The notes under the pieces are model-generated. The model was not told the DNA's origin. It made no database searches and was given only the letters and a program-made list of their open reading frames with translations. This document shows positions 1 through 60,063 of a DNA stretch of 60,063 nt, piece by piece. Within the stretch, counting starts at the first letter, position 1. Each line of letters opens with the position of its first letter. The translations under genes and the position numbers were made by a program. This stretch comes from Myxococcales bacterium FL481 (lineage in GTDB: Bacteria; Myxococcota_A; Polyangia; Nannocystales; Nannocystaceae), in the NCBI GenBank assembly GCA_006508105.1, contig QKPP01000322.1, positions 1 through 60,063 on the forward strand, read 5' to 3'.

Positions 1-13
1 CGGCGGGCTGGTT

Positions 14-110
14 GGTGTCGGGGGCTGGTGTCGGGGGCTGGTGTCGGGGCTGGCGTCGGCGGACCGATGTCGAGGGCTGGTGTCGGCGGGCCGATGTCGA
101 GGGCGGATGT
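14..110. repeat. Two imperfect tandem repeats downstream of the S46 peptidase gene
   Basis: Bases 14-56 hold about three and a half copies of a 13-bp unit (GGTGTCGGGGGCT, third copy one G short). Bases 57-83 and 84-110 are two copies of a 27-bp unit that differ at a few positions. The array lies immediately 3' of the leftward S46 gene. An open frame crosses it but is glycine/valine low-complexity and looks spurious. No function can be read from the sequence. Confidence 0.75.
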
Positions 111-203
111 CGGGGAGCTGATTGACGTGTCGGGCGGAGTGGGGCGTCGCTGTGCCCGCGCCGGCAGGACGGACAGGGGCGCAAGAAACCGGTCGATCAC
201 TTG

Positions 204-2717
204 TCAGGTGGGAGGGCCTTTAGGGTCAGCTGGCGGGGCCTTGGCTTGGGTCGTCGGGGGGGTCTGGGCTTGCGTCTGGGCTTGCGTCTGGGCTTGCGTC
301 TGGGCGGTGGCCGGCGCCGGCGCTGAAGGACCGGACTCGGTTGGGGCGTCGGCTTGGGCGGTGTCTTCGGCCGGGGGCTTGGGCGGTGGCGGGGGGATGT
401 CGTCAATTGTGGGCGGCACGCCGATCTCGGTGAGCAGGTGGTTGGCTCCGTGCACGGCGTCGGCCAGCCACAACACATAGCGGATGTCCACGACGATCGA
501 ACGGGTCAGGTCCGGCAGGAACAGCCAATCGCTGGCCATGGACTCGTAGTTCCCGTCGAAGACCAGCCCCACGAGCTCGCCGTTGCGGTCAAGCACGGGA
601 CTGCCCGAGCTTCCACCCGTCGTGTCGAGATCGGCGAGGAAGTTCACCGGGACTTCGCCGCGCTTCGGATGCAGATAGGGACCAAACTGCTCGGCCTCGA
701 CCGCGGCGAGGACATGATCGGGCGCGTCGAACGGGGCTTCGTCTTTGTGTTTGGCGACCATCTCTGACAGCACAGAAAACGGCTTGTGTTTCGGTTTATC
801 AACGCGTGGACGATAGCCGGTCACCTGGCCGAACGTGACGCGAAGGGTGCCGTTGGCGTCGGGCGCAAGCGGAGCTTCGTGGTGGGCTCGCAACGCGGCG
901 ACGTAGCGCGGTCCATGCACCGCCATCTCCGCCGCATGACCCCTGCGCCGCAGTTCTTGTTCGTCGAGGGCCGCTTTGGCCGTAGCGCCGAGGCGGATGA
1001 AGCCGTCGGTCGAACGCCGAAGCTCGTCCGCGGTCGCGTGGTCAAACTTCTCGAGCACCCACTGTGGGTCTTCCACCGGTGAATCAGCGTACAGGGCGTC
1101 GAGGGCCGGTGTCAGATTGGCCTTCGCCGCGGGGAGCGGGCCGAACACCGCGGTCACCAGTGGTGGTCGGTCCGCATCGGGGAGGTCCAAGGCTCGTTCG
1201 AGGGCCAGGCGGAACAGCGCCCGGTCTAGCTTGCGATCGTAGTGCTTCGCCTGGGCCTGCACGCGATGCTTGAGGCGGCCCCAGTTTCGTTGCTGGTACT
1301 TGCGCTTGCGCACGGCGTCGGGCTTGGGTCGTTCCGACGCCATGTCGTGCAAGAGCACCGCCCAGCCGAGCAACGTCGAGCCTTTCGCGAGCTCGTTGAG
1401 CATGGCGTCGCGTTCGCGTTCCTTGCGAATGGCGGCGTTGAGCTTGGTCACGCTCGTCCACACGCCACCGTGAGCCTTGCGCGTTTGTGGCCCGCGACTG
1501 ATCCAGGCCCGCAACTCGCGTTCGTTGTCTTTGCACTGGTCCTCCACCCCGCCCCGGCCGAGTCCGTCGACCATCCCCTTGTACTTGATCAGTGCGTTGT
1601 TGAGACGGCGCTTTTTCGCCTCGGCCTTGATCGCCAGTGACGGATCCGCCTTGACGGCGTCTTCGATCACCGCGAGCATTTGCTCGTATCGCTTGATCGT
1701 TCTGGGGTAGTACCACTTCGCCGCGTGGGTGACCTCGTCGACAGTGGTCAGACGAGACGTACGACCGGGATAGCCGGCGGCCATGACCAAGTCGCCTTTG
1801 GCCGCGCCCTTCGGGTTGATCTGGAGGTGGTGAGGTGGTCGGTAGGGGACGTTGTCGGGGGCAAAGTCCGCGGGCTCCCCGTCAGCGCCGACGTATGCTC
1901 GCAAGAAAGCATAGTCGCCGGTGTGTCTTGGCCAGCGCCAATTGTCGACGTCCCCCCCGTACACGCCGATGCCCGCTTCCGGCGCGTAGACGAGTCGAAT
2001 GTCGCGCAGCGCGATCTGCTCGAGGAGTGAGTACTGGGCGCCTTTGAAGTAGCTGGCAACTTTGCAGCGAAGCTGAGGCTGGCCCTCCTCGCAGCGACGG
2101 ACCAGTGCCGCTTGTCGTTCGTCGAGTTTGGCGTAGCGCGCTTGGAGATCCTCTATCTCGGCCAGCCCGTCGACGACCTCGGCGGTGACGTCAGTGGACT
2201 TGGTGGTGATGAAGACCCGTCCGGTCGGGCCGACGGACTTCTCCTCTGCCTCCGTGGCCGCGAGATAGCCGGTCTGCAATAGGTTGTTCTCCGCGGTGGA
2301 GTTGTACTGGAGCGCTCGTGTCACACAGTGGTGGTTCGTGATCAGCAAACCTCGCTCGGACACGAACGATGCCGAGCAGCCGCCGAGGCTGACCACGGCC
2401 CCCAACGGAGTTGCTCCAGGGTCGGTCAGCCGCTTAGCGTCGTACGCGAGTCCCAGGTTCTGAAGCGCCGCGGCGTGCTCCGTCATTTGCTCCGGCATCC
2501 ACATGCCGCCGGGGTTCTCGAACCGCGGGCGCGCGACCACGGTGGGATCTGGCTTGGGGGTTCGTTTCTTGCGAGCCTTCTCAGCGGCGATCCGACGGTC
2601 TTGCGCCGAGTCGTCCGCTGGACGACAGGCTGTGGTGAGCCCCGCGACCGCGCACGATGCGACGAGCGGGAAAATGACGGAGACGCGACGCGAGGACGGC
2701 ATTCCCATGCGTACCAA
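204..2717 (-). CDS. S46 family dipeptidyl-peptidase, lipoprotein
   Basis: An 837-residue serine peptidase of the S46 family (DPP7/DPP11 type), enzymes that remove dipeptides from the N-terminus of peptides outside the cytoplasm. The N-terminus has a basic start, a hydrophobic stretch and a lipobox ending at Cys31 (GLTTAC), so it should be lipid-anchored. The catalytic His motif TNHHC is at about residues 127-131, the family Asp segment reads GGDVDNWRWPRHTGDY, and the nucleophile motif GGSSGSPVL is near the C-terminus. The last ~45 residues are a Pro/Ala tail containing QTQA repeats that the family does not need. Internal Met residues 4 and 6 are alternative starts. It is divergent from the lipid kinase gene, with about 130 bp between them. 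Family assignment is firm; whether it is DPP7-like or DPP11-like is not decidable by eye. Confidence 0.93.
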   Translation of the reverse strand: MVRMGMPSSRRVSVIFPLVASCAVAGLTTACRPADDSAQDRRIAAEKARKKRTPKPDPTVVARPRFENPGGMWMPEQMTEHAAALQNLGLAYDAKRLTDPGATPLGAVVSLGGCSASFVSERGLLITNHHCVTRALQYNSTAENNLLQTGYLAATEAEEKSVGPTGRVFITTKSTDVTAEVVDGLAEIEDLQARYAKLDERQAALVRRCEEGQPQLRCKVASYFKGAQYSLLEQIALRDIRLVYAPEAGIGVYGGDVDNWRWPRHTGDYAFLRAYVGADGEPADFAPDNVPYRPPHHLQINPKGAAKGDLVMAAGYPGRTSRLTTVDEVTHAAKWYYPRTIKRYEQMLAVIEDAVKADPSLAIKAEAKKRRLNNALIKYKGMVDGLGRGGVEDQCKDNERELRAWISRGPQTRKAHGGVWTSVTKLNAAIRKERERDAMLNELAKGSTLLGWAVLLHDMASERPKPDAVRKRKYQQRNWGRLKHRVQAQAKHYDRKLDRALFRLALERALDLPDADRPPLVTAVFGPLPAAKANLTPALDALYADSPVEDPQWVLEKFDHATADELRRSTDGFIRLGATAKAALDEQELRRRGHAAEMAVHGPRYVAALRAHHEAPLAPDANGTLRVTFGQVTGYRPRVDKPKHKPFSVLSEMVAKHKDEAPFDAPDHVLAAVEAEQFGPYLHPKRGEVPVNFLADLDTTGGSSGSPVLDRNGELVGLVFDGNYESMASDWLFLPDLTRSIVVDIRYVLWLADAVHGANHLLTEIGVPPTIDDIPPPPPKPPAEDTAQADAPTESGPSAPAPATAQTQAQTQAQTQAQTPPTTQAKAPPADPKGPPT
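263..305. repeat. 12-bp tandem repeat coding for the S46 C-terminal tail
   Basis: Three exact copies of TCTGGGCTTGCG (263-274, 275-286, 287-298) plus seven further bases. Being a multiple of three it keeps the leftward frame and encodes the Gln-Thr-Gln-Ala repeat at the peptidase C-terminus. Copy number is likely to vary between strains by slippage (inference). Confidence 0.9.
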
Positions 2718-2847
2718 AAAGTGCCGGCCGGGGACACGTGTGACCCAGCCAGTCGACGCGGGGTCTGGTCAGGTCGGGACCCGAGTCCCGCCGGCGCAGA
2801 CCCCCGTTTTGCCGCGCCTGCATCACTGCTACGCTCGGTGGCGCCCC

Positions 2848-3888
2848 GTGTCATTGCCTCTGACCACGCTGCTCGTCGCGAACCCCACGGCGCGAACCGG
2901 GCAGGCCGAGAGAGCCATCGAGGAGGCGATGGAGGGCCTGGCCCGCGCAGGCTTGCAGCCGGAGTTTTGTCCGACGTTGCCCGAGGGCGCCACGGTGGAG
3001 GCACTCGCGATCCGCATCGAGCGCGAAGACATCGCGCGGGTGGTGTACCTGGGCGGTGACGGGACGTTCGCGGAGTCAGCGAAGGGCATCATCTTGGCCC
3101 GCGAACGCAGCGGTGTCGACGTCCCGCTGGGCATGCTGCCGATGGGAACGGCCAACGATCAGGGACGCTCGTTCGGCATCATGGCCGGACGGCGGGCGCT
3201 CGATGCCAACATCGAGATACTGGTCGAAGGAGTCGAGCAATACCTCGACGCAGGTCGGGTGTTTGCGGTGGGCAGCGATGGCGAGCTTTTGCACGAAGAC
3301 CTGTGGTTCGACAGTTGCGGCTTCGGCCTATCGGCATTGATCTTGGCCGAGCGCAATCGCGATCGAGCTCGTGTGGGCCGCGTGCCCGTGCTCAATCGCT
3401 TGTACCGCGACAAGCTGGTCTACGCAGGGGCGGGGCTCAAGCGCTTCTTGGGGACGATGTTGCGGCGCTGGCGATTCAGCTGCGAAGTCAACGTGGACGG
3501 CCGGGTCTATCGCCATCAAGGGTGCACCGATGTCGTCGTCAAGGGCACCTTGCTCTATGGTGGCGACTGGATCTTCGCGCCGCAGGCCAAGCCCGACGAT
3601 GGATTGTTCGAAGTCGTGGTCCTCCACAGTCACGCCGACTGGGTGGCGGCGGCCATCGCTGCGCACAAACACAATCCGGTGACGGACGATGATCTCGCGG
3701 CCATGGGCGTTCGCGGCCGCGAAGTGCCGGCCGGCAAGGAGATCGAGGTCCGCATCTCACGAGATGACGACACCCCGTTGCCGGCCCAGATCGACGGCGA
3801 GGAATTCGTCTCTTGCGACCACTATCGCATCGAGAACCTGTTCCATCACTTGCGGATCATCGTGCCGCAGGACGCACGGTGGGTCTAG
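2848..3888 (+). CDS. Diacylglycerol kinase-family lipid kinase (YegS/DagK-like)
   Basis: A 346-residue member of the DAGK catalytic family. It begins with the typical first strand LLVANPTA and carries the nucleotide-binding motif GGDGTF at residues 69-74, then LGMLPMGTANDQGRSFG, the conserved loop that follows it. It would phosphorylate a lipid (diacylglycerol or a related lipid) with ATP at the inner face of the membrane. The open frame extends upstream into the S46 gene on the other strand; I chose the GTG at 2848 because similarity starts right after it and it leaves room for divergent promoters. The C-terminal ~150 residues match the second, beta-rich lobe of YegS-like kinases in general character. 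Its stop codon lies inside the next gene. Substrate unknown. Confidence 0.85.
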   Translation: MSLPLTTLLVANPTARTGQAERAIEEAMEGLARAGLQPEFCPTLPEGATVEALAIRIEREDIARVVYLGGDGTFAESAKGIILARERSGVDVPLGMLPMGTANDQGRSFGIMAGRRALDANIEILVEGVEQYLDAGRVFAVGSDGELLHEDLWFDSCGFGLSALILAERNRDRARVGRVPVLNRLYRDKLVYAGAGLKRFLGTMLRRWRFSCEVNVDGRVYRHQGCTDVVVKGTLLYGGDWIFAPQAKPDDGLFEVVVLHSHADWVAAAIAAHKHNPVTDDDLAAMGVRGREVPAGKEIEVRISRDDDTPLPAQIDGEEFVSCDHYRIENLFHHLRIIVPQDARWV

Positions 3889-4817
3889 GTTCACTCCGCG
3901 TCGCCGCGGGACTGCTCGGGGCATCGTGGTTGTGTGGTTGCCCGCTGGTGGAAACGCTGGTCCGCGGCGCGCCTCAAGAGGAAGCGCCGACGACGGTCCG
4001 CGCGGCGGATGCCCGCGACGTGGAACAGGAGCTGGCGCGCCATCGCAGCTGCTACGACAGCTTGGTCGGTCCGATCGACGACAGCTTCGCACGCTACGTC
4101 GACTTGGCTGGGGTGGCCGATAGGCCTCGTTCCGGTCGTCGCCTGGTCGTGTACGGGGTGACCAAAGGGGCGTTTCGCGTATGCGAAGGCGCGGCCGCGG
4201 AGATTCGTAGCACGGCCGTCGCGGTGGCGGGCCTCGAGACCAGACTCGAGGGATTTGTCGCGCGGTCGGAGGGATACGCCAGCGTGGCACAACGACTGGC
4301 CGACGAACTGCACGGGCCGACCGCGACGCGGGACACTGTCGCCGCGATCCATGCTGATCTGCTCAAGGCCCACGCTCAGTGGAAGGAGTACGCGGAGAGC
4401 TACCGCGGGGCGATTGAACACGAACAGCGTCGAAATGACGAGCCGTACTTGGAGCTTTTGGAGCGGGAGGGCAAGCCGCTCGAATTACATGCTCGTGCGG
4501 CGATAGTGGGAGCGCGACGGTATGTTCATTGCCTTACGCGTAGCCCGGGTGGCGATTGTTCCGACGCCGGGCATGAATTCGTCGCGCGGGCGGACGCGTT
4601 TTTGGCCTATCGCGACGTGCACGTGGAAGCGAGTCGCCACGTGTTTTGGCTGCGGACGTTCGCTACGGATCTGGTCGAGTTGCGCCAGATCGTGACCCGT
4701 GGCGGAACTCGCCGGCCACCCGCACCGCAAGCGGTGTTGGCCGCGTACCAGGTGCTGTCACGCGACGCGGCGACGCTGGACTTCGATTTCGCCCCGACGG
4801 CGCTAGCGAACCAGTAG
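3879..4817 (+). CDS. Lipoprotein resembling DUF3829/YiiG proteins
   Basis: A 312-residue predicted lipoprotein. The GTG at 3879 overlaps the end of the lipid kinase gene by 10 bp and opens a short signal sequence with lipobox LCGC (Cys at about residue 21). A longer open frame starts at 3813 but that would place coding sequence ahead of the signal peptide. The mature part is helical and begins with a segment (RHRSCYDSLVGPIDDSFARY) that resembles the opening helix of DUF3829 proteins, which are bacterial lipoproteins of unknown function. Two further Cys residues could form a disulfide. The kinase and this gene are probably one transcript. DUF3829 membership is a pattern impression, not proven. 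Confidence 0.7.
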   Translation: MGLGSLRVAAGLLGASWLCGCPLVETLVRGAPQEEAPTTVRAADARDVEQELARHRSCYDSLVGPIDDSFARYVDLAGVADRPRSGRRLVVYGVTKGAFRVCEGAAAEIRSTAVAVAGLETRLEGFVARSEGYASVAQRLADELHGPTATRDTVAAIHADLLKAHAQWKEYAESYRGAIEHEQRRNDEPYLELLEREGKPLELHARAAIVGARRYVHCLTRSPGGDCSDAGHEFVARADAFLAYRDVHVEASRHVFWLRTFATDLVELRQIVTRGGTRRPPAPQAVLAAYQVLSRDAATLDFDFAPTALANQ

Positions 4818-4834
4818 TGGTCGATGTCTGTGGG

Positions 4835-5332
4835 CTAGCCCGCGACGGTCGCCGCGTCCGGGCGCTGCCGCGACAACGCCACCACCGTCGCCACCGCGTC
4901 GGTGAGCTCTTGCCGTGTGATCGGTTTTTCTAGCACCCGATGCCGCAGCCGCGCGCGGAAGCTCAATATCTCGTCGGTGAAGATGTTGCCGGTGATGAAC
5001 AGAAATCGTTCGAGGTACTCGGGGTCGGTCTCGCGAAGTCGGCGGTCGATTTCGATGGCGCCGCAGACCGGCATCGTGACATCGCACAGCACCGCGTGAA
5101 ATCGCGGTGTGGATCGCATCAACTCCAGGGCTTCGAGTCCGTCGCGGGCGGTTGACACGTCGAAGCTCAGCGCGAGCATGCGAGCGAAACAGTCGAGCAC
5201 GAGGGGCTCATCGTCGACAACCAGCACGCGTGCGCTCGCACCCGGCTTGTGGGCGCTCCGTACGATTCGCAGGCAACGAGAGCTGATGTCTCGCCCTGAG
5301 CCCCCTCCGCCGCGTCGGTCTCGTACACCCAC
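4835..5332 (-). CDS. Single-domain response regulator
   Basis: A CheY-like receiver domain. The acidic pocket appears in RVLVVDDEP, the phospho-acceptor Asp in VLCDVTMP, the switch Thr in FITGN and the conserved Lys in VLEKPI. Nothing follows the receiver except a short tail, so output must go through a partner protein. The open frame runs much further upstream, but that extension is arginine-rich and looks non-coding; the GTG at 5332 is the nearest conventional start, with a CTG nearer the domain also possible, so the first ~35 residues are uncertain. No histidine kinase is in the window. It is convergent with the DUF3829-like gene 17 bp away and divergent from the CBS gene. Confidence 0.8.
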   Translation of the reverse strand: MGVRDRRGGGGSGRDISSRCLRIVRSAHKPGASARVLVVDDEPLVLDCFARMLALSFDVSTARDGLEALELMRSTPRFHAVLCDVTMPVCGAIEIDRRLRETDPEYLERFLFITGNIFTDEILSFRARLRHRVLEKPITRQELTDAVATVVALSRQRPDAATVAG

Positions 5333-5668
5333 CGATGAATCCTGGCGGGGTTTGCCCAGGTGTCGCAAGGGGACGGAACGCCCCTTTTCGGACGGGTCGG
5401 CGCGTGAGCGCCCGCGAAGCGCAGCCGGATTCGTGGTACGCGGGCTCGCAGAACCCAATCGTGGTGTTCGCGGGCCGACGTCGCGTCGACGGCGACACCC
5501 GGTCGGGGGGCATGGGGTGCCGCCGAGCGAGCCCGCCATTTTGTCACCGTACCGCTGCTTGCGCGGTTCTTGTCGTCGATCGGGGCCGCCGGCCCGGGGT
5601 GCCGTCGCTCCGTCGCCGGTCGACGGCGCGCTCAAGATCCGGCGGCGTCTGCCGATAACGGGACAAGG
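5333..5668. other. Intergenic region between response regulator and CBS gene
   Basis: About 340 bp separating two divergent genes. It should contain both promoters, but I see no convincing -35/-10 pair, no repeat and no plausible small gene. Long open frames on both strands here have shadow-like arginine-rich composition. Confidence 0.5.
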
Positions 5669-6142
5669 ATGAGCACGCTTGCGAACTACCTCGAAGAACT
5701 CGGCACACTGCATCAGCTCGACGCGTCGGCAAGCGTTCGTCAGGCAGTGTTGTTCATGTGCGAGCGGCGTGTCGGTGCGCTGGCGGTGACCGTGTTCGGC
5801 GAGATTGTCGGTGTCCTCACGGAGCGGGATGTGCTCAAACGCGGCGTCGCAGCGGGCGTGGATCTGGACGAAACGCCCGCCTACGAGGTGATGACGCCGA
5901 TGCTGGTCACGGCGGAGATCACCGACTCGGTCGACGAAGCCGTCGAGGAGATGCAGCGCGCCGGATCGCGGCACGTCGTCGTTCAACACCCACGCCATCG
6001 GGCCGACTTCGTCGGGTTCTTGTGCCGCGACGAGTTGTTGCTCGCGGAGCACCGGCGACGTTCGAGGCGGAGTGCTTCTGGGGTCCCGACGGCCGTCATC
6101 GACGACGGCACCGGTTCGGTGCCCATCGATCTGGCCGCGTGA
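5669..6142 (+). CDS. CBS-domain pair protein
   Basis: A 157-residue protein consisting of two CBS motifs, the Bateman module that binds adenine nucleotides or related ligands. Typical landmarks are VGVLTERDVLKR at the end of the first motif and a second motif beginning VMTPMLVTAEITDSVDEAVEEM. There is no attached catalytic domain, so it is a stand-alone sensor. The ATG at 5669 is preceded by GGACAAGG, a reasonable ribosome binding site, and similarity starts there; the frame upstream is not convincing. It is convergent with the DUF4956-type gene. Its target is not evident from the neighbours, though the divergent response regulator suggests a signalling locus. Confidence 0.85.
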   Translation: MSTLANYLEELGTLHQLDASASVRQAVLFMCERRVGALAVTVFGEIVGVLTERDVLKRGVAAGVDLDETPAYEVMTPMLVTAEITDSVDEAVEEMQRAGSRHVVVQHPRHRADFVGFLCRDELLLAEHRRRSRRSASGVPTAVIDDGTGSVPIDLAA

Positions 6143-6203
6143 CCCCGCGAGGACGTGGAGACCGTCGGCTGGGATCTCGACGCGTGGCCTTCCGGATCGA
6201 GGA

Positions 6204-6914
6204 CTAGCTCAAGTGCCAATCGGTTGTGCCGCGAAGCTCGCTCGGTAGCTTGTCGGCGCGCGCGATGAGTGCCTGGCGATCGACGCGGGCGGGAACGGTG
6301 AACACCAGGGAAATGGCCGGCCGCTTGGGGTTGGGGCTCTTGCGTTCACCGATGATCCGACAGCCCGCGTCGGAGATGAGTGCGCGGTAGGCCGTTGAGC
6401 TCGCATCGACGCTGGCCGGCTGCACCTGCATGACGTCGAGCCCGCCCACCACCTGGCGCTCGAGGAACATGATCAGCAGCCAACCGCACGCAGTGGCCAG
6501 CGTGGCCACGAGAAAGCTCTGCACGCCGCAGCAGATCCCGACGATCGCCACCAGCATCACACGCCCGGTGTCTTTGGCGTCACCCATGTCGGTGCGAAAG
6601 CGCATGAGGCCGCCGATGCCGAACACGACCAGCGCCATCATCTCGTTGAGGCTGACCAGGTGGCCGACGAGCGCCCCGACCAGGCCGTACAAGACGAGTG
6701 TTTTGGGCTGCTCCGCCGCCGCTCGCGTGGTCGCCTTCGCACGGAGCGAAGGGTGGTAGGCGATGATCGCGACCAGGGCCAGCGCGAACCCGAGCACGAG
6801 CCCCATGTCGACGAGTAGCGCCGGGTCTGAGAACTCCGACGCCAGCCGCATCGCCGCGGAAGCGGGTCGGTCGGTCGGAGAGGCACGCGGGACGAGGGGC
6901 GGGGACGCGGACAT
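6204..6914 (-). CDS. DUF4956/MgtC-like integral membrane protein
   Basis: A 236-residue protein with four or so hydrophobic segments in its first 150 residues and a soluble C-terminal domain of about 80 residues. The segment LMRFRTDMGDAKDTG followed by a Gly/Cys-rich helix resembles the core motif of DUF4956 proteins, which are related to the MgtC membrane family. The C-terminal part looks like a small alpha/beta regulatory domain of the kind attached to MgtC. Function in the family is not established. It is a single gene, divergent from the subtilisin gene with a ~490 bp gap. The first Met is used; a second at residue 22 is possible. Confidence 0.75.
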   Translation of the reverse strand: MSASPPLVPRASPTDRPASAAMRLASEFSDPALLVDMGLVLGFALALVAIIAYHPSLRAKATTRAAAEQPKTLVLYGLVGALVGHLVSLNEMMALVVFGIGGLMRFRTDMGDAKDTGRVMLVAIVGICCGVQSFLVATLATACGWLLIMFLERQVVGGLDVMQVQPASVDASSTAYRALISDAGCRIIGERKSPNPKRPAISLVFTVPARVDRQALIARADKLPSELRGTTDWHLS

Positions 6915-7405
6915 GCGAGACTACGAGCGTGGCACGACCAAGGGGGCGGGGAAACGTCCGAGGGCGGGCACCGCACGTCGCCACGGCGACGCCGTTGCTT
7001 CGCCCGCTCCACCCTGCCGGCGCGCGAACTCCACCAGTGGGGGGAACTAGATCCGATGCGGTGGCGGCAGGCGGAGAGCGACGGGGGCGTGTCGATGTCG
7101 GGAAGGTTTCGATCCTCTCGACCTTGCTCTAGATGGTCGGGGATCTGGCGGCGAGGCGTCGGTGCCGGCCTTCGCCGTTCGGTAGCCCCGTGATTCCGCC
7201 GAGGCCTCAGCGAACGGATCTTGTGGCTTGTTGTGGCCGCGGAACGTGGACCCTGGCGGGTAGGTGGAGCACGCGGATCTTGAGTCCAGCGCGCGACGAA
7301 TTCTCGGTTGTGGCGCACCACGGATCGTGGTTCTCATAGCTCGGGCGCTCGGCCGGTGGTCGCCAATGTTGGTGAAATGGTCGGCGCGTCAGAAGGACAC
7401 CAGGA
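6915..7405. other. Long divergent intergenic region upstream of the subtilisin gene
   Basis: About 490 bp between the starts of two divergent genes. It contains a 15-bp perfect palindrome, ACCACG-GAT-CGTGGT at 7317-7331, about 75 bp upstream of the peptidase start, which could be an operator. The last 120 bp are less GC-rich than the surroundings. I see no convincing -35/-10 pair and no credible small gene. Confidence 0.5.
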
Positions 7406-10400
7406 ATGGTCACGAAGCTGCAATCGCGTGCCGCCAGATCGAGGTGGTTCGTCGAGATGTTCATATGGGCTGCGTTCGTCGGGTCCACCGGCTGCACGCA
7501 GATCAATGTTGATGCTGTGGATTCCGACCGCGATCGGCCCGACACCGGGGCGCCCCAGTCCGATCCGGCAGCCACCGTCGACAAGAGCGCTTCTGTGGCG
7601 GTATCCGCCCAAGAGGCATCTGCTGCGACTCCGGTCTGGATCCAACTCCGTGATCGGGCAGATCTGCGTGCCGTGCCGCGCCGGGCCGATTGGTCGGCCC
7701 ACGGACGTGCGATTCATGCCTCGCTCGCTACCACCGCAGAGACCGCTCAGGCTTCGTTGCGAGCGTTCCTCGACGCTCGGGGCATTCGATACCGGGCGTA
7801 TTGGGCCGTCAATGCGGTCAAGGCCAACCTCGACGCCGCGACTCGGCGCGAGGTCGAGGCCCGCGACGATGTGCTGCGTGTGTTCGACGAGCGGCGGTAC
7901 GCGTTGCCGCCCACCACCCCGGGCCAGGTCGTCGGGGCGCGGGCGATCGAATGGAATGTGTCCAACGTTCGGGCTCCCGAGACGTGGGGGGACTTCGGCG
8001 TACGCGGTGAGGGCATCGTGGTCGCCACCATCGACAGCGGGGTGCAGTTCGACCATCCGGCCTTGCTACCGCAGTACCGCGGCCGAGCAGACGACGGGAC
8101 GGTGGACCACAACTACAGCTGGTACGACCCCAGCGGGGCTTGTGGAGCGACCCCTTGCGACACCGAGAGCCACGGTACGCACACGACCGGCACGATTGTG
8201 GGCGACGACGGCGGGGTCAACCAGATCGGGGTGGCGCCGGGGGCCCGATGGATATCAGCCTTGGGCTGCGCGTTTCCGGGGTGCGCGCTCGAAGACTTGG
8301 TCAGCGCGGGCCAGTGGATGCTGGCGCCCACGGATCTCGACGGCCAAAACCCTCGACCCGACCTGCGCCCGCACATCGTGAGCAACTCGTGGGGCTCGGT
8401 GCCGGCCGACGCGTTCTATCGCGAGATCGTGGAGGCCTGGGTCGCCGCTGGCATCTTCCCCGTGTTTGCTTCGGGCAACACGGGTCCGTCTTGTGGTTCC
8501 GCGACGTCGCCCGGAGACTACCCGGAGTCGTACGCGGTCGGGGCCTACGACGCAGAGCACTTCATCGCGGACTTCACGAGCTTTGGGCCCTCCCCGTTCG
8601 GGGTGGTCAAACCGAACATCGCGGCACCCGGCGTCAATGTGCGCAGTGCGGTGCCCTTTGGCCAGTACGCGAGCTTCAACGGCACGTCCATGGCCGCACC
8701 GCACGTCGCCGGGGCGGTGGCGCTGCTGTGGTCCGGTGCGCCGGCGGTGGCTGGTGACATCGCCGCTACGCGGGCCTTGCTCGACGGTTCGGCCATCGAT
8801 CGTCCGGATGATGCGGGGTGTGGCGGCGACGATGCGAACAACAACACCTGGGGCGAAGGGCAGCTCGACGTATACGCGTTGCTCAGCGCGGCGCCGATCG
8901 GTCCGTCTGGCGTTCTCAGCGGGGTGGTGACGGACACCGACGGTGAACCGATCGGTCGAGCCGAGATCGCCGTGTCGGGTGAGTTGAATCGCAGCGTGCG
9001 GACAGACTCGTCGGGCGAGTACGACGTGCGCTTGCCGGTCGGCAGCTATGCGACCCGGGCCGACGCGTTTGGGTATCTGCCGCAGACGGGACCGACGGTT
9101 GCGATCGCACCCGACGACACGACGGCGCTCGATTTCCTGCTCGATTCGGCCCCGACGTTCGCGTTGAGTGGCGTCGTACGGGACGCCTCTGGCATGGCCG
9201 TGGCGGGCGCTCGGGTCCGCGTCGCCGGGACGCCCTTCGATCCGCTGGTAACCGGCGATGACGGGAGGTTCCGCTTCGAGGCGGTGCCGCAAGGCGAGTA
9301 CTCGCTTCGGGTCGAGGCCGGCGGGTGCTGGACGGACACCGAAGAAAGCGTGGCGGTCGACCGCCACGTCGAGGTCGACGTGGTCATGGAACACAAGATG
9401 GACGCGTATGGTTACATCTGCCGTGAAGTCACGGCGGAGTATCAGCGTGGCGACACCCGATTGCCGCTGACCGGCGACGATGAGCAGGTCGAGGTCGCGT
9501 TGCCGTTTGCCGTGCCGTTCTACGGCGTGTCCTACGAGACCATCACGGTGACCGCGAACGGCTACGCGACGTTCGACGGCGGTGGATTTGTGCACTACAC
9601 TAATACGCCGATTCCGAGCGCGGCTGAGCCCAATGCAGCCATCTACCCGCTGTGGGACGACCTGATCCCCGGACTCGGTGGCGAAATCCACACCGGTGTC
9701 TTCGGAAGCGCGCCATCGCGGCGATTCGTGATCGAGTGGCGAGACGTGCCGTTTTTTTCGGACCAGGCCCAAACGGCGAGTTTTTCCCTCACGTTGCACG
9801 AAAACGGAGCGATCGACGTCCAGTACGCCGACACTGGTTCTGGCCCGCTGGCGCGGGGTGGTCGCGCCACCGTGGGGATCGAGGACCACACGGGGGCCGT
9901 CGCGTTGCAGTACAGCGTCGACCAGCCCGTGCTGCACGACGATCTCACCGTGCGCTATGAGATTCCGTATTCCGGGTTCGTCCAGGGCACGATTGTCGAC
10001 CACAACGACCGCCTGCCGATCGCGGGGGCTACCGTGCGCGCGACCTCGGCCGACCAGGGGGACCGCAGCACGACGACCAATGCGGCCGGCGAATACCGGT
10101 TGCAGTTGACGGCTGGCGCGTACCGCTTGGAGATCAGCCAAGAGCACTACGGCACGGTGACCAAGTGGGTGAGGGTCTTCGAGGACTACGTCTGGGTCGC
10201 GGACGCGGCGCTCACCACCGCCCGGGTCGAACCCATTCCCACGTCGTTTCAGCTCGTCCTCGGCGCCGATGAGACGCGCTCGCGCGATTTGGTGCTGCTC
10301 AACACGGGGACCGCGTCCACGCCGTTTCTGGTGCGCGAGGGAGGGGGCCAACCCCAGCGGCTGGCGGTGACCCGGCGGCTCGACCGGCGCGAGGGCGCGG

Positions 10401-11824
10401 ACCCGCTGGCGCGAACCGCCGAGGGCCTGTTCGGCGACAAGCCGGCCGGTGCCGGCGTCACGCCAGCCGGTGCCGGAGACGTCTTGTCGTGGTTTGCTCC
10501 GGAGAACCTCGAGTTTGGTTGGGGCGTTGTCCGCATCGGCGACCTTTGGATCAGTGACGTGAACACGGGGCTCAACCAGGACTTCAGTGTCGAGGGCGTG
10601 CCACAAGGCCATGCGTTCGCGGCCAGCTGGGCCGAGATTTGGCCGGGCGACATGACCCACGATCCCACCCGTGATCTCATCTGCCAACTCTCCGTGGGCT
10701 ACTCCGCGGGGATCTTCTGCTGGGATCCGGGCACGGGAGAGGTGGAGGCACGGATCGACGGCGATTTCGCCTGGAGCGCCACCTCTCAACGCGGTCTGGC
10801 GTATCGCGCCTCCGACGACTCGTTCTACACCGGTGGTTGGAACGAAGGCGTCGTCTATCACATCGCCGGTCTGAGTCACGCGCAGCCGGGCGAGGTGTTG
10901 TCGTCGTGCCAACCGGCGGACCAGCAACTTGCCGGCATGGCCTACGACGACCAACGCGAGGTGCTGTGGGCCGCGACCAGCAGTCCCACCGACACCATCT
11001 ACGAGCTCGATCCGACTGACTGCACGGTGTTGTCCACGTTGGCGCCACCGCAGGCGGGGGGCTACCAGGGGGCGGGATTGGATATCGATGAGGACGGCAA
11101 TTTGTGGGCGGTGGCCGTGTCCCCCAATCGGGTCTATCGCGTGGAGGGGCGCAGTCAGCCTCCGGGGGATGTTTCGTGGCTCAGCGTCGCGCCGGCGGAG
11201 GGGAATCTCGACCCCAATCGTGTCGCCGCGTTGTCGGTGCAGGTGGACACCACGGGACTCGAGCCCGGACTGTACCTGGCCTCGCTGTCGATCCTAAGCG
11301 ACTCGGCCCGCGATCCAGCCGTGCGAGTGCCGGTGAGCGTCGTCGTGTCCGGCTACGTTCAGGCGGCGAACACTGGTGGCGGCGACTACACCGACCGCGC
11401 GGGGGCCCGCTGGGTCATGGATCGCAGTTACGAGTCGGGCGGGTGGGGATACCTCGAGCCCGGAGAATCGATCAAAACCGGCGCGCCGATCGAGGGGACC
11501 GGCGACCAGTGGTTGTACAACAGCCAGCGTCGCAACCCGTACGCCTACCGCTTCGACGACGTGCCCAACGGGGTGTACGAGATCGACTTGCGTTTCGCCG
11601 AGTTCGACGACGTCGACGTCGCGGACCGCATGTTCGACGTGATTGTCGAAGATACGCCGGTGCTGCCGGCGTATGACATCTTCTATAAGGCGGGTCGCCT
11701 CGTCGCCAACGAGGAGCGGTTCTTCGTCGAGGTGGAAGACGAGCGTCTCGACGTGCGGCTGTTGCCCCGATCGGGTGCGGCGGTCATCAATGGGTTGCGG
11801 GTGCGCCACCGTCCAGACCGGTAA
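7406..11824 (+). CDS. Giant subtilisin-family (S8) surface lipoprotein with carboxypeptidase-regulatory and malectin domains
   Basis: A 1472-residue secreted peptidase. The signal sequence ends in the lipobox GSTGC (about residue 29-30), so it is probably anchored. The S8 catalytic triad is Asp210 (VVATIDSGVQ), His256 (ESHGTHTTG) and Ser428 (NGTSMAAPHVAG). Behind it are two carboxypeptidase-regulatory-like Ig modules (from about 501 and 585), a beta-rich segment of about 200 residues, a third such module (about 857-930), a beta-propeller-like region, and a malectin-type carbohydrate-binding domain from about 1318 to the end. The inferred job is degrading external or surface protein, with the C-terminus binding a glycan. 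ATG 7406 follows CCAGGA. It is a single gene with its own long upstream region. Confidence 0.93.
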   Translation: MVTKLQSRAARSRWFVEMFIWAAFVGSTGCTQINVDAVDSDRDRPDTGAPQSDPAATVDKSASVAVSAQEASAATPVWIQLRDRADLRAVPRRADWSAHGRAIHASLATTAETAQASLRAFLDARGIRYRAYWAVNAVKANLDAATRREVEARDDVLRVFDERRYALPPTTPGQVVGARAIEWNVSNVRAPETWGDFGVRGEGIVVATIDSGVQFDHPALLPQYRGRADDGTVDHNYSWYDPSGACGATPCDTESHGTHTTGTIVGDDGGVNQIGVAPGARWISALGCAFPGCALEDLVSAGQWMLAPTDLDGQNPRPDLRPHIVSNSWGSVPADAFYREIVEAWVAAGIFPVFASGNTGPSCGSATSPGDYPESYAVGAYDAEHFIADFTSFGPSPFGVVKPNIAAPGVNVRSAVPFGQYASFNGTSMAAPHVAGAVALLWSGAPAVAGDIAATRALLDGSAIDRPDDAGCGGDDANNNTWGEGQLDVYALLSAAPIGPSGVLSGVVTDTDGEPIGRAEIAVSGELNRSVRTDSSGEYDVRLPVGSYATRADAFGYLPQTGPTVAIAPDDTTALDFLLDSAPTFALSGVVRDASGMAVAGARVRVAGTPFDPLVTGDDGRFRFEAVPQGEYSLRVEAGGCWTDTEESVAVDRHVEVDVVMEHKMDAYGYICREVTAEYQRGDTRLPLTGDDEQVEVALPFAVPFYGVSYETITVTANGYATFDGGGFVHYTNTPIPSAAEPNAAIYPLWDDLIPGLGGEIHTGVFGSAPSRRFVIEWRDVPFFSDQAQTASFSLTLHENGAIDVQYADTGSGPLARGGRATVGIEDHTGAVALQYSVDQPVLHDDLTVRYEIPYSGFVQGTIVDHNDRLPIAGATVRATSADQGDRSTTTNAAGEYRLQLTAGAYRLEISQEHYGTVTKWVRVFEDYVWVADAALTTARVEPIPTSFQLVLGADETRSRDLVLLNTGTASTPFLVREGGGQPQRLAVTRRLDRREGADPLARTAEGLFGDKPAGAGVTPAGAGDVLSWFAPENLEFGWGVVRIGDLWISDVNTGLNQDFSVEGVPQGHAFAASWAEIWPGDMTHDPTRDLICQLSVGYSAGIFCWDPGTGEVEARIDGDFAWSATSQRGLAYRASDDSFYTGGWNEGVVYHIAGLSHAQPGEVLSSCQPADQQLAGMAYDDQREVLWAATSSPTDTIYELDPTDCTVLSTLAPPQAGGYQGAGLDIDEDGNLWAVAVSPNRVYRVEGRSQPPGDVSWLSVAPAEGNLDPNRVAALSVQVDTTGLEPGLYLASLSILSDSARDPAVRVPVSVVVSGYVQAANTGGGDYTDRAGARWVMDRSYESGGWGYLEPGESIKTGAPIEGTGDQWLYNSQRRNPYAYRFDDVPNGVYEIDLRFAEFDDVDVADRMFDVIVEDTPVLPAYDIFYKAGRLVANEERFFVEVEDERLDVRLLPRSGAAVINGLRVRHRPDR

Positions 11825-12056
11825 TCGCTCGCACGTCTGGGCCGTCTGACAGGCGGCGCCACAACTGCGCGACATCCTTGTGGTGTTGACGTGGTGCGGT
11901 GGCGTCGCTTCGTCGCAGGGACAACCTCGGTCACCGGCGCCACGGTTCGCTGGCTGGGAGCTCAGTCCCCGCCCGGCGCCCGAGCCGGGTCGGTCTCGTG
12001 ACGCGCCGGTACCTGGCCATCGGGTGGGGACACCGGCGCGGTTTCTGTTCCGAGGC

Positions 12057-13616
12057 CTAGTCGTCATCGGGGCCCGGATCGCGGGTCACGAGATCGATGA
12101 ACCGGGGAGCACTCCAGGGCTCACGGGCCATGTCGAGGAGTTCGGCCTGCGCGGTGTCGTGTCGTCGCAGGCACAGCGTGGCTTCGACGAGCGGCGGCGA
12201 TTCGGAGAACGCGAGGGCATCCCCGTGGTGGATGCGCACGAGGTCAAGCAACGCCTCGATGTCTCGTGGATCGCCCCGTTCACACCAGAGGCGCACGGCC
12301 GCTTCGGTCTCGTCGGCGGGAGCGTTTCGCGGTGGCGAGTCGTCGTCCCGCGTCCCGTGTTGCGGGCCCTGAGCGAGGACGGGGTCCCTCTCGGCCGCCG
12401 CGGCTTCACCGTGGGCGGGAGCGCTTGCGGTCTGGCGCAGCACCAACTGGCGCAGTGGGTCGAGCCGGGGGTCGCGGTCCGCAAACAGGGCCCGCATGGC
12501 GTTGTCCTGGCCGACGATGGTACCCGCGGGAGACGACTCGTCAGCGACGGGCTCTCCGAGGGCGCCGACGCTCCCGACGAAGAGGGCGCCCGCGGTCGGC
12601 TGGGTGCGGCGCCACGTCCAAGTGACCGCGCCATCGACGGTCTGCAGCTGGATCATCGATCCGGTTTCGCTGACCAGGGTCACTCGCTCCGCATCGCCGC
12701 TGACCGCAACAAACTCCGCTCCCTCGGGGGCAACGTGCAACCACTGGACGGCCGTGCGATCCGCCCGGGTGGCGAGACCGACGACCGCCCGCCGCAGTTG
12801 CAGCACCGCGTCCACCCCGGCGGCGCGTACCGGCAGCCACCGCCCGCGTTCCGCATCGTCATGTCCCGGGTCAGATGCGGCGGGGTCGTAGTGGAGACGG
12901 GCCTCGTCCGCAACGAATGGCGCCGGGTTTGGTTCGCCGTCCAGCCGTCGCCACGTCCGATTCGATGCGACCGCGAGTGACCCCTGGGCCCATTGGGCCC
13001 GCTCCCACGGCTCGTCCGGCGTGAGATCCATGCGCGCGACCTCTCGCCCGAGTCCTCGACGCAGGCCGACGAGTTGGCGTCCGAGGGGGACGGCCACGAG
13101 ATCGGCGGCAATGGCCGGGATCCCGGGCGAGCGCCCGACTCGACGACGCCACAGATGATGGCCATCGCTCGCTGCGAGCCCCACGATGGACCCTTGCGAT
13201 GACCCCGAGTTGCCGGTCGCGGTGACGACAATGAGCCCCTCGGATGCGGCGACCCCGACGAGGGCCTCCGCGGGCACGTCGCTGCGCCAGAGGATCCGCC
13301 CGGTCTCGCGATCGAGCGCGATCAATGCGGGACCGAGGCTCGGGACGTAGACCGCGGTACGGTCCGCGGCAAGGTGCCCAGCGGGCTGCAGTGGCGAGCG
13401 CCACAGCTCGCGGCGATTGACCGGATCGATCGCGGAGAGGCCTCGCTCCGTGACGACCACCACCATCGGTGACGGGGAAGGGGCCGCGTGGGGCTTGGCT
13501 TCGCGCAGCCTTGCTTCGTGGTGGGCGGCGCGATCCGAGCGAAGGCTGCGGACGCAGCCGCCACTGAGCAACGCGACCGTCAGCGCCATGGTGGCCGCTC
13601 CACGCCACCGGGTCAC
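12057..13616 (-). CDS. PQQ-type beta-propeller lipoprotein
   Basis: A 519-residue predicted outer-membrane lipoprotein. Translation starts at a GTG (13616) that overlaps the TGA stop of the upstream gene in a GTGA motif, and the leader ends in the lipobox LSGGC (Cys21). The next ~330 residues are PQQ-like propeller blades, with repeated elements such as ALDRETGRILWRSD and GLAASDGHHLWRRR that resemble BamB and quinoprotein folds without the cofactor-binding residues being recognisable. The last ~150 residues are Ala/Glu-rich and helical. An ATG ten codons later is the alternative start. Translationally coupled to the HEAT-like gene. Function unknown; scaffolding at the outer membrane is an inference from the fold. 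Confidence 0.75.
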   Translation of the reverse strand: MTRWRGAATMALTVALLSGGCVRSLRSDRAAHHEARLREAKPHAAPSPSPMVVVVTERGLSAIDPVNRRELWRSPLQPAGHLAADRTAVYVPSLGPALIALDRETGRILWRSDVPAEALVGVAASEGLIVVTATGNSGSSQGSIVGLAASDGHHLWRRRVGRSPGIPAIAADLVAVPLGRQLVGLRRGLGREVARMDLTPDEPWERAQWAQGSLAVASNRTWRRLDGEPNPAPFVADEARLHYDPAASDPGHDDAERGRWLPVRAAGVDAVLQLRRAVVGLATRADRTAVQWLHVAPEGAEFVAVSGDAERVTLVSETGSMIQLQTVDGAVTWTWRRTQPTAGALFVGSVGALGEPVADESSPAGTIVGQDNAMRALFADRDPRLDPLRQLVLRQTASAPAHGEAAAAERDPVLAQGPQHGTRDDDSPPRNAPADETEAAVRLWCERGDPRDIEALLDLVRIHHGDALAFSESPPLVEATLCLRRHDTAQAELLDMAREPWSAPRFIDLVTRDPGPDDD

Positions 13617-14248
13617 GGCGCGGCGTCCTTGGCCGGGGCGAGCGAGGATCGCAGGGCGCTCTCGAGCCAGGCACGTTGCTCCGCGGTGCCGAGATCGGGT
13701 CGCGCCAGCAACGACCAATAGAGCAAAAATCGCGTCGGTGCGGGCACGACCCACGCGCCCGACCGAAGCTCGTGCAACGTCGTGGCGCTGGCGACTGCCG
13801 CCCAGGCGGAGATGGCAGACACGTCGCCGCTTGCGGTGAGTTCCGCGAGTCGCGGTTCGTGCCGTGCGTGCGGGTGCTTGCGAACCAGCATGTAACAGGG
13901 CTTTCGCGCGATGGGATGTCGATCGGCCAGGCACCGCGCCAGCGCGGTCTGTCGCCCGGGCCCATCGAGCTCCACGAAGGCGGCGTGGATGGCCGCGCGT
14001 ACCGCTGGGCTGCGATGGGCCAGATACGGGCGCAGCGCGGGGAGAAAGTCCGCGCGGCCATACACCACCGACAAACGGGCCGTCGTCGCGACGACGGCCG
14101 GTGGCGCGCCGCGATCGAGCCAGGACCGCAGCTGGTCGTCGTGCTCCGCCGAGCGTGCGGTGAAGTGGTCCGCGATCGCCTCGGCCGTGGGCACCGGGCT
14201 CGCGCTGGCTGTCAGGGTGAGGAGTCCGAGTGTCGTCACCCACGCCAC
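13613..14248 (-). CDS. Exported HEAT-repeat-like protein
   Basis: A 211-residue protein with an N-terminal signal sequence (hydrophobic stretch ending ASASP). The mature part is a series of paired helices with the spacing of HEAT or armadillo-like repeats, for example PALRPYLAHRSPAVRAAIHA. It is the first gene of a two-gene leftward operon; its stop overlaps the start of the propeller lipoprotein, so the two are probably made in fixed proportion and may bind each other. It is divergent from the Clp-like ATPase gene 117 bp away. I do not recognise a named family. Confidence 0.65.
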   Translation of the reverse strand: MAWVTTLGLLTLTASASPVPTAEAIADHFTARSAEHDDQLRSWLDRGAPPAVVATTARLSVVYGRADFLPALRPYLAHRSPAVRAAIHAAFVELDGPGRQTALARCLADRHPIARKPCYMLVRKHPHARHEPRLAELTASGDVSAISAWAAVASATTLHELRSGAWVVPAPTRFLLYWSLLARPDLGTAEQRAWLESALRSSLAPAKDAAP

Positions 14249-14365
14249 GAGGGGGGCATCGCCGTCGTTGCCGGAGAACTACAGTCCGGATTCGACGCTG
14301 CCCAGGGTTGGGCCGCTCGCCGCTTCTTTGGTCGCCACGGTTCGCACTGCTAGCTTGCGCGATCG

Positions 14366-17080
14366 ATGGCGTCCTCCGTCCCGTCGGTGTCCGTGCGTCA
14401 GTCGTCGCGTCGCACGCCGACGCGGGGCTGCTCGTGTGATGCGCTTATTGCGCTGGCTCAGCAACCCGCGGGGGCCGAGTTTTTGGCCGAATTTGGCCTG
14501 GACGAGGCGACATTGGTGCAGGCCCGGCGATCGCTTCACGACAGCGGTGAGCCCGAGCTCACCAACTGGCACGTTCGCTTGCGGCAGCGGCGGGGTGGTA
14601 CCGGTCCGACCGACGACGTGCACGCGGTCCTGCTGGCGATCGTTCGCAGCGCGGATTGCCACGCGTACCGGCTTTTGGAGCAGTGCGGGGCATCATGCGC
14701 CCGTATCCGAAAGGTGATCCTGGAGCGTGGGGGCGCACGGGGGGGAGCGACGGGGCCCAGCGAACGCCCGTCGCGGCGCATGGTTCGGCCCCCGGCCGAT
14801 CGCCGCCACGGTGACGAGCGCCGGCCGAACGCCGCGAGTGATCGACGTCGATCCGGGTCGGCGTGTCCGGTGACGACCCTCACGAAGACGCCCGAGGACG
14901 GAGGATCCGCCAGGGAACTGCGGCCGACCGCGGATCGGGTGGACGCTCGTCCCCTGACCTTCGGGCGGTTTCGACGGGGCGGTCGCAGCGGCGGATCTGG
15001 ATCCGGTGCGAGCGGGGACCCGCCGGACGAACGGCTGCGCTGCGGCGAGAGCGAGGCGATCACAGGCCGGCGCGACGCCAACCACAGCCCCGTGAGGCCC
15101 GGCGAGACCGCTACGGACGGTGTCCCGCGTCGGACTGGCGCCGTCGGCCGGGACGGCCGTGCGCTTTTGCGTCATTTGCGCGATCGATCGATCGGCCGAT
15201 CGGTCCCCCTCGCCGACAAACCGCCGACGGGCGTCGAGAGCGACGACCCTCGGATCGTGGGTGTTCGCCCGGTCCGCGCCAGCCCGGCGTCGCTTCGACC
15301 GGTGCCTGCAACCGACTCGTCGTCGCGGGCGTTGTTACCGGGCGTGGAGTCGCCGGCGGTCGCCACTGGTGGTCGAGCCCGCCACGCGGACGCCGATCGC
15401 ACGCGCGCCGAGCCGTCATCTCCCTCACCGCTGGCGGCTTTCCCGCCGGGGCAAATCTGCCGCGCCGTGGTCGGCCGCGACGATGTGCTGACGCGCCTCG
15501 CCGATGGGTTCCTGCGAGCCTCGCCGCGGCCGGTGCTCCTCGTGGGCGAGGCGGGGAGCGGCCGCACAACCGTGGGCGCGGCACTGGCCGCTACGCTCGG
15601 CCAACCCGTCGAACGCTTGGATGCAACCAGCTGCGATGACGACCAGTTGGAGGCGGTGCTCGCCGACGCGCAGGCACGCGGCGTAGTGGTTGTGGTTGAC
15701 GATCTCGACCGCGTCGCGGGGGACAGTTGTCCGACTTGGATCGGCCCCATCGCCCACGCTTGGGCCACCTCGTCCCCTCGAACGCTCACGCTGGTCTCGT
15801 CGCAGGGACGCGCTCGTTTGGCGTCGTGGTTGCCGGACGTTTCAGGAGTGTTCGATGTCGTCGAGCTCGCGCCGTTGAGTGAGGAAGTCGCCATCAAGGC
15901 CACCGAGGCCAGTGGCGAGATCATGCTGCGCACGTGGGGGCTGCGGCTCGGGACGGAGGCCACGTTCGCCAAGTTGGTCCGTGATGCGACGCGATGGTTG
16001 TCGGGGCGGGCGATGCCGGCGCGCGCGCTGGACCTGCTCGATCTCGCCTGCGCTCGGGCCCGCCGGGTGGGAGCGGCGACGCTGCGCGCCAACGACTGGC
16101 GCGAGGTCATCGCAGAGCGCACCGGCCTCACGCTGTCGCGGATCGCCGGCGATCAAGAACGCGACGCGCTGCGGATCGAAACTAGGCTCGGCGAACGCGT
16201 CGTCGGGCACGAGGCGGCGATCGAGATCCTAGCGGACCTGTTTCGTCGCGGTCGCGCGGGGTTTCGCGGCCCGCGGCCGCTGGTCAGCACGCTGTTGGCC
16301 GGACCCAGCGGGGTGGGCAAGACGGAGCTTGCGAAGGCCCTTGCGGCCGTCTTGTTCGCGTCGCCGCAGGCGCTGGTGCGACTCGACATGAGCGAGTACG
16401 CCGAGTCCCATGCCGTGGCTCGAATCGTCGGCGCTCCACCGGGATATGTCGGCTATGAGCGCGGCGGGGTACTCACGGATGCACTCGTCGAGCGGCCGCA
16501 TTGTGTGGTGCTTCTCGACGAGATCGAAAAAGCTCACCGCGACGTACACCAGCTTTTGCTCCAGGTCCTCGACGAAGGGTGGTTAACCGACGGCCGCGGG
16601 CGGAGGGTATCGTTCGCCAACTGCGTGATTGTCATGACGTCCAACCTCGGTGCCGCGCGACTGTCCGAGACGCCGGCAACCGACGACGCGGCGGTACTGC
16701 ACGACGTGGCCGCTGCATTCCCGCCGGAGCTGTGGAATCGCATCGAGGCTCCATTGGTGCTGCGACGACTGACGCCCGATCAGTTGGGCGAAATCTGTCG
16801 CCGGCTCGCCCAGCAGTCCTCGGACCGCCTGCACCATGAACGAGGCATACGCTACCGGCTGGCCCCCGCGGCTTGTCAGCGTTTGGTGGAACTCACAATT
16901 CGTGAAGGCGGCCAGGGGGCGCGGCCCCTGCGTCACCTGCTGGCTCGGCATGTCGAGGCTGTGATCGCGCGAGCGGTCCTGACTCAGGAGATCGAGCCGG
17001 GCGATCGGGTCGTCGTGGCATGCACCCGCACTGGCGCGTTCGAGGTCCAGCGGTCGGGACCGGCTGCGGTCCCGGCCTAG
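14366..17080 (+). CDS. Clp/Hsp100-type AAA+ ATPase with degenerate first module and disordered linker
   Basis: A 904-residue ATPase with two AAA+ modules in ClpA/ClpB order. Residues ~24-120 resemble a Clp N-domain. About 240 residues of Arg/Asp/Pro-rich, probably disordered sequence follow. Module 1 has Walker A GEAGSGRTT (394-402) and Walker B VVVVVDDLDR, in which the second catalytic acidic residue is Asp446 rather than Glu. Module 2 is orthodox: GPSGVGKT (646-653), VVLLDEIEKAH (Asp718, Glu719), sensor MTSN, and the pore-loop type segment GAPPGYVGYE. It should unfold or remodel proteins. There is no ClpP, and no type VI secretion genes are nearby, so it is not obviously ClpV. The N-terminal start is uncertain. 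Confidence 0.85.
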   Translation: MASSVPSVSVRQSSRRTPTRGCSCDALIALAQQPAGAEFLAEFGLDEATLVQARRSLHDSGEPELTNWHVRLRQRRGGTGPTDDVHAVLLAIVRSADCHAYRLLEQCGASCARIRKVILERGGARGGATGPSERPSRRMVRPPADRRHGDERRPNAASDRRRSGSACPVTTLTKTPEDGGSARELRPTADRVDARPLTFGRFRRGGRSGGSGSGASGDPPDERLRCGESEAITGRRDANHSPVRPGETATDGVPRRTGAVGRDGRALLRHLRDRSIGRSVPLADKPPTGVESDDPRIVGVRPVRASPASLRPVPATDSSSRALLPGVESPAVATGGRARHADADRTRAEPSSPSPLAAFPPGQICRAVVGRDDVLTRLADGFLRASPRPVLLVGEAGSGRTTVGAALAATLGQPVERLDATSCDDDQLEAVLADAQARGVVVVVDDLDRVAGDSCPTWIGPIAHAWATSSPRTLTLVSSQGRARLASWLPDVSGVFDVVELAPLSEEVAIKATEASGEIMLRTWGLRLGTEATFAKLVRDATRWLSGRAMPARALDLLDLACARARRVGAATLRANDWREVIAERTGLTLSRIAGDQERDALRIETRLGERVVGHEAAIEILADLFRRGRAGFRGPRPLVSTLLAGPSGVGKTELAKALAAVLFASPQALVRLDMSEYAESHAVARIVGAPPGYVGYERGGVLTDALVERPHCVVLLDEIEKAHRDVHQLLLQVLDEGWLTDGRGRRVSFANCVIVMTSNLGAARLSETPATDDAAVLHDVAAAFPPELWNRIEAPLVLRRLTPDQLGEICRRLAQQSSDRLHHERGIRYRLAPAACQRLVELTIREGGQGARPLRHLLARHVEAVIARAVLTQEIEPGDRVVVACTRTGAFEVQRSGPAAVPA

Positions 17081-17682
17081 TGGAGGACGGTGATAATGCC
17101 GCGTTCGATCAGCCACAGCCAGCCGGCGACCCGGGGCAGTCGCAGCTGCGAGATGGCGAGAAAGGTCAGAAACGGCATCCGGACGCCGCCGGCCGCCCAG
17201 CACACGATGGAGTACGGAATGGGGGTCAAGGCGGCGGCGGCCAACAGCCACGTTCCGCCCCGCTGGATCTTATGGGAGATGTCGCCACCTCGCTTGGTCA
17301 TCACTCGTTGCAGCCGGGGGCTGCGGCCGAGCAAGCGACGGCCGATGAAGTAACCGGTCGTGCCCCCGAGCAGGCTGCCGACCGTCCCCCAGGCGACAAC
17401 CGGCCAAAACCCCATCCCACCCAGGAGACCGAACGTGGAGAACGCGTCGTTCGGCAGTGGCACGGTGAACGCGTCGGGGATAAAAAATCCAATCAGGATC
17501 CCCGGTCCTCCCAGCGTCTCAACAAACCACCGACTGGTGGCGAACAGGGCTTCGTGGAATACCGCCGCGATGGCCAAGACGACGGTCATCACCCCCGAGG
17601 CACTCAGTAGCGTGCGCCACAAAAGTCCGCGCAGTTCGAGTTCGGCGTGCTGGTCAGCTTGGTGGGGGGATTCGTCGCTCAT
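17077..17682 (-). CDS. DedA/VTT-domain membrane protein
   Basis: A 201-residue integral membrane protein of the SNARE-associated Golgi (VTT, DedA-related) superfamily, proteins linked to lipid scrambling or transport across the membrane. Landmarks are the amphipathic re-entrant loop region PDAFTVPLPNDAFS and the glycine-rich GSLLGGTTGYFIGRRLL that follows, plus a conserved Pro in LTPIPYS. There are four to five hydrophobic segments. Its stop codon and that of the convergent Clp-like gene share one CTAG palindrome at 17077-17080. Its start is 27 bp from the end of the NamZ gene on the same strand, so NamZ and this protein are probably one transcript. Substrate unknown. Confidence 0.85.
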   Translation of the reverse strand: MSDESPHQADQHAELELRGLLWRTLLSASGVMTVVLAIAAVFHEALFATSRWFVETLGGPGILIGFFIPDAFTVPLPNDAFSTFGLLGGMGFWPVVAWGTVGSLLGGTTGYFIGRRLLGRSPRLQRVMTKRGGDISHKIQRGGTWLLAAAALTPIPYSIVCWAAGGVRMPFLTFLAISQLRLPRVAGWLWLIERGIITVLH

Positions 17683-17709
17683 GTGGCCGGCCGGGGGGGC
17701 GTCGCGGGT

Positions 17710-18912
17710 TCACCCATCGTAGATCAGAAAAGCGCGACGTCGCGCGACGAAGTTGTCGCGTGCGTGGGCCTGGGATGACACAAGTTCCAACGCCGAGGCG
17801 CCGCTTTCGATCCCCTCGCGCAGCCAGGGACCGCCGGCCAATAGATCGATGGCCGGGATATCGGAGACAAACTCGTAGGCTTCGGTACGCCACTGAGCAT
17901 TGTTGCCGCCCAATCGCCACGCGGCGCAAAGTAGCGCGTAGGTCGTTCGTACGCTTCGCACTGCGGCCCGGTCGCGGATGTGAATCTGCGCGCCGCCGCA
18001 GCGCTCGCCGGCGTGCTTTTGGAACATCGGTTGGAAAGACGTCGGTCGCAGGCTCAGGCCGGGCCGGTCGGAAGCGCCGATCGCTGCCTCGAGCCGCGAG
18101 CCGTCGAGCCACGGCGCACCGAAGAGTTCGAACGGCCGCGTCGTACCCCGGCCCTCGCTGAGGTTCGTGCCCTCGAGCAGACACTGACCGGGATAGATCC
18201 ACGCGGTGTCGAGGGTGGGCATGTTCGGCGAGGGCATCACCCACGGTAGGCCGGTTTGGGCAAAGTCCATCGCGCGCCGCCATCCGGTGCACGGCACGAT
18301 GTGGCACCGTTCGCGGTGCTTCGCCCCGCGCTCGGCGAGGGTCATCTGCGTCAGTTCGGCCAGCGTCATCCCGTGCCGGGTCGAGACCGGGTGCAACCCG
18401 ACGAAACTCTCGAACCCCGGCTGTACCGTGCCCCCCTCCACGTCGACATCTCTCCCGCCCAGCGGATTGGGTCGATCGAGCACGACGACCGAGAGGCCGG
18501 CCTCGAGGGCGGCTTCGGCCGCGAGTACCACCGTCCACACGTAGGTGTAGTAGCGAGCCCCGATGTCTTGCAGGTCGCACACCAGCGTGTCGGCCCCATG
18601 AAACATCGCCGGCTCGGGCCGCAACGACTCCTTGTCCGCGCCGTAGAGGCTGTACACCGGCACCGGGTCACTCGACGCGGCGTGGTGGTCGACGGCGGCC
18701 ATGTCCTGCGCGGCGGCATCGATCCCGTGTTCGGGTCCCAGCAGGCTGACGATCTCGGCACCCACGCGGGGCAACACGCGGGTCGCGTGTTCGAGTCGAC
18801 GATTGACGGAAGCGGGGTGACACAACAACGTCACCCGTTGACCGGCCACACGATCTCGGGCCTCGTGCTCGATTCGATCAAGTCCGGTTGCAACGATGGT
18901 GGGCGGCGACAA
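17710..18912 (-). CDS. namZ: Exo-beta-N-acetylmuramidase NamZ-like (DUF1343)
   Basis: A 400-residue protein matching DUF1343/NamZ, glycosidases that remove N-acetylmuramic acid from the non-reducing end of peptidoglycan fragments. Family motifs visible are LLGPEHGID near residue 58, LVCDLQDIGARYYTY near 112, VLDRPNPLGG, and EGTNLSEGRGTTRPFE near 250. Length is normal for the family. I see no signal peptide at the chosen ATG, so it may be cytoplasmic and act in cell-wall recycling, or the start may lie elsewhere. It reads toward the DedA-type gene 27 bp downstream. The specific enzymatic assignment rests on family similarity. Confidence 0.88.
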   Translation of the reverse strand: MSPPTIVATGLDRIEHEARDRVAGQRVTLLCHPASVNRRLEHATRVLPRVGAEIVSLLGPEHGIDAAAQDMAAVDHHAASSDPVPVYSLYGADKESLRPEPAMFHGADTLVCDLQDIGARYYTYVWTVVLAAEAALEAGLSVVVLDRPNPLGGRDVDVEGGTVQPGFESFVGLHPVSTRHGMTLAELTQMTLAERGAKHRERCHIVPCTGWRRAMDFAQTGLPWVMPSPNMPTLDTAWIYPGQCLLEGTNLSEGRGTTRPFELFGAPWLDGSRLEAAIGASDRPGLSLRPTSFQPMFQKHAGERCGGAQIHIRDRAAVRSVRTTYALLCAAWRLGGNNAQWRTEAYEFVSDIPAIDLLAGGPWLREGIESGASALELVSSQAHARDNFVARRRAFLIYDG

Positions 18913-19386
18913 CGTTTCGTCCTTTCTGAGGGAGCTCGGCGATTCAGCTGGCGGGTCGGCGGCCGGTGCTGCCTGAGGCGCGTGGCTTCACGGTGGTCCT
19001 GATTATTGCCGATCGTCGGCGGCAGGACAGGCCTCGCTGGCCGCCAACCACGCCGCCGGTTCTGGTTTGGTCGCGGATCCACGTGGCTTCGCCATGCGAG
19101 TCTGAGCGCGGGGTCTCCGTGTCGCCGTTCGAGTGCGACGCGAGCGAGACGTTGGAAAGCTTCCGTCAAGTTGGGCTCCGCGACCGTATCGACGCAGCTC
19201 AACTGGGACGTCGCCCGCCACGAGTCGGTACGCCCCGGTACGCCCCGGTACGCGCCAGGACGCCACGGTACCAGCTGCGTTTCGCTACGGTTCGACCACG
19301 TCTTGAACTGGTTTCAAATGGCGTAAACAAAGCGAGATCCGGTCGCGTTGCGGGCGACGCACACCCCGGCATGTAAGTTGTTCCCG
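18913..19386. other. Intergenic region between namZ and the peptidoglycan block
   Basis: About 470 bp upstream of a strong rightward promoter and of the leftward namZ gene. Apart from the 10-bp repeat array at 19227-19272 it has an AT-richer stretch at 19290-19386 and a small inverted repeat TTGAA-CTGGT-TTCAA near 19303. No credible gene. Confidence 0.55.
19227..19272. repeat. 10-bp phased repeat upstream of promoter
   Basis: Units GGTACGCCCC (19227-19236 and 19237-19246), GGTACGCGCC (19247-19256), a degenerate AGGACGCCAC (19257-19266) and a final GGTACC. GGTAC therefore recurs at 10-bp steps, about one helical turn, 115-160 bp upstream of the -35 box at 19387. It could be a phased protein-binding array or simple slippage. 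Confidence 0.7.
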
Positions 19387-19416
19387 TTGACACAGTTCAC
19401 TACTTGTCTCTATGCT
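19387..19416 (+). promoter_or_regulatory. Housekeeping sigma-70-type promoter
   Basis: A perfect TTGACA at 19387-19392, an 18-bp spacer and TATGCT at 19411-19416. Transcription should begin near 19423, about 55 bp before the TTG start at 19479. This is the clearest promoter in the window and supports the choice of start for the downstream gene. Confidence 0.8.
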
Positions 19417-19478
19417 GCCCCGCTAGAATCGGGCTTTCGTTCGATTCGCCTCTGCCGCCAAAGCCGGGGGACTGGACC

Positions 19479-20783
19479 TTGAGCACACCCAAAAAATCCG
19501 GAAAAGACCTCAGCGCACTGAAGGCGCGCCTCGCCAAGAAGACCGGGCAAGCCCCGCTTGGTGGACGGCCGGCCGCCTCACCGCTCTCGCCACCCTCGCC
19601 ACCCGCGGCCGCGCAGCCTCCGGCTCCCGCGAGCCCTCCGGTCGCGGCTCCGCCCGAGCCGGTTGCTACGCCGCCGGTCGACCCGCCACCGCCCGCCGCC
19701 GCCGAGCTCGCGGCTCCGGATCCGCTGGCCGCCCCCGAGGCTCCTGCGGCCCCCCGGCCCGAGCCCCCAGCCCCGGCCGCACCGCCATCGACCCCAGCCG
19801 CGCCGGATCTCGCTCCCGCAGGTCTGGCGGCGGGCAAGGCCGCGGCCGGAGGTGGCGAAGCGCCCTTTGGCGGTGGTGCGGCGTTTGATCCCGACGCGGG
19901 TCTCATTGCGGATGCGGGCGTGGACGTCGCGCCGCGCAAGTCCACCGGCCTGATCGCCTTGGTGGCCGCGGCTTCCTTGTGCCTTGGCGCCGCGTTCGGC
20001 TGGCTCGGTCGCAACATTTCCGACACGAACGCTCGCATCGACAGTGCGAAGCGCAAGGGCGCCGAGATGGCGGCGGAGGTCGGCAAGGTCAAAGACCGGC
20101 GCTCGCGCATCTCGCTCGGCATCCAGGATGTCGAAGGCAAGCTCGCAGCAGATCCGGCCAAAGGCGCGGCCGCGCTCGCCGAGCTGGTCACGTCGAACCT
20201 CAAGGACTTCCCGCGCGCGGACGCGCTGTTCGGGTGGCAGCTGGCTTCGATGCACCCGCAGTCGATCGGCTCGGTGTTCAAGCTGTACGAAGAGGCCAAC
20301 GGCCTCGCGCTCGACCTGCCGTATCTCGCTCAGTACGTCAACCTCAATGCCGCCGCGCTGAGGCAGGGGATGGCCGGGCCGCGTCGCTTCGCCGTCCGCG
20401 TCAAAGAGAAAGAGCATCAAGCGGTGCTCGTGGAGCACGTCGCAGACATCTGCAATCTCGAAGAGAAAACGCCGTGCGAGCCCGGCCAAGCCGCCAAGGC
20501 GGTGGGTCACTCGATCCGCGAGGCCATCGGCGGGGCGGAAGTCGTGCTCCCCAAAGAGGAAGTCATCCCGCTCACTCCTCGTGGCTTGGTCTTCAAGTAC
20601 GCCATCGGCGACAAGCCCGAAACCAACGCCGCCACGCAGTACAGCCGGTTGTTGACCAAGGTCAAAGCCCGGCTCGAGGAAATGAACAAGTACGAGAAAC
20701 GGGCCGAGAAGGCGCTTGAGCAGTACGCCCAAAGCCCGACGGTGAACGCTGACACGGCGCAGCCCGATCCCGGTGACGGCTAG
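19479..20783 (+). CDS. Single-pass membrane protein with Pro/Ala-rich N-terminus, upstream of PBP1A
   Basis: A 434-residue protein. The TTG at 19479 is preceded by GGGGGA at a good distance and lies downstream of the promoter; an earlier TTG at 19404 would fall inside the promoter. Residues 1-30 are basic (STPKKSGKD, ARLAKKTG), ~30-125 are Pro/Ala low complexity, a transmembrane helix lies at about 155-178, and the C-terminal ~250 residues are helical with a coiled-coil start and a partly alpha/beta body. A basic cytoplasmic tail and an external C-terminal domain are inferred. It overlaps the penicillin-binding protein gene by 11 bp, so a role alongside that enzyme is likely. I do not recognise a family. 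Confidence 0.75.
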   Translation: MSTPKKSGKDLSALKARLAKKTGQAPLGGRPAASPLSPPSPPAAAQPPAPASPPVAAPPEPVATPPVDPPPPAAAELAAPDPLAAPEAPAAPRPEPPAPAAPPSTPAAPDLAPAGLAAGKAAAGGGEAPFGGGAAFDPDAGLIADAGVDVAPRKSTGLIALVAAASLCLGAAFGWLGRNISDTNARIDSAKRKGAEMAAEVGKVKDRRSRISLGIQDVEGKLAADPAKGAAALAELVTSNLKDFPRADALFGWQLASMHPQSIGSVFKLYEEANGLALDLPYLAQYVNLNAAALRQGMAGPRRFAVRVKEKEHQAVLVEHVADICNLEEKTPCEPGQAAKAVGHSIREAIGGAEVVLPKEEVIPLTPRGLVFKYAIGDKPETNAATQYSRLLTKVKARLEEMNKYEKRAEKALEQYAQSPTVNADTAQPDPGDG

Positions 20784-23184
20784 TCGGCAGCTGCTCGTTC
20801 GCAATCCGGCAAAAGCCAGCCTTCTCGGCTGGCTTTTGCGTTACTACGCCTTCGCCGCTGCGGTGGCCCTGGTCGGTCTGTTGTTCGTGGGCCGCTCGGC
20901 GTACCGCTACTTCGCGAAGGATCTGCCGAGCATCGCCGAGATCGATCGGTTTCGTGCCACGGCGCCTGGCATTACCCGCATCGTGGCCGCCGACGGGACG
21001 TTGCTGGCGGAGTTCGCTCGTGAGCGGCGGATCTACGTCTCCATCGACGAGGTGCCGGCGCCTCTGCAACAGGCGTTCTTGGCGGCCGAGGACCGTCGCT
21101 TCTTCGAGCACGCCGGCCTCGATTGGCGCGGTTTAGCCCGAGCGATGGTGACCAACCTGCGCGAGGGAACGGTCCGCCAGGGGGGGTCGACGATCACTCA
21201 GCAGGTAGCCAAGGGGTTTTTGTCCCATGAGCGCACCCTCGCTCGAAAGGTCCGAGAAGCCATCTTGTCGCTGCGCATGGAGTCGCAGCTCGGCAAGGCC
21301 AAGATTTTCGAGATCTACATCAACAAGATCTTTCTCGGCCAGGGTGCGTACGGGGTCGCGGCGGCGGCCGAGCGCTACTTCGACAAGCCGCTGGCCGAGC
21401 TGACATTGGCCGAATCGGCTCTCATCGCGGGGTTGGCTCGGGCGCCGAGTCGGTACAGCCCGTCGCGTAGCGTCGATGTGGCCCGGGCCCGTCGCGCGGT
21501 GGTGCTGCAAGACATGGTGGAGGCGGGCTACATCGACGACGCGAGCCGGGCGGCGGCGGACGCAGAGCCGATTCGACTCGCCGAGCATCGTGACCCGTTT
21601 CGCTGGCGCGCGCCGTACTACGCCGAAGAGGCGCGGCGTCACTTGTCGCAGGTACTCGGCCCCGATGTGGTTTTGGACGGCGGGCTGACCATCGAAACCG
21701 CGGTGGACCTGCAATCGCAGGCGGCCGCGAGAGAGTCGGTGGATCGCGCGGCGCGGCGGCTGGACAAGCGTCAGGGCTGGCGCGGTCCTGTGCGGCACCT
21801 GCGGCGCGAGGCGGATCGAGTGGAGTTTCTGGCTCGCACCGCCCGCGAGTACGGTGAACGCGTGCGCGACGAAGATCGGCTGTTTCTCGGCCTCGTCACC
21901 GCCGTCGAGCGCCGACGAGCAGAGGTGAGGGTGGGCACCCTGCTCACCACCCTGCGACTGCGCAAGATGCGATGGGCGGCTCCCTACGACCGCAACAGCG
22001 AGATCAACGACGTGCAGATCGAGCGCAGCGATCGGGCACTGGAGGTGGGCGATGTCATCTGGGTGCGACCGTTTCGTCGAGAGTCGCGGCCGGACGTGCT
22101 CGAGGTGGCTCTGGAGCAAACTCCACGCGTCGAGGCGGCCTTGTACATGGTTGATCACGAAACCGGATACGTGGAGGCCATGGTGGGGGGGCACGATTAC
22201 GATCGCTCGCAGTACAACCGCACAACCCAGGCCTGCCGTCAGCCCGGATCCGTGTTCAAAGCGATTTACTACGCCTTGGCCCTCGACACACCGCGGTGGT
22301 CGATGGACTCGATTCTGGAGGGCAAGCCATGGGAGCCGACGGACGGCGAGACTTGGAGTCCGCAGAACATCGATAAGACGATTGATGGCAAGGTGTTGCT
22401 ACGCACCGCGTTCATCAAGTCCCTCAACACCGCGTCGCTGCGACTGTTTCTGAAGCTGGGGGCGCCGGAGGTGTTGGCTTGGTCGCAACGGTTGGGCATC
22501 AAAAGCGAGCTGATCCCTGACAAGGCGTTGGCACTCGGAGCCTCCTGCACCCGTACCGACGAGCTGCTGCGAGCCTTCGGTGTGTTCGTCCGGGGCGGTA
22601 AGACTTCGCCCACCCACTACGTGCGACGGGCCACGGACTCGGAGGGCGAGGTGGTGCTCGACCAGCGTCACCCCGCCGATCCGGAGCTCGACGTCGGGAG
22701 TCGTCTCGACCGGCTGGCCGCCCGTGCGTTGCAGCCGGCGGAGCAGGTCATCGATGAGACGACGGCGTTTCTGATCACCCGCATGCTCCGCGAGGTCGTC
22801 ACGCACGGGATCGGGTCTGGAGCTCAGCGGATCGGCGTGCCGGCGGCAGGCAAGAGCGGGACCGCGTCGAAAGGCACGTACACCACCGATACGTGGTTTA
22901 TGGGCTTCACCTCGCGATATCTCACGTCGGCGTGGATGGGAGACGACAAATACGAGCGGTCGTTAGGCGAACGCGATGCGAGCTACACCACGGCCACCCC
23001 GTTGTGGGCGGACTTCATGGCGAAGATCGTCAAAGCGGGCGATCGCCCGCATGGGCAGCTGCCGCTGTACCGGCCGCCAGGGATCACCGTCAAAGTCGTG
23101 GACGCCACCCGCGGTGGTCCGCCCATCCCCGGTCTGCCCCAAGCCACGGTCTACTACCGACGGGGGGCGGCCGGATCCCGCTAG
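20773..23184 (+). CDS. Class A penicillin-binding protein (PBP1A type)
   Basis: An 803-residue bifunctional peptidoglycan synthase. After one transmembrane helix (about residues 22-45) comes the GT51 glycosyltransferase domain with AAEDRRFFEHAG (catalytic Glu106) and GGSTITQQVAKG, then an OB-like insert and a transpeptidase domain with SVFK (Ser493, Lys496), SLN (Ser550-Asn552) and KSGTAS (from Lys694). It polymerises glycan strands and cross-links peptides at the outer face of the inner membrane. The GTG at 20773 overlaps the previous gene; it lacks a clear ribosome binding site and the first codons contain a terminator-like hairpin, so a later TTG (20836) is possible but would shorten the cytoplasmic tail. 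Confidence 0.95.
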   Translation: MTASRQLLVRNPAKASLLGWLLRYYAFAAAVALVGLLFVGRSAYRYFAKDLPSIAEIDRFRATAPGITRIVAADGTLLAEFARERRIYVSIDEVPAPLQQAFLAAEDRRFFEHAGLDWRGLARAMVTNLREGTVRQGGSTITQQVAKGFLSHERTLARKVREAILSLRMESQLGKAKIFEIYINKIFLGQGAYGVAAAAERYFDKPLAELTLAESALIAGLARAPSRYSPSRSVDVARARRAVVLQDMVEAGYIDDASRAAADAEPIRLAEHRDPFRWRAPYYAEEARRHLSQVLGPDVVLDGGLTIETAVDLQSQAAARESVDRAARRLDKRQGWRGPVRHLRREADRVEFLARTAREYGERVRDEDRLFLGLVTAVERRRAEVRVGTLLTTLRLRKMRWAAPYDRNSEINDVQIERSDRALEVGDVIWVRPFRRESRPDVLEVALEQTPRVEAALYMVDHETGYVEAMVGGHDYDRSQYNRTTQACRQPGSVFKAIYYALALDTPRWSMDSILEGKPWEPTDGETWSPQNIDKTIDGKVLLRTAFIKSLNTASLRLFLKLGAPEVLAWSQRLGIKSELIPDKALALGASCTRTDELLRAFGVFVRGGKTSPTHYVRRATDSEGEVVLDQRHPADPELDVGSRLDRLAARALQPAEQVIDETTAFLITRMLREVVTHGIGSGAQRIGVPAAGKSGTASKGTYTTDTWFMGFTSRYLTSAWMGDDKYERSLGERDASYTTATPLWADFMAKIVKAGDRPHGQLPLYRPPGITVKVVDATRGGPPIPGLPQATVYYRRGAAGSR
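20809..20839 (+). terminator. Intrinsic-terminator-like hairpin at the 5' end of the PBP1A gene
   Basis: A perfect 13-bp stem (left arm 20809-20821, right arm 20827-20839) with a 5-base loop TTCTC. The core is AAAAGCCAGCC / GGCTGGCTTTT, the form of a bidirectional Rho-independent terminator with a short T-tract. It lies 25 bp after the stop of the preceding gene but inside the predicted first codons of the PBP1A gene, so it may attenuate read-through into the synthase. Confidence 0.6.
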
Positions 23185-23229
23185 GCGTCGTCGAGCTCGT
23201 GGACGCCAGCCGTGGATCTGCACGGATCT

Positions 23230-23278
23230 CGCCGAACTATCGCCGAACTATCGCCGAACTATCGCCGAACTATCGCCG
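23230..23278. repeat. 11-bp tandem repeat at a convergent gene junction
   Basis: Four exact copies of CGCCGAACTAT (23230-23240, 23241-23251, 23252-23262, 23263-23273) and a partial fifth. The stop codon of the leftward gluzincin gene (23270-23272) falls in the last full copy. The unit is not a multiple of three, and the array otherwise lies between the convergent ends of two genes, so it is not protein-coding. Confidence 0.92.
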
Positions 23279-24931
23279 GGGGGCCGCTGGGTCGCGCCGA
23301 AGGTCGACGGGGTCGCCCGACATCCACGCGGGCAGTTGGCCGCGCAGCGGACAGTGTGCGAGTTCCGATTGGCGCCGTGTTTCATCAGTGGCGAGCACGG
23401 CGAGGTCGCAGTGCAGCATCGGGATGAAGGGGTTCTTCTGCACCGCCCGATCGGCCGGATCCCGCGCCGCGTCCTCCTGCCCGGTCATCAGCGCCGCACG
23501 GGCCTGGGCCTCGGCGAGGTTGGCATTGCGCGGGTCGTGCTTCGCGGCGACGTCTAGCAGGGGCGCCGCACGGTGGGCCTGGCCGAGCTCGAGCCACAGC
23601 TCGCCGAGGCGTCGCGCGAGCTTGGGATCGCGAGCCGCCTTGGCGCTGGCCTGGCGTGCCTTTTCGTACTGCTCGGCCGCGGCCGCTTTGTGGTCTCGCA
23701 GGGTTAGCAACACCCCGAGCCGAGCGTGCTGTCGCGCTTTGCCCCCGCCGAGATGCGAGAACACGTCGCCGAGCAGGGACGGGTCGACGCCATCGTCTCC
23801 GTCCTCGGAGAACCGCAGCGTCTCGACGTCGCCGCCTTCGCTATCGGCGGTGGCCCGCGTCATCCGTTCTTTCCAGCGCTGGTAGAAGTCGTCGAAGTCC
23901 GTGCCCCAAGCGACGCCGAGCGCATCCTCGGCTCGTTCGCCGTCGGTGACCCGGTCGATCAACGTGGTCAGTCCCACTTCCCCCCGTTCTTCCAAGAGCA
24001 TGCCGAGCATGGTTTCGACCTCCACGTAGGCCAGGGTCGCTCGTTCTTGGCTGGGTAGCATGGCGATCGACGGCTGCATCTCATCGAGCGTGACGAGGTC
24101 GTCGTTGACCAAGGCCCGATGCAACAACGCGGCCCGCGGGGGATCGAGCGGCTGGGGGACCGCGGCTCGCCACCGCGTTTCAAAGAGCTTGGCCAGGCCC
24201 TCCTGCAGCCACACGGGGGCTCGATTGCGTGTGCGAAGGGTCACGAGATAGTGCACGTACTCGTGCACGGCGGTGTCGATCCAGGCGTAGCCGTAGAGCA
24301 TGACCCGGGGGGTCACCATCATGATCCGCTGGTACTTTGTGACGCCCACGGTGCCCGTGGTGTAGATGTTGTCGAGCGACAGCGGGGTAATCTGCGCCAG
24401 TTTGGATGGCGCGTCGAGGAACTCGAAGCGAATGGGTCCCTGCGGACGGACCCCGAGATCTGCGCCGAGGTCGCGATAGGCCAGTTCCATGGCATCGAAG
24501 AGGTACGGCGCGAGCAGTTGGTCTTTGGCGTCGGCGAAGACGGCCTCGAAGCGCCCGTTGTCGCTGTGCACGACGATGGGGTCGGCGAGAGAGCTTCGCG
24601 CACCACGGGCGAGCGCCAAGAAACGTTCGGCGCGGGGCACTTCGCGCTCGTCGAGCGTCCCGCTGGCTAACAGGCTCGCCAGGGTGGTCTCGACGAGTTC
24701 ATACTTCGCCTCATAAAACGCCAGGATCGCGGCTCGCAGCTCGCGGGCGCCCCGATCGCGTACCGTGGTCAGTACGTCCCGGGCGTTGTCCAGGTCCCAT
24801 GCGTCCAAGTCCGCCTCGAAGGCTGCGATCGCGGCATCGTCGAGGACGTTACCGGCGCGCGCGGGCGTCGGATCGGCGCCCGGCAGGCCGACCAAGCTGA
24901 GTACGGCGAGGGCCCAACGCAAGCGCCTCAT
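23270..24931 (-). CDS. Exported gluzincin metallopeptidase (peptidase MA-like) with TPR tail
   Basis: A 553-residue protein with an N-terminal signal sequence cleaved near ARAG (residue 27). The zinc motif HEYVH is at 223-227, followed by WLQEGLAKLFE, whose Glu is the expected third zinc ligand, as in peptidase MA-type enzymes. The N-terminal ~110 residues and the C-terminal ~170 residues are helical repeat regions of TPR character (ARRLGELWLELGQAHRAAPL). It is probably periplasmic or exported. Its ATG overlaps the stop of the DUF4175 gene (ATGA), so it is the second gene of that operon and is likely to act with it. Substrate unknown. Confidence 0.82.
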   Translation of the reverse strand: MRRLRWALAVLSLVGLPGADPTPARAGNVLDDAAIAAFEADLDAWDLDNARDVLTTVRDRGARELRAAILAFYEAKYELVETTLASLLASGTLDEREVPRAERFLALARGARSSLADPIVVHSDNGRFEAVFADAKDQLLAPYLFDAMELAYRDLGADLGVRPQGPIRFEFLDAPSKLAQITPLSLDNIYTTGTVGVTKYQRIMMVTPRVMLYGYAWIDTAVHEYVHYLVTLRTRNRAPVWLQEGLAKLFETRWRAAVPQPLDPPRAALLHRALVNDDLVTLDEMQPSIAMLPSQERATLAYVEVETMLGMLLEERGEVGLTTLIDRVTDGERAEDALGVAWGTDFDDFYQRWKERMTRATADSEGGDVETLRFSEDGDDGVDPSLLGDVFSHLGGGKARQHARLGVLLTLRDHKAAAAEQYEKARQASAKAARDPKLARRLGELWLELGQAHRAAPLLDVAAKHDPRNANLAEAQARAALMTGQEDAARDPADRAVQKNPFIPMLHCDLAVLATDETRRQSELAHCPLRGQLPAWMSGDPVDLRRDPAAPRR

Positions 24932-27900
24932 TGCAGCAACTCCTCATAGTAGCGCTCAATTGGCTCGTCGTAGCCATCGGGCGGGTTTTCCCGCATCGCT
25001 TCCATCAATGCGTCGCGCAGCGATCGGTCTCGCTCCGCCTCGGTCGAGGCCTCCTGGGCCCGCTGCGGGGGCGGCGGGGGCGGATTGCTGCGACGCAGGC
25101 TCTCGATGGCTCGCTCGATTCCCTCCACGGCGTCCCGGCTGGCCTCGCCGGCGCCGATTGGGTCGGTCGTGCCGAACGCCCCCGCGGCGTCTCGCATGGC
25201 CCGACCGGCCATTCGCAACGCGCTCTGGCCCGGCGGGGGCAGCAGATCACCCGCCGGTGAACGTTGCGCCAGCTCGGACAGGCGCTGCTCCAGCGAGCGC
25301 TGACCCTCAGCGGCAGACTGCGAGCGCTCGCGTTGGTCAGCGGGCAACGCCGCGGCGGGTTGGGGCAGCGCGCGGAACAAGGCGGCTTGCGTGGCCCGGA
25401 CACGCCGCAGCAGACGCTCGAGGGCCTTGGCTTCGCGCTCCCCGGACTCTGCGCCAGCGCGGGCTTGCTCTAGACCGCGACGAGCCAGCCGAGCGGCGTC
25501 GAACAGCGCGAGCGGATCGGGGGCGTCGGTGTCCGCCAGGCGCTCCAATGCTTCGAGCTGCGCTCGCGCGTCTTCGTAGCCGCGCCGACCCTCGCGGCCC
25601 AACCGGGCGTCGTTGATCGCCTCGAGCGACCGCAGAGACGCTCTCGCTCGCGTGTCTGCGCCGCGTTCGGCCGAGAGATCGGTTTCTTCTACCAGCTCCC
25701 GCCAGCGCCGTTCGAGGCCCGAGGACTCGCGCGTGAGCTGGGTTTGATCGTCTTTGAGCCGGCTCAGTCCGCGGAGCAACTCCATCCGCGCCCGTTCCTC
25801 GGGGGACAGTCGGGCGTCCTCGTCCGACGCCGCCCGCTGACCGACCGCGTCCCGCAGCTGCCCGATCTGGTCGAGGGTCTCTCGCGCCGCCCTCAGCGCA
25901 TCTTCGGTGTCTCCCCGCTCCAAGCTCCCTCGCAGGTTCTGCTGCTTGAGCCGGTCCTCGATGGCCTTGAACGCGTCGAGGTTCATGTACTCGTCCCCCA
26001 CCTCCTTGCGGAGACGGGCGCGGGCGGAGGAAACGCGGCGCATGTCTTCGCGGATGCGTTGCTCGAGTTGGTCGATTTGTTCGCGTACGGACTCGTCCCC
26101 GGCCGCCAGCTTCTCGAGCAGTTCCAGCAGCTTTTGCTGCGACGCTTGCAGCCGTGCGAGCAAGCGCTCAAGGTCGGCCACGATCTGACCGTCCACCAGA
26201 TCGTCGAGGCGAATGATGTCGTCCTCGAGCTGGCTCACCTCACGCGGATTGTGGCGGGCGATCCGTTGCAGGAGCTTGGGGATCTCGCTGGGTCGGGTGG
26301 CCTCGCCTCCCGGCGGCAGTTGCTCGTGCAACGCACTTTCGGCGCGGTGCAGCTCATAGAGACGGCGATGCACCTCGATGAGAATCCTGACTTCGCGAGG
26401 CGGGACCATGCGATCGAGTGCCAGCGCGTCGACGGTATCGCTGATCCGGGTCAACAGCCCCTGCGCGAGCAGATGGATGTGTCTCGCTTCACCCAACAGC
26501 GCGTGCCGACGCGCGACATCGGCCTCGGCCGGGCGGGTGGTAAACGGTGCGGCGGTCATGCGCAGGGCCAACATGTCGACGGCACGATCTCGGATGCCGC
26601 GCAGACTCTCTACGTTGCGCGCATGCTCGCTCTCTTCGTCGCGGACCAGCAGTTTGTGCCGGGCGGATCGCACGACTTTGCCCGGCGGGTCGGGCAGCGG
26701 CACCAATCCTAGCCCCGGATCGTTGTCGCGGATTTCGATGAAGTACGTCAGCTCGCCACGGCGGTCGATGGGTACCGCGGCCAGGTCCCAGGTGGTGCGC
26801 TGCTGCCAGGCCCGGCGGCCTTCGCCGTCGCCGGCGGGGAGGCGGCGGCGCGTGCCATCGGCGAGCTCGTACACCAACGTCGCCGCTCCCAGCCCGAAGT
26901 CGTCTCGGGCGCGAAACCGGAGATCGATGCGATCGATCTCCGTCGGTTCGCGTTGGTCGGCGGGCAACGGCAAAAGCTCGAGCTCGGGGGGATTGTCGGG
27001 CTCGAGCTCCAAGCGGGCCGGAGGGGAGGTCGCGCGGGCCGTGGCTCCCTGGTCGTCGGCTTCGTCGAACAGCGCAACAGTCCACACGCCGGAGCTGCGC
27101 AGCACGAACGACCCCTGCCACCGCTGGTCCGCGGCTGGGGTCAACGTCACGACCGTGGGGGCTGGGGCTTGGCTGGGTTCCGGCGCGTCGTAGTTGACCA
27201 CGAGGCGGGCGACGTCGGCCGGTTCCGTCAGTCGCACATCGAGTGCGACGAGTGTGCCCGCCGGAGCGCGAAGGGCCCCGCTCGGGTTGGGGATCTGTCG
27301 GGGCGGTCGTCGCGTGTGCTCCGGATAGGTCAGCTCGACCTGAAGGGAAGACCAAATGGGAGTTGGCGGCCGGGGCGGGCGGCCGTCGACGCCGGAGCGT
27401 AGGCGATCCCACGCGAGCCGGCCCGCGGACGTCGCCGTCAAGCCGGCGGGCACGGCCACGGCCAAGAGCATCGCCACGGCCATCCGAGCCACCGGCAGCG
27501 GACGTACGAGGCTCTGCGGAGCCAACTTGCCCACCCGATCCGCGACACTTGAGACGTAGATCTCCGCCAGCTCCCGCGACTGCGCGGGCGGGAGAGCCTC
27601 GGGATCCTCGAGTTCCGCGGCCGCGAGGAGCTCGTCGCTCAGGCCGGGCGGTTCGGCCCGCCGCTCCCGGGCGAGCGTGCGCGCAGCGACGAGGACCGAT
27701 CGGTACTCGAGCCGCCATGCTCGCCACGACCACACCGCGACGCCCAACCCCCACGCGAGTAGGGCCGCCGTCCCCAGGTACCGCCCCAAGTCGCCGCGCG
27801 CGGTGGCCATGACCAGCGCGATCGCGCCGCCTCCGACCACCCCAACCCCGACCACGAGTCGGGCGAGGGCCACCACCACGGCTCGTCGTGCCGCCGCGAA

Positions 27901-27948
27901 GCGGACGAGGGCGAGAAACTCGGCGATGGGTGCAGGACGGGCCGGCAT
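24928..27948 (-). CDS. DUF4175-type large membrane protein with long coiled coil
   Basis: A 1006-residue protein. The first ~200 residues hold two adjacent transmembrane helices (about 25-75) and a third near 160-180. An Ig-like beta region follows (around VELTYPEHTRRPPRQ), and from about residue 430 to the end the chain is almost entirely charged helix with many Glu/Arg/Leu heptads. This layout matches DUF4175 proteins, which have no assigned function. A longer frame begins at 28149 but would overlap the divergent sigma-factor gene; Met at 27948 starts the conserved part. It is translationally coupled to the gluzincin gene. A periplasm-spanning scaffold or mechanosensing role is inference only. 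Confidence 0.8.
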   Translation of the reverse strand: MPARPAPIAEFLALVRFAAARRAVVVALARLVVGVGVVGGGAIALVMATARGDLGRYLGTAALLAWGLGVAVWSWRAWRLEYRSVLVAARTLARERRAEPPGLSDELLAAAELEDPEALPPAQSRELAEIYVSSVADRVGKLAPQSLVRPLPVARMAVAMLLAVAVPAGLTATSAGRLAWDRLRSGVDGRPPRPPTPIWSSLQVELTYPEHTRRPPRQIPNPSGALRAPAGTLVALDVRLTEPADVARLVVNYDAPEPSQAPAPTVVTLTPAADQRWQGSFVLRSSGVWTVALFDEADDQGATARATSPPARLELEPDNPPELELLPLPADQREPTEIDRIDLRFRARDDFGLGAATLVYELADGTRRRLPAGDGEGRRAWQQRTTWDLAAVPIDRRGELTYFIEIRDNDPGLGLVPLPDPPGKVVRSARHKLLVRDEESEHARNVESLRGIRDRAVDMLALRMTAAPFTTRPAEADVARRHALLGEARHIHLLAQGLLTRISDTVDALALDRMVPPREVRILIEVHRRLYELHRAESALHEQLPPGGEATRPSEIPKLLQRIARHNPREVSQLEDDIIRLDDLVDGQIVADLERLLARLQASQQKLLELLEKLAAGDESVREQIDQLEQRIREDMRRVSSARARLRKEVGDEYMNLDAFKAIEDRLKQQNLRGSLERGDTEDALRAARETLDQIGQLRDAVGQRAASDEDARLSPEERARMELLRGLSRLKDDQTQLTRESSGLERRWRELVEETDLSAERGADTRARASLRSLEAINDARLGREGRRGYEDARAQLEALERLADTDAPDPLALFDAARLARRGLEQARAGAESGEREAKALERLLRRVRATQAALFRALPQPAAALPADQRERSQSAAEGQRSLEQRLSELAQRSPAGDLLPPPGQSALRMAGRAMRDAAGAFGTTDPIGAGEASRDAVEGIERAIESLRRSNPPPPPPQRAQEASTEAERDRSLRDALMEAMRENPPDGYDEPIERYYEELLQ

Positions 27949-28090
27949 GTTCGCGCGAAGCGGAGCCTCGCTTGTCTTGGTATAACTGCCGCGTGGCCCC
28001 GCGTCACCGCTGTCGTGTTCCTCTTTCGCCGCTGCTGTTGCTGCGCGGCCGTCCGGTCCATGACGGGCGGCGCCGGAGCCCTCACGCCCC

Positions 28091-28897
28091 ATGGGTCTGA
28101 ATAGCGATTCGCCCCCAACGTCGGAGGTCTCGCAACACGTGGTCTCCACAGAATCCGACGACCAGGCCTTGGTCGATGCTTGTCGCGCCGGCGACCGGCG
28201 CGCGTTTCGGATTCTGATGGAGCGCTACCAACGCAGGATTCACGCCGTCGCTTATGGGTACCTCCGCAACCGAGAAGACGCACTGGATGTGGTGCAAGAC
28301 TGCTTCATCAAGGTGCATCAGCACCTCGACGGCTTTCGCGGTGGCTCGAGCTTTTACACCTGGCTGTACCGCGTGGTCGTCAATCGCTGCATCGACCACA
28401 TCCGTCGCCATCGCCGGCGGCGGGGGGTCGAGTACCGCGACGATCTCCGCCACGACGGCGATGCCGCGGCGGACACCGAAGCTGACCAGCGTATCGTGCA
28501 GGCGGGGAGCCCGGCGGCCATGCTTCAGCGCAAAGAGATCTTGGGCGCGGTGCAAGAGTGTCTGGTCCATCTCAGCGACACCCACCGCGACATCATCATC
28601 ATGCGGGAGCTCGAAGGGATGACCTACGAGGAGATGGCCGAGGCGATGCAGTGTGCCAAGGGCACCGTGATGAGTCGTTTGTTCCACGCTCGCAAGAATC
28701 TGCAGAAGCTCTTGGCGCAGCGGCTGGAGCTCGCGCCGTCGGCGGAAACGGCTTCGGCGGGGAGAGGGGCGGTCGAGGCAGACTCGGGTCGCGCTGCGCC
28801 CGGTCCGAAGCCGAATCGCAAGCCGAGTCACAAGCCCGACCGGAAGCCCGACCGAAAGCCCGACCGAAAGCCCGACCGAAAGGTAGTCGCACCATGA
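28091..28897 (+). CDS. ECF-family RNA polymerase sigma factor
   Basis: A 268-residue sigma-70 family factor. Region 2 is recognisable in ALVDACRAGDRRAFRILMER and DALDVVQDCFIKVHQHLDGFRG with the FYTWLYRVVVNRCID segment; region 4 reads RDIIIMRELEGMTYEEMAEA and GTVMSRLFHARKNL, the promoter-recognition helix-turn-helix. No region 1.1 or 3 is present. It carries an unusual C-terminal extension of about 55 residues ending in Lys-Pro-Asp-Arg repeats. It is divergent from the DUF4175 gene and its stop overlaps the start of an anti-sigma-like gene (ATGA). This arrangement usually means autoregulation with the partner; no duplicated promoter motif could be confirmed by eye. Confidence 0.92.
   Translation: MGLNSDSPPTSEVSQHVVSTESDDQALVDACRAGDRRAFRILMERYQRRIHAVAYGYLRNREDALDVVQDCFIKVHQHLDGFRGGSSFYTWLYRVVVNRCIDHIRRHRRRRGVEYRDDLRHDGDAAADTEADQRIVQAGSPAAMLQRKEILGAVQECLVHLSDTHRDIIIMRELEGMTYEEMAEAMQCAKGTVMSRLFHARKNLQKLLAQRLELAPSAETASAGRGAVEADSGRAAPGPKPNRKPSHKPDRKPDRKPDRKPDRKVVAP
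28808..28882 (+). repeat. 12-bp tandem repeat at the 3' end of the sigma-factor gene
   Basis: Six 12-bp units from 28808, the last three exact copies of AAGCCCGACCGA and the first three degenerate. In frame they encode Lys-Pro-Asp-Arg (earlier Lys-Pro-Asn-Arg, Lys-Pro-Ser-His), a basic tail beyond the last conserved sigma helix. Confidence 0.92.
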
Positions 28898-29502
28898 ACG
28901 CACGCGACGAACGCCTGATGGCGTACCACGACGGTGAGCTCAGCGAGCCGGACCGCGTGGCGTTTGAACGTGAGATGGCCGGCGATCCGCAGCTGCGTGA
29001 GCAGTTGAGCGCGCTCGAGACCACCCGGGCTTTGGTGGTGGGTGAGGCCCTGCGCGAGGCGGACGATGTGCCGCAGGCCCGATTCGAACAAATCTGGGAT
29101 CAAGTCGACCGGGAACTCGATGCGCCGGCCGAGGCCGTCGCCCCCGTGGCGCCCGCCAACCGCTGGTGGCGGTGGCTCCCACTAGCGGCTGCGGCCGCGG
29201 CTGCGGGGGCGGTCCTGGTGATCTGGCCCCGAGGGCAGGAACCGACGTCCGCGTCGGAGCTGCCGCCGGCGATCGCGTCGACCCCGTCGACCCCGAGCGA
29301 GCCCGCGGTCGCTCAGGCTCCGCCGCCGCCGGCTGCCCCCACCGCCGACGAGCCCGCAGACCACCGCGGGGTAGACATCGAACGCATTGAGTTTGCCGGA
29401 CGGTCAGGGCGGATCGATCACATCGATGACGCCCGCGGAACGACGACCGTTATCTGGATCGAAGAAGACCCTCAACCTGTCACCAGCGAGCGTTCGCTAT
29501 GA
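28894..29502 (+). CDS. Membrane-anchored anti-sigma-factor-like protein
   Basis: A 202-residue protein starting within the stop of the sigma gene (ATGA), the typical place for a cognate anti-sigma factor. The N-terminus (DERLMAYHDGELSEPDRVAF) has the shape of the anti-sigma helical domain but lacks the His-x3-Cys-x2-Cys zinc motif. A transmembrane helix follows WWRWLP at about residues 92-110, then a Pro/Ala stretch and a short acidic external domain. The inferred role is to hold the sigma factor at the membrane until an envelope signal arrives. The role is inferred from position and shape rather than from a diagnostic motif. Confidence 0.78.
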   Translation: MNARDERLMAYHDGELSEPDRVAFEREMAGDPQLREQLSALETTRALVVGEALREADDVPQARFEQIWDQVDRELDAPAEAVAPVAPANRWWRWLPLAAAAAAAGAVLVIWPRGQEPTSASELPPAIASTPSTPSEPAVAQAPPPPAAPTADEPADHRGVDIERIEFAGRSGRIDHIDDARGTTTVIWIEEDPQPVTSERSL

Positions 29503-30020
29503 CCCAGTCATCTCTAGTTCAGCGCCTGGTATTGGGCCTCTCCTTGGCCTTCGTGGCTTCGCCGGCGGCGGTGGCTGCCGCCGACGGCACGGTCCACGCG
29601 GCGCCGGCGGCCAAGCCCGCGCCGAAGAACCAGGCGACCTGCCGTGTCATGTCGATACTCGCCAAGAAGGAGGGCGACGGGTCGGTGCCCAAAAACCTGG
29701 CCGCGCTCGAGGCCCAGCTGCGCAGCGATCAGTTCGCCGCGTTCAAGTCGTTTCGGTTGATCGAGGAGAAGGCGATGAGGGTCAACGACGCCGCCGACAC
29801 GTCGTTGGCCATGAAGATGGGCTACGAGGTGCGACTGCGCTTGCTCGCCGCGCCCGCGAGGCGGCTCAAGCTACATCTGGGCCTGACGAGTAAGGGGGCG
29901 GCGAAGCCTCTACTCGACGCCGACTACTCCGTGGCGGAAGGCGGTGTGTTGCTGGTCGTGGCGGGGCAGAGGGATGGGGGACGAGCGTTGTTCGCGTTCC
30001 AGTGTCGTCGCGCCGATTGA
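29499..30020 (+). CDS. Small exported protein, third gene of the sigma operon
   Basis: A 173-residue protein with a signal sequence (hydrophobic stretch ending AAVAAAD) and a compact mature domain. It starts inside the stop of the anti-sigma-like gene (ATGA), so all three genes are translationally coupled. A conserved-looking element is AALEAQLRSDQFAAFKSF, followed by several beta strands and a C-terminal single Cys (FQCRR) that could pair with the Cys near residue 48. I do not recognise a family. Its place suggests it is a periplasmic partner or sensor for the anti-sigma protein. Confidence 0.75.
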   Translation: MTQSSLVQRLVLGLSLAFVASPAAVAAADGTVHAAPAAKPAPKNQATCRVMSILAKKEGDGSVPKNLAALEAQLRSDQFAAFKSFRLIEEKAMRVNDAADTSLAMKMGYEVRLRLLAAPARRLKLHLGLTSKGAAKPLLDADYSVAEGGVLLVVAGQRDGGRALFAFQCRRAD

Positions 30021-30181
30021 TCGCGTCTCGTCGCGTTGCGCGGGGCCACTCGCTTTAGATCTCGGCGGCTCGCCGCGCAACGTCCGCTTCTGCGGCCTTC
30101 GCCGCGGCCCGCGGCCCATTCGCGGCGTCGCCTGGGCACGCGATCCGTGACCACATCGAGTAGGCTCAGTGGAGTCGGTCT

Positions 30182-32503
30182 ATGCGCCGTGTGTCGAGCA
30201 TCGCTAACAAGGGGCGTTCGCGCTGGATTCGAGTCTTGTTGTTCGGCGGGCTACTGTGCACTGTGCTGGGCGCGGGCGTTTGGGCCTATCCGTACTGGGC
30301 GGCTCCGTTGTTGCGCTCACAGCTGCAGGAGCGAATGGCCCGGCGGGACCTGGAGTTCACCGTCGACGATCTGACGCTCACGCACGGGCGCGTGCGACTG
30401 GACGGCATGCACGTGCGGCAAGCCGACGTCGAGTTGCGCCTCGAGCGAGTCGACGTCGCGTTCTCCCGCCCGGGTTGGTTCTCCACGGAGGTGGATGTCG
30501 AATCGGTGCGGGCGGTGGGCGGGCGCCTGAGCGGATCGGTGGCCACGGTCCGGGAGATGGCCCAGCCTCGGACTGCCGACCCAGCGTCCGGCCCCTCGCC
30601 CGCGACCGGCCGTTCCGTTTCGCTCGTGCCGAGGAACGTGGAGGTCCGAGATCTCGCTTTGTCGCTCTCTCGCGAGGCGGGTCAGCCCGTCCAGTTCGAG
30701 GCGCAGCTCACGTTCACCGGTGACGCGCGGCGCCGCGAAGGAACGGTCACGCTGCGTGACCTCAGCGCCGAGGTTGCGGCGGGGCGACGAGTCGCTGCGG
30801 CGGAAGTCCAAACGGACCTCGCACGCGACGAGGCGGGCGGGATCGCGTTCCCGCTGCGGCTGCGCGTCGCGGGGGGCAACACATCGATCTCGCCCACCAT
30901 CGCGGTCGCCGATGTCTCCGGTGAGATCCAGCTGCTCGATCGAGACATCTCGGCCCTGCGCGTCGACCTCTCCGGCGGATTCGGAGAATCTGGTGCGGGG
31001 CGTTTGGGGGCGAACAAGCTTTGGTCGGTGCAGGGGGAGCTGGCGCGAGACCTGACTCGCGGACGGGTCGAGCTCGAGATGGAGGCGTTCGCGTTGGGAA
31101 AGATTCCGGAGGTGCTTGCTCGGCTGCCCCTCGTCGCATCGGAGCAAGCGACCGTGGGAGGGCGTTTGGCGGTCGACTTCGCCGACGGCAAAGCGGACTT
31201 GGCCGGCGAGCTTGCGATCGCGGGGCTCCACGTCAGTCACCCGACGCTGGCGCCGGGCGTGGTGCGCAACGTTGGCTTCTCGGCCGACTTGCGGGCGCGC
31301 CTCGACCCGGCTGCGCGCAAACTTACGGTCGAGCACGCGATTTTGTCCCGTCAGGGCGTTTCACTGGCGCTCGAAGGGGAGTTTGTCCACACCGAGGCCG
31401 TGGAAACCCGTCGCTACCGGCTGCGAGCCCACACCGCCAAAACGCCGTGCCAAGAGGTCTTGGATGCGATCCCCCAAGAGCTGGTACCGAGTCTGGTCGG
31501 CTTTCGCCTTGGCGGCACGTTTGAGCTCGACCTCGAGGCCGACATTTCCTACGCCGACTTGGATGCGGCTACCATCGGTGGCAAAGTCGACCTGCGGCGC
31601 TGTCGGGTTCGCAAGGTGCCCGCGCGGGTGTCGGCCAATCGTCTCGCCGGAGGCTTCTCGCATCGAGTGGTGATGCTCGATGGGAGCGAGCGAATCGTGC
31701 GGTTGTATCCGGGGGCCCCCTCTTACACGGCGCTGAGCGACATCTCGCCCAATATGGTGGCTGCGGTGCTCACCACTGAAGACGGCGGGTTTTGGCGCCA
31801 CTCGGGATTTTTGACCTCTCAGTTTTCCGAGGCGATGCGTCGCAACCTCAAAGCCGGTCGAATCCGCTTGGGGGCGTCGACGATCACGATGCAAATGGTC
31901 AAAAACGTGCTGCTGAGCCACGAACGGACGTTCTCGCGGAAACTCCAAGAGCTGTTTTTGACTTGGTACGTCGAGCGAACGCTATCCAAAGAGCGAATCA
32001 TGGAGATTTACCTCAACGTGATCGAGTTTGGGCCAGGGGTGTATGGGGTGACGCACGCCGCGTCGCACTACTTCGGCAAGACGCCGCAACAGCTCAATTC
32101 TCTCGAAGCCGCCTACCTCGCCTTGATGCTGCCGTCCCCGGTGCGTCGCCACGTGCACTACTGCAAAGGCGAACCGAGTCGGCGCTTCGATGCCAAGCTG
32201 CGGCGGATCCACGAGATCATGCACTCGCGCGGGCATATCGACGATCTCGAGTTTTTCCTGTGGAACTCGGGCACGGTCTCGTTCGACGATCGCGACCGAC
32301 AAAGCGAGGCCGCTTGCTTGCGCGAGATCGATCGCCTCCTCGAGGGGACGCATCGACAGCGGGCGGTGTCGGGTTTGCTCGAAGGCGATCACGTCCCTGA
32401 GGACGACGGCCCGCCGGCTTGGCTCGACGACTCGGGCCTCGAACTGTACGACGACGATCCGTCTGCGTCAGATGCGCCGGGTCGGCCCGCGATGGATGGC
32501 TAG
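30182..32503 (+). CDS. GT51 peptidoglycan glycosyltransferase fused to an AsmA-like N-terminal domain
   Basis: A 773-residue protein. A transmembrane helix at about residues 17-38 is followed by ~430 residues of repetitive beta-rich sequence resembling AsmA-family proteins (for example LTLTHGRVRLDGMHVRQADV). A GT51 domain follows, from about residue 500: TTEDGGFWRHSGF with catalytic Glu533, GASTITMQMVKN, and MEIYLNVIEFG with Glu608. No transpeptidase motifs are present, so it makes glycan but does not cross-link. AsmA-like domains are associated with phospholipid movement across the periplasm; joining this to a lipid II polymerase is unusual. It is preceded by a 160-bp gap and reads toward trmH. 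The GT51 call is firm, the AsmA call moderate. Confidence 0.88.
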   Translation: MRRVSSIANKGRSRWIRVLLFGGLLCTVLGAGVWAYPYWAAPLLRSQLQERMARRDLEFTVDDLTLTHGRVRLDGMHVRQADVELRLERVDVAFSRPGWFSTEVDVESVRAVGGRLSGSVATVREMAQPRTADPASGPSPATGRSVSLVPRNVEVRDLALSLSREAGQPVQFEAQLTFTGDARRREGTVTLRDLSAEVAAGRRVAAAEVQTDLARDEAGGIAFPLRLRVAGGNTSISPTIAVADVSGEIQLLDRDISALRVDLSGGFGESGAGRLGANKLWSVQGELARDLTRGRVELEMEAFALGKIPEVLARLPLVASEQATVGGRLAVDFADGKADLAGELAIAGLHVSHPTLAPGVVRNVGFSADLRARLDPAARKLTVEHAILSRQGVSLALEGEFVHTEAVETRRYRLRAHTAKTPCQEVLDAIPQELVPSLVGFRLGGTFELDLEADISYADLDAATIGGKVDLRRCRVRKVPARVSANRLAGGFSHRVVMLDGSERIVRLYPGAPSYTALSDISPNMVAAVLTTEDGGFWRHSGFLTSQFSEAMRRNLKAGRIRLGASTITMQMVKNVLLSHERTFSRKLQELFLTWYVERTLSKERIMEIYLNVIEFGPGVYGVTHAASHYFGKTPQQLNSLEAAYLALMLPSPVRRHVHYCKGEPSRRFDAKLRRIHEIMHSRGHIDDLEFFLWNSGTVSFDDRDRQSEAACLREIDRLLEGTHRQRAVSGLLEGDHVPEDDGPPAWLDDSGLELYDDDPSASDAPGRPAMDG

Positions 32504-32568
32504 CCGTGGATCCCCGTGGCGGTACGAGCCCGGCGGCCCCCAGGGGGCTCCTGCCCAGGGTTGGACCG

Positions 32569-33285
32569 ATGCTTGACCATCCCACCACCGAGCGGATCTT
32601 GGCCGAACTCGGCGCCGAACGGATCGTCGAGACGCTTGCGCCCTACCTCAGCGAGCATCGCCGCGAGCGTATCGAAGCAGCACTACGCGGGCGCGTGAGC
32701 GGGGTGCACGTGGCCGTCGAAGAGCCCTACGATCCGCACAACGCCGCCGCGGTGGTGCGCAGCGTCGAGGCCTTCGGGGCGGCGGGAGTCCACGTGATCC
32801 GGGCCTCGGAACGGGTGCTGGCGTCCCGCCGCACGACCCAAGGCGCGTTCCACTGGGTCGAGCGGGGAAGCTTCGCCGCACTCGAAGAGTTCTTCGCCGC
32901 CATGCATCAGCGCGGCCTACGAGTCTACGGGGGGGCCATGGACGGCGAGTTGACGTTGGATGGCCTGCCGGTCGTCGCTCCGATTTGCCTGTTGTTTGGC
33001 AATGAGCATCGCGGCCTGTCCGCAGCGGCGCGCGCTCGATGCGACGGTTTGTACCGGATTCCGATGTTCGGGTTTTCGGAGAGCCTGAACCTGTCCGTGT
33101 CCGCGGCCGTCAGCTTGTACGACGTGCTCCGCCGGCGACGGGCCCACGTGGGCCGAGACAGCGATTTGGAGCCCGAGGAATACCGCGTCGAGCGAGCGCG
33201 TTGTTACTTGCGCGCTGTCGATCCACGATTTGCTGTCGGGCTGGTCGCGCAGACCAAGCGTAGCGGCCCCGTCGACTCCCCATGA
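32569..33285 (+). CDS. trmH: SpoU-family RNA 2'-O-methyltransferase (TrmH-like)
   Basis: A 238-residue SPOUT methyltransferase that uses S-adenosylmethionine to methylate a ribose 2'-OH. The three family motifs are visible: DPHNAAAVVRSVEAFG, LLFGNEHRGLS, and FGFSESLNLSVSAAVSLYD. The C-terminal extension (RCYLRAVDPRFA) and overall size fit TrmH, which modifies G18 of tRNA. An upstream frame from 32419 overlaps the previous gene; Met at 32569 starts the conserved part. The stop TGA overlaps the ATG of the downstream penicillin-binding protein, so the two are co-expressed although their jobs are unrelated. The exact tRNA target is inferred. Confidence 0.88.
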   Translation: MLDHPTTERILAELGAERIVETLAPYLSEHRRERIEAALRGRVSGVHVAVEEPYDPHNAAAVVRSVEAFGAAGVHVIRASERVLASRRTTQGAFHWVERGSFAALEEFFAAMHQRGLRVYGGAMDGELTLDGLPVVAPICLLFGNEHRGLSAAARARCDGLYRIPMFGFSESLNLSVSAAVSLYDVLRRRRAHVGRDSDLEPEEYRVERARCYLRAVDPRFAVGLVAQTKRSGPVDSP

Positions 33286-35600
33286 CGTCACGAAAGCCGC
33301 GCCGGACCAGAATGTGGACGATCGTGTGGATCGTCGCGGCCAGCGGCCTGGCGCTCGCGATGCTAGCGGTCGCCGCCGTCGCCTACCTGTTTTGGCACTA
33401 TGGCCGGGATCTCGCGTCGCTCGACCAAACGGCGTTTCGCAACTACCGTCCGGCGCAGGTGACCCGGGTATTGGCGCGGGACGGCACGGTCATCGGCGAG
33501 TTGTTCGAGCAGCGCCGGACCGTCGTGTCCCACGACCAGATTCCAGCCCATGTCGAGAACGCGTTCTTGGCCGCCGAGGATGCAAGGTTTTACGAACACG
33601 CGGGGATGGACGTACTGGGCATGGTGCGGGCGCTTGTCGCCAACGTGCAAAAGGGTCGGGTGACCCAAGGGGCGTCGACCATCACCCAGCAGGTGGTGAA
33701 AAACTTCGCGTTGTCGCCCGAGCGAACTCTCGAACGCAAGGTACAAGAGATCATCTTGGCTCGTCGGCTCGAAGGCCTGCTGACCAAACGCGAGATTTTG
33801 GAGCTCTATCTCAACGACATCTACTTCGGGCACGGGCGCTACGGGGTCGAAGAAGCCGCGCGCTTTTTTTTCCACCGCTCGATTGGCGAGGTCGATCTCG
33901 GGCAGGCGGCATTGCTCGCCGCGTTGCCGAAGGCCCCGAGCAAGACGTCGCCGTTGCGCGATCCGCAGCGAGCGAAGGCGCGACAGATCTACGTCTTGCG
34001 CCAGATGGTCCGACACGGCTTTGCCTCGGAGGCGGAGGCGCAGGCCGCCATTGCGGCTCCCCTCCCGCTGGCGAGCGACGCTCGCGAGTCCCGAACCGTG
34101 GCGGACGCGGACGAGTTCGTCGACGTGGTCGCCGAAACCCTACGGGAGCGCTACGGCGACCGAGTGGCCACCCTCGGCGCGACGGTGACCACCACCGTCG
34201 ATCTCGATCTGCAGCGGGCAGCGAGGCGAGCGGTGCGGACCGGATTGACCGAAGTCGACGCGCGCCGGCGAGTGGTTCGCAGTCTCACGCCCGCCGCCGC
34301 CGGCCGGCGCGATCGACTGTTGTCGCGAGACCGCGTGAAATGGACCCCGGGGCGACTCGTCGATGCGGTCGTGCTCGAGCAGGACGAGTCTGCCGACACG
34401 ATCGTCGTCGGCGTCGGGCCGGTCCGCGCTCGGGTGCACGTGCCAGTGGGCCGCTACCATGATGCGGACCGCCCGCTGGCCGAGCAGTTTCCCACCGGAT
34501 CGATCACTCGCGTGGAGCCGCTGGAGGACGACGATCATGGTTCGCGGGCCCAACTCGAGCGGGGACCCGAGGGCCTGGTGGTATTGCTCGAAGCGGAGTC
34601 AGGAGAAGTCGCCGCGATGATCGGGGGGGACACCTATCGTCGGGCGCAGTTCAACCGAGTGTTGGCCGCGAAGCGTCAGCCGGGGTCGGCCTTCAAGCCC
34701 CTCGTCTACGGGGCGGCGCTGGCGAGCCGCCAGTTCACGGCGGCAAGCATCGTCGCCGATTCGCCGGAGATCTACGAGAAATGGCGACCGACCAACTTCG
34801 AGCGCCACGAGTACCGCGGCAAGATGCGCGTTCGCGAGGCGCTGACTCACTCGGTCAACACGGTAGCGATCAAACTGCTCGATGCCATTGGACCTCAGGC
34901 CGTTCACGAGTTCGCGTACGCGGCCGGCATTCAGTCGGAGTTGGTTGACGATCTTTCGCTGGCCCTCGGCACTTCGGAAGTCACGCCCATCGAGCTGGCG
35001 GAGGCCTACCTGACCGTGGCGCGCGGCGGGTCACGGCGCTCTCCGACCTTCATTCGCAAGATCGAGGTTCCCGGGGGGACCGACTGGACGCCGCCTGACC
35101 AGGCGCATCCTGGCATCGATCCCGACGTGGCGTTTGTGTTGACCAGCATGATGACCAGCGTGGTGGGAGAGGGCACGGGACGGCGCGCGAAAGCGCTGGG
35201 GCGTCCGGTGGCTGGCAAGACGGGGACGTCCGCGGATCACCGCGACGCGTGGTTTGGCGGGTTCACCCGCGATCACGTGGCGTTGGCCTGGGTGGGCTTT
35301 GATCGGCCGCGTCGGATCGGACGGCGTGAGACTGGGGCGCGTGCAGCCCTCCCGATCTGGCTGGCGACGATGCGGGCGGCCAGCGACGGGCAGCCGATCC
35401 GCGGATTCGTGCCGCCGCCGACCGTGGACGTGCGCACCATCGACGCCGTGTCGGGTCTGCTCGCCGGCGCGCCACGACCGAGTGGTGGTCCGACGGGCGC
35501 CACTGTCGAGGAGTTCTTCATCGCGGGCACCGCTCCGGTCGAGACCGCTGCCCCGACGTCGACCCCCCATGGCGACCTGGTACTAGATCTCTACGAGTAG
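33282..35600 (+). CDS. Class A penicillin-binding protein (PBP1A type), second copy
   Basis: A 772-residue bifunctional synthase with one N-terminal transmembrane helix (about residues 12-35). The GT51 domain has AAEDARFYEHAG (Glu99) and GASTITQQVVKN; the transpeptidase has GSAFKPL (Ser469, Lys472), SVN (from Ser524) and KTGTSAD (from Lys646). Compared with the first copy in this window (20773-23184) it has the orthodox KTG motif and a different, shorter insert, so the two are paralogues rather than a recent duplication. The ATG overlaps the trmH stop (ATGA). It acts at the periplasmic face of the inner membrane. Confidence 0.95.
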   Translation: MTSRKPRRTRMWTIVWIVAASGLALAMLAVAAVAYLFWHYGRDLASLDQTAFRNYRPAQVTRVLARDGTVIGELFEQRRTVVSHDQIPAHVENAFLAAEDARFYEHAGMDVLGMVRALVANVQKGRVTQGASTITQQVVKNFALSPERTLERKVQEIILARRLEGLLTKREILELYLNDIYFGHGRYGVEEAARFFFHRSIGEVDLGQAALLAALPKAPSKTSPLRDPQRAKARQIYVLRQMVRHGFASEAEAQAAIAAPLPLASDARESRTVADADEFVDVVAETLRERYGDRVATLGATVTTTVDLDLQRAARRAVRTGLTEVDARRRVVRSLTPAAAGRRDRLLSRDRVKWTPGRLVDAVVLEQDESADTIVVGVGPVRARVHVPVGRYHDADRPLAEQFPTGSITRVEPLEDDDHGSRAQLERGPEGLVVLLEAESGEVAAMIGGDTYRRAQFNRVLAAKRQPGSAFKPLVYGAALASRQFTAASIVADSPEIYEKWRPTNFERHEYRGKMRVREALTHSVNTVAIKLLDAIGPQAVHEFAYAAGIQSELVDDLSLALGTSEVTPIELAEAYLTVARGGSRRSPTFIRKIEVPGGTDWTPPDQAHPGIDPDVAFVLTSMMTSVVGEGTGRRAKALGRPVAGKTGTSADHRDAWFGGFTRDHVALAWVGFDRPRRIGRRETGARAALPIWLATMRAASDGQPIRGFVPPPTVDVRTIDAVSGLLAGAPRPSGGPTGATVEEFFIAGTAPVETAAPTSTPHGDLVLDLYE

Positions 35601-35650
35601 CCACCGCACCTGTGGTGTGCCCGTCGCCCGGATTGGGTAAAGTCGCGGTC

Positions 35651-37444
35651 GTGTCGATTCCTCGGGCAGTCCTGACGGTTCTCCTGTGTGTTTGCGCGTG
35701 GATGAGCGCGCGTCCGGCCCAGGCCGCGACTCCCGAGCCAACGGGATTTGAGCAGGCGGTCGACGACGTGGCGGGGGTGGTCGTCAATGGGCTCAACACC
35801 GTCTTGTTCTACCCGCTGTTCGTCAGCGCGGCCGAGACCCAGTCCAGCGTCGCTGAGCCTGACGTCGAAGAGGTGGCGGCGATGCTCGAGCGCATCCGGG
35901 CCGATGGCTTCGAGCCCGGTGAGGCCTCGCTCGTGCTGACGGTGCCTCGATCCGTTGGGCCCCAAGCCGCGGCTGCCTTACAGCGCGAGCTGACACAGCG
36001 GTTCGTTCCCAGCGATCCGAAAGGCACGCGCAGGCTGACCGTGACGCGGTCCCGCCGAGCGACCACCGCCCGGCTCAAGGCGCGCACCGGCGGATTGCCC
36101 ATCATCGTGTTGTGGCTGCTGTTCGGCGCGGCGTTTTTTACCTTCCGTATGGGCTTTGTGAATATCCGAGCGTTTCGCCACGCATTCGACGTGGTCCGCG
36201 GACGGTTCGACAATCCCGACGACCCGGGCGAAGTCTCCCATTTTCAAGCCCTTGCGTCGGCCTTGTCGGCGACGGTGGGGCTGGGCAACATCGCCGGCGT
36301 GGCGGTGGCCATCGCCACCGGAGGGCCCGGCGCCGTGGTGTGGATCGTGGTCGCGGGCTTTTTCGGCATGTCGTCGAAGTTCGTTGAGTGCACCCTCGGG
36401 CAAAAGTACCGCGAGATCGCGCCATCGGGCCAAGTGATGGGAGGCCCCATGTTCTATCTGCGCAAGGGCTTGGCCGAGACGGGTCGACCCCGACTGGGTA
36501 AGGGACTTGCGGTGGTCTTCGCGATCTTGTGCGTCGGCGGATCGATCGGCGGAGGCAATACGTTCCAAGTCAACCAGTCGTTGGGCATCATCCAAGAACA
36601 GGTGCCGCTGTTCGCCGAGTACCGCTGGCTCTACGGCTTGTTGATGGCGATCGCCGTCGGCGTGGTGATTCTGGGCGGGATCCGCCGCATCGCCGCCACG
36701 GCCGAAAAAGTCGTGCCGTTGATGTGTGGGGTTTACGTGTTGGCCTGTCTGTACGTGCTATTCGCCAACGCCGATGCAATTCCATCGGCATTCGCCACCA
36801 TTGTCCGTTCGGCGTGGACGCCAGAGGCGGGCTACGGGGGCTTTGTCGGCGTGCTGGTCACGGGAATCCGACGTGCAGTGTTTTCCAATGAGGCGGGCGT
36901 GGGATCGGCCGCGATCGCTCACTCCGCGGCGCGAACCGATCACCCGGTTCGTGAGGGCATCGTCGCGTTGCTCGAGCCGTTCGTGGACACCATCGTCGTG
37001 TGCACGATGACCGGTTTGGTCATCGTCATCACCGGAGCCTACGCGGCCCCTGAGAACTTCGACGTCATCGCGGCCGCCCAGGGGGCGGCGCTGACCTCAC
37101 GGGCCATGGCCACCGAAATCTCATGGTTTCCCGTCGTATTGGCCGTGGCGGTGCTGATGTTCGCGTACTCCACCCTGATCTCATGGTCGTACTACGGCGA
37201 TCGAGCGTGGTGTTTCCTGTTCGGGCCGCGCAGCGCGATCGTGTACAAGCTGTTGTTCTTGAGCTTCGTGTTCTTGGGTTCCATCGTCACTGGCAACAAC
37301 GTGCTCAACTTCGGGGACCTGATGATCCTCTCGATGGCTTTTCCCAATATCCTGGGGATTTTGTTCCTGAGCTCCGGGGTTCGTAGGGACCTCGACGACT
37401 ATCTTCGGTCCCTTGCCGCCGGCAAGTTCAAAATCTACAAGTAG
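35651..37444 (+). CDS. AGCS-family sodium:amino acid symporter
   Basis: A 597-residue transporter of the alanine/glycine:cation symporter family. Typical elements are FRMGFVNIRAFRHAF, LSATVGLGNIAGVAVAIATGGPGA and VFSNEAGVGSAAIAHSAARTDHP. It differs from ordinary members by a signal-like N-terminus (ending AQAAT) and by about 80 extra residues placed between the first short hydrophobic segment (VNGLNTVLFYPLF) and the first conserved helix. I chose the GTG at 35651 because a signal sequence starts there; 35612 is possible. It would import small neutral amino acids using the sodium gradient. It starts 50 bp after the second PBP1A gene. Confidence 0.9.
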   Translation: MSIPRAVLTVLLCVCAWMSARPAQAATPEPTGFEQAVDDVAGVVVNGLNTVLFYPLFVSAAETQSSVAEPDVEEVAAMLERIRADGFEPGEASLVLTVPRSVGPQAAAALQRELTQRFVPSDPKGTRRLTVTRSRRATTARLKARTGGLPIIVLWLLFGAAFFTFRMGFVNIRAFRHAFDVVRGRFDNPDDPGEVSHFQALASALSATVGLGNIAGVAVAIATGGPGAVVWIVVAGFFGMSSKFVECTLGQKYREIAPSGQVMGGPMFYLRKGLAETGRPRLGKGLAVVFAILCVGGSIGGGNTFQVNQSLGIIQEQVPLFAEYRWLYGLLMAIAVGVVILGGIRRIAATAEKVVPLMCGVYVLACLYVLFANADAIPSAFATIVRSAWTPEAGYGGFVGVLVTGIRRAVFSNEAGVGSAAIAHSAARTDHPVREGIVALLEPFVDTIVVCTMTGLVIVITGAYAAPENFDVIAAAQGAALTSRAMATEISWFPVVLAVAVLMFAYSTLISWSYYGDRAWCFLFGPRSAIVYKLLFLSFVFLGSIVTGNNVLNFGDLMILSMAFPNILGILFLSSGVRRDLDDYLRSLAAGKFKIYK

Positions 37445-37625
37445 CTCGCCTTGCCAACCCAGGCCTTGAGCATGCGGCTTTCGATGCCAGCCGACCCGGT
37501 GACGAGGTGACACAGGTCCTGGTCGCATGCCGGGCCGATGACGCCCCGAGTTTCGGCCGGTCCCCCGTGAAGTCGACCGGTCACGGAGGCCGGTCGTCTA
37601 TCGTCGCATTGGGGGCGACGCTCGG

Positions 37626-37665
37626 GCGGGAGACTGGTTGGCGGGAGACTGGTTGGCGGGAGACT
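37626..37665. repeat. 15-bp tandem repeat at a convergent gene junction
   Basis: Copies of GCGGGAGACTGGTTG at 37626-37640 and 37641-37655, and a partial copy at 37656-37665 that runs into the stop codon of the leftward TM2 gene. It lies in the ~220-bp gap between the convergent AGCS and TM2 genes. Confidence 0.9.
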
Positions 37666-38185
37666 AGCTCACCCGTACCGCGGGAAAGTCGTAGACCACG
37701 TAGCCCTCATCCGTCACCTCCATCTGCGCGTGACCGTGGGCGACGAGTTCGTCGAGCTTCTTTTCTGCGTCGGCGATCGGCATGTTCAACTCGGTTGCTG
37801 CCATAATCGTCGTCACGCGGCCGCCGTGGGTCCGGGCCAGCTGCAGCATGCGAAGCTCGACGGTCTCCGGGGCGTTGGCCTGGGGCGGGGTCAGGCCCGG
37901 GTAACTCGCGGGGGCGCCCGGCAGCATGCCGTACCCGTGGGCGGGCAGCGCCTGCGGCGGAAACTGAGGGTAGGGGTTCGGCGGGGGCGGCAGTGCGCGA
38001 CGATTGAAGTCGGCGACTTGGGCCGGCATCGTGATCAAATCGTAGAGCGTGCCGAAGCCCAGCATGCCCCAGGTCATCATCCACAAGATACCGGTAACCG
38101 GCTTGCCCAGGTAGAACCGCTGCAGTCCCGCGATGCCGAAGACCGACAAGGCGGTCAGTAGGTAGGCCGTGCCAACGTCGCGCAT
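37664..38185 (-). CDS. TM2-domain protein with a C-terminal winged-helix-like domain
   Basis: A 173-residue protein. The first ~55 residues are a TM2 unit: two transmembrane helices joined by a short turn with the marks FGIAGLQRFYLGKPVTGI and a Trp/Gly-rich second helix. A Pro/Tyr-rich linker (PPPPNPYPQFPPQ) follows. The last ~65 residues form a helix-helix-strand pattern like a small winged helix (TIMAATELNMPIADAEKKLD, then EVTDEGYVVYDF). The linker and soluble domain are presumably cytoplasmic. Function unknown. A promoter whose -10 box almost touches the ATG lies immediately upstream. Confidence 0.8.
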   Translation of the reverse strand: MRDVGTAYLLTALSVFGIAGLQRFYLGKPVTGILWMMTWGMLGFGTLYDLITMPAQVADFNRRALPPPPNPYPQFPPQALPAHGYGMLPGAPASYPGLTPPQANAPETVELRMLQLARTHGGRVTTIMAATELNMPIADAEKKLDELVAHGHAQMEVTDEGYVVYDFPAVRVS

Positions 38186-38193
38186 GTCAGCTC

Positions 38194-38222
38194 ACTATAG
38201 CGCTTACGTTTCGCCGTGACAG
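38194..38222 (-). promoter_or_regulatory. Promoter giving a probably leaderless TM2 transcript
   Basis: On the minus strand, CTGTCA (38222-38217), a 17-bp spacer and TATAGT (38199-38194). The start site predicted six to eight bases downstream is at the ATG (38185) or one to three bases before it, so the mRNA would have almost no 5' leader. Confidence 0.6.
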
Positions 38223-38366
38223 CCGGCGCGTGGGTTTCAGCGGTGAATCGCCGTCCCGGCCCCGTCACTGTTCGTGGCCGCGGCGTCTGAGTTGACCCGC
38301 AACTGAACGGCTGGCACGCTGACCGCGCTCGCGGTGGCACCGCGAGACGGCCCCGCGAAACACTTC

Positions 38367-39710
38367 ATGTTCACCACGCGTCGAGACTTTCTTTGGTGGT
38401 CCACGGCCGTCGCGGCAGCGACCGCGGCTTGCCGCCGTCAAACCGCGCCGCCCCCTGTGGCCGTGACCGCGCCGCCGGACGACGAATCTGCTGCACTTCG
38501 GCCCGGCGGGGCGAAAACGCCGTCCCTCGAGCCTGATTCGGCGGCGCCAGCGTTCCCCGAGCTGGCCGGTTTTTGTGACGGGGTGCCGCCGATCGGCGAC
38601 GCGGAGTTGGGCTCGCGAGTAGAAAACGCTCGCCGCCAGGCTCGCGACCGCGGCTACGATGGCGTGTTGCTCGAGGCCGGGGTCTCGATGCGCTACTTCA
38701 CGGGCGTGCGATTGTGGCTCAGTGAGCGTCCCGTGTTGCTGTGGATACCGGTCGCCGGTGATGTGGTGTGGGTGCCGCCCGCCTTCGAAGAGGGTTCGCT
38801 GCGCGAGCGACTCCCCTCGGGTGCGACGGTTCGGGGTTGGCAGGAGCACGAGGGTCCCTACGGGCATGCGGCCGGCTTGGTCCGTGACACCGGCGCGCGC
38901 CGGGGCAAAGTGGCGCTCGATCCCGTGGTACGCAGTTTCGTCAGCCACGGTTTGGCACAAGCCAGTCCGGGCACGGTGTTCGATCCGGCGGCGGGCGTCG
39001 TCGAGGCCTGCCGCATGCGCAAAAGCCCCACGGAGCTTGCGATCATGCGTCGCGCCAACGAGGCCACGCAAGCTAGCCTCCGGGCGGCGGCGGGTCGGCT
39101 CACTGAGGGCATGACGCAAAGCGAGTTTCGTCGGATCGTGCGTGCGGCTCAGACCGCGGCCGGATTGACGGATCTGTGGGCGTTGGTGTTGTTCGGTCCC
39201 AATGCCGCGTTTCCCCACGGAACCGAGCAGGATCGGGCGGCGACTCGCGGCGAGCTGATCTTGGTCGATACCGGTGGCGAACTGCACGGATATCAGTCCG
39301 ACATCACTCGCAGCTGGGCGCTAGGTTCGGTGCGTGACGAGCTGCGGCGGGCCTGGGAAACCGTACGTGCGGCTCAGGACGCGGCGCTGACCAAGATGCG
39401 GCCTGGGGCTCGCTGCTCCGAGGCCGACGCCGCGGCCCGGTCGGTCTTGGCGGCGGCGGGTTACGGTGCCGACTACGAGCGACTCACCCACCGGCTGGGG
39501 CACGGGATCGGCATGCAGATTCACGAACATCCGTACATGGTTCGCGGCAACGACCAGGTGCTCGCCCCCGGGATGACGATGTCGAACGAGCCGGGGATCT
39601 ACGTGCCCGGCTCGTTTGGCGTGCGGTTGGAGGACATTGTGGCGATCACCGAAGACGGACACGAGGTGTTCGGGCGTCGCGCTCCAAGCTTCGAGGTGCC
39701 GTTCGGCTAG
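38367..39710 (+). CDS. Tat-exported M24 metallopeptidase (Xaa-Pro aminopeptidase-like)
   Basis: A 447-residue protein. The ATG at 38367 opens a twin-arginine signal (TTRRDFLWW) that ends in a lipobox-like TAAC near residue 26, suggesting folded export and lipid anchoring. The C-terminal half is a pita-bread fold with the five expected metal ligands: Asp301, Asp312, His379, Glu408 and Glu422, in the contexts LVDTGG, QSDITRSW, LGHGIGMQ, SNEPGIY and RLEDIVAI. The N-terminal half is the usual creatinase-like domain. It should cleave a residue before proline, needing two metal ions, and Tat export fits a metal-loaded enzyme. An upstream ATG (38334) would disrupt the signal. Confidence 0.92.
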   Translation: MFTTRRDFLWWSTAVAAATAACRRQTAPPPVAVTAPPDDESAALRPGGAKTPSLEPDSAAPAFPELAGFCDGVPPIGDAELGSRVENARRQARDRGYDGVLLEAGVSMRYFTGVRLWLSERPVLLWIPVAGDVVWVPPAFEEGSLRERLPSGATVRGWQEHEGPYGHAAGLVRDTGARRGKVALDPVVRSFVSHGLAQASPGTVFDPAAGVVEACRMRKSPTELAIMRRANEATQASLRAAAGRLTEGMTQSEFRRIVRAAQTAAGLTDLWALVLFGPNAAFPHGTEQDRAATRGELILVDTGGELHGYQSDITRSWALGSVRDELRRAWETVRAAQDAALTKMRPGARCSEADAAARSVLAAAGYGADYERLTHRLGHGIGMQIHEHPYMVRGNDQVLAPGMTMSNEPGIYVPGSFGVRLEDIVAITEDGHEVFGRRAPSFEVPFG

Positions 39711-39819
39711 CCCGACGGTCCGTCGCAAGCGCGTCGCGGTCGACGACCCCGGGTGCGTCGGCTCGGCGATGCGCCGCGCCGTCGTTGCTGGCGCAACCAA
39801 ATCCTCGAGGGGTCGACAG

Positions 39820-40374
39820 GTGAGGGTGCTCGACTCGCTGGCATCGTGGCTCCCGCGAGCCCGACGACTCGGGGTGGCGGCCCTGGTCGCGGGCGCGCTC
39901 GCGTGGGCGGTTCGGCCGCTGGCGCGGGGCGAGCCTCAACTGCTCGCGCGGTTCGACGCGCGCGAGTCGGCCCTGCTTGACGGCAAGCTCGCGCTGAGCC
40001 GGCGCGAGCGAACAATCACCGCGGCGCGCTGCCGTCACGCCGGACTCGCTTGGCGCCGGGACCGGCCCCGCGTGCTCGCGCCCGGTGATGCCGACGACCT
40101 GAGGTCGGCCTGCGTCGAGGCGCCGGCGGTTCCGCGCCGGATGCCGCCCGCGGACATCCAAGCGCTCGGCATCGTGGTCGACGTCAACTCGGCCAGCGCG
40201 GCGGAGCTGGCCACCTTGCCTGGGGTCGGTCCGGCGATAGCGGGCCGCATCGTCGCGGAACGCCCGTTTGCCCGCGTGCGCGAACTGCTGCGAGTGCGCG
40301 GGATCGGCCCGGTGCGATTGCAGCGGTTATCGTCCCGCGTCCGGACTGAGACGCCGTCGCGCGCTAGTCGCTGA
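39820..40374 (+). CDS. Membrane-anchored helix-hairpin-helix protein (ComEA-like)
   Basis: A 184-residue protein with an N-terminal transmembrane helix (about residues 14-32) and a C-terminal pair of helix-hairpin-helix motifs (DVNSASAAELATLPGVGPAI and RELLRVRGIGPVRLQR). This is the layout of ComEA, which binds incoming DNA during natural transformation, although the spacer here is longer and basic. The GTG at 39820 follows GAGGGG; an ATG at 39769 is possible. The 3' end overlaps the convergent lipoprotein gene by 11 bp. No comEC or pilus gene is nearby, so the competence role is unproven. Confidence 0.72.
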   Translation: MRVLDSLASWLPRARRLGVAALVAGALAWAVRPLARGEPQLLARFDARESALLDGKLALSRRERTITAARCRHAGLAWRRDRPRVLAPGDADDLRSACVEAPAVPRRMPPADIQALGIVVDVNSASAAELATLPGVGPAIAGRIVAERPFARVRELLRVRGIGPVRLQRLSSRVRTETPSRASR

Positions 40375-41587
40375 CGGGCGACATCGCGACCCGGCTTAGC
40401 CCCTTGGTTTCGGTGGTGCGCTCGACGACGCCGTCGCGGGCCGCCCGGCGCAGCATCGGGTTGCGCGAGCGGTTCTGCGGAGCCGCGAGGCGCCGTTGAA
40501 AATCGGAGAGGGGCTGCAGCTGATAGTTCCACAACCTCGCGGCGTGTTCCCAGTCGTCGCTGTAGATGGTGCGAAGCACGAGTGAGTGCTCGTCTCCGGG
40601 CAGCGCTCGCACGTTGTTGCGAAACTGCGTCGTGTACCGAAAGTACTCCTCGGCGTTGGATAGGTACAACACGCGCACGGGCAGATTCATCGCCCTGGCG
40701 TTGGCGGCGATCGTCTGCATAGATCTGGTTCCGGCGAGATCGCCGGCCATGCTGCGAATACGATCCTCGCGAAACATCCGGCGAATGGCGTCGTACCACG
40801 TCGGATTGGACAACCAGCTCGAAGGTCCCTGGGAGGTTTTGCGCCCGCGGACATGACCGAGGTGGCGACGCAGGGTCTCGCGGGCAGCTCGGTAGCTGCG
40901 AAGGTAGCGAACCCGGTCGGCGGGGGGCTCGTCCGCCACGTGGCCTTGCAGGATGTCGAGCGCGCGGTCTTTGGTGTCGGCGGCGAACAGGGCTAGCAGG
41001 TCGTCGGGGGTGGGCGCGTGCTCGATCAACGCCTCGTAGACGCGATGGATGTCGACCACGCGCTGGTCGATATCCAGCAGGAACGCGACGCGGCTACGGG
41101 AGGCGGCGATCAGGGTGTAGTTTTGGTCGGCGCCAACGCCCACGTAGACGCCGCCTCGTTCGGCGAGGGCGGAGAACCACACGTCATGGCGGACTTCGTT
41201 GGTCTTGACGTAGTGGGTTTCGGTCGGTTCGAGCTTGTCTTCGGCGCCCTTGAAGATGAGCTCGCGGGGGATCGCGTCGGAGTCGGAGCGAGGGTCGGCG
41301 TCCCCTGGCGCGCTGGAATCGGGGGGGGGATCAACCGAGGTCGATGGCGTGCGCTGGCTCGCGCTCCCCCACGCGGGGGCCACCGTATGCGCATCTGCGC
41401 TGGTGGACGGTGACCCGCGTCCCCGGCCGGGAACCGGAGCCAAGCGAGCGAGACGTTGACCCCCAGCGCTCGTGTTCCGCTCGATCCGGTCGACGCGAAC
41501 CGCATCGGTTGGACATCCGCCCCACGCGAGAGCGGTCAGTGCCAGCCACGTGCGTCCCGTCCACCGCCCGATCCACATCGGCCACAT
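40364..41587 (-). CDS. Lipoprotein with a Rossmann-like domain of unknown function
   Basis: A 407-residue protein with a signal sequence and lipobox LAWGGC (about residue 25), then ~90 residues of low complexity. The remainder is an alpha/beta domain beginning GGVYVGVGADQNYTLIAASR, followed by VAFLLDIDQRVVDIHRVYEAL. This strand-loop-acidic pattern recalls a family of methyltransferase-like proteins known mainly from spirochaetes and myxobacteria (LIC_10091-like), which I name from memory only. A periplasmic location would be odd for a SAM enzyme, so the fold may have a different use. It is a single gene, divergent from the ABC operon. Confidence 0.7.
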   Translation of the reverse strand: MWPMWIGRWTGRTWLALTALAWGGCPTDAVRVDRIERNTSAGGQRLARLAPVPGRGRGSPSTSADAHTVAPAWGSASQRTPSTSVDPPPDSSAPGDADPRSDSDAIPRELIFKGAEDKLEPTETHYVKTNEVRHDVWFSALAERGGVYVGVGADQNYTLIAASRSRVAFLLDIDQRVVDIHRVYEALIEHAPTPDDLLALFAADTKDRALDILQGHVADEPPADRVRYLRSYRAARETLRRHLGHVRGRKTSQGPSSWLSNPTWYDAIRRMFREDRIRSMAGDLAGTRSMQTIAANARAMNLPVRVLYLSNAEEYFRYTTQFRNNVRALPGDEHSLVLRTIYSDDWEHAARLWNYQLQPLSDFQRRLAAPQNRSRNPMLRRAARDGVVERTTETKGLSRVAMSPVSD

Positions 41588-41749
41588 GGTAAGTCAGATC
41601 ACCGGTGCGGGCGGGGGACTCGGCCAACGCGCGGGCCGCGAAAGCGTCGTCTTGCCACCGCCTCGCGCTTGGAATAAATCTCCGGCCTTCCCGGTAAGTT
41701 GCGGCCGCCGCCCCCGAAAGCGGCCACGAGACAGCACGAGTGAGCTGAC

Positions 41750-42514
41750 ATGAGCAGCAACGATGACGCATCCCGTCCCGTGACGATCCGTGCGGAAGGT
41801 ATCTCGAAGGTTTACGGCGATTTCGTGGCCCTCCACGACGTCTCTTTTTCCGTGAGGAAAGGGACGATCGCCGCCTTCTTGGGACCGAACGGCGCGGGTA
41901 AGTCCACGACAATGAAGATCCTCACTGGCTACCTTGCCCCGACCGCGGGCCGTGCGCGAATGCTCGGCCTCGATCCAGGCCAGGCCGACGAACGTCACAC
42001 GCTGGCCGAGAAGTTGGGCTATCTGCCCGAAAACGGCCCGCTGTACCCCGACATGACGCCGTATGAGCTGTTTGAGTTCGTCGGCGAGGTGCGTTCGGTG
42101 CCCAACCTACTCGGCGCGATCGACCGGGTGGTAGGCCAGTGCGCCCTGGAGAGCGTGCTGCACAAGCCGATCCGCAAGCTTTCGAAGGGGTTTCGCCAGC
42201 GCGTGGGCATGGCCAACGCGTTGTTGCACGATCCGGAGGTTCTGGTTCTTGACGAGCCCACCAGTGGCCTCGACCCGCTCCAGATCCGCGAGGTTCGCGG
42301 CCTCATCCGCAAGTTGGGTGAGTCGAAAACGGTGCTGTTGTCGACCCACATCCTACAGGAGGTCGAGGCGGTGGCCGACGAGGTCATCGTCGTCGCCGAG
42401 GGCCGGGTGGCCTTCACGGGATCGCTCGACGAACTCAAGGGCGATCGAACCCTCGAAGAGCGGTTCTACGAGCTCGCCGGCGACAAGGCGGCCAAGCGCA
42501 AGGAGGTGGCGTGA
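41750..42514 (+). CDS. Gliding-type ABC transporter ATP-binding protein (GldA-like)
   Basis: A 254-residue ABC ATPase. Walker A is GPNGAGKST at residues 45-53, the signature motif reads LSKGFRQR, Walker B is LVLDEPTSGLDP, and a switch His follows in STHILQEVE. It belongs to the ABC-2 export group and is most like the ATPases of GldA/NosF type. It is the first gene of a four-gene operon (ATPase, permease, GldG-like, DUF4340) joined by overlapping stops and starts. In Bacteroidetes related proteins support gliding motility; elsewhere the cargo is unknown. Confidence 0.92.
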   Translation: MSSNDDASRPVTIRAEGISKVYGDFVALHDVSFSVRKGTIAAFLGPNGAGKSTTMKILTGYLAPTAGRARMLGLDPGQADERHTLAEKLGYLPENGPLYPDMTPYELFEFVGEVRSVPNLLGAIDRVVGQCALESVLHKPIRKLSKGFRQRVGMANALLHDPEVLVLDEPTSGLDPLQIREVRGLIRKLGESKTVLLSTHILQEVEAVADEVIVVAEGRVAFTGSLDELKGDRTLEERFYELAGDKAAKRKEVA

Positions 42515-43377
42515 TGTTGGGTCTCAATGTGGGTGTGGTTCGCGCGATCATGCGAAAAGAACTCGCGGCGTACCTCGGCAACCCGACGGGGTACGTCTTT
42601 TTGACGCTGTTTATCGCGACGACGGCCGCGGCGGCCTTTCTGCAGCCGGAGTTCTTCGCCCGCAACCTGGCGGACTTGGCAGTCCTCAATCAGGTGATGC
42701 CGATGATCCTGATGCTGTTTGTGCCGGCGGTGACGATGAATGTCTGGGCCGACGAGCGACGTTCGGGCACCGAGGAGTTGCTGCTCACGTTGCCGGTACG
42801 TGACGCCGAGGTGATCATCGGCAAGTACCTTGGCGCGCTCGGAGTCTACACGGTGGCGCTGGCCTTTAGCCTGGCGCACCTCGGGGTCCTCGTCTTCCTT
42901 GGCTCCCCAGACGTCGGGCTGATGCTGGCGACCTACCTCGGCTACTGGCTGATGGGCGTCTTGTTCGTCGCGGTCGGCCTGTGGGGGTCGATGTTCGGCC
43001 AAAACGCCACGGTCGGGTTCATCTTGGGCGCGCTCGGTTGCTCGGCGCTTGTGCTCGCCGGGACCCAGGCTTGGGCTAGCGGGCTCGTTGGCACGGCCCT
43101 GATCGCGGGACTGGCGACCCTTGGTGCGTACGCGGTGAAGAAAGACGCCGACGGCCTGGGCTTTGTGGCCCTCGTCGGGGCCGGCGGCGCGGCGCTGTTG
43201 TGGGTTGGCGGGTTGTGGCCCGCCTTCGTCGATGTCTTCGGACTGCTCGGGGTGGCCCAACACTTCGCGGGGTTCGGGCAGGGCATCATCCGCCTTGGCG
43301 ACCTCATCTACTTTGTCGGCGGCGCGGCCGTCGTGCTCTACGTTTGCGGCTTTCTGCTCGGTAGGAGGCACTGGTAA
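42514..43377 (+). CDS. ABC-2 type permease (GldF-like)
   Basis: A 287-residue integral membrane protein with six or seven hydrophobic segments and the N-terminal pattern IMRKELAAYLGNPTGYVFL common to permeases of this group. AGGAGG lies just before the overlapping TGATG that couples it to the ATPase gene. The segment WADERRSGTEELLLTLPV is typical of the cytoplasmic loop that contacts the ATPase. Its own stop overlaps the next start (TAATG). It forms the membrane channel or extrusion partner of the preceding ATPase. Confidence 0.9.
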   Translation: MLGLNVGVVRAIMRKELAAYLGNPTGYVFLTLFIATTAAAAFLQPEFFARNLADLAVLNQVMPMILMLFVPAVTMNVWADERRSGTEELLLTLPVRDAEVIIGKYLGALGVYTVALAFSLAHLGVLVFLGSPDVGLMLATYLGYWLMGVLFVAVGLWGSMFGQNATVGFILGALGCSALVLAGTQAWASGLVGTALIAGLATLGAYAVKKDADGLGFVALVGAGGAALLWVGGLWPAFVDVFGLLGVAQHFAGFGQGIIRLGDLIYFVGGAAVVLYVCGFLLGRRHW

Positions 43378-45383
43378 TGGCTCTCCTGGCTCGTCATCAC
43401 GGTTTTTTGCGCGTCTTATTCGCCGGCATCACGGTGGCCTCGCTCGGGTACATGGCCCAGCGGGCGAACATTCGCAGCGACGTCACTTCCGAGGGGCTCA
43501 GTCGGATCACGGCCGGCACGCGCGATCTCATTCGGTCGGTTCAAGAGGACCGACCGGTCGTGGTCACCGCGTACGTCTCGAAAGACGTGCCGCAGCAGTA
43601 CGTCTCGCTTCGGGCCCGTTTGATCAACGTTTTGCGCGAGATGGAGGCCGAGGGCAGCGCGGGCATCACGGTGCAGCTGCACGAGCCCGAGCCACACTCG
43701 GATGAGGCGCAGCAAGCGGAAGAGAAGTACGGCATCGTCCCGCGTTCGGTGTTCAACTCCGAAGGGGGTCGGGTCTCTCGCGTGCCGGTCTTTTTGGGAG
43801 TGGCGTTTTCTAGCGGCCCCCGCGAAGAGATCTTGCCGTTTCTCGATCGCGGCCTCTCGGTGGAGTACGAGCTCGCTCGGGCGCTGCGCGTCGTCACCCA
43901 AGACAAGAAGCGGGTGGTCGGAATCGTCCGGACGGACGCGAAGATCATGGGCAACTTCGATTTCGCCACGCGGCGGCAAGAGCCGACCTGGCGCATCGTC
44001 GACGAGCTCAAGAAACAATACGAGGTGCGCAGCCTCAATCCGGGGGCCGACGTACCGGACGATGTCGATGTGCTCGTCGTTCCGCAGGTCTCGAGCATGA
44101 CGCAGCAGCACCTCGATGCCGTATCGACCTACGTGGATGCGGGACGACCCGCGCTGCTGATCGCCGACCCCATGCCGGCCTTCAACGTCAAACTCGCTCC
44201 CGGCGAGCCCATGCTGCCGCCGCCGGGTCAAGGCGGGATGATGGGCGGGATGATGGGCGGCGGCGGTCAAGCGTCGCCGAAGGGCGACTTCGACAATCTG
44301 CTCAAAGCGGTTGGGGTCGAGTGGAAGGCGAACCGCATTGTGTTCGACACACACAACCCCAACCCGCGGCTGAGCGGGGCTCCGCCGCACGTGGTGTTCA
44401 TGGGGCAGACCGTGGGCGGCGTGTCACCGTTTGCCGGTGGCGACGTCACCGTCGACGGGCTGGCTCAAATCGTGGCCCTGTTCGGTGGCGACTTGCGAGA
44501 CGCGGGCAAGCCTGGCTTGACGTTCACCCCGCTGCTGGAAACCGGCGCCGCATCGGGCTTCGACGACTTTGAGCAGATGGTGGATCGCCGTAACTTCTTG
44601 GCCGGGATCCAAGGCCCGATCATGCCGCGCAAGCGCGGCCCCATCACGGGTGAGAAGCTGGTTTTGGGTGCGAGGATTCAAGGCGAGGTGGCCGGCGACT
44701 CCGGGGAAGCTGACGGCACGGGTGGCGGATCGGGCGGATCCACCAAGAAGGTGGACGCGATTGTGCTCGCCGATCTAGACATGTTCTCCGACAGCTTCTT
44801 CTCGTTTCACGAGCAGGGAGGCGACGTCGATGGGGACGGGCTGATCGACATTCGCTTCGACAACGTTACCTTCCTGCTCAACTGCATCGACTCGCTCAGT
44901 GGGGACGAGCGGTTCATCGATCTTCGCAAACGCCAGCCCCAGTTTCGCCGTCTCGATCGCGTCGACGAGTACACCAAGGAAGCTCGAGCCGAACGCGAAA
45001 AGCAGGTCGGCGCGGCCAACGAAGCCGCTCAACGCGGCTTGGATGAGGCCCAAGCGAGCCTGCAGAAGGTGGTCGATGAGATCCGCGGCCGCGAGGGCAT
45101 CGACGAGCGAACCAAGGCGGTGATGCTGCGCAGCGCCGAGGAGGCAGAAAACCGCCGCCTTGCGCTGAAGCAAGAGCGAGTCGAACGCGAGAAGGAGAAG
45201 ACGATGGTCAATATCGAGCGCGACCATCTGCGGGCGGTGGATGAGGTTCAAGACCGCATTCGCGTCGCAGCCATTCTCATTCCGCCCATTCCGGCGCTTA
45301 TCATGGGCTTTGTGATCTTCGGGCGCCGCCGTCGCCGAGAAAGCTCGGTGATTCCCGCCAGTCGTAAACGAGGTGCAGCATGA
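43377..45383 (+). CDS. GldG-family ABC auxiliary protein
   Basis: A 668-residue protein with a transmembrane helix at each end: an N-terminal anchor near residues 10-28, and a C-terminal helix AAILIPPIPALIMGFVIFG before a basic tail. The intervening ~600 residues are extracytoplasmic, with the GldG-type opening SEGLSRITAGTRDLI and a repeated alpha/beta fold (VDVLVVPQVSSMT). A Gly/Met run (GMMGGMMGGGG) interrupts the middle and a charged coiled coil precedes the last helix. It normally accompanies GldF-like permeases. Translationally coupled on both sides. Confidence 0.9.
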   Translation: MALLARHHGFLRVLFAGITVASLGYMAQRANIRSDVTSEGLSRITAGTRDLIRSVQEDRPVVVTAYVSKDVPQQYVSLRARLINVLREMEAEGSAGITVQLHEPEPHSDEAQQAEEKYGIVPRSVFNSEGGRVSRVPVFLGVAFSSGPREEILPFLDRGLSVEYELARALRVVTQDKKRVVGIVRTDAKIMGNFDFATRRQEPTWRIVDELKKQYEVRSLNPGADVPDDVDVLVVPQVSSMTQQHLDAVSTYVDAGRPALLIADPMPAFNVKLAPGEPMLPPPGQGGMMGGMMGGGGQASPKGDFDNLLKAVGVEWKANRIVFDTHNPNPRLSGAPPHVVFMGQTVGGVSPFAGGDVTVDGLAQIVALFGGDLRDAGKPGLTFTPLLETGAASGFDDFEQMVDRRNFLAGIQGPIMPRKRGPITGEKLVLGARIQGEVAGDSGEADGTGGGSGGSTKKVDAIVLADLDMFSDSFFSFHEQGGDVDGDGLIDIRFDNVTFLLNCIDSLSGDERFIDLRKRQPQFRRLDRVDEYTKEARAEREKQVGAANEAAQRGLDEAQASLQKVVDEIRGREGIDERTKAVMLRSAEEAENRRLALKQERVEREKEKTMVNIERDHLRAVDEVQDRIRVAAILIPPIPALIMGFVIFGRRRRRESSVIPASRKRGAA

Positions 45384-46798
45384 ACAAGGTGACCTTCATG
45401 ATGGGTGTCATCGCCGCCGGCAGCCTGGCTGGTGCGGTGAATATGCGCCCGGTGGAACGCGAGGCCCCCGTGTTCGAGGACACGGGCGAGCCATTGTTCG
45501 AGGGCTTTGCCGATCCCACCGTGGCGGCCGCGCTCGAGGTTCGGGAATGGGACGACGAGGGCTCCGCGCTCAAGCAGTTCTCGGTCGTTTTGGAGGACGG
45601 GAAGTGGACCATCCCCAGCCATCACGGCTACCCCGCGGACGGGACCGAGCGCATGGCGAAAGCGGCCGCGTCGTTCGTCGGTGTCAACAAAGACATCGTG
45701 CGCTCGAATCTGGCGAGCGATCACGCCGAGTTCGGCTTGCTAGATCCCGAGGATATCGAGGCGGACGGCGAAGGCAAAGCCACTCGCTTTACCATCAAAG
45801 ACGCGGCCGGGACGACCTTGGTCGACGTGTTCGTCGGCAAGGAGGTCCCGGACAAGCAAGGGTTTCGCTTCGTGCGCTATCCCGACAAAGACCGAGTCTA
45901 CGCGGTGAAGATCGAGATCGAGGTCTCAACCAAGTTCACCGACTGGATCGAAGACGATCTGCTGGAATTCGACCGCGACAAGTCGTCGCTGGTGATGAGC
46001 AACAGCTACACGGTGGACGAGAAGACCCAACAGGTCGTGGACAGCTCCCCGATGCTGTTCGAGTACACCGCCGAGCAAGAGGGCGGCAGCGACAAGGAGT
46101 GGCGGCCCACCTCGGACACCAAGCTGCCCGCCGAAAAGGAGCTCAACCCCAGCAAGATCAAGTCGCTGCTCGGGGCGATCGATCGCCTGAAGATCGTGGG
46201 GGTGCGACCTCGCCCCGCCGCGCTGCGTGAGCTTGCCGACCAACGCAAGGGGTTTTTCCTCTCGCGCGGGCGCGTGCCGAAGCTGTTCGGCAACGAAGGC
46301 GAACTCTCCATCGTGCAGGACGATGGCGTGGTCTACACGTTCTACTTCGGAGAGATTACCCACGACACCGGCTTGGCGCTGACGGCGGGGGCCTCGGCGA
46401 ACCTCGAAACGGCGGCTGGCGGCGACGAGAGCAAGGCGAATCGTTACCTGCTGGTGCAGATCGGCTACGCGAAGGATCAGGACACGAAGAGTGGCGACGC
46501 TGCCACGGCCGAAGATGCCAAGGACGGGAAGGACGCGGCTGACAAGAGTGGAGACGGCAAGGACGGTGAGGACGCGGCCGACAAAAGCGGCGATGGGGCG
46601 AAAGACGCCAGCAACGCAAAGGACGCGGAGGAGAAGGATCCTGACGGCGAAAGCAAAGAGGCCGTGGGTCTCGAGCGGGCCAAGGAACTGCAGGCCCGGT
46701 TCGACAAGTGGTTCTACGTCATCTCGAACTCGAGTTTTGAGCAGCTTCGCAAAAAGCCCGAGGACTTCTTGCGTGACGTGAAGAAGAAGAGCGGCTAG
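45380..46798 (+). CDS. DUF4340 protein with acidic-lysine repeat tail
   Basis: A 472-residue protein with an N-terminal membrane anchor (VTFMMGVIAAGSLAGAV) and a large external beta-rich region with the DUF4340 pattern: a first module ending WTIPSHHGYPADG, and FVGVNKDIVRSNLASDHAEF, LFVGK-type strands and repeats of about 60 residues. DUF4340 genes typically follow gldG-like genes; function is unknown. Residues ~375-435 are Lys/Asp/Gly/Ala repeats containing AADKSGDG twice. It is last in the operon and is followed 24 bp later by an intrinsic terminator. Confidence 0.88.
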   Translation: MNKVTFMMGVIAAGSLAGAVNMRPVEREAPVFEDTGEPLFEGFADPTVAAALEVREWDDEGSALKQFSVVLEDGKWTIPSHHGYPADGTERMAKAAASFVGVNKDIVRSNLASDHAEFGLLDPEDIEADGEGKATRFTIKDAAGTTLVDVFVGKEVPDKQGFRFVRYPDKDRVYAVKIEIEVSTKFTDWIEDDLLEFDRDKSSLVMSNSYTVDEKTQQVVDSSPMLFEYTAEQEGGSDKEWRPTSDTKLPAEKELNPSKIKSLLGAIDRLKIVGVRPRPAALRELADQRKGFFLSRGRVPKLFGNEGELSIVQDDGVVYTFYFGEITHDTGLALTAGASANLETAAGGDESKANRYLLVQIGYAKDQDTKSGDAATAEDAKDGKDAADKSGDGKDGEDAADKSGDGAKDASNAKDAEEKDPDGESKEAVGLERAKELQARFDKWFYVISNSSFEQLRKKPEDFLRDVKKKSG

Positions 46799-46821
46799 CT
46801 CGTTGTCTCGTGTCGGCACAG

Positions 46822-46848
46822 CCGCGTGGGCAGGCCCCACGCGGTTTT
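46822..46848 (+). terminator. Intrinsic terminator of the gliding-type ABC operon
   Basis: CCGCGTGGG (46822-46830), loop CAGGC, CCCACGCGG (46836-46844), then TTTT. A perfect 9-bp stem placed 24 bp after the stop of the DUF4340 gene. Confidence 0.85.
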
Positions 46849-47199
46849 GTCGCGATTGCGATTGCATCTCGGTCGAGGGGACGAAGGCACCGACGCCGGT
46901 CAGACCGACCCGCGGCCGGGGCTGCCCGCCACCGTGCGGTCGGCCGGCCTTGCGGCGGCGGGGCGCTGCCCTCCATCGCGCGGTCGGCCGGCCTTGTCGC
47001 GCCCGCTCGGCCCGACCGGTTCGCCGCCTCCAGTCCGCCCGATCGTCGCCCGTGGCCCCGCCACCGTCGGCTGGCGGCGGCGGCGAGTACTGTGCCGCGG
47101 CGCCGCGGCAGCCCAGCACGGGGCGCTGTCCCATCACCCCTTCGCAGATTGCGGAGGTGCTTGCACGCGATCGCTGCGAGCGGCATAAGTCGCTCGCCC
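46849..47199. other. Intergenic region before the APC transporter
   Basis: About 350 bp of very GC-rich DNA after the terminator. It contains two exact copies of a 17-bp sequence, GCGGTCGGCCGGCCTTG, at 46936-46952 and 46980-46996, each including the palindrome GGCCGGCC. Open frames pass through on both strands but their translations are Arg/Ala/Pro-rich and do not resemble protein; I treat the region as non-coding. Confidence 0.6.
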
Positions 47200-49377
47200 G
47201 TGGAGCGACACGCCGACCAGGGGGGAGCGCCTCGTGCCAAGCACCGCTTGTCATGGCGTGGTGGTTTGTTTCTTGTCGGACCCGACCCGCTCACGTCGCC
47301 GTACTACTCGTCCGGCGCGTTGATCGTGGCGGGAGTCGGGTACGCGACCCCGGCGTTCCAGATCGGGTTGTACCTGCTGCTGTTTCTGCTGGCGCCGCTG
47401 TACGTGGAGGCGGTGCTGCTCACGTTGTCGAATGGCGGCACGTACGTGATGACTCGGTATGCGCTGAGTCACCTTGGCAAGCTTGCGATCATGGCCGCCG
47501 CGGCGGTCGGCATCATCATCTCGTTTTCCTACGTGGCGACGGCCATCGTCAGCTTGCTGTCCTACAGCAACTATGTGCACGCGCTCGTGGCCAGCACCGA
47601 CGGGCCCCAGACGCTCGCGGCGATCGCCGTCAGTGCGATCCCGGCGGCGGCTTTCGGAGCGTGGGTGATGCCGGGGCAGCTGCGCCGTGTCCTGTGGACC
47701 GTCGCCATCACGTCGCTTGCCGCCGTTTTGTTGAGCACCGTGCTCCCGTCGGGGGCAGTGGTGATGCTCGCACCGCTGGTCATGCTGTTCACGCTCAACA
47801 ACCAGGGGCTCAAAGAGAGCGTGCAGGTCAGTCGCTCAATTTTTCTGATCAACCTCGTGGTGATGGGGCTGACGATCCTGGTCTCGTGTGTCTACCTTGT
47901 CATCCACGGGGCGGACTTCTCACGGTTCCTGCACGGCGCCGAGATTCGCGACGCAGTCGCGTCTGCGCCGTCCTCCGGCCACGTGGTCGGTCTCGGGCCG
48001 GTGCTTCCCGGTTTTGCGGCGATCGGGGCCCCGCTGCTGCTGGCGGGGGTCGGGACATCGATTCTTGGTGCGTCCGGCGTCGAATCCGTGATGAACATTC
48101 CCGAGGACCTCGAGCGACCGCGCCGCGACGTCGGGCGGATTTACAAGTGGATGCTCAGCGCGTTGTTGGCGATCGGTGGCTCGCTGAGTTTGCTGATCTT
48201 TCTCGTGCTACCCCCCGAAGAACTCGCCACGAAGTCCCACTACCTGTTGGCGGCGCTCGGCCATCGGGCGATGGCCGGTGTGTCGGGGAACGAGACGCTG
48301 GCCGACATCTGGCAGCTGGCTATCGTCGCCAACGCGGCGCTCATGCTGATCGGGGCCACCAACACGGGCTTCGCGGGCGCTCGCGGCTTGTGGCAGACGA
48401 TGGCGCGGGACAACCTGCTGCCTCGAGCGATGCTTACCCCCAACGCTCGCGGGGCATTCGAGCGAATCCACTGGATGATGCTCGCGGCCATTGTGGGCCT
48501 CGCGCTGGAGGCCGAGTGGAGCCTGCCCAAGCTCGAACGCTGGTACGGGGCGACGTTCGGCCTCGTGATGTTCTCCGGGATGGTCGCGTTCATCTTGCTG
48601 CGACAGTTCAAAGGCGCCGATCGTCGCGTCTACACCGCCCCGCTAAACGTCACCTTGGCGGGCGTTCGGGTGCCGTTGGCGGCCATCGTCGGGCTGTTGG
48701 TGCTGGGCTACGCGCTTTTGAGCATGTACGCGACCTACCGCGGCGAGCTCGGTGAGCTGCGGACGTTGGTCACCTTGGTGATGCTGTCCGTCGGCGGGGT
48801 GCTGTTGCTCTACAATCACCGCCAGCTGCTCCGGGCGGCGTTTGGCTACGTACGCCGCGTCATCGAGACCGTCGAGTCCAATGCGATCGATATCGAAGAT
48901 CGGACGGTGGTGGTCGCGGTCGGCGGTGCGCGCAACATCAAGCTCTTGCAGCACGGGCTGGCCTTGGCTCGCAGCCAGTCTCGTGCCACGCAGATCCCGT
49001 ACCGGCAGCTGGTCGCGTTCCACGTCACGCCGTTGGTGAAACGTGAGGTCGTGTACAAGGTCACGCCAGATTCGCTGCGGCCGGCGGGGATTCAAGGTAG
49101 CGCGGTGCGTATCTTCACGCAGCTGACCGAGCTCGCGCAGTCCGCCGCCGGGGAGATCACTGTGTACCTCGCTTTGGTGCCGCCTGAGGCCGGAGCGGGT
49201 GACGATCATCTTCGCGTGGCTCTCGATGCGCTAGTCAGCTTCCACCAGCGTCACGACTTCCGCGGCCACATGGTGCTAGTCGGCAGCCATGGCCTCAGTG
49301 ACGACGACATGGGGGCGCTCCAGGCTAGATTAGAAGGGTCCACCTTGGTCCCGATTCCGCTCTTCGGCGACGCGTAG
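47200..49377 (+). CDS. APC-superfamily permease with C-terminal soluble domain
   Basis: A 725-residue protein. The open frame begins at 46810, but the first 130 residues are Arg-rich and unlike protein; the GTG at 47200 lies just before GLFLVGPDPLTSPYYSSGAL, the typical opening helix of amino acid permeases. About twelve hydrophobic segments occupy residues ~20-530. The last ~190 residues are soluble and alpha/beta (AIDIEDRTVVVAVGGARN, then a helix with repeated His/Val contexts), reminiscent of universal-stress-like regulatory domains attached to some APC transporters. The substrate, amino acid or other, cannot be told from sequence. Confidence 0.85.
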   Translation: MERHADQGGAPRAKHRLSWRGGLFLVGPDPLTSPYYSSGALIVAGVGYATPAFQIGLYLLLFLLAPLYVEAVLLTLSNGGTYVMTRYALSHLGKLAIMAAAAVGIIISFSYVATAIVSLLSYSNYVHALVASTDGPQTLAAIAVSAIPAAAFGAWVMPGQLRRVLWTVAITSLAAVLLSTVLPSGAVVMLAPLVMLFTLNNQGLKESVQVSRSIFLINLVVMGLTILVSCVYLVIHGADFSRFLHGAEIRDAVASAPSSGHVVGLGPVLPGFAAIGAPLLLAGVGTSILGASGVESVMNIPEDLERPRRDVGRIYKWMLSALLAIGGSLSLLIFLVLPPEELATKSHYLLAALGHRAMAGVSGNETLADIWQLAIVANAALMLIGATNTGFAGARGLWQTMARDNLLPRAMLTPNARGAFERIHWMMLAAIVGLALEAEWSLPKLERWYGATFGLVMFSGMVAFILLRQFKGADRRVYTAPLNVTLAGVRVPLAAIVGLLVLGYALLSMYATYRGELGELRTLVTLVMLSVGGVLLLYNHRQLLRAAFGYVRRVIETVESNAIDIEDRTVVVAVGGARNIKLLQHGLALARSQSRATQIPYRQLVAFHVTPLVKREVVYKVTPDSLRPAGIQGSAVRIFTQLTELAQSAAGEITVYLALVPPEAGAGDDHLRVALDALVSFHQRHDFRGHMVLVGSHGLSDDDMGALQARLEGSTLVPIPLFGDA

Positions 49378-49451
49378 CGAGCAGACGGAGCCCAGCCGGG
49401 CGAGACCGATCGTTTGCTCCGCGGACCGGCTCCCGGTAGCGTGCACGGCCC

Positions 49452-50363
49452 ATGGACAGATTGCGGCAGATCGGTTTTCTCGGACTGGGCACGATGGGTC
49501 AGGGCATGGTCGCCAACCTGCTGGCGGCGGGCTACGACGTGTGCGGCTACAACCGCACACCTGGGCGCGCGTCGGCTTTGGTCGCCGCGGGAATGCTGGA
49601 GGCCCGCGCGCCGCAGGACTGCGTCGAGCGAGCGGATATCGCGATATTGTGCGTAGCCGACGATTCCGCGGTGCGGGCCGTCGCGCTCGGGCCCGAGGGC
49701 GTGGTCGCATCGCTGGCCGCCGGCTCAGTGCTCGTCGACACCGGCACCACCAGCTTGGCGATGACCACAGAGCTCGCTGACGCGTGTTCCGATCGCGGGG
49801 TGCGTTTTGTGGACGCTCCGATCACCGGCTCCAAGCTTGGGGCGCAGCGCGGGGCGCTGACCTTCATGGTGGGGGGGGCGGTGCCCGACGTTGAGCAGCT
49901 GCACCCGTTGTTCCAGGCGATGGGGCGGCATGTGGTTCACGTTGGCGAGGCGGTGGGCGCAGGCCAATCGGCGAAGTACTGCCTCAACATGACCCAGTCG
50001 GTTGTGTTGCAAGGCGTCCTTGAAGGCTACGCGTTGGCCGGTCGACTTGGCGTTCGCGTGGAGAAGTTAGCGGAGATCTTCGAAAACAGCGCGGGCAAGA
50101 CCGGCGTGGGCTCGTTCAAGACGCCCTACCTGTTCAACGGAGACTTCACCCCGCACTTTCGACTGGCCCTCATGCACAAGGACTTGCATCTCGCACTGGC
50201 GGAGGCTCACCGGGCGGGCATCCCACTTCCAGCCGCCTCCGCGACCTGCCACATCTACGATCAAAGCGTCGCCGAGGGACTCGGCGATGAAGACTTCCTG
50301 GCGGTGGCGAAACTCGTCGAACGCTGGGCGGGCGTCCAGCTGCGGCCTTGCGATCCGAGCTAG
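49452..50363 (+). CDS. Beta-hydroxyacid dehydrogenase family oxidoreductase
   Basis: A 303-residue NAD(P)-dependent enzyme of the 3-hydroxyisobutyrate/6-phosphogluconate family. The nucleotide site is GFLGLGTMGQGM at residues ~8-19, the substrate loop is DAPITGSKLGAQRGALTFMVGG, and the catalytic Lys175 sits in GAGQSAKYCLN. The C-terminal helical domain carries LMHKDLHLALA. Family members reduce or oxidise small hydroxyacids, some acting on succinic semialdehyde or glyoxylate. Substrate unknown here. Its ATG at 49452 opens exactly at the first strand. It is 75 bp after the transporter gene on the same strand. Confidence 0.92.
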   Translation: MDRLRQIGFLGLGTMGQGMVANLLAAGYDVCGYNRTPGRASALVAAGMLEARAPQDCVERADIAILCVADDSAVRAVALGPEGVVASLAAGSVLVDTGTTSLAMTTELADACSDRGVRFVDAPITGSKLGAQRGALTFMVGGAVPDVEQLHPLFQAMGRHVVHVGEAVGAGQSAKYCLNMTQSVVLQGVLEGYALAGRLGVRVEKLAEIFENSAGKTGVGSFKTPYLFNGDFTPHFRLALMHKDLHLALAEAHRAGIPLPAASATCHIYDQSVAEGLGDEDFLAVAKLVERWAGVQLRPCDPS

Positions 50364-50492
50364 CGTGGGTCGGCCCGCGGCCACGCCCGACGAGCTCCAA
50401 CTTCGTGGTCGTGACGAGTCCTCTGCGTCCGGGGGCCCACTCGATCGGTCTTTTTGGCGGCCCCGCGCTGCGCCGCGTATATCTGGATCATC

Positions 50493-51476
50493 TTGCGCTC
50501 GGCGATCGCGACCTTCCTCGACCACCTCAAATACGAGGTACGTGCCTCGCCCCACACGTTGCGGGCCTACCGGCGCGACCTCGAGGCGTTCGCGGCGAGC
50601 GTCGAGTCCGACCGCGAACCCTCAGCTCCGATGGAGGCGCTGAGCGCGTTCCAGGTGCGGGCCCACCTGGCCAGCTTGCATCGCACCCACGCCGCGTCGA
50701 CGCTGGCTCGCAAGCTGTCGACGCTCAAGTCGTTCGCCGAGTATTGTCGTCAGCGCGGCTGGCTGCGCGAAAACGAGGTCGCGCAGCTGCATCGTCCGAA
50801 GCAAGCCAGCCGGCTGCCCACCGCTTTGCCGGTGGAGGACCTGACTCGTTTGCTGACCGTGGAGGCGGACGCCGACGTGGTGACGTTGCGCGACCGAGCG
50901 GTGTTCGAGGTGCTGTACGGGTCGGGTTTGCGAGTCAGCGAGTGCGTGGGGCTCGACCTCAGCGACATCCGTCGAGATGAGGACGGCTTGGTGACGCTGC
51001 GAGTGCGCGGAGGCAAGGGCAACAAGGACCGTCTCGTTCCGCTGGGGCGCTTGGGGGTCACGGCGTTGGAGCGATACTTGGCTTGCCGTGACAAGTTGCT
51101 TCGAGAAGATGACCCGCGAGCCGTGTTCTTGGGTCGTCGTGGCGCCCGCTTGTCGGCTCGCACGGTACGGCATGCGCTGTCGCGGGCCTGCGTGGCCTCG
51201 GGCACGCGTTCCGTCGTCGGCCCGCACGGCCTGCGCCACAGCTTTGCGACGCACCTGCTGCAAAGTGGCTGCGACTTGCGGGCGATTCAGACGTTTTTGG
51301 GGCACGCCAGTTTGTCGACCACTCAACGCTACACGCACCTCGACATGGGGCGCTTGCTTGAAGTGTACGAATCGGCCCACCCGCGAGCGCGCCGGTCGGG
51401 CGTGGGAGAGGCCGGCGGTGACGCGCATGCGGAGAGCGACGCGCCGCCCTCCCGATCGCGTCGCGGAAAGCCGTAA
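50493..51476 (+). CDS. xerC: Tyrosine recombinase, XerC-type
   Basis: A 327-residue site-specific recombinase. Both domains are present: the core-binding domain (FLDHLKYEVRASPHTLRAY, near the start) and the catalytic domain with Arg147 (GSGLRVSE), Lys175 (GGKGNKDR), His245 and Arg248 (HGLRHS), His271 (LGHASLS) and nucleophile Tyr280 (RYTH). Size and composition match the chromosomal Xer recombinases that resolve chromosome dimers, not phage integrases. The open frame begins at a TTG at 50454; the TTG at 50493 better fits the family start. A basic tail follows the last motif. No dif-like site was recognised nearby. Confidence 0.9.
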   Translation: MRSAIATFLDHLKYEVRASPHTLRAYRRDLEAFAASVESDREPSAPMEALSAFQVRAHLASLHRTHAASTLARKLSTLKSFAEYCRQRGWLRENEVAQLHRPKQASRLPTALPVEDLTRLLTVEADADVVTLRDRAVFEVLYGSGLRVSECVGLDLSDIRRDEDGLVTLRVRGGKGNKDRLVPLGRLGVTALERYLACRDKLLREDDPRAVFLGRRGARLSARTVRHALSRACVASGTRSVVGPHGLRHSFATHLLQSGCDLRAIQTFLGHASLSTTQRYTHLDMGRLLEVYESAHPRARRSGVGEAGGDAHAESDAPPSRSRRGKP

Positions 51477-51689
51477 GCCTCACCTCGTCGCGAGGAGTGG
51501 CGGTGGGTCGCACATCGAGCCGGGGAGTCACACCGCGGGATCGCCCCCGGAGGAACGAGGGCGGACCATCTCTTGTCCAGCTGCCGCGGCCCCACCGACC
51601 ACTCCGGTTAAACTCGTGGTGGCACGCACGCCCGCAACGTCCGCCCGGCGGACAGCCCCGACCACGCCGACTCGGACCTGGTGGCGCGG

Positions 51690-51717
51690 TTGCTCGCGGC
51701 TGTTTCGCCCCTAATGT
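51690..51717 (+). promoter_or_regulatory. Promoter of the J-protein gene, probably leaderless
   Basis: TTGCTC (51690-51695), 16-bp spacer, TAATGT (51712-51717). The predicted start, about 51724, coincides with the ATG at 51725 or the GTG at 51722. Confidence 0.5.
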
Positions 51718-51724
51718 AACCGTG

Positions 51725-53101
51725 ATGTCGTCGATGGGTGTGCGTCGTGATTCGCGGGTTTTGGCGGTCGTGCATCACGACGTCGGGAGTTTGCCGCTGC
51801 GACCGCAGGACTTCTTCGTGCTCAGCCGCATCGACGGTGAGACGACGGCGGAAGATGTGATCGCGGCGACCGGTTTGGCCCGTGTCGAGGCCGAGGCAAT
51901 TTTGGCGAGGCTTGAGCAGATCGGTGCGGTCGCGTGTCGGGGGACCGGACCGAGCCCGGCTCGCCGTGGGCCGTCCAGCCCGGTCGCCGATCGGCCCCAC
52001 GCGAGCGAGTCCGCAAGGCTGCGCGAAAGTGCGCAGATCCGACGCATGCGAATGCTTCGCGCCCAGATGGCGGTGGGCCGAGCGGTGGAGGTCGTCCGTG
52101 AGCCGGAGCCCGTCGAGGTGGTCGCCGGGGCGGAGGTTGAGCCGCGCCTGGCCGAGGCTGACGATCGTCGCATCGAGCCCGGGATCGCACTGCCGGTGGA
52201 GATCCAGCGGCACGCGCTCGCGCTGCTCGACGATCTCGGCCGGATCGATCCGTTCGCGTTGCTCGGTATCACGCCGATCGATGAGCGCAAGAGCGTCCAG
52301 CGAGCGTACCATGCCGCCAGTCGCAGGTTTCATCCCGATCGCTACTACGGTAAGCCGCTCGGGTCCTTCGTTCCGCGGCTGACAACGTTGTTCGAGGCGA
52401 TGACCGAGGCCTACGAGTCCTTGCTTGACGACCGGCGCCGGGCCGATCTCGTCGCGGCGCTTCGCCGACGGCGTTCGGTACCGCGCCAGCTCGACTCCGG
52501 CGTGCGTCGGGCCCCATCTCCTCCCGCGGAGGCGGCCGCGTCCCGGGGTGGCGAAGACGCCAAGTTGGCCCTGGCGCGCGCGCGTGAGCAGTACGCCCGT
52601 GGGCAGGTGGAGCGTGATGCAGGCCGCCCGGGGGCCGCTGCCTCGTTGTTTCGCCTGGCGTTGGAACTCGACCCCGACAACCAAAGCTACCGGCGCTGTT
52701 GGAAGAGTTGTCTCGAGGAAGCGCGTCGCCAACGGGCGAGCCGATCGTTCGCGGCGGCCCAACGACACCTCGAGATCGGGCAAGCCGCGGAGGCGGCGCA
52801 TTTCCTGCTGGACGCCGCCGAGGCCGACCCGACGCCGATTCACTTGGCGGAAGCGGCCGCAGCCGTGGCCGAAACCGAGCCACATCGCGCGCGCGAGCTC
52901 GCGATGCGGGCTCTCGATGCTCAAGCCCGAAGTTCCGATATCGCACCAGCGGACCGCGGGCGCGTGCACATGTGCAGCGCGATCGCATTCTTAGGGGGTG
53001 GGCAAGTCCACACCGCCCGGCAGCAGGCCCGTCTCGCGGCCGAGCTCATCGCCGACGATCCGCGTCTCTGCGCGTTTCTCAACTCGTCGAAACTCTCCTA
53101 G
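51725..53101 (+). CDS. J-domain co-chaperone with N-terminal winged-helix-like and TPR-like regions
   Basis: A 458-residue protein. Residues ~20-70 (DFFVLSRIDGETTAEDVIAATGL) resemble a small winged-helix module. A charged linker follows, then a J domain with FALLGITP, the essential HPD motif in RRFHPDRYYG, and a helix IV region; this is the part that stimulates Hsp70 ATPase activity. The C-terminal ~180 residues are helical repeats of TPR type (YARGQVERDAGRPGAAASLF). It lacks the Gly/Phe and zinc-binding regions of classical DnaJ. It lies 46 bp upstream of a DnaK gene, its probable partner. The start is set by the promoter; an upstream frame to 51497 looks non-coding. Confidence 0.88.
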   Translation: MSSMGVRRDSRVLAVVHHDVGSLPLRPQDFFVLSRIDGETTAEDVIAATGLARVEAEAILARLEQIGAVACRGTGPSPARRGPSSPVADRPHASESARLRESAQIRRMRMLRAQMAVGRAVEVVREPEPVEVVAGAEVEPRLAEADDRRIEPGIALPVEIQRHALALLDDLGRIDPFALLGITPIDERKSVQRAYHAASRRFHPDRYYGKPLGSFVPRLTTLFEAMTEAYESLLDDRRRADLVAALRRRRSVPRQLDSGVRRAPSPPAEAAASRGGEDAKLALARAREQYARGQVERDAGRPGAAASLFRLALELDPDNQSYRRCWKSCLEEARRQRASRSFAAAQRHLEIGQAAEAAHFLLDAAEADPTPIHLAEAAAAVAETEPHRARELAMRALDAQARSSDIAPADRGRVHMCSAIAFLGGGQVHTARQQARLAAELIADDPRLCAFLNSSKLS

Positions 53102-53147
53102 CTTCATCGCCGACGTCGCCTTACTGACGTAGGTGCAGGCGCCCGCC

Positions 53148-54980
53148 ATGGAACACGTCGTCGGCATCGATCTCGGAACATCCAACACGGTGGTCGCCAT
53201 CGTTGAAGAAGGCGCACCCACGGTGGTGCCCAACCGCGGTGGCTACAAGACCACGCCGTCGATGGTGGCCGTCTCCGAGAGCCAAAAACGCCTCGTCGGT
53301 CATCTTGCGAAGCGTCAGGCGGTCACGAACGCGTCGCACACCGTGTACGCCGCCAAGCGCCTTATCGGCCGCAAGTGGGACTCGCCGGCCGTGCGCACTG
53401 CCGAACAGACCTACCCGTACCCCATTGTCGAAGGCCCGCACGGGGATATTCGCATCCGGTTGCAAGGCACGGTGTACTCGGTGCCGGAGATCAGTGCGTT
53501 CATCCTGCAAGAGCTCAAGTTGGTGGCCGAGCAGTACCTCGGCGAAGGCGTGGCCAAGGCCGTGATCACCGTGCCTGCCTACTTCAACGACAACCAACGC
53601 CAGGCAACCAAGGACGCCGGTCGAATCGCCGGTCTGGATGTCATTCGCATTATCAACGAGCCGACGGCGGCTGCGCTGGCCTACGGGTTCGGCAAGGATC
53701 TTGAGCGCAAGGTGGCGGTGTACGACCTCGGTGGGGGCACGTTCGACGTCTCGATTCTCGATATCGGCAAGGGCGTGTTCGAGGTCATCTCGACCGCCGG
53801 CGATACCTTCCTCGGCGGGGAGGACTTCGACGGCCGCGTGGTCGATTGGCTCGTGCAGCAGTTTCGAGAACAAACGGGGCTGGACGTGCGAGATGATCGC
53901 ATGGCACTTCAGCGACTACGTGACGCCGCCGAAAAGGGGCGCTGCGAGTTGTCGTCCGCTCACGAGACGATTGTCGACCTTCCGTTCTTTTACACGTCGC
54001 CGGGAGGGGAGACTCACAATCTCAACGAGCGACTCACCCGCGACCAGCTCGAGGACCTCACTCGAGACTTGGTCGAGCGGACGGTGGAGATCTGCGAGCG
54101 CACGCTGTCCGATGCCCAGATCGCCCGCCAAGACCTCGAGGACGTCATCTTGGTCGGGGGGCTCACCCGCATGCCGTTGGTCCAGCAGATGGTGACCGAG
54201 TTTTTCGGCATCGAACCGTGCCGAGGGGTCCATCCGGACGAAGTTGTCGGGCTTGGCGCGGCGATCCAGGCGACGGCGTTGGCCAACGATGACAGCGATC
54301 TGCTGCTGTTGGATGTGACGCCCCATAGCTTGGGCATCATGATCGTCGGAGGCCACTTTCATCGGCTGATTCAACAAAACACCACCGTTCCCACCAGCGC
54401 GACCCATACGTTCACCACGGTCCGCGATGACCAGACCTCAGTAAAGATCTTGGTGTTGCAGGGGGAAGCCGACCAAGCCTCGCGCAACGAGCTGTTGGGG
54501 GAGTTTGTGCTCAGCGGCTTGCGCCGCGCCGCGAGGGGCCAGGTGCAAATCGAGGTGACGTTCTCGATTTCAGCCGACGGGATCGTCTCCGTCTCGGCGA
54601 AGGATCTCGAGACCGGGCGCGAGCAGAGCATTACGGTCACGGCGAGCAGCGGACTCACCGAAGAAGAATTGGCGGGACTCGTGGAGCAAAGCCAGGGTTA
54701 CATGGTCGAGTCGCGGGCAAGCGAGGAACTCGAGCGCCACCGTCAACGCGTGCAACGCCTCGTGAGCGAAGTTCGCGAGTTGCATCCCGAGGTCGAAGGG
54801 ATCATGAACGGGACCTCCTTCGGGCGCGACGCAATCGCCAAAGCCGCGGCGGTGCTGGATCGGGCGGAGCACGAGCTCGCCCACCACGACACGCGCGCCC
54901 TGTCCGAACTCGGCGAGAGCCTCGAGCGCACGCTGAACATGTTCCGTGGCGTGGTGACGAAGACCAAGATCGCGCGGTAG
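53148..54980 (+). CDS. dnaK: Hsp70 chaperone DnaK
   Basis: A 610-residue Hsp70. The ATPase domain shows [17 protein letters not shown], the [20 protein letters not shown] segment, [14 protein letters not shown] and [12 protein letters not shown]; the substrate domain starts [14 protein letters not shown]. It binds exposed hydrophobic stretches of unfolded proteins in cycles of ATP hydrolysis. The C-terminal lid is present but the protein is somewhat shorter than housekeeping DnaK and lacks the acidic tail. With the neighbouring J protein it forms a dedicated pair and is probably a second, specialised Hsp70 rather than the only one. The ATG at 53148 is preferred to a GTG five codons upstream. 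Confidence 0.95.
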
Positions 54981-54988
54981 GCTGCTCG

Positions 54989-55636
54989 CTACGGCGTCGG
55001 TTCGCGTGCCGAGGCTGGTGGATGGCGAAAGCGCTGTCGCGGCAGTTTGAGAAACCGGGTGGCAAACCACTCAACCTCGCGCCGGAGGTCGTCACGGGAG
55101 CCGTCGTTGTAGAGCACGTAGTCGGCGCGGCGAAACTTCTCTTCGTCGTCCAGTTGCGCGGCCATGCGGGCCTGGATCTCCTCGTCGCGCAACCCATCGC
55201 GCGCGCGCACCCGCGCCACGCGAATCTCGGGCGCCGCGTAGACTACCGCCACGCCGCGCATGTCTTTCTCCAGGCCGTTTTCAAACAGTAGCGGGACCTC
55301 GTACACGACAAGTCCGTGACCGGCCGCCGCCAGCCCGGCGAGCACGTGTTGATAGCGCCGCTGAATACACGGATGGAGAATTGTCTCTAGCTGCTCGCGT
55401 CGGCTGGGGTCCGCAAAGACCAATCGACCCATCGCGCGACGGTCGAGCTCACCGTCGGCGGACAAGACTTCCTCGCCGAATGCCTCGACGACCAGTGCGA
55501 GGCCTTCGCTCCCCGGGCTGACCACCAGGCGTGCCAACTCGTCCGCGGCCACGACCGGCACGCCGAACCCGGCGAGTAGGGCGCCAACGGCCGATTTGCC
55601 GCTGCCGATGCCTCCAGTCAGGCCGTAAACGTCCAT
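54989..55636 (-). CDS. coaE: Dephospho-CoA kinase
   Basis: A 215-residue P-loop kinase catalysing the last step of coenzyme A synthesis, ATP-dependent phosphorylation of dephospho-CoA. The nucleotide motif LTGGIGSGKSAV is at the N-terminus; DELARLVV, VYEVPLLFENG and the lid arginines (RVRARDGL) fit CoaE. Length is normal with a ~15-residue tail. It is convergent with dnaK (8 bp apart) and divergent from engB, with only ~50 bp between the starts. Confidence 0.94.
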   Translation of the reverse strand: MDVYGLTGGIGSGKSAVGALLAGFGVPVVAADELARLVVSPGSEGLALVVEAFGEEVLSADGELDRRAMGRLVFADPSRREQLETILHPCIQRRYQHVLAGLAAAGHGLVVYEVPLLFENGLEKDMRGVAVVYAAPEIRVARVRARDGLRDEEIQARMAAQLDDEEKFRRADYVLYNDGSRDDLRREVEWFATRFLKLPRQRFRHPPASAREPTP

Positions 55637-55686
55637 CTCCGCGAGGGTAGGCAGTCGCCGACGCGATGTATAGTCTTCGCGCGCTC

Positions 55687-56340
55687 ATGCCCGACAAGGC
55701 CTCATCTTGGCGCGTCGTCGATTCGGCGTTCGAACTCAGTGCGCCGTCGATCGCGGAGTGTCCCGCGCAAGGCGTGCCCGAGATCGCGGTGGCTGGGCGT
55801 TCCAACGTGGGAAAGTCGAGCTTGCTCAACGCGATTTGTGGCCAGCGATCGCTGGCTCGAGTCAGTCGTACGCCGGGGCGAACTCGACTGCTCAACTTCT
55901 TCGCCGTGCGCTTGCGCGGGCCCAGTGGCGATCTCGCCCTGCGACTCGTCGACTTGCCGGGCTACGGCTTCGCGGTCGCCGAGCGCAGCGTTCGCGCGAG
56001 TTTCGGGCCGATGATCGAGGGTTTCTTCGCCGGGCGTGGTGCGCTGTGCGGGCTCTTGCTCTTGGTCGATGCTCGGCGCGACATCCAAGAGCCCGAGTTG
56101 CAGCTGCTCGAGTACATGTCGCGTCGCCAGCTGCCGACGCTGTTGTGCGCGACGAAAGTCGACAAGCTCAAGGCCGGCGAACGCGGGCTGGTTGCGGCCA
56201 AACTTGCGAAGCGAGTCGGCGTGGCGCCGCGTGACGTGTTGCTGACGAGCGCACGGGATCGCATCGGCTTGGGTGCCGATGACCGATTCGGGGGCCTGCC
56301 CGATCAGATGGCGCGGCTCGTCAGCGGCGAGGTTGCGTGA
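55687..56340 (+). CDS. engB: Ribosome biogenesis GTP-binding protein EngB/YsxC
   Basis: A 217-residue small GTPase with P-loop GRSNVGKSSLLN, G3 in DLPGYGFA and G4 in ATKVDKLK, the signature set of EngB, needed for 50S subunit assembly. The longer ATG at 55666 lies at a TATAGT sequence (55669-55674) that looks like a -10 box, so the ATG at 55687 is preferred, though unproven. Its stop overlaps the rimI start (GTGA), so the two are coupled. Confidence 0.92.
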   Translation: MPDKASSWRVVDSAFELSAPSIAECPAQGVPEIAVAGRSNVGKSSLLNAICGQRSLARVSRTPGRTRLLNFFAVRLRGPSGDLALRLVDLPGYGFAVAERSVRASFGPMIEGFFAGRGALCGLLLLVDARRDIQEPELQLLEYMSRRQLPTLLCATKVDKLKAGERGLVAAKLAKRVGVAPRDVLLTSARDRIGLGADDRFGGLPDQMARLVSGEVA

Positions 56341-56804
56341 GCAGCCGAGTGGCCACGTTCGGGGACGTGGAGAACCTCGATGGACTCGATCGGCTCTGCT
56401 TCGCCCGCCCGTGGGGGAGGGAAGCGTTCGGCCAGGAGATCGCGCGCAGCTACGCGAGTATCCTCGTCGTCGACGGTGCGTTTCACGGTCTCGCAGCGTC
56501 GATCTGTTGGTGGCGCGTGGCGGACGAGGGCGAGATCTTGCGGGTCGCCACCCATCCCGCGCATCGGCGTGGCGGGCTCGCGCGTCGGCTGGTGGCCGAG
56601 TGCTTGCGCCGTGTTCAGGGCGCTGGCTGCGATCGCGTGCATCTGGAGGTGGCCGCCAGGAATCGGGCGGCCCGTGGGCTCTACGCGGCGATGGGCTTTC
56701 GCGAGGTGGGGCGCCGGCCAGGCTACTACTCGACACCCCTGGACGACGCCGTCCTCCTGCGCTGGCGAGGCGACGGTAGACGCAGCGAGGGATCCGACCT
56801 ATGA
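56337..56804 (+). CDS. rimI: GNAT N-acetyltransferase, RimI-like
   Basis: A 155-residue acetyl-CoA-dependent acetyltransferase. The acetyl-CoA binding loop is ATHPAHRRGGLARRL, followed by the C-terminal NRAARGLYAAMGFREVGRR element typical of RimI, the enzyme that acetylates ribosomal protein S18. The GTG start is fixed by the overlap with the engB stop. Position beside engB is consistent with a ribosome role; other GNAT substrates cannot be excluded. Confidence 0.85.
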   Translation: MSSRVATFGDVENLDGLDRLCFARPWGREAFGQEIARSYASILVVDGAFHGLAASICWWRVADEGEILRVATHPAHRRGGLARRLVAECLRRVQGAGCDRVHLEVAARNRAARGLYAAMGFREVGRRPGYYSTPLDDAVLLRWRGDGRRSEGSDL

Positions 56805-56952
56805 CTCGTGCCGTGTCGATGGCACACCTCCCGGCTCGGCGGGTCGAGCCCGAGCCGCTCTCTACGGGGGGGCGTCGTCAGCTTTCTGAGGTCCCTGTGC
56901 CTGCGCAGTTTCGTGAGGCACCGGCGTGTTTTGGCGCCGAGATGCGTGGGTC

Positions 56953-57912
56953 ATGAACGACGCGACGATCGATCCGAACGCGGTCGACTTGGCGGTTCGT
57001 TTTGGTCCGCTCGAGCTCACAAACCCCGTGATGACGGCGGCGGGATGCTTTGCCTACGGCCAGGAGTTTGCGGCGTTCATGGATCTCCGGGCACTGGGAG
57101 GCCTGTCGACCAAGGGCATCTCACCGACCCCGCGAGCGGGCAATCCCCCTCCGAGGATCCATGAGAGCGCGAGCGGGATGCTCAACTCAATCGGCCTCGA
57201 AAACGTCGGGTTGGAGGCGTTTCTCGCTGACAAGTTGCCCTATCTCGCGGACCTCGGCGTCAGCGTGTGGGTCAACTTCTTCGGCACCGATTTTGATGAC
57301 TACGTGCGTTGCGCGAGCGGGCTGGAGCGCGGTCGTGGGCGAGGAATCTCCGCCCTGGAGATGAATATCTCGTGCCCGAACGTCACCAAGGGGGGTATCG
57401 AGTTCGGCACCGTACCCGCGGTCGCGCACCGGCTGACTCGGGCCTGCGGCGAGGTCACGGACCTACCCATCGTGGTGAAATTGACGCCGAATGTCGGTGA
57501 CATCGTGGGCATGGCTCAAGCGGTACATGAAGCAGGTGCCGCTGGCGTGTCCATGATCAACACCCTCGCCGGGATGGCGATCGATGTCCGGACCCGACGT
57601 CCTCGCCTGGCCTCCACCTACGGCGGGCTTTCCGGCCCCGCGATCAAGCCCGTGGCCCTACGCATGGTCCACCAGGTCGCGCGAGCGCTGCCGGAGCTGC
57701 CCATCTGTGGGTTGGGTGGGATCTCGACCGGTGCGGACGTGGTGGAGTTTCTGCTGGCCGGCGCGACATGTGTGCAGCTTGGCACGGCGAACTTCGCCGA
57801 GCCGGCGGCGGGGATTCGGGTGCTCCACGAGCTTCGGCGGCTGGTGGCGGCGCTGGGGGAGCGGCGGGTTCGAGACCTCGTGGGGACGTTGCGCCCGGTC
57901 GACGCCGACTGA
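56953..57912 (+). CDS. pyrD: Dihydroorotate dehydrogenase, class 1B catalytic subunit
   Basis: A 319-residue flavoenzyme of pyrimidine synthesis that oxidises dihydroorotate to orotate. The class 1 catalytic Cys is Cys141 in NISCPN; the FMN region includes LSTKGISPTPRAGNPPPR and the C-terminal phosphate site CGLGGISTGADVVEFLLAGA. Class 1B enzymes pair with the iron-sulfur/FAD subunit PyrK, which I do not find in this window. The ATG at 56953 sits at the expected distance from the first strand. There is ~150 bp of non-coding sequence upstream. Confidence 0.93.
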   Translation: MNDATIDPNAVDLAVRFGPLELTNPVMTAAGCFAYGQEFAAFMDLRALGGLSTKGISPTPRAGNPPPRIHESASGMLNSIGLENVGLEAFLADKLPYLADLGVSVWVNFFGTDFDDYVRCASGLERGRGRGISALEMNISCPNVTKGGIEFGTVPAVAHRLTRACGEVTDLPIVVKLTPNVGDIVGMAQAVHEAGAAGVSMINTLAGMAIDVRTRRPRLASTYGGLSGPAIKPVALRMVHQVARALPELPICGLGGISTGADVVEFLLAGATCVQLGTANFAEPAAGIRVLHELRRLVAALGERRVRDLVGTLRPVDAD

Positions 57913-58189
57913 CGGCGGCAATCCACAAGGCCCGTGCCGGCTGTCGGGCCCCAGGCGTCCAACGGGGTCGCGGTGTCGCGGCATGCGAGGGTCGCCGAGC
58001 GGCGCGGGCCGAGCCGCTGTCGCGGCCGAGGGGGCGGCTTTGCCTCGCGCCGCCCGTCCCAGGACCGGCCAACGGGCCGTTGGCGGCCGCTCGGGACCGT
58101 AACGAGGTCGTACCGCGCGGAGTGTGCGCCAAAAAGGGTGCGCCGCATTCCTTGCCGCGTCGCAGAAGCCTCGGATACCGTGTTCCTGC

Positions 58190-59089
58190 GTGGCATCTAC
58201 GGCGATTCCCTGGCGAGCGCGGCTCACCGCGGCGATGCTCAAGCGAGCCCCCGACTGGCCGGCGTTTGCCGCGACCAAAGCGATCGGCACCGCTGCGCGA
58301 CTCAAGCTCCCGCGCCCTGTCGTCGGCGTCGCGGTGTCGGCGTACAGTCGGTACTACGGGGTGGCGCTTGACGAGGTGGATCCCCTGTCGCACGCGCGAG
58401 GGTACACGAGCTTCGATGAGTTCTTCACCCGTCAACTCCGAGCGGGCGCGCGCCCGATCGATAGCGGCCCCGATGCCATCGTATCTCCCTGCGACGGACG
58501 GCTGCGCGGCATCGCATCGATCACTGGCGCGGCCGATCGTGTGGAGGCGAAAGGGCACGACTACACGCTCGGTGAACTGGTCGGGGACAATGAGCTCGCC
58601 GCACGATGTCTGGGAGGCGAGGTCGTGACGATCTACTTGCACCCTCGCGACTATCATCGCGTGCACACGCCGGTCGACGGGCGGGTCGAGCGGGTCCAGG
58701 CGATTCCCGGGCGTCTGTTGCCCGTCACCGACGCGTCGCTGCGTTGCGAGCCACGGCTGTTCGCTCGCAACGAACGGCTGGTGCATACGCTGGAGACCGA
58801 GCGCGGGCCGGTCGTCGTGGTGATGGTGGCAGCTTTTGGCGTTGGCCACATGACTTGCGCCTACGCTCCGGTGCCGGCACATCCTCGCGTGCCGCAAACG
58901 CATCGGCTCGAGCGCGCGGTCGAGCTGCGACGCGGCGAGGAACTTGGCCGTTTCCACCTGGGCAGCACCGTGGTGATGCTAGTGCCGCCCGGTTGCCGCA
59001 CCCTGGAGTCGATCCGCGTCGATGAGCGGTCTGGACGAGCCGTGAGGCTGGGAGAGCCCCTCCTCACGTGGCGGGGGGCGCAGGCATGA
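58190..59089 (+). CDS. psd: Phosphatidylserine decarboxylase proenzyme
   Basis: A 299-residue enzyme that makes phosphatidylethanolamine from phosphatidylserine at the inner membrane. The self-cleavage motif LGST is at residues 257-260, so Ser259 becomes the pyruvoyl group of the small subunit after processing. Other family marks are SPCDGRLRG, YLHPRDYHRVHTP and FGVGHM. The GTG at 58190 gives a family-like N-terminus; the frame is open from 58124. Its stop overlaps the next gene (ATGA). No pssA gene is seen here. Confidence 0.92.
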   Translation: MASTAIPWRARLTAAMLKRAPDWPAFAATKAIGTAARLKLPRPVVGVAVSAYSRYYGVALDEVDPLSHARGYTSFDEFFTRQLRAGARPIDSGPDAIVSPCDGRLRGIASITGAADRVEAKGHDYTLGELVGDNELAARCLGGEVVTIYLHPRDYHRVHTPVDGRVERVQAIPGRLLPVTDASLRCEPRLFARNERLVHTLETERGPVVVVMVAAFGVGHMTCAYAPVPAHPRVPQTHRLERAVELRRGEELGRFHLGSTVVMLVPPGCRTLESIRVDERSGRAVRLGEPLLTWRGAQA

Positions 59090-60063
59090 GCTGGAACGTG
59101 TCCCGTGCGGAATGGCTCGCGAGCCTGCGCGGCGAAGACCCGGTCGCGGACCCGTCACCGGAGCCCCTGGACGCGCTCGACCAGGAAGTCGTCGATCGAT
59201 TGCGGGGCCGCAGCCCGAGCCGCGGTCGCGGTCAGGAGGACAAGTCGGGCGTCGTGGTGGCCCTGGGCACCGCCGCCCCGATCACAGATGACGCGGAACG
59301 CGACCAGCCACCACCGGCGCCCGATGCCGAGGTGTGGCGACCGCAACCCCCCGGCCAAGCGACCGATGCGGCCCCCGAAACGGGGAGCCAGGTGGCTCGC
59401 GGCGCATTTCGACCACCACGTGCTCGGGGGAACACGCACCCCGTGCCCGCGAGATCTCGACGCGAGCCCGCCCCGTTCGCGTCGCCGTTCGCGTCGGTGT
59501 CGCGTCCGTCCGACGCGACACCGCGCACCGACGGCAGCGGACGCGCAGGGGAGGCCCCGGTCGATGCCCCGCGTATCCCGGCGTCACCACCGGAGGGGAT
59601 GCCCACGACGAGTGCGGCGCTCGACTCTCAAGGCGCGCAAGACGTGCCTCCTGCGGTGGAGCTCACGGCATCGGTGCCGGCCCGCCCGCCCGAAGGAGTT
59701 AGCGCGACTCGGGCCGCGGCCGGCCGCGCTCGCGAGCAAGTGGGCGAGACTGCGTCTGAGCGAGGGTCCACGACTCCCGAACCAGTCCGTTCGAACGATG
59801 CCACCGCGTCTGGGCTGTGGAGCGGCACCATGCCCGACCCTCCGGAGCCGGTCGGAGCCCAAGCGGCGGCTTCCGAGACGGCATCAACTCGTCGCGGACA
59901 AGTCCGCGGCGTACCGCCCGGCCTCACGCCGGACGAGCCACGGGTCGAGCTGGATCCAATCGAGCTCGATTCAATCGCGCTGGAGCCGACCGAGCCAGAT
60001 CCGCTCGAGCCAGATCCGCTCGAGCCAGATCCGCTCGAGCCAGATCCGCTCGAGCTGGATCCG
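59086..60063 (+). CDS. 5' part of a gene for a large disordered repeat-containing protein
   Basis: An ATG overlapping the psd stop (ATGA) opens a frame that runs without a stop to the window edge (326 codons). The N-terminus MSWNVSRAEWLASLRGEDP is followed by a long Pro/Ala/Arg/Glu-rich, probably disordered region, and the last visible part is five LEPDP-type repeats. No domain is recognisable yet; folded parts may lie beyond the edge. Codon pattern and coupling to psd support it as real. Confidence 0.75.
   Translation, partial: MSWNVSRAEWLASLRGEDPVADPSPEPLDALDQEVVDRLRGRSPSRGRGQEDKSGVVVALGTAAPITDDAERDQPPPAPDAEVWRPQPPGQATDAAPETGSQVARGAFRPPRARGNTHPVPARSRREPAPFASPFASVSRPSDATPRTDGSGRAGEAPVDAPRIPASPPEGMPTTSAALDSQGAQDVPPAVELTASVPARPPEGVSATRAAAGRAREQVGETASERGSTTPEPVRSNDATASGLWSGTMPDPPEPVGAQAAASETASTRRGQVRGVPPGLTPDEPRVELDPIELDSIALEPTEPDPLEPDPLEPDPLEPDPLELDP
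59992..60063 (+). repeat. 15-bp tandem repeat at the window edge
   Basis: Four exact copies of GAGCCAGATCCGCTC (59992-60006, 60007-60021, 60022-60036, 60037-60051) and a variant partial fifth. In frame it encodes Glu-Pro-Asp-Pro-Leu repeats of the partial gene and may continue outside the window. Confidence 0.92.

Follow-up and report, generated by a model that had tools for sequence, protein, structure and literature searches.

The window that we analyzed is a 60,063-nucleotide stretch of DNA from Myxococcales bacterium FL481 (Nannocystaceae; contig QKPP01000322.1, positions 1–60,063 of the forward strand), in which a single uninterrupted ORF on the plus strand (30182..32503; ORF calling and translation) encodes P0001, a protein of 773 amino acids. 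One chain carries a membrane helix, then ∼460 residues of predicted AsmA-type β-groove, and then a GT51 peptidoglycan glycosyltransferase domain. The membrane anchor (residues 14–34; 30221..30283, plus strand) is apparent from the sequence and is a helix in the AlphaFold model, and the basic residues that precede it would, by the positive-inside rule, leave the N-terminus inside the cell and the C-terminal part in the periplasm. The AsmA-type module, delimited by Pfam, profile, and structure-model evidence, follows at residues 36–510 (30287..31711, plus strand), and the GT51 domain at residues 514–664 (31721..32173, plus strand). The chain ends in a disordered acidic tail (32384..32500, plus strand; pLDDT < 50), which closes with a DPxxxDAPGxPAMD-like motif; the family alignment shows this motif in most Nannocystaceae homologs, and it is possibly a docking peptide. 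For the whole chain of P0001, AlphaFold with a family alignment of 17 rows reached pLDDT 79 and pTM 0.64. A sequence-only reading of the same DNA had placed an anchor, AsmA-like sequence, and a complete GT51 domain in one chain devoid of transpeptidase motifs; the ORF, Pfam, and AlphaFold results agree with this layout, and the transpeptidase domain (PF00905) had no Pfam match in P0001.

Gene neighborhood of the fusion

The fusion gene lies in a plus-strand cluster whose first gene encodes an ECF sigma factor (28091..28897), followed by an anti-sigma factor with a partial zf-HC2 match and a membrane helix (28912..29502) and by a 173-residue protein with an N-terminal hydrophobic segment (29499..30020). 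This order, from the ECF sigma factor to the fusion, is kept in 17 Nannocystaceae-type loci, and an ECF sigma factor gene is also found upstream of the fusion in further families and at loci L071–L073 and L075–L079. The 173-residue protein matches no Pfam family, and its place between the anti-sigma and fusion genes is conserved beyond the 17 loci as well. Downstream, Pfam and neighborhood comparison identified a gene for a SpoU-type RNA methyltransferase (32569..33285, plus strand), and the next gene (33282..35600, plus strand) encodes a bifunctional class A PBP of the PBP1A family (TIGR02074: 565.8 bits, cutoff 508.75). A class A PBP gene lies downstream of the fusion at most Nannocystaceae-type loci that extend far enough, often with the methyltransferase gene in between. 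This conserved gene order suggests that the fusion and the bifunctional PBP are jointly regulated as a cell-wall module. The ECF promoter motif GGAAC-N-GTC was not found upstream of the sigma factor gene, either in the window or at 13 loci.

Other genes of the window deserve mention. A third GT51 gene (20773..23184) encodes another bifunctional class A PBP, and three of the four GT51 genes of the genome are located within 15 kb. Two minus-strand genes adjoin the ECF sigma factor gene in several relatives: one for a 1073-residue membrane and coiled-coil-like protein with no clear Pfam family (24928..28149), and one for a protein bearing a metalloprotease-like HEYVH motif (23270..24931).

The GT51 domain and the AsmA-type module

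PF00912 matched residues 514–664 of P0001 far above its cutoff (E = 1e-48; 165.6 bits vs. 27), and both sequence and fold searches of the PDB matched this part to Aquifex PBP1A and S. aureus MGT. Motifs I–IV of GT51 are all present. The first catalytic Glu, E533 in motif I (EDGGFWRHSG; 31778..31780, plus strand), aligns with E233 of E. coli PBP1b, which is the general base (PMC8119973); the second, E590 in motif III (RKLQE; 31949..31951, plus strand), aligns with PBP1b E290, termed catalytic (PMC7400108), and its position 57 residues past motif I is shared by 67 of 68 relatives. The sequence-only reading had named residues 533 and 608 as the catalytic pair: E533 holds, but E608 is the Glu of motif IV, aligned with PBP1b E308 and with a Thr in MtgA, and was rejected in favor of E590. 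The 68 relatives are fusion frames from other Myxococcota, defined as single frames in which GT51 lies well away from the start and a transpeptidase signature is absent; a pattern scan found motifs I–III intact in every one of them, and the 12 frames that failed the motif IV pattern all keep its ExYLN core. P0001 scored 159.5 bits with the MtgA model TIGR02070, below the equivalog cutoff of 182.65. As it passes no NCBIfam model cutoff, we saw no NCBIfam model dedicated to the fusion.

Kinship with AsmA was tested blind, by comparing an N-terminal profile with all PDB chain sequences, and the sole significant match was to residues 9–156 of E. coli TamB (E = 7.6e-4). With hhalign, the first 100 residues of the profile gave in-register alignments with the N-terminal ends of AsmA, YhdP, TamB, and YicH from E. 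coli at scores of 25–30, compared with 10–21.5 for controls (unrelated proteins, MtgA, and reversed sequences); YdbH was not recovered by hhalign with this profile. Pfam matches among 41 family N-termini (E up to 0.01) were to DUF748 in 19, YhdP in 13, YdbH-like in 5, and AsmA in 4, and four relatives (L130, L148, L046, and L035) exceeded the curated DUF748 cutoff with >50 bits. P0001 alone matched no AsmA-type Pfam model, so its assignment to this type comes via its relatives.

The AlphaFold model of the N-terminal 510 residues (41 rows; pLDDT 86.5, pTM 0.75) has a second helix at residues 36–54 after the membrane helix, and then ∼20 antiparallel strands of 8–15 residues across residues 58–470, a predicted pattern that appears to fit the AsmA type. 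A fold search of the PDB with this model returned no match at E < 0.001, partly because few AsmA-type structures have been solved; the same type of search with the full model returned TamB (9xdd_B) at a probability of 0.66. An AsmA-like N-terminal region had been proposed from the sequence, with an unrelated fold as the alternative; Pfam matches in relatives, the TamB match, the hhalign register, and the strand pattern all agree with the proposal, and an unrelated fold was not borne out.

Hydropathy alternates along the strands of P0001 more strongly than in all 5000 shuffles. This fits a groove with one greasy face, as it would fit any β sheet with one buried face. Two cysteines, C423 and C474, do not vary in the family alignment and are conserved at >90% in the wider N-terminal set, which suggests a periplasmic disulfide at the end of the AsmA module; further cysteines noted in P0001 are C661 and C712.

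Distribution and ancestry of the fusion

The 24 other genomes sampled from the family each encode a homolog (E ≤ 1e-134), which is nearly full length except in one genome, where a contig end cuts it, and most sampled genomes from other families of the class have matches extending into the AsmA part. When 84,980 species genomes were scanned, the informative names among the best 80 loci were all myxobacterial or deltaproteobacterial, including Nannocystis, Enhygromyxa, Sorangium, and Polyangium, and some of these loci came from complete genomes. Because the same frame and architecture occur in dozens of independent genomes, complete ones included, the fusion in P0001 is not due to chance, and an assembly or frame artifact as its source is ruled out. 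What had been noticed in one sequence recurs in 24 of 24 other sampled family genomes and in the 68 frames, with the N-terminal part kept. Some Myxococcota genomes have, among the matches listed, only those limited to GT51, so that the fusion may not be universal in the phylum. The genome of the window also encodes a second AsmA-type/GT51 paralog (L004, on contig C79; 675 amino acids), which sits on a long branch.

Beyond Myxococcota, the architecture recurs in a protein of 652 amino acids from Parabacteroides distasonis, which is annotated as a biosynthetic peptidoglycan transglycosylase and combines an N-terminal DUF748 with a C-terminal GT51; the evidence from Bacteroidota consists of this one record in a plasmid collection. 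Its similarity to P0001 begins ∼90 residues ahead of GT51, and conservation of the AsmA module peaks beside GT51 as well (2.2 bits per residue at residues 411–510 vs. 1.55 at residues 131–220). The coincidence of the two suggests that both domains work together. A Pseudarthrobacter match (H8) was rejected as a fusion: the matched region begins near the annotated protein start, so that a long N-terminal module would not fit ahead of it.

The length of the module varies widely, from ∼420 residues in Parabacteroides to ∼870 residues in another myxobacterial group, while the GT51 part is constant. Three fusion proteins (L148, L149, and L150) reach 1047–1167 amino acids, with an AsmA-type part of ∼800–900 residues before GT51. 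Such variation is spacer-like, and it agrees, as does the concentration of conservation next to GT51, with a scaffold: a module that binds no lipid and either keeps GT51 at a set height or serves as a docking site for partners, for example PBP1A from the downstream gene or a protein of the outer membrane. However, so wide a range of lengths speaks against a fixed ruler, one face of the strands is strongly hydrophobic, and YhdP, TamB, and YdbH are tied to phospholipid transport in two studies (PMC8593681, PMC8912898). We regard a module without any lipid as somewhat unlikely, yet as an explanation to be taken seriously.

The GT51 tree separates the fusions, together with MtgA, from class A PBPs (support 100/99), with MtgA forming its own subclade and the Parabacteroides fusion falling among the fusions; how MtgA relates to the fusions depends on the position of the root. 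A topology in which the Parabacteroides fusion is sister to the MtgA of its own organism, i.e., an independent fusion, was rejected (P = 0.024), and a single clade of all fusions was not rejected (P = 0.33); the long branches present warrant caution. By these sequence comparisons, the AsmA-type/GT51 fusion is old and conserved across the phylum, and gut Bacteroidota have a relative of it.

AsmA-type proteins are believed to ferry lipids between the inner and outer membranes. Given the kinship of the N-terminal part with TamB, YhdP, and YdbH, one may ask if P0001 is a phospholipid transporter first, with GT51 as an accessory linking transport with growth of the cell wall. Three observations make this improbable: GT51 stands in place of the C-terminal part with which TamB and YdbH reach the outer membrane, its catalytic motifs are strictly kept, and its position in the tree is with dedicated polymerases.

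Proposed function and known systems

We propose that P0001 is an inner-membrane-anchored, MtgA-like monofunctional glycan polymerase mounted on an AsmA-type β-groove stalk that engages C55 lipid, and we give this reading a probability of slightly under one-half (roughly 0.47). Its GT51 domain would polymerize lipid II, and the groove, hydrophobic on one strand face, would engage, close to the enzyme, the C55 chain of either lipid II or the undecaprenyl diphosphate that is released, while the stalk would decide where in the periplasm the enzyme acts. In Nannocystaceae, the fusion probably works with the adjoining class A PBP under the ECF sigma factor, perhaps under envelope stress; as the two probably act together, the fusion would supply glycan strands and the PBP would crosslink them. 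The earlier suggestions that the protein senses or handles lipid carriers, or that synthesis is held at envelope contact sites, are compatible with this anatomy.

A more far-reaching version makes the groove a conduit through which lipid II would leave the inner membrane and reach a GT51 domain up to ∼100 Å away, with glycan polymerized at the sacculus and undecaprenyl diphosphate perhaps returned through the groove. If the ∼20 strands are stacked as in AsmA-type proteins, they would give an axial rise near 96 Å; furthermore, GT51 occupies the end at which an AsmA-type protein would be expected to hand over its lipid, and the fusion is ancient according to the GT51 tree and topology tests. To our knowledge, however, all GT51 enzymes studied act at the membrane surface via a hydrophobic jaw, and the orientation of the domains is unsure in the full model at its pTM of 0.64. 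We therefore consider such a conduit unlikely. If true, polymerization away from the inner membrane by way of a hydrophobic bridge would be a previously unknown mode of cell-wall synthesis.

The polymerase on a lipid-engaging stalk that we prefer ties together two processes that have been studied apart, lipid transport across the periplasm and cell-wall synthesis. A groove that holds the C55 carrier would mean that AsmA-type proteins do not handle phospholipids alone and that glycan synthesis is not necessarily confined to the membrane surface. Even with the module as a plain scaffold, the fusions would represent a class of glycan polymerase that is conserved across Myxococcota, has a Bacteroidota relative, and seemingly has yet to be described; databases list its members as generic transglycosylases. 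No description of an AsmA-type/GT51 fusion was found in the open literature, subscription journals and preprints lying largely outside this coverage; neither domain is new, and it is their ancient combination that seemingly has not been described.

Among known systems, P0001 resembles MtgA (TIGR02070) in having one GT51 domain, a membrane anchor, and no transpeptidase, and in a GT51 that groups apart from class A PBPs; MtgA, in contrast, has only ∼240 amino acids and no periplasmic module. With AsmA, YhdP, TamB, YdbH, and YicH (DUF748), it shares an N-terminal membrane helix followed by repeated antiparallel strands, and the profile and sequence kinship with AsmA-like proteins extends over the N-terminal 100–160 residues. 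P0001 is, however, shorter than the transport-linked members, and at its C-terminus it has a glycan polymerase in place of a part that reaches the outer membrane. Class A PBPs (PBP1A and PBP1B) have the same GT51 motifs and likely the same substrate, whereas P0001 lacks their transpeptidase domain and belongs to a separate branch of the GT51 tree. PBP1B offers a further parallel, in that a noncatalytic domain (UB2H) lies near its GT51, as the AsmA-type module does in the fusion.
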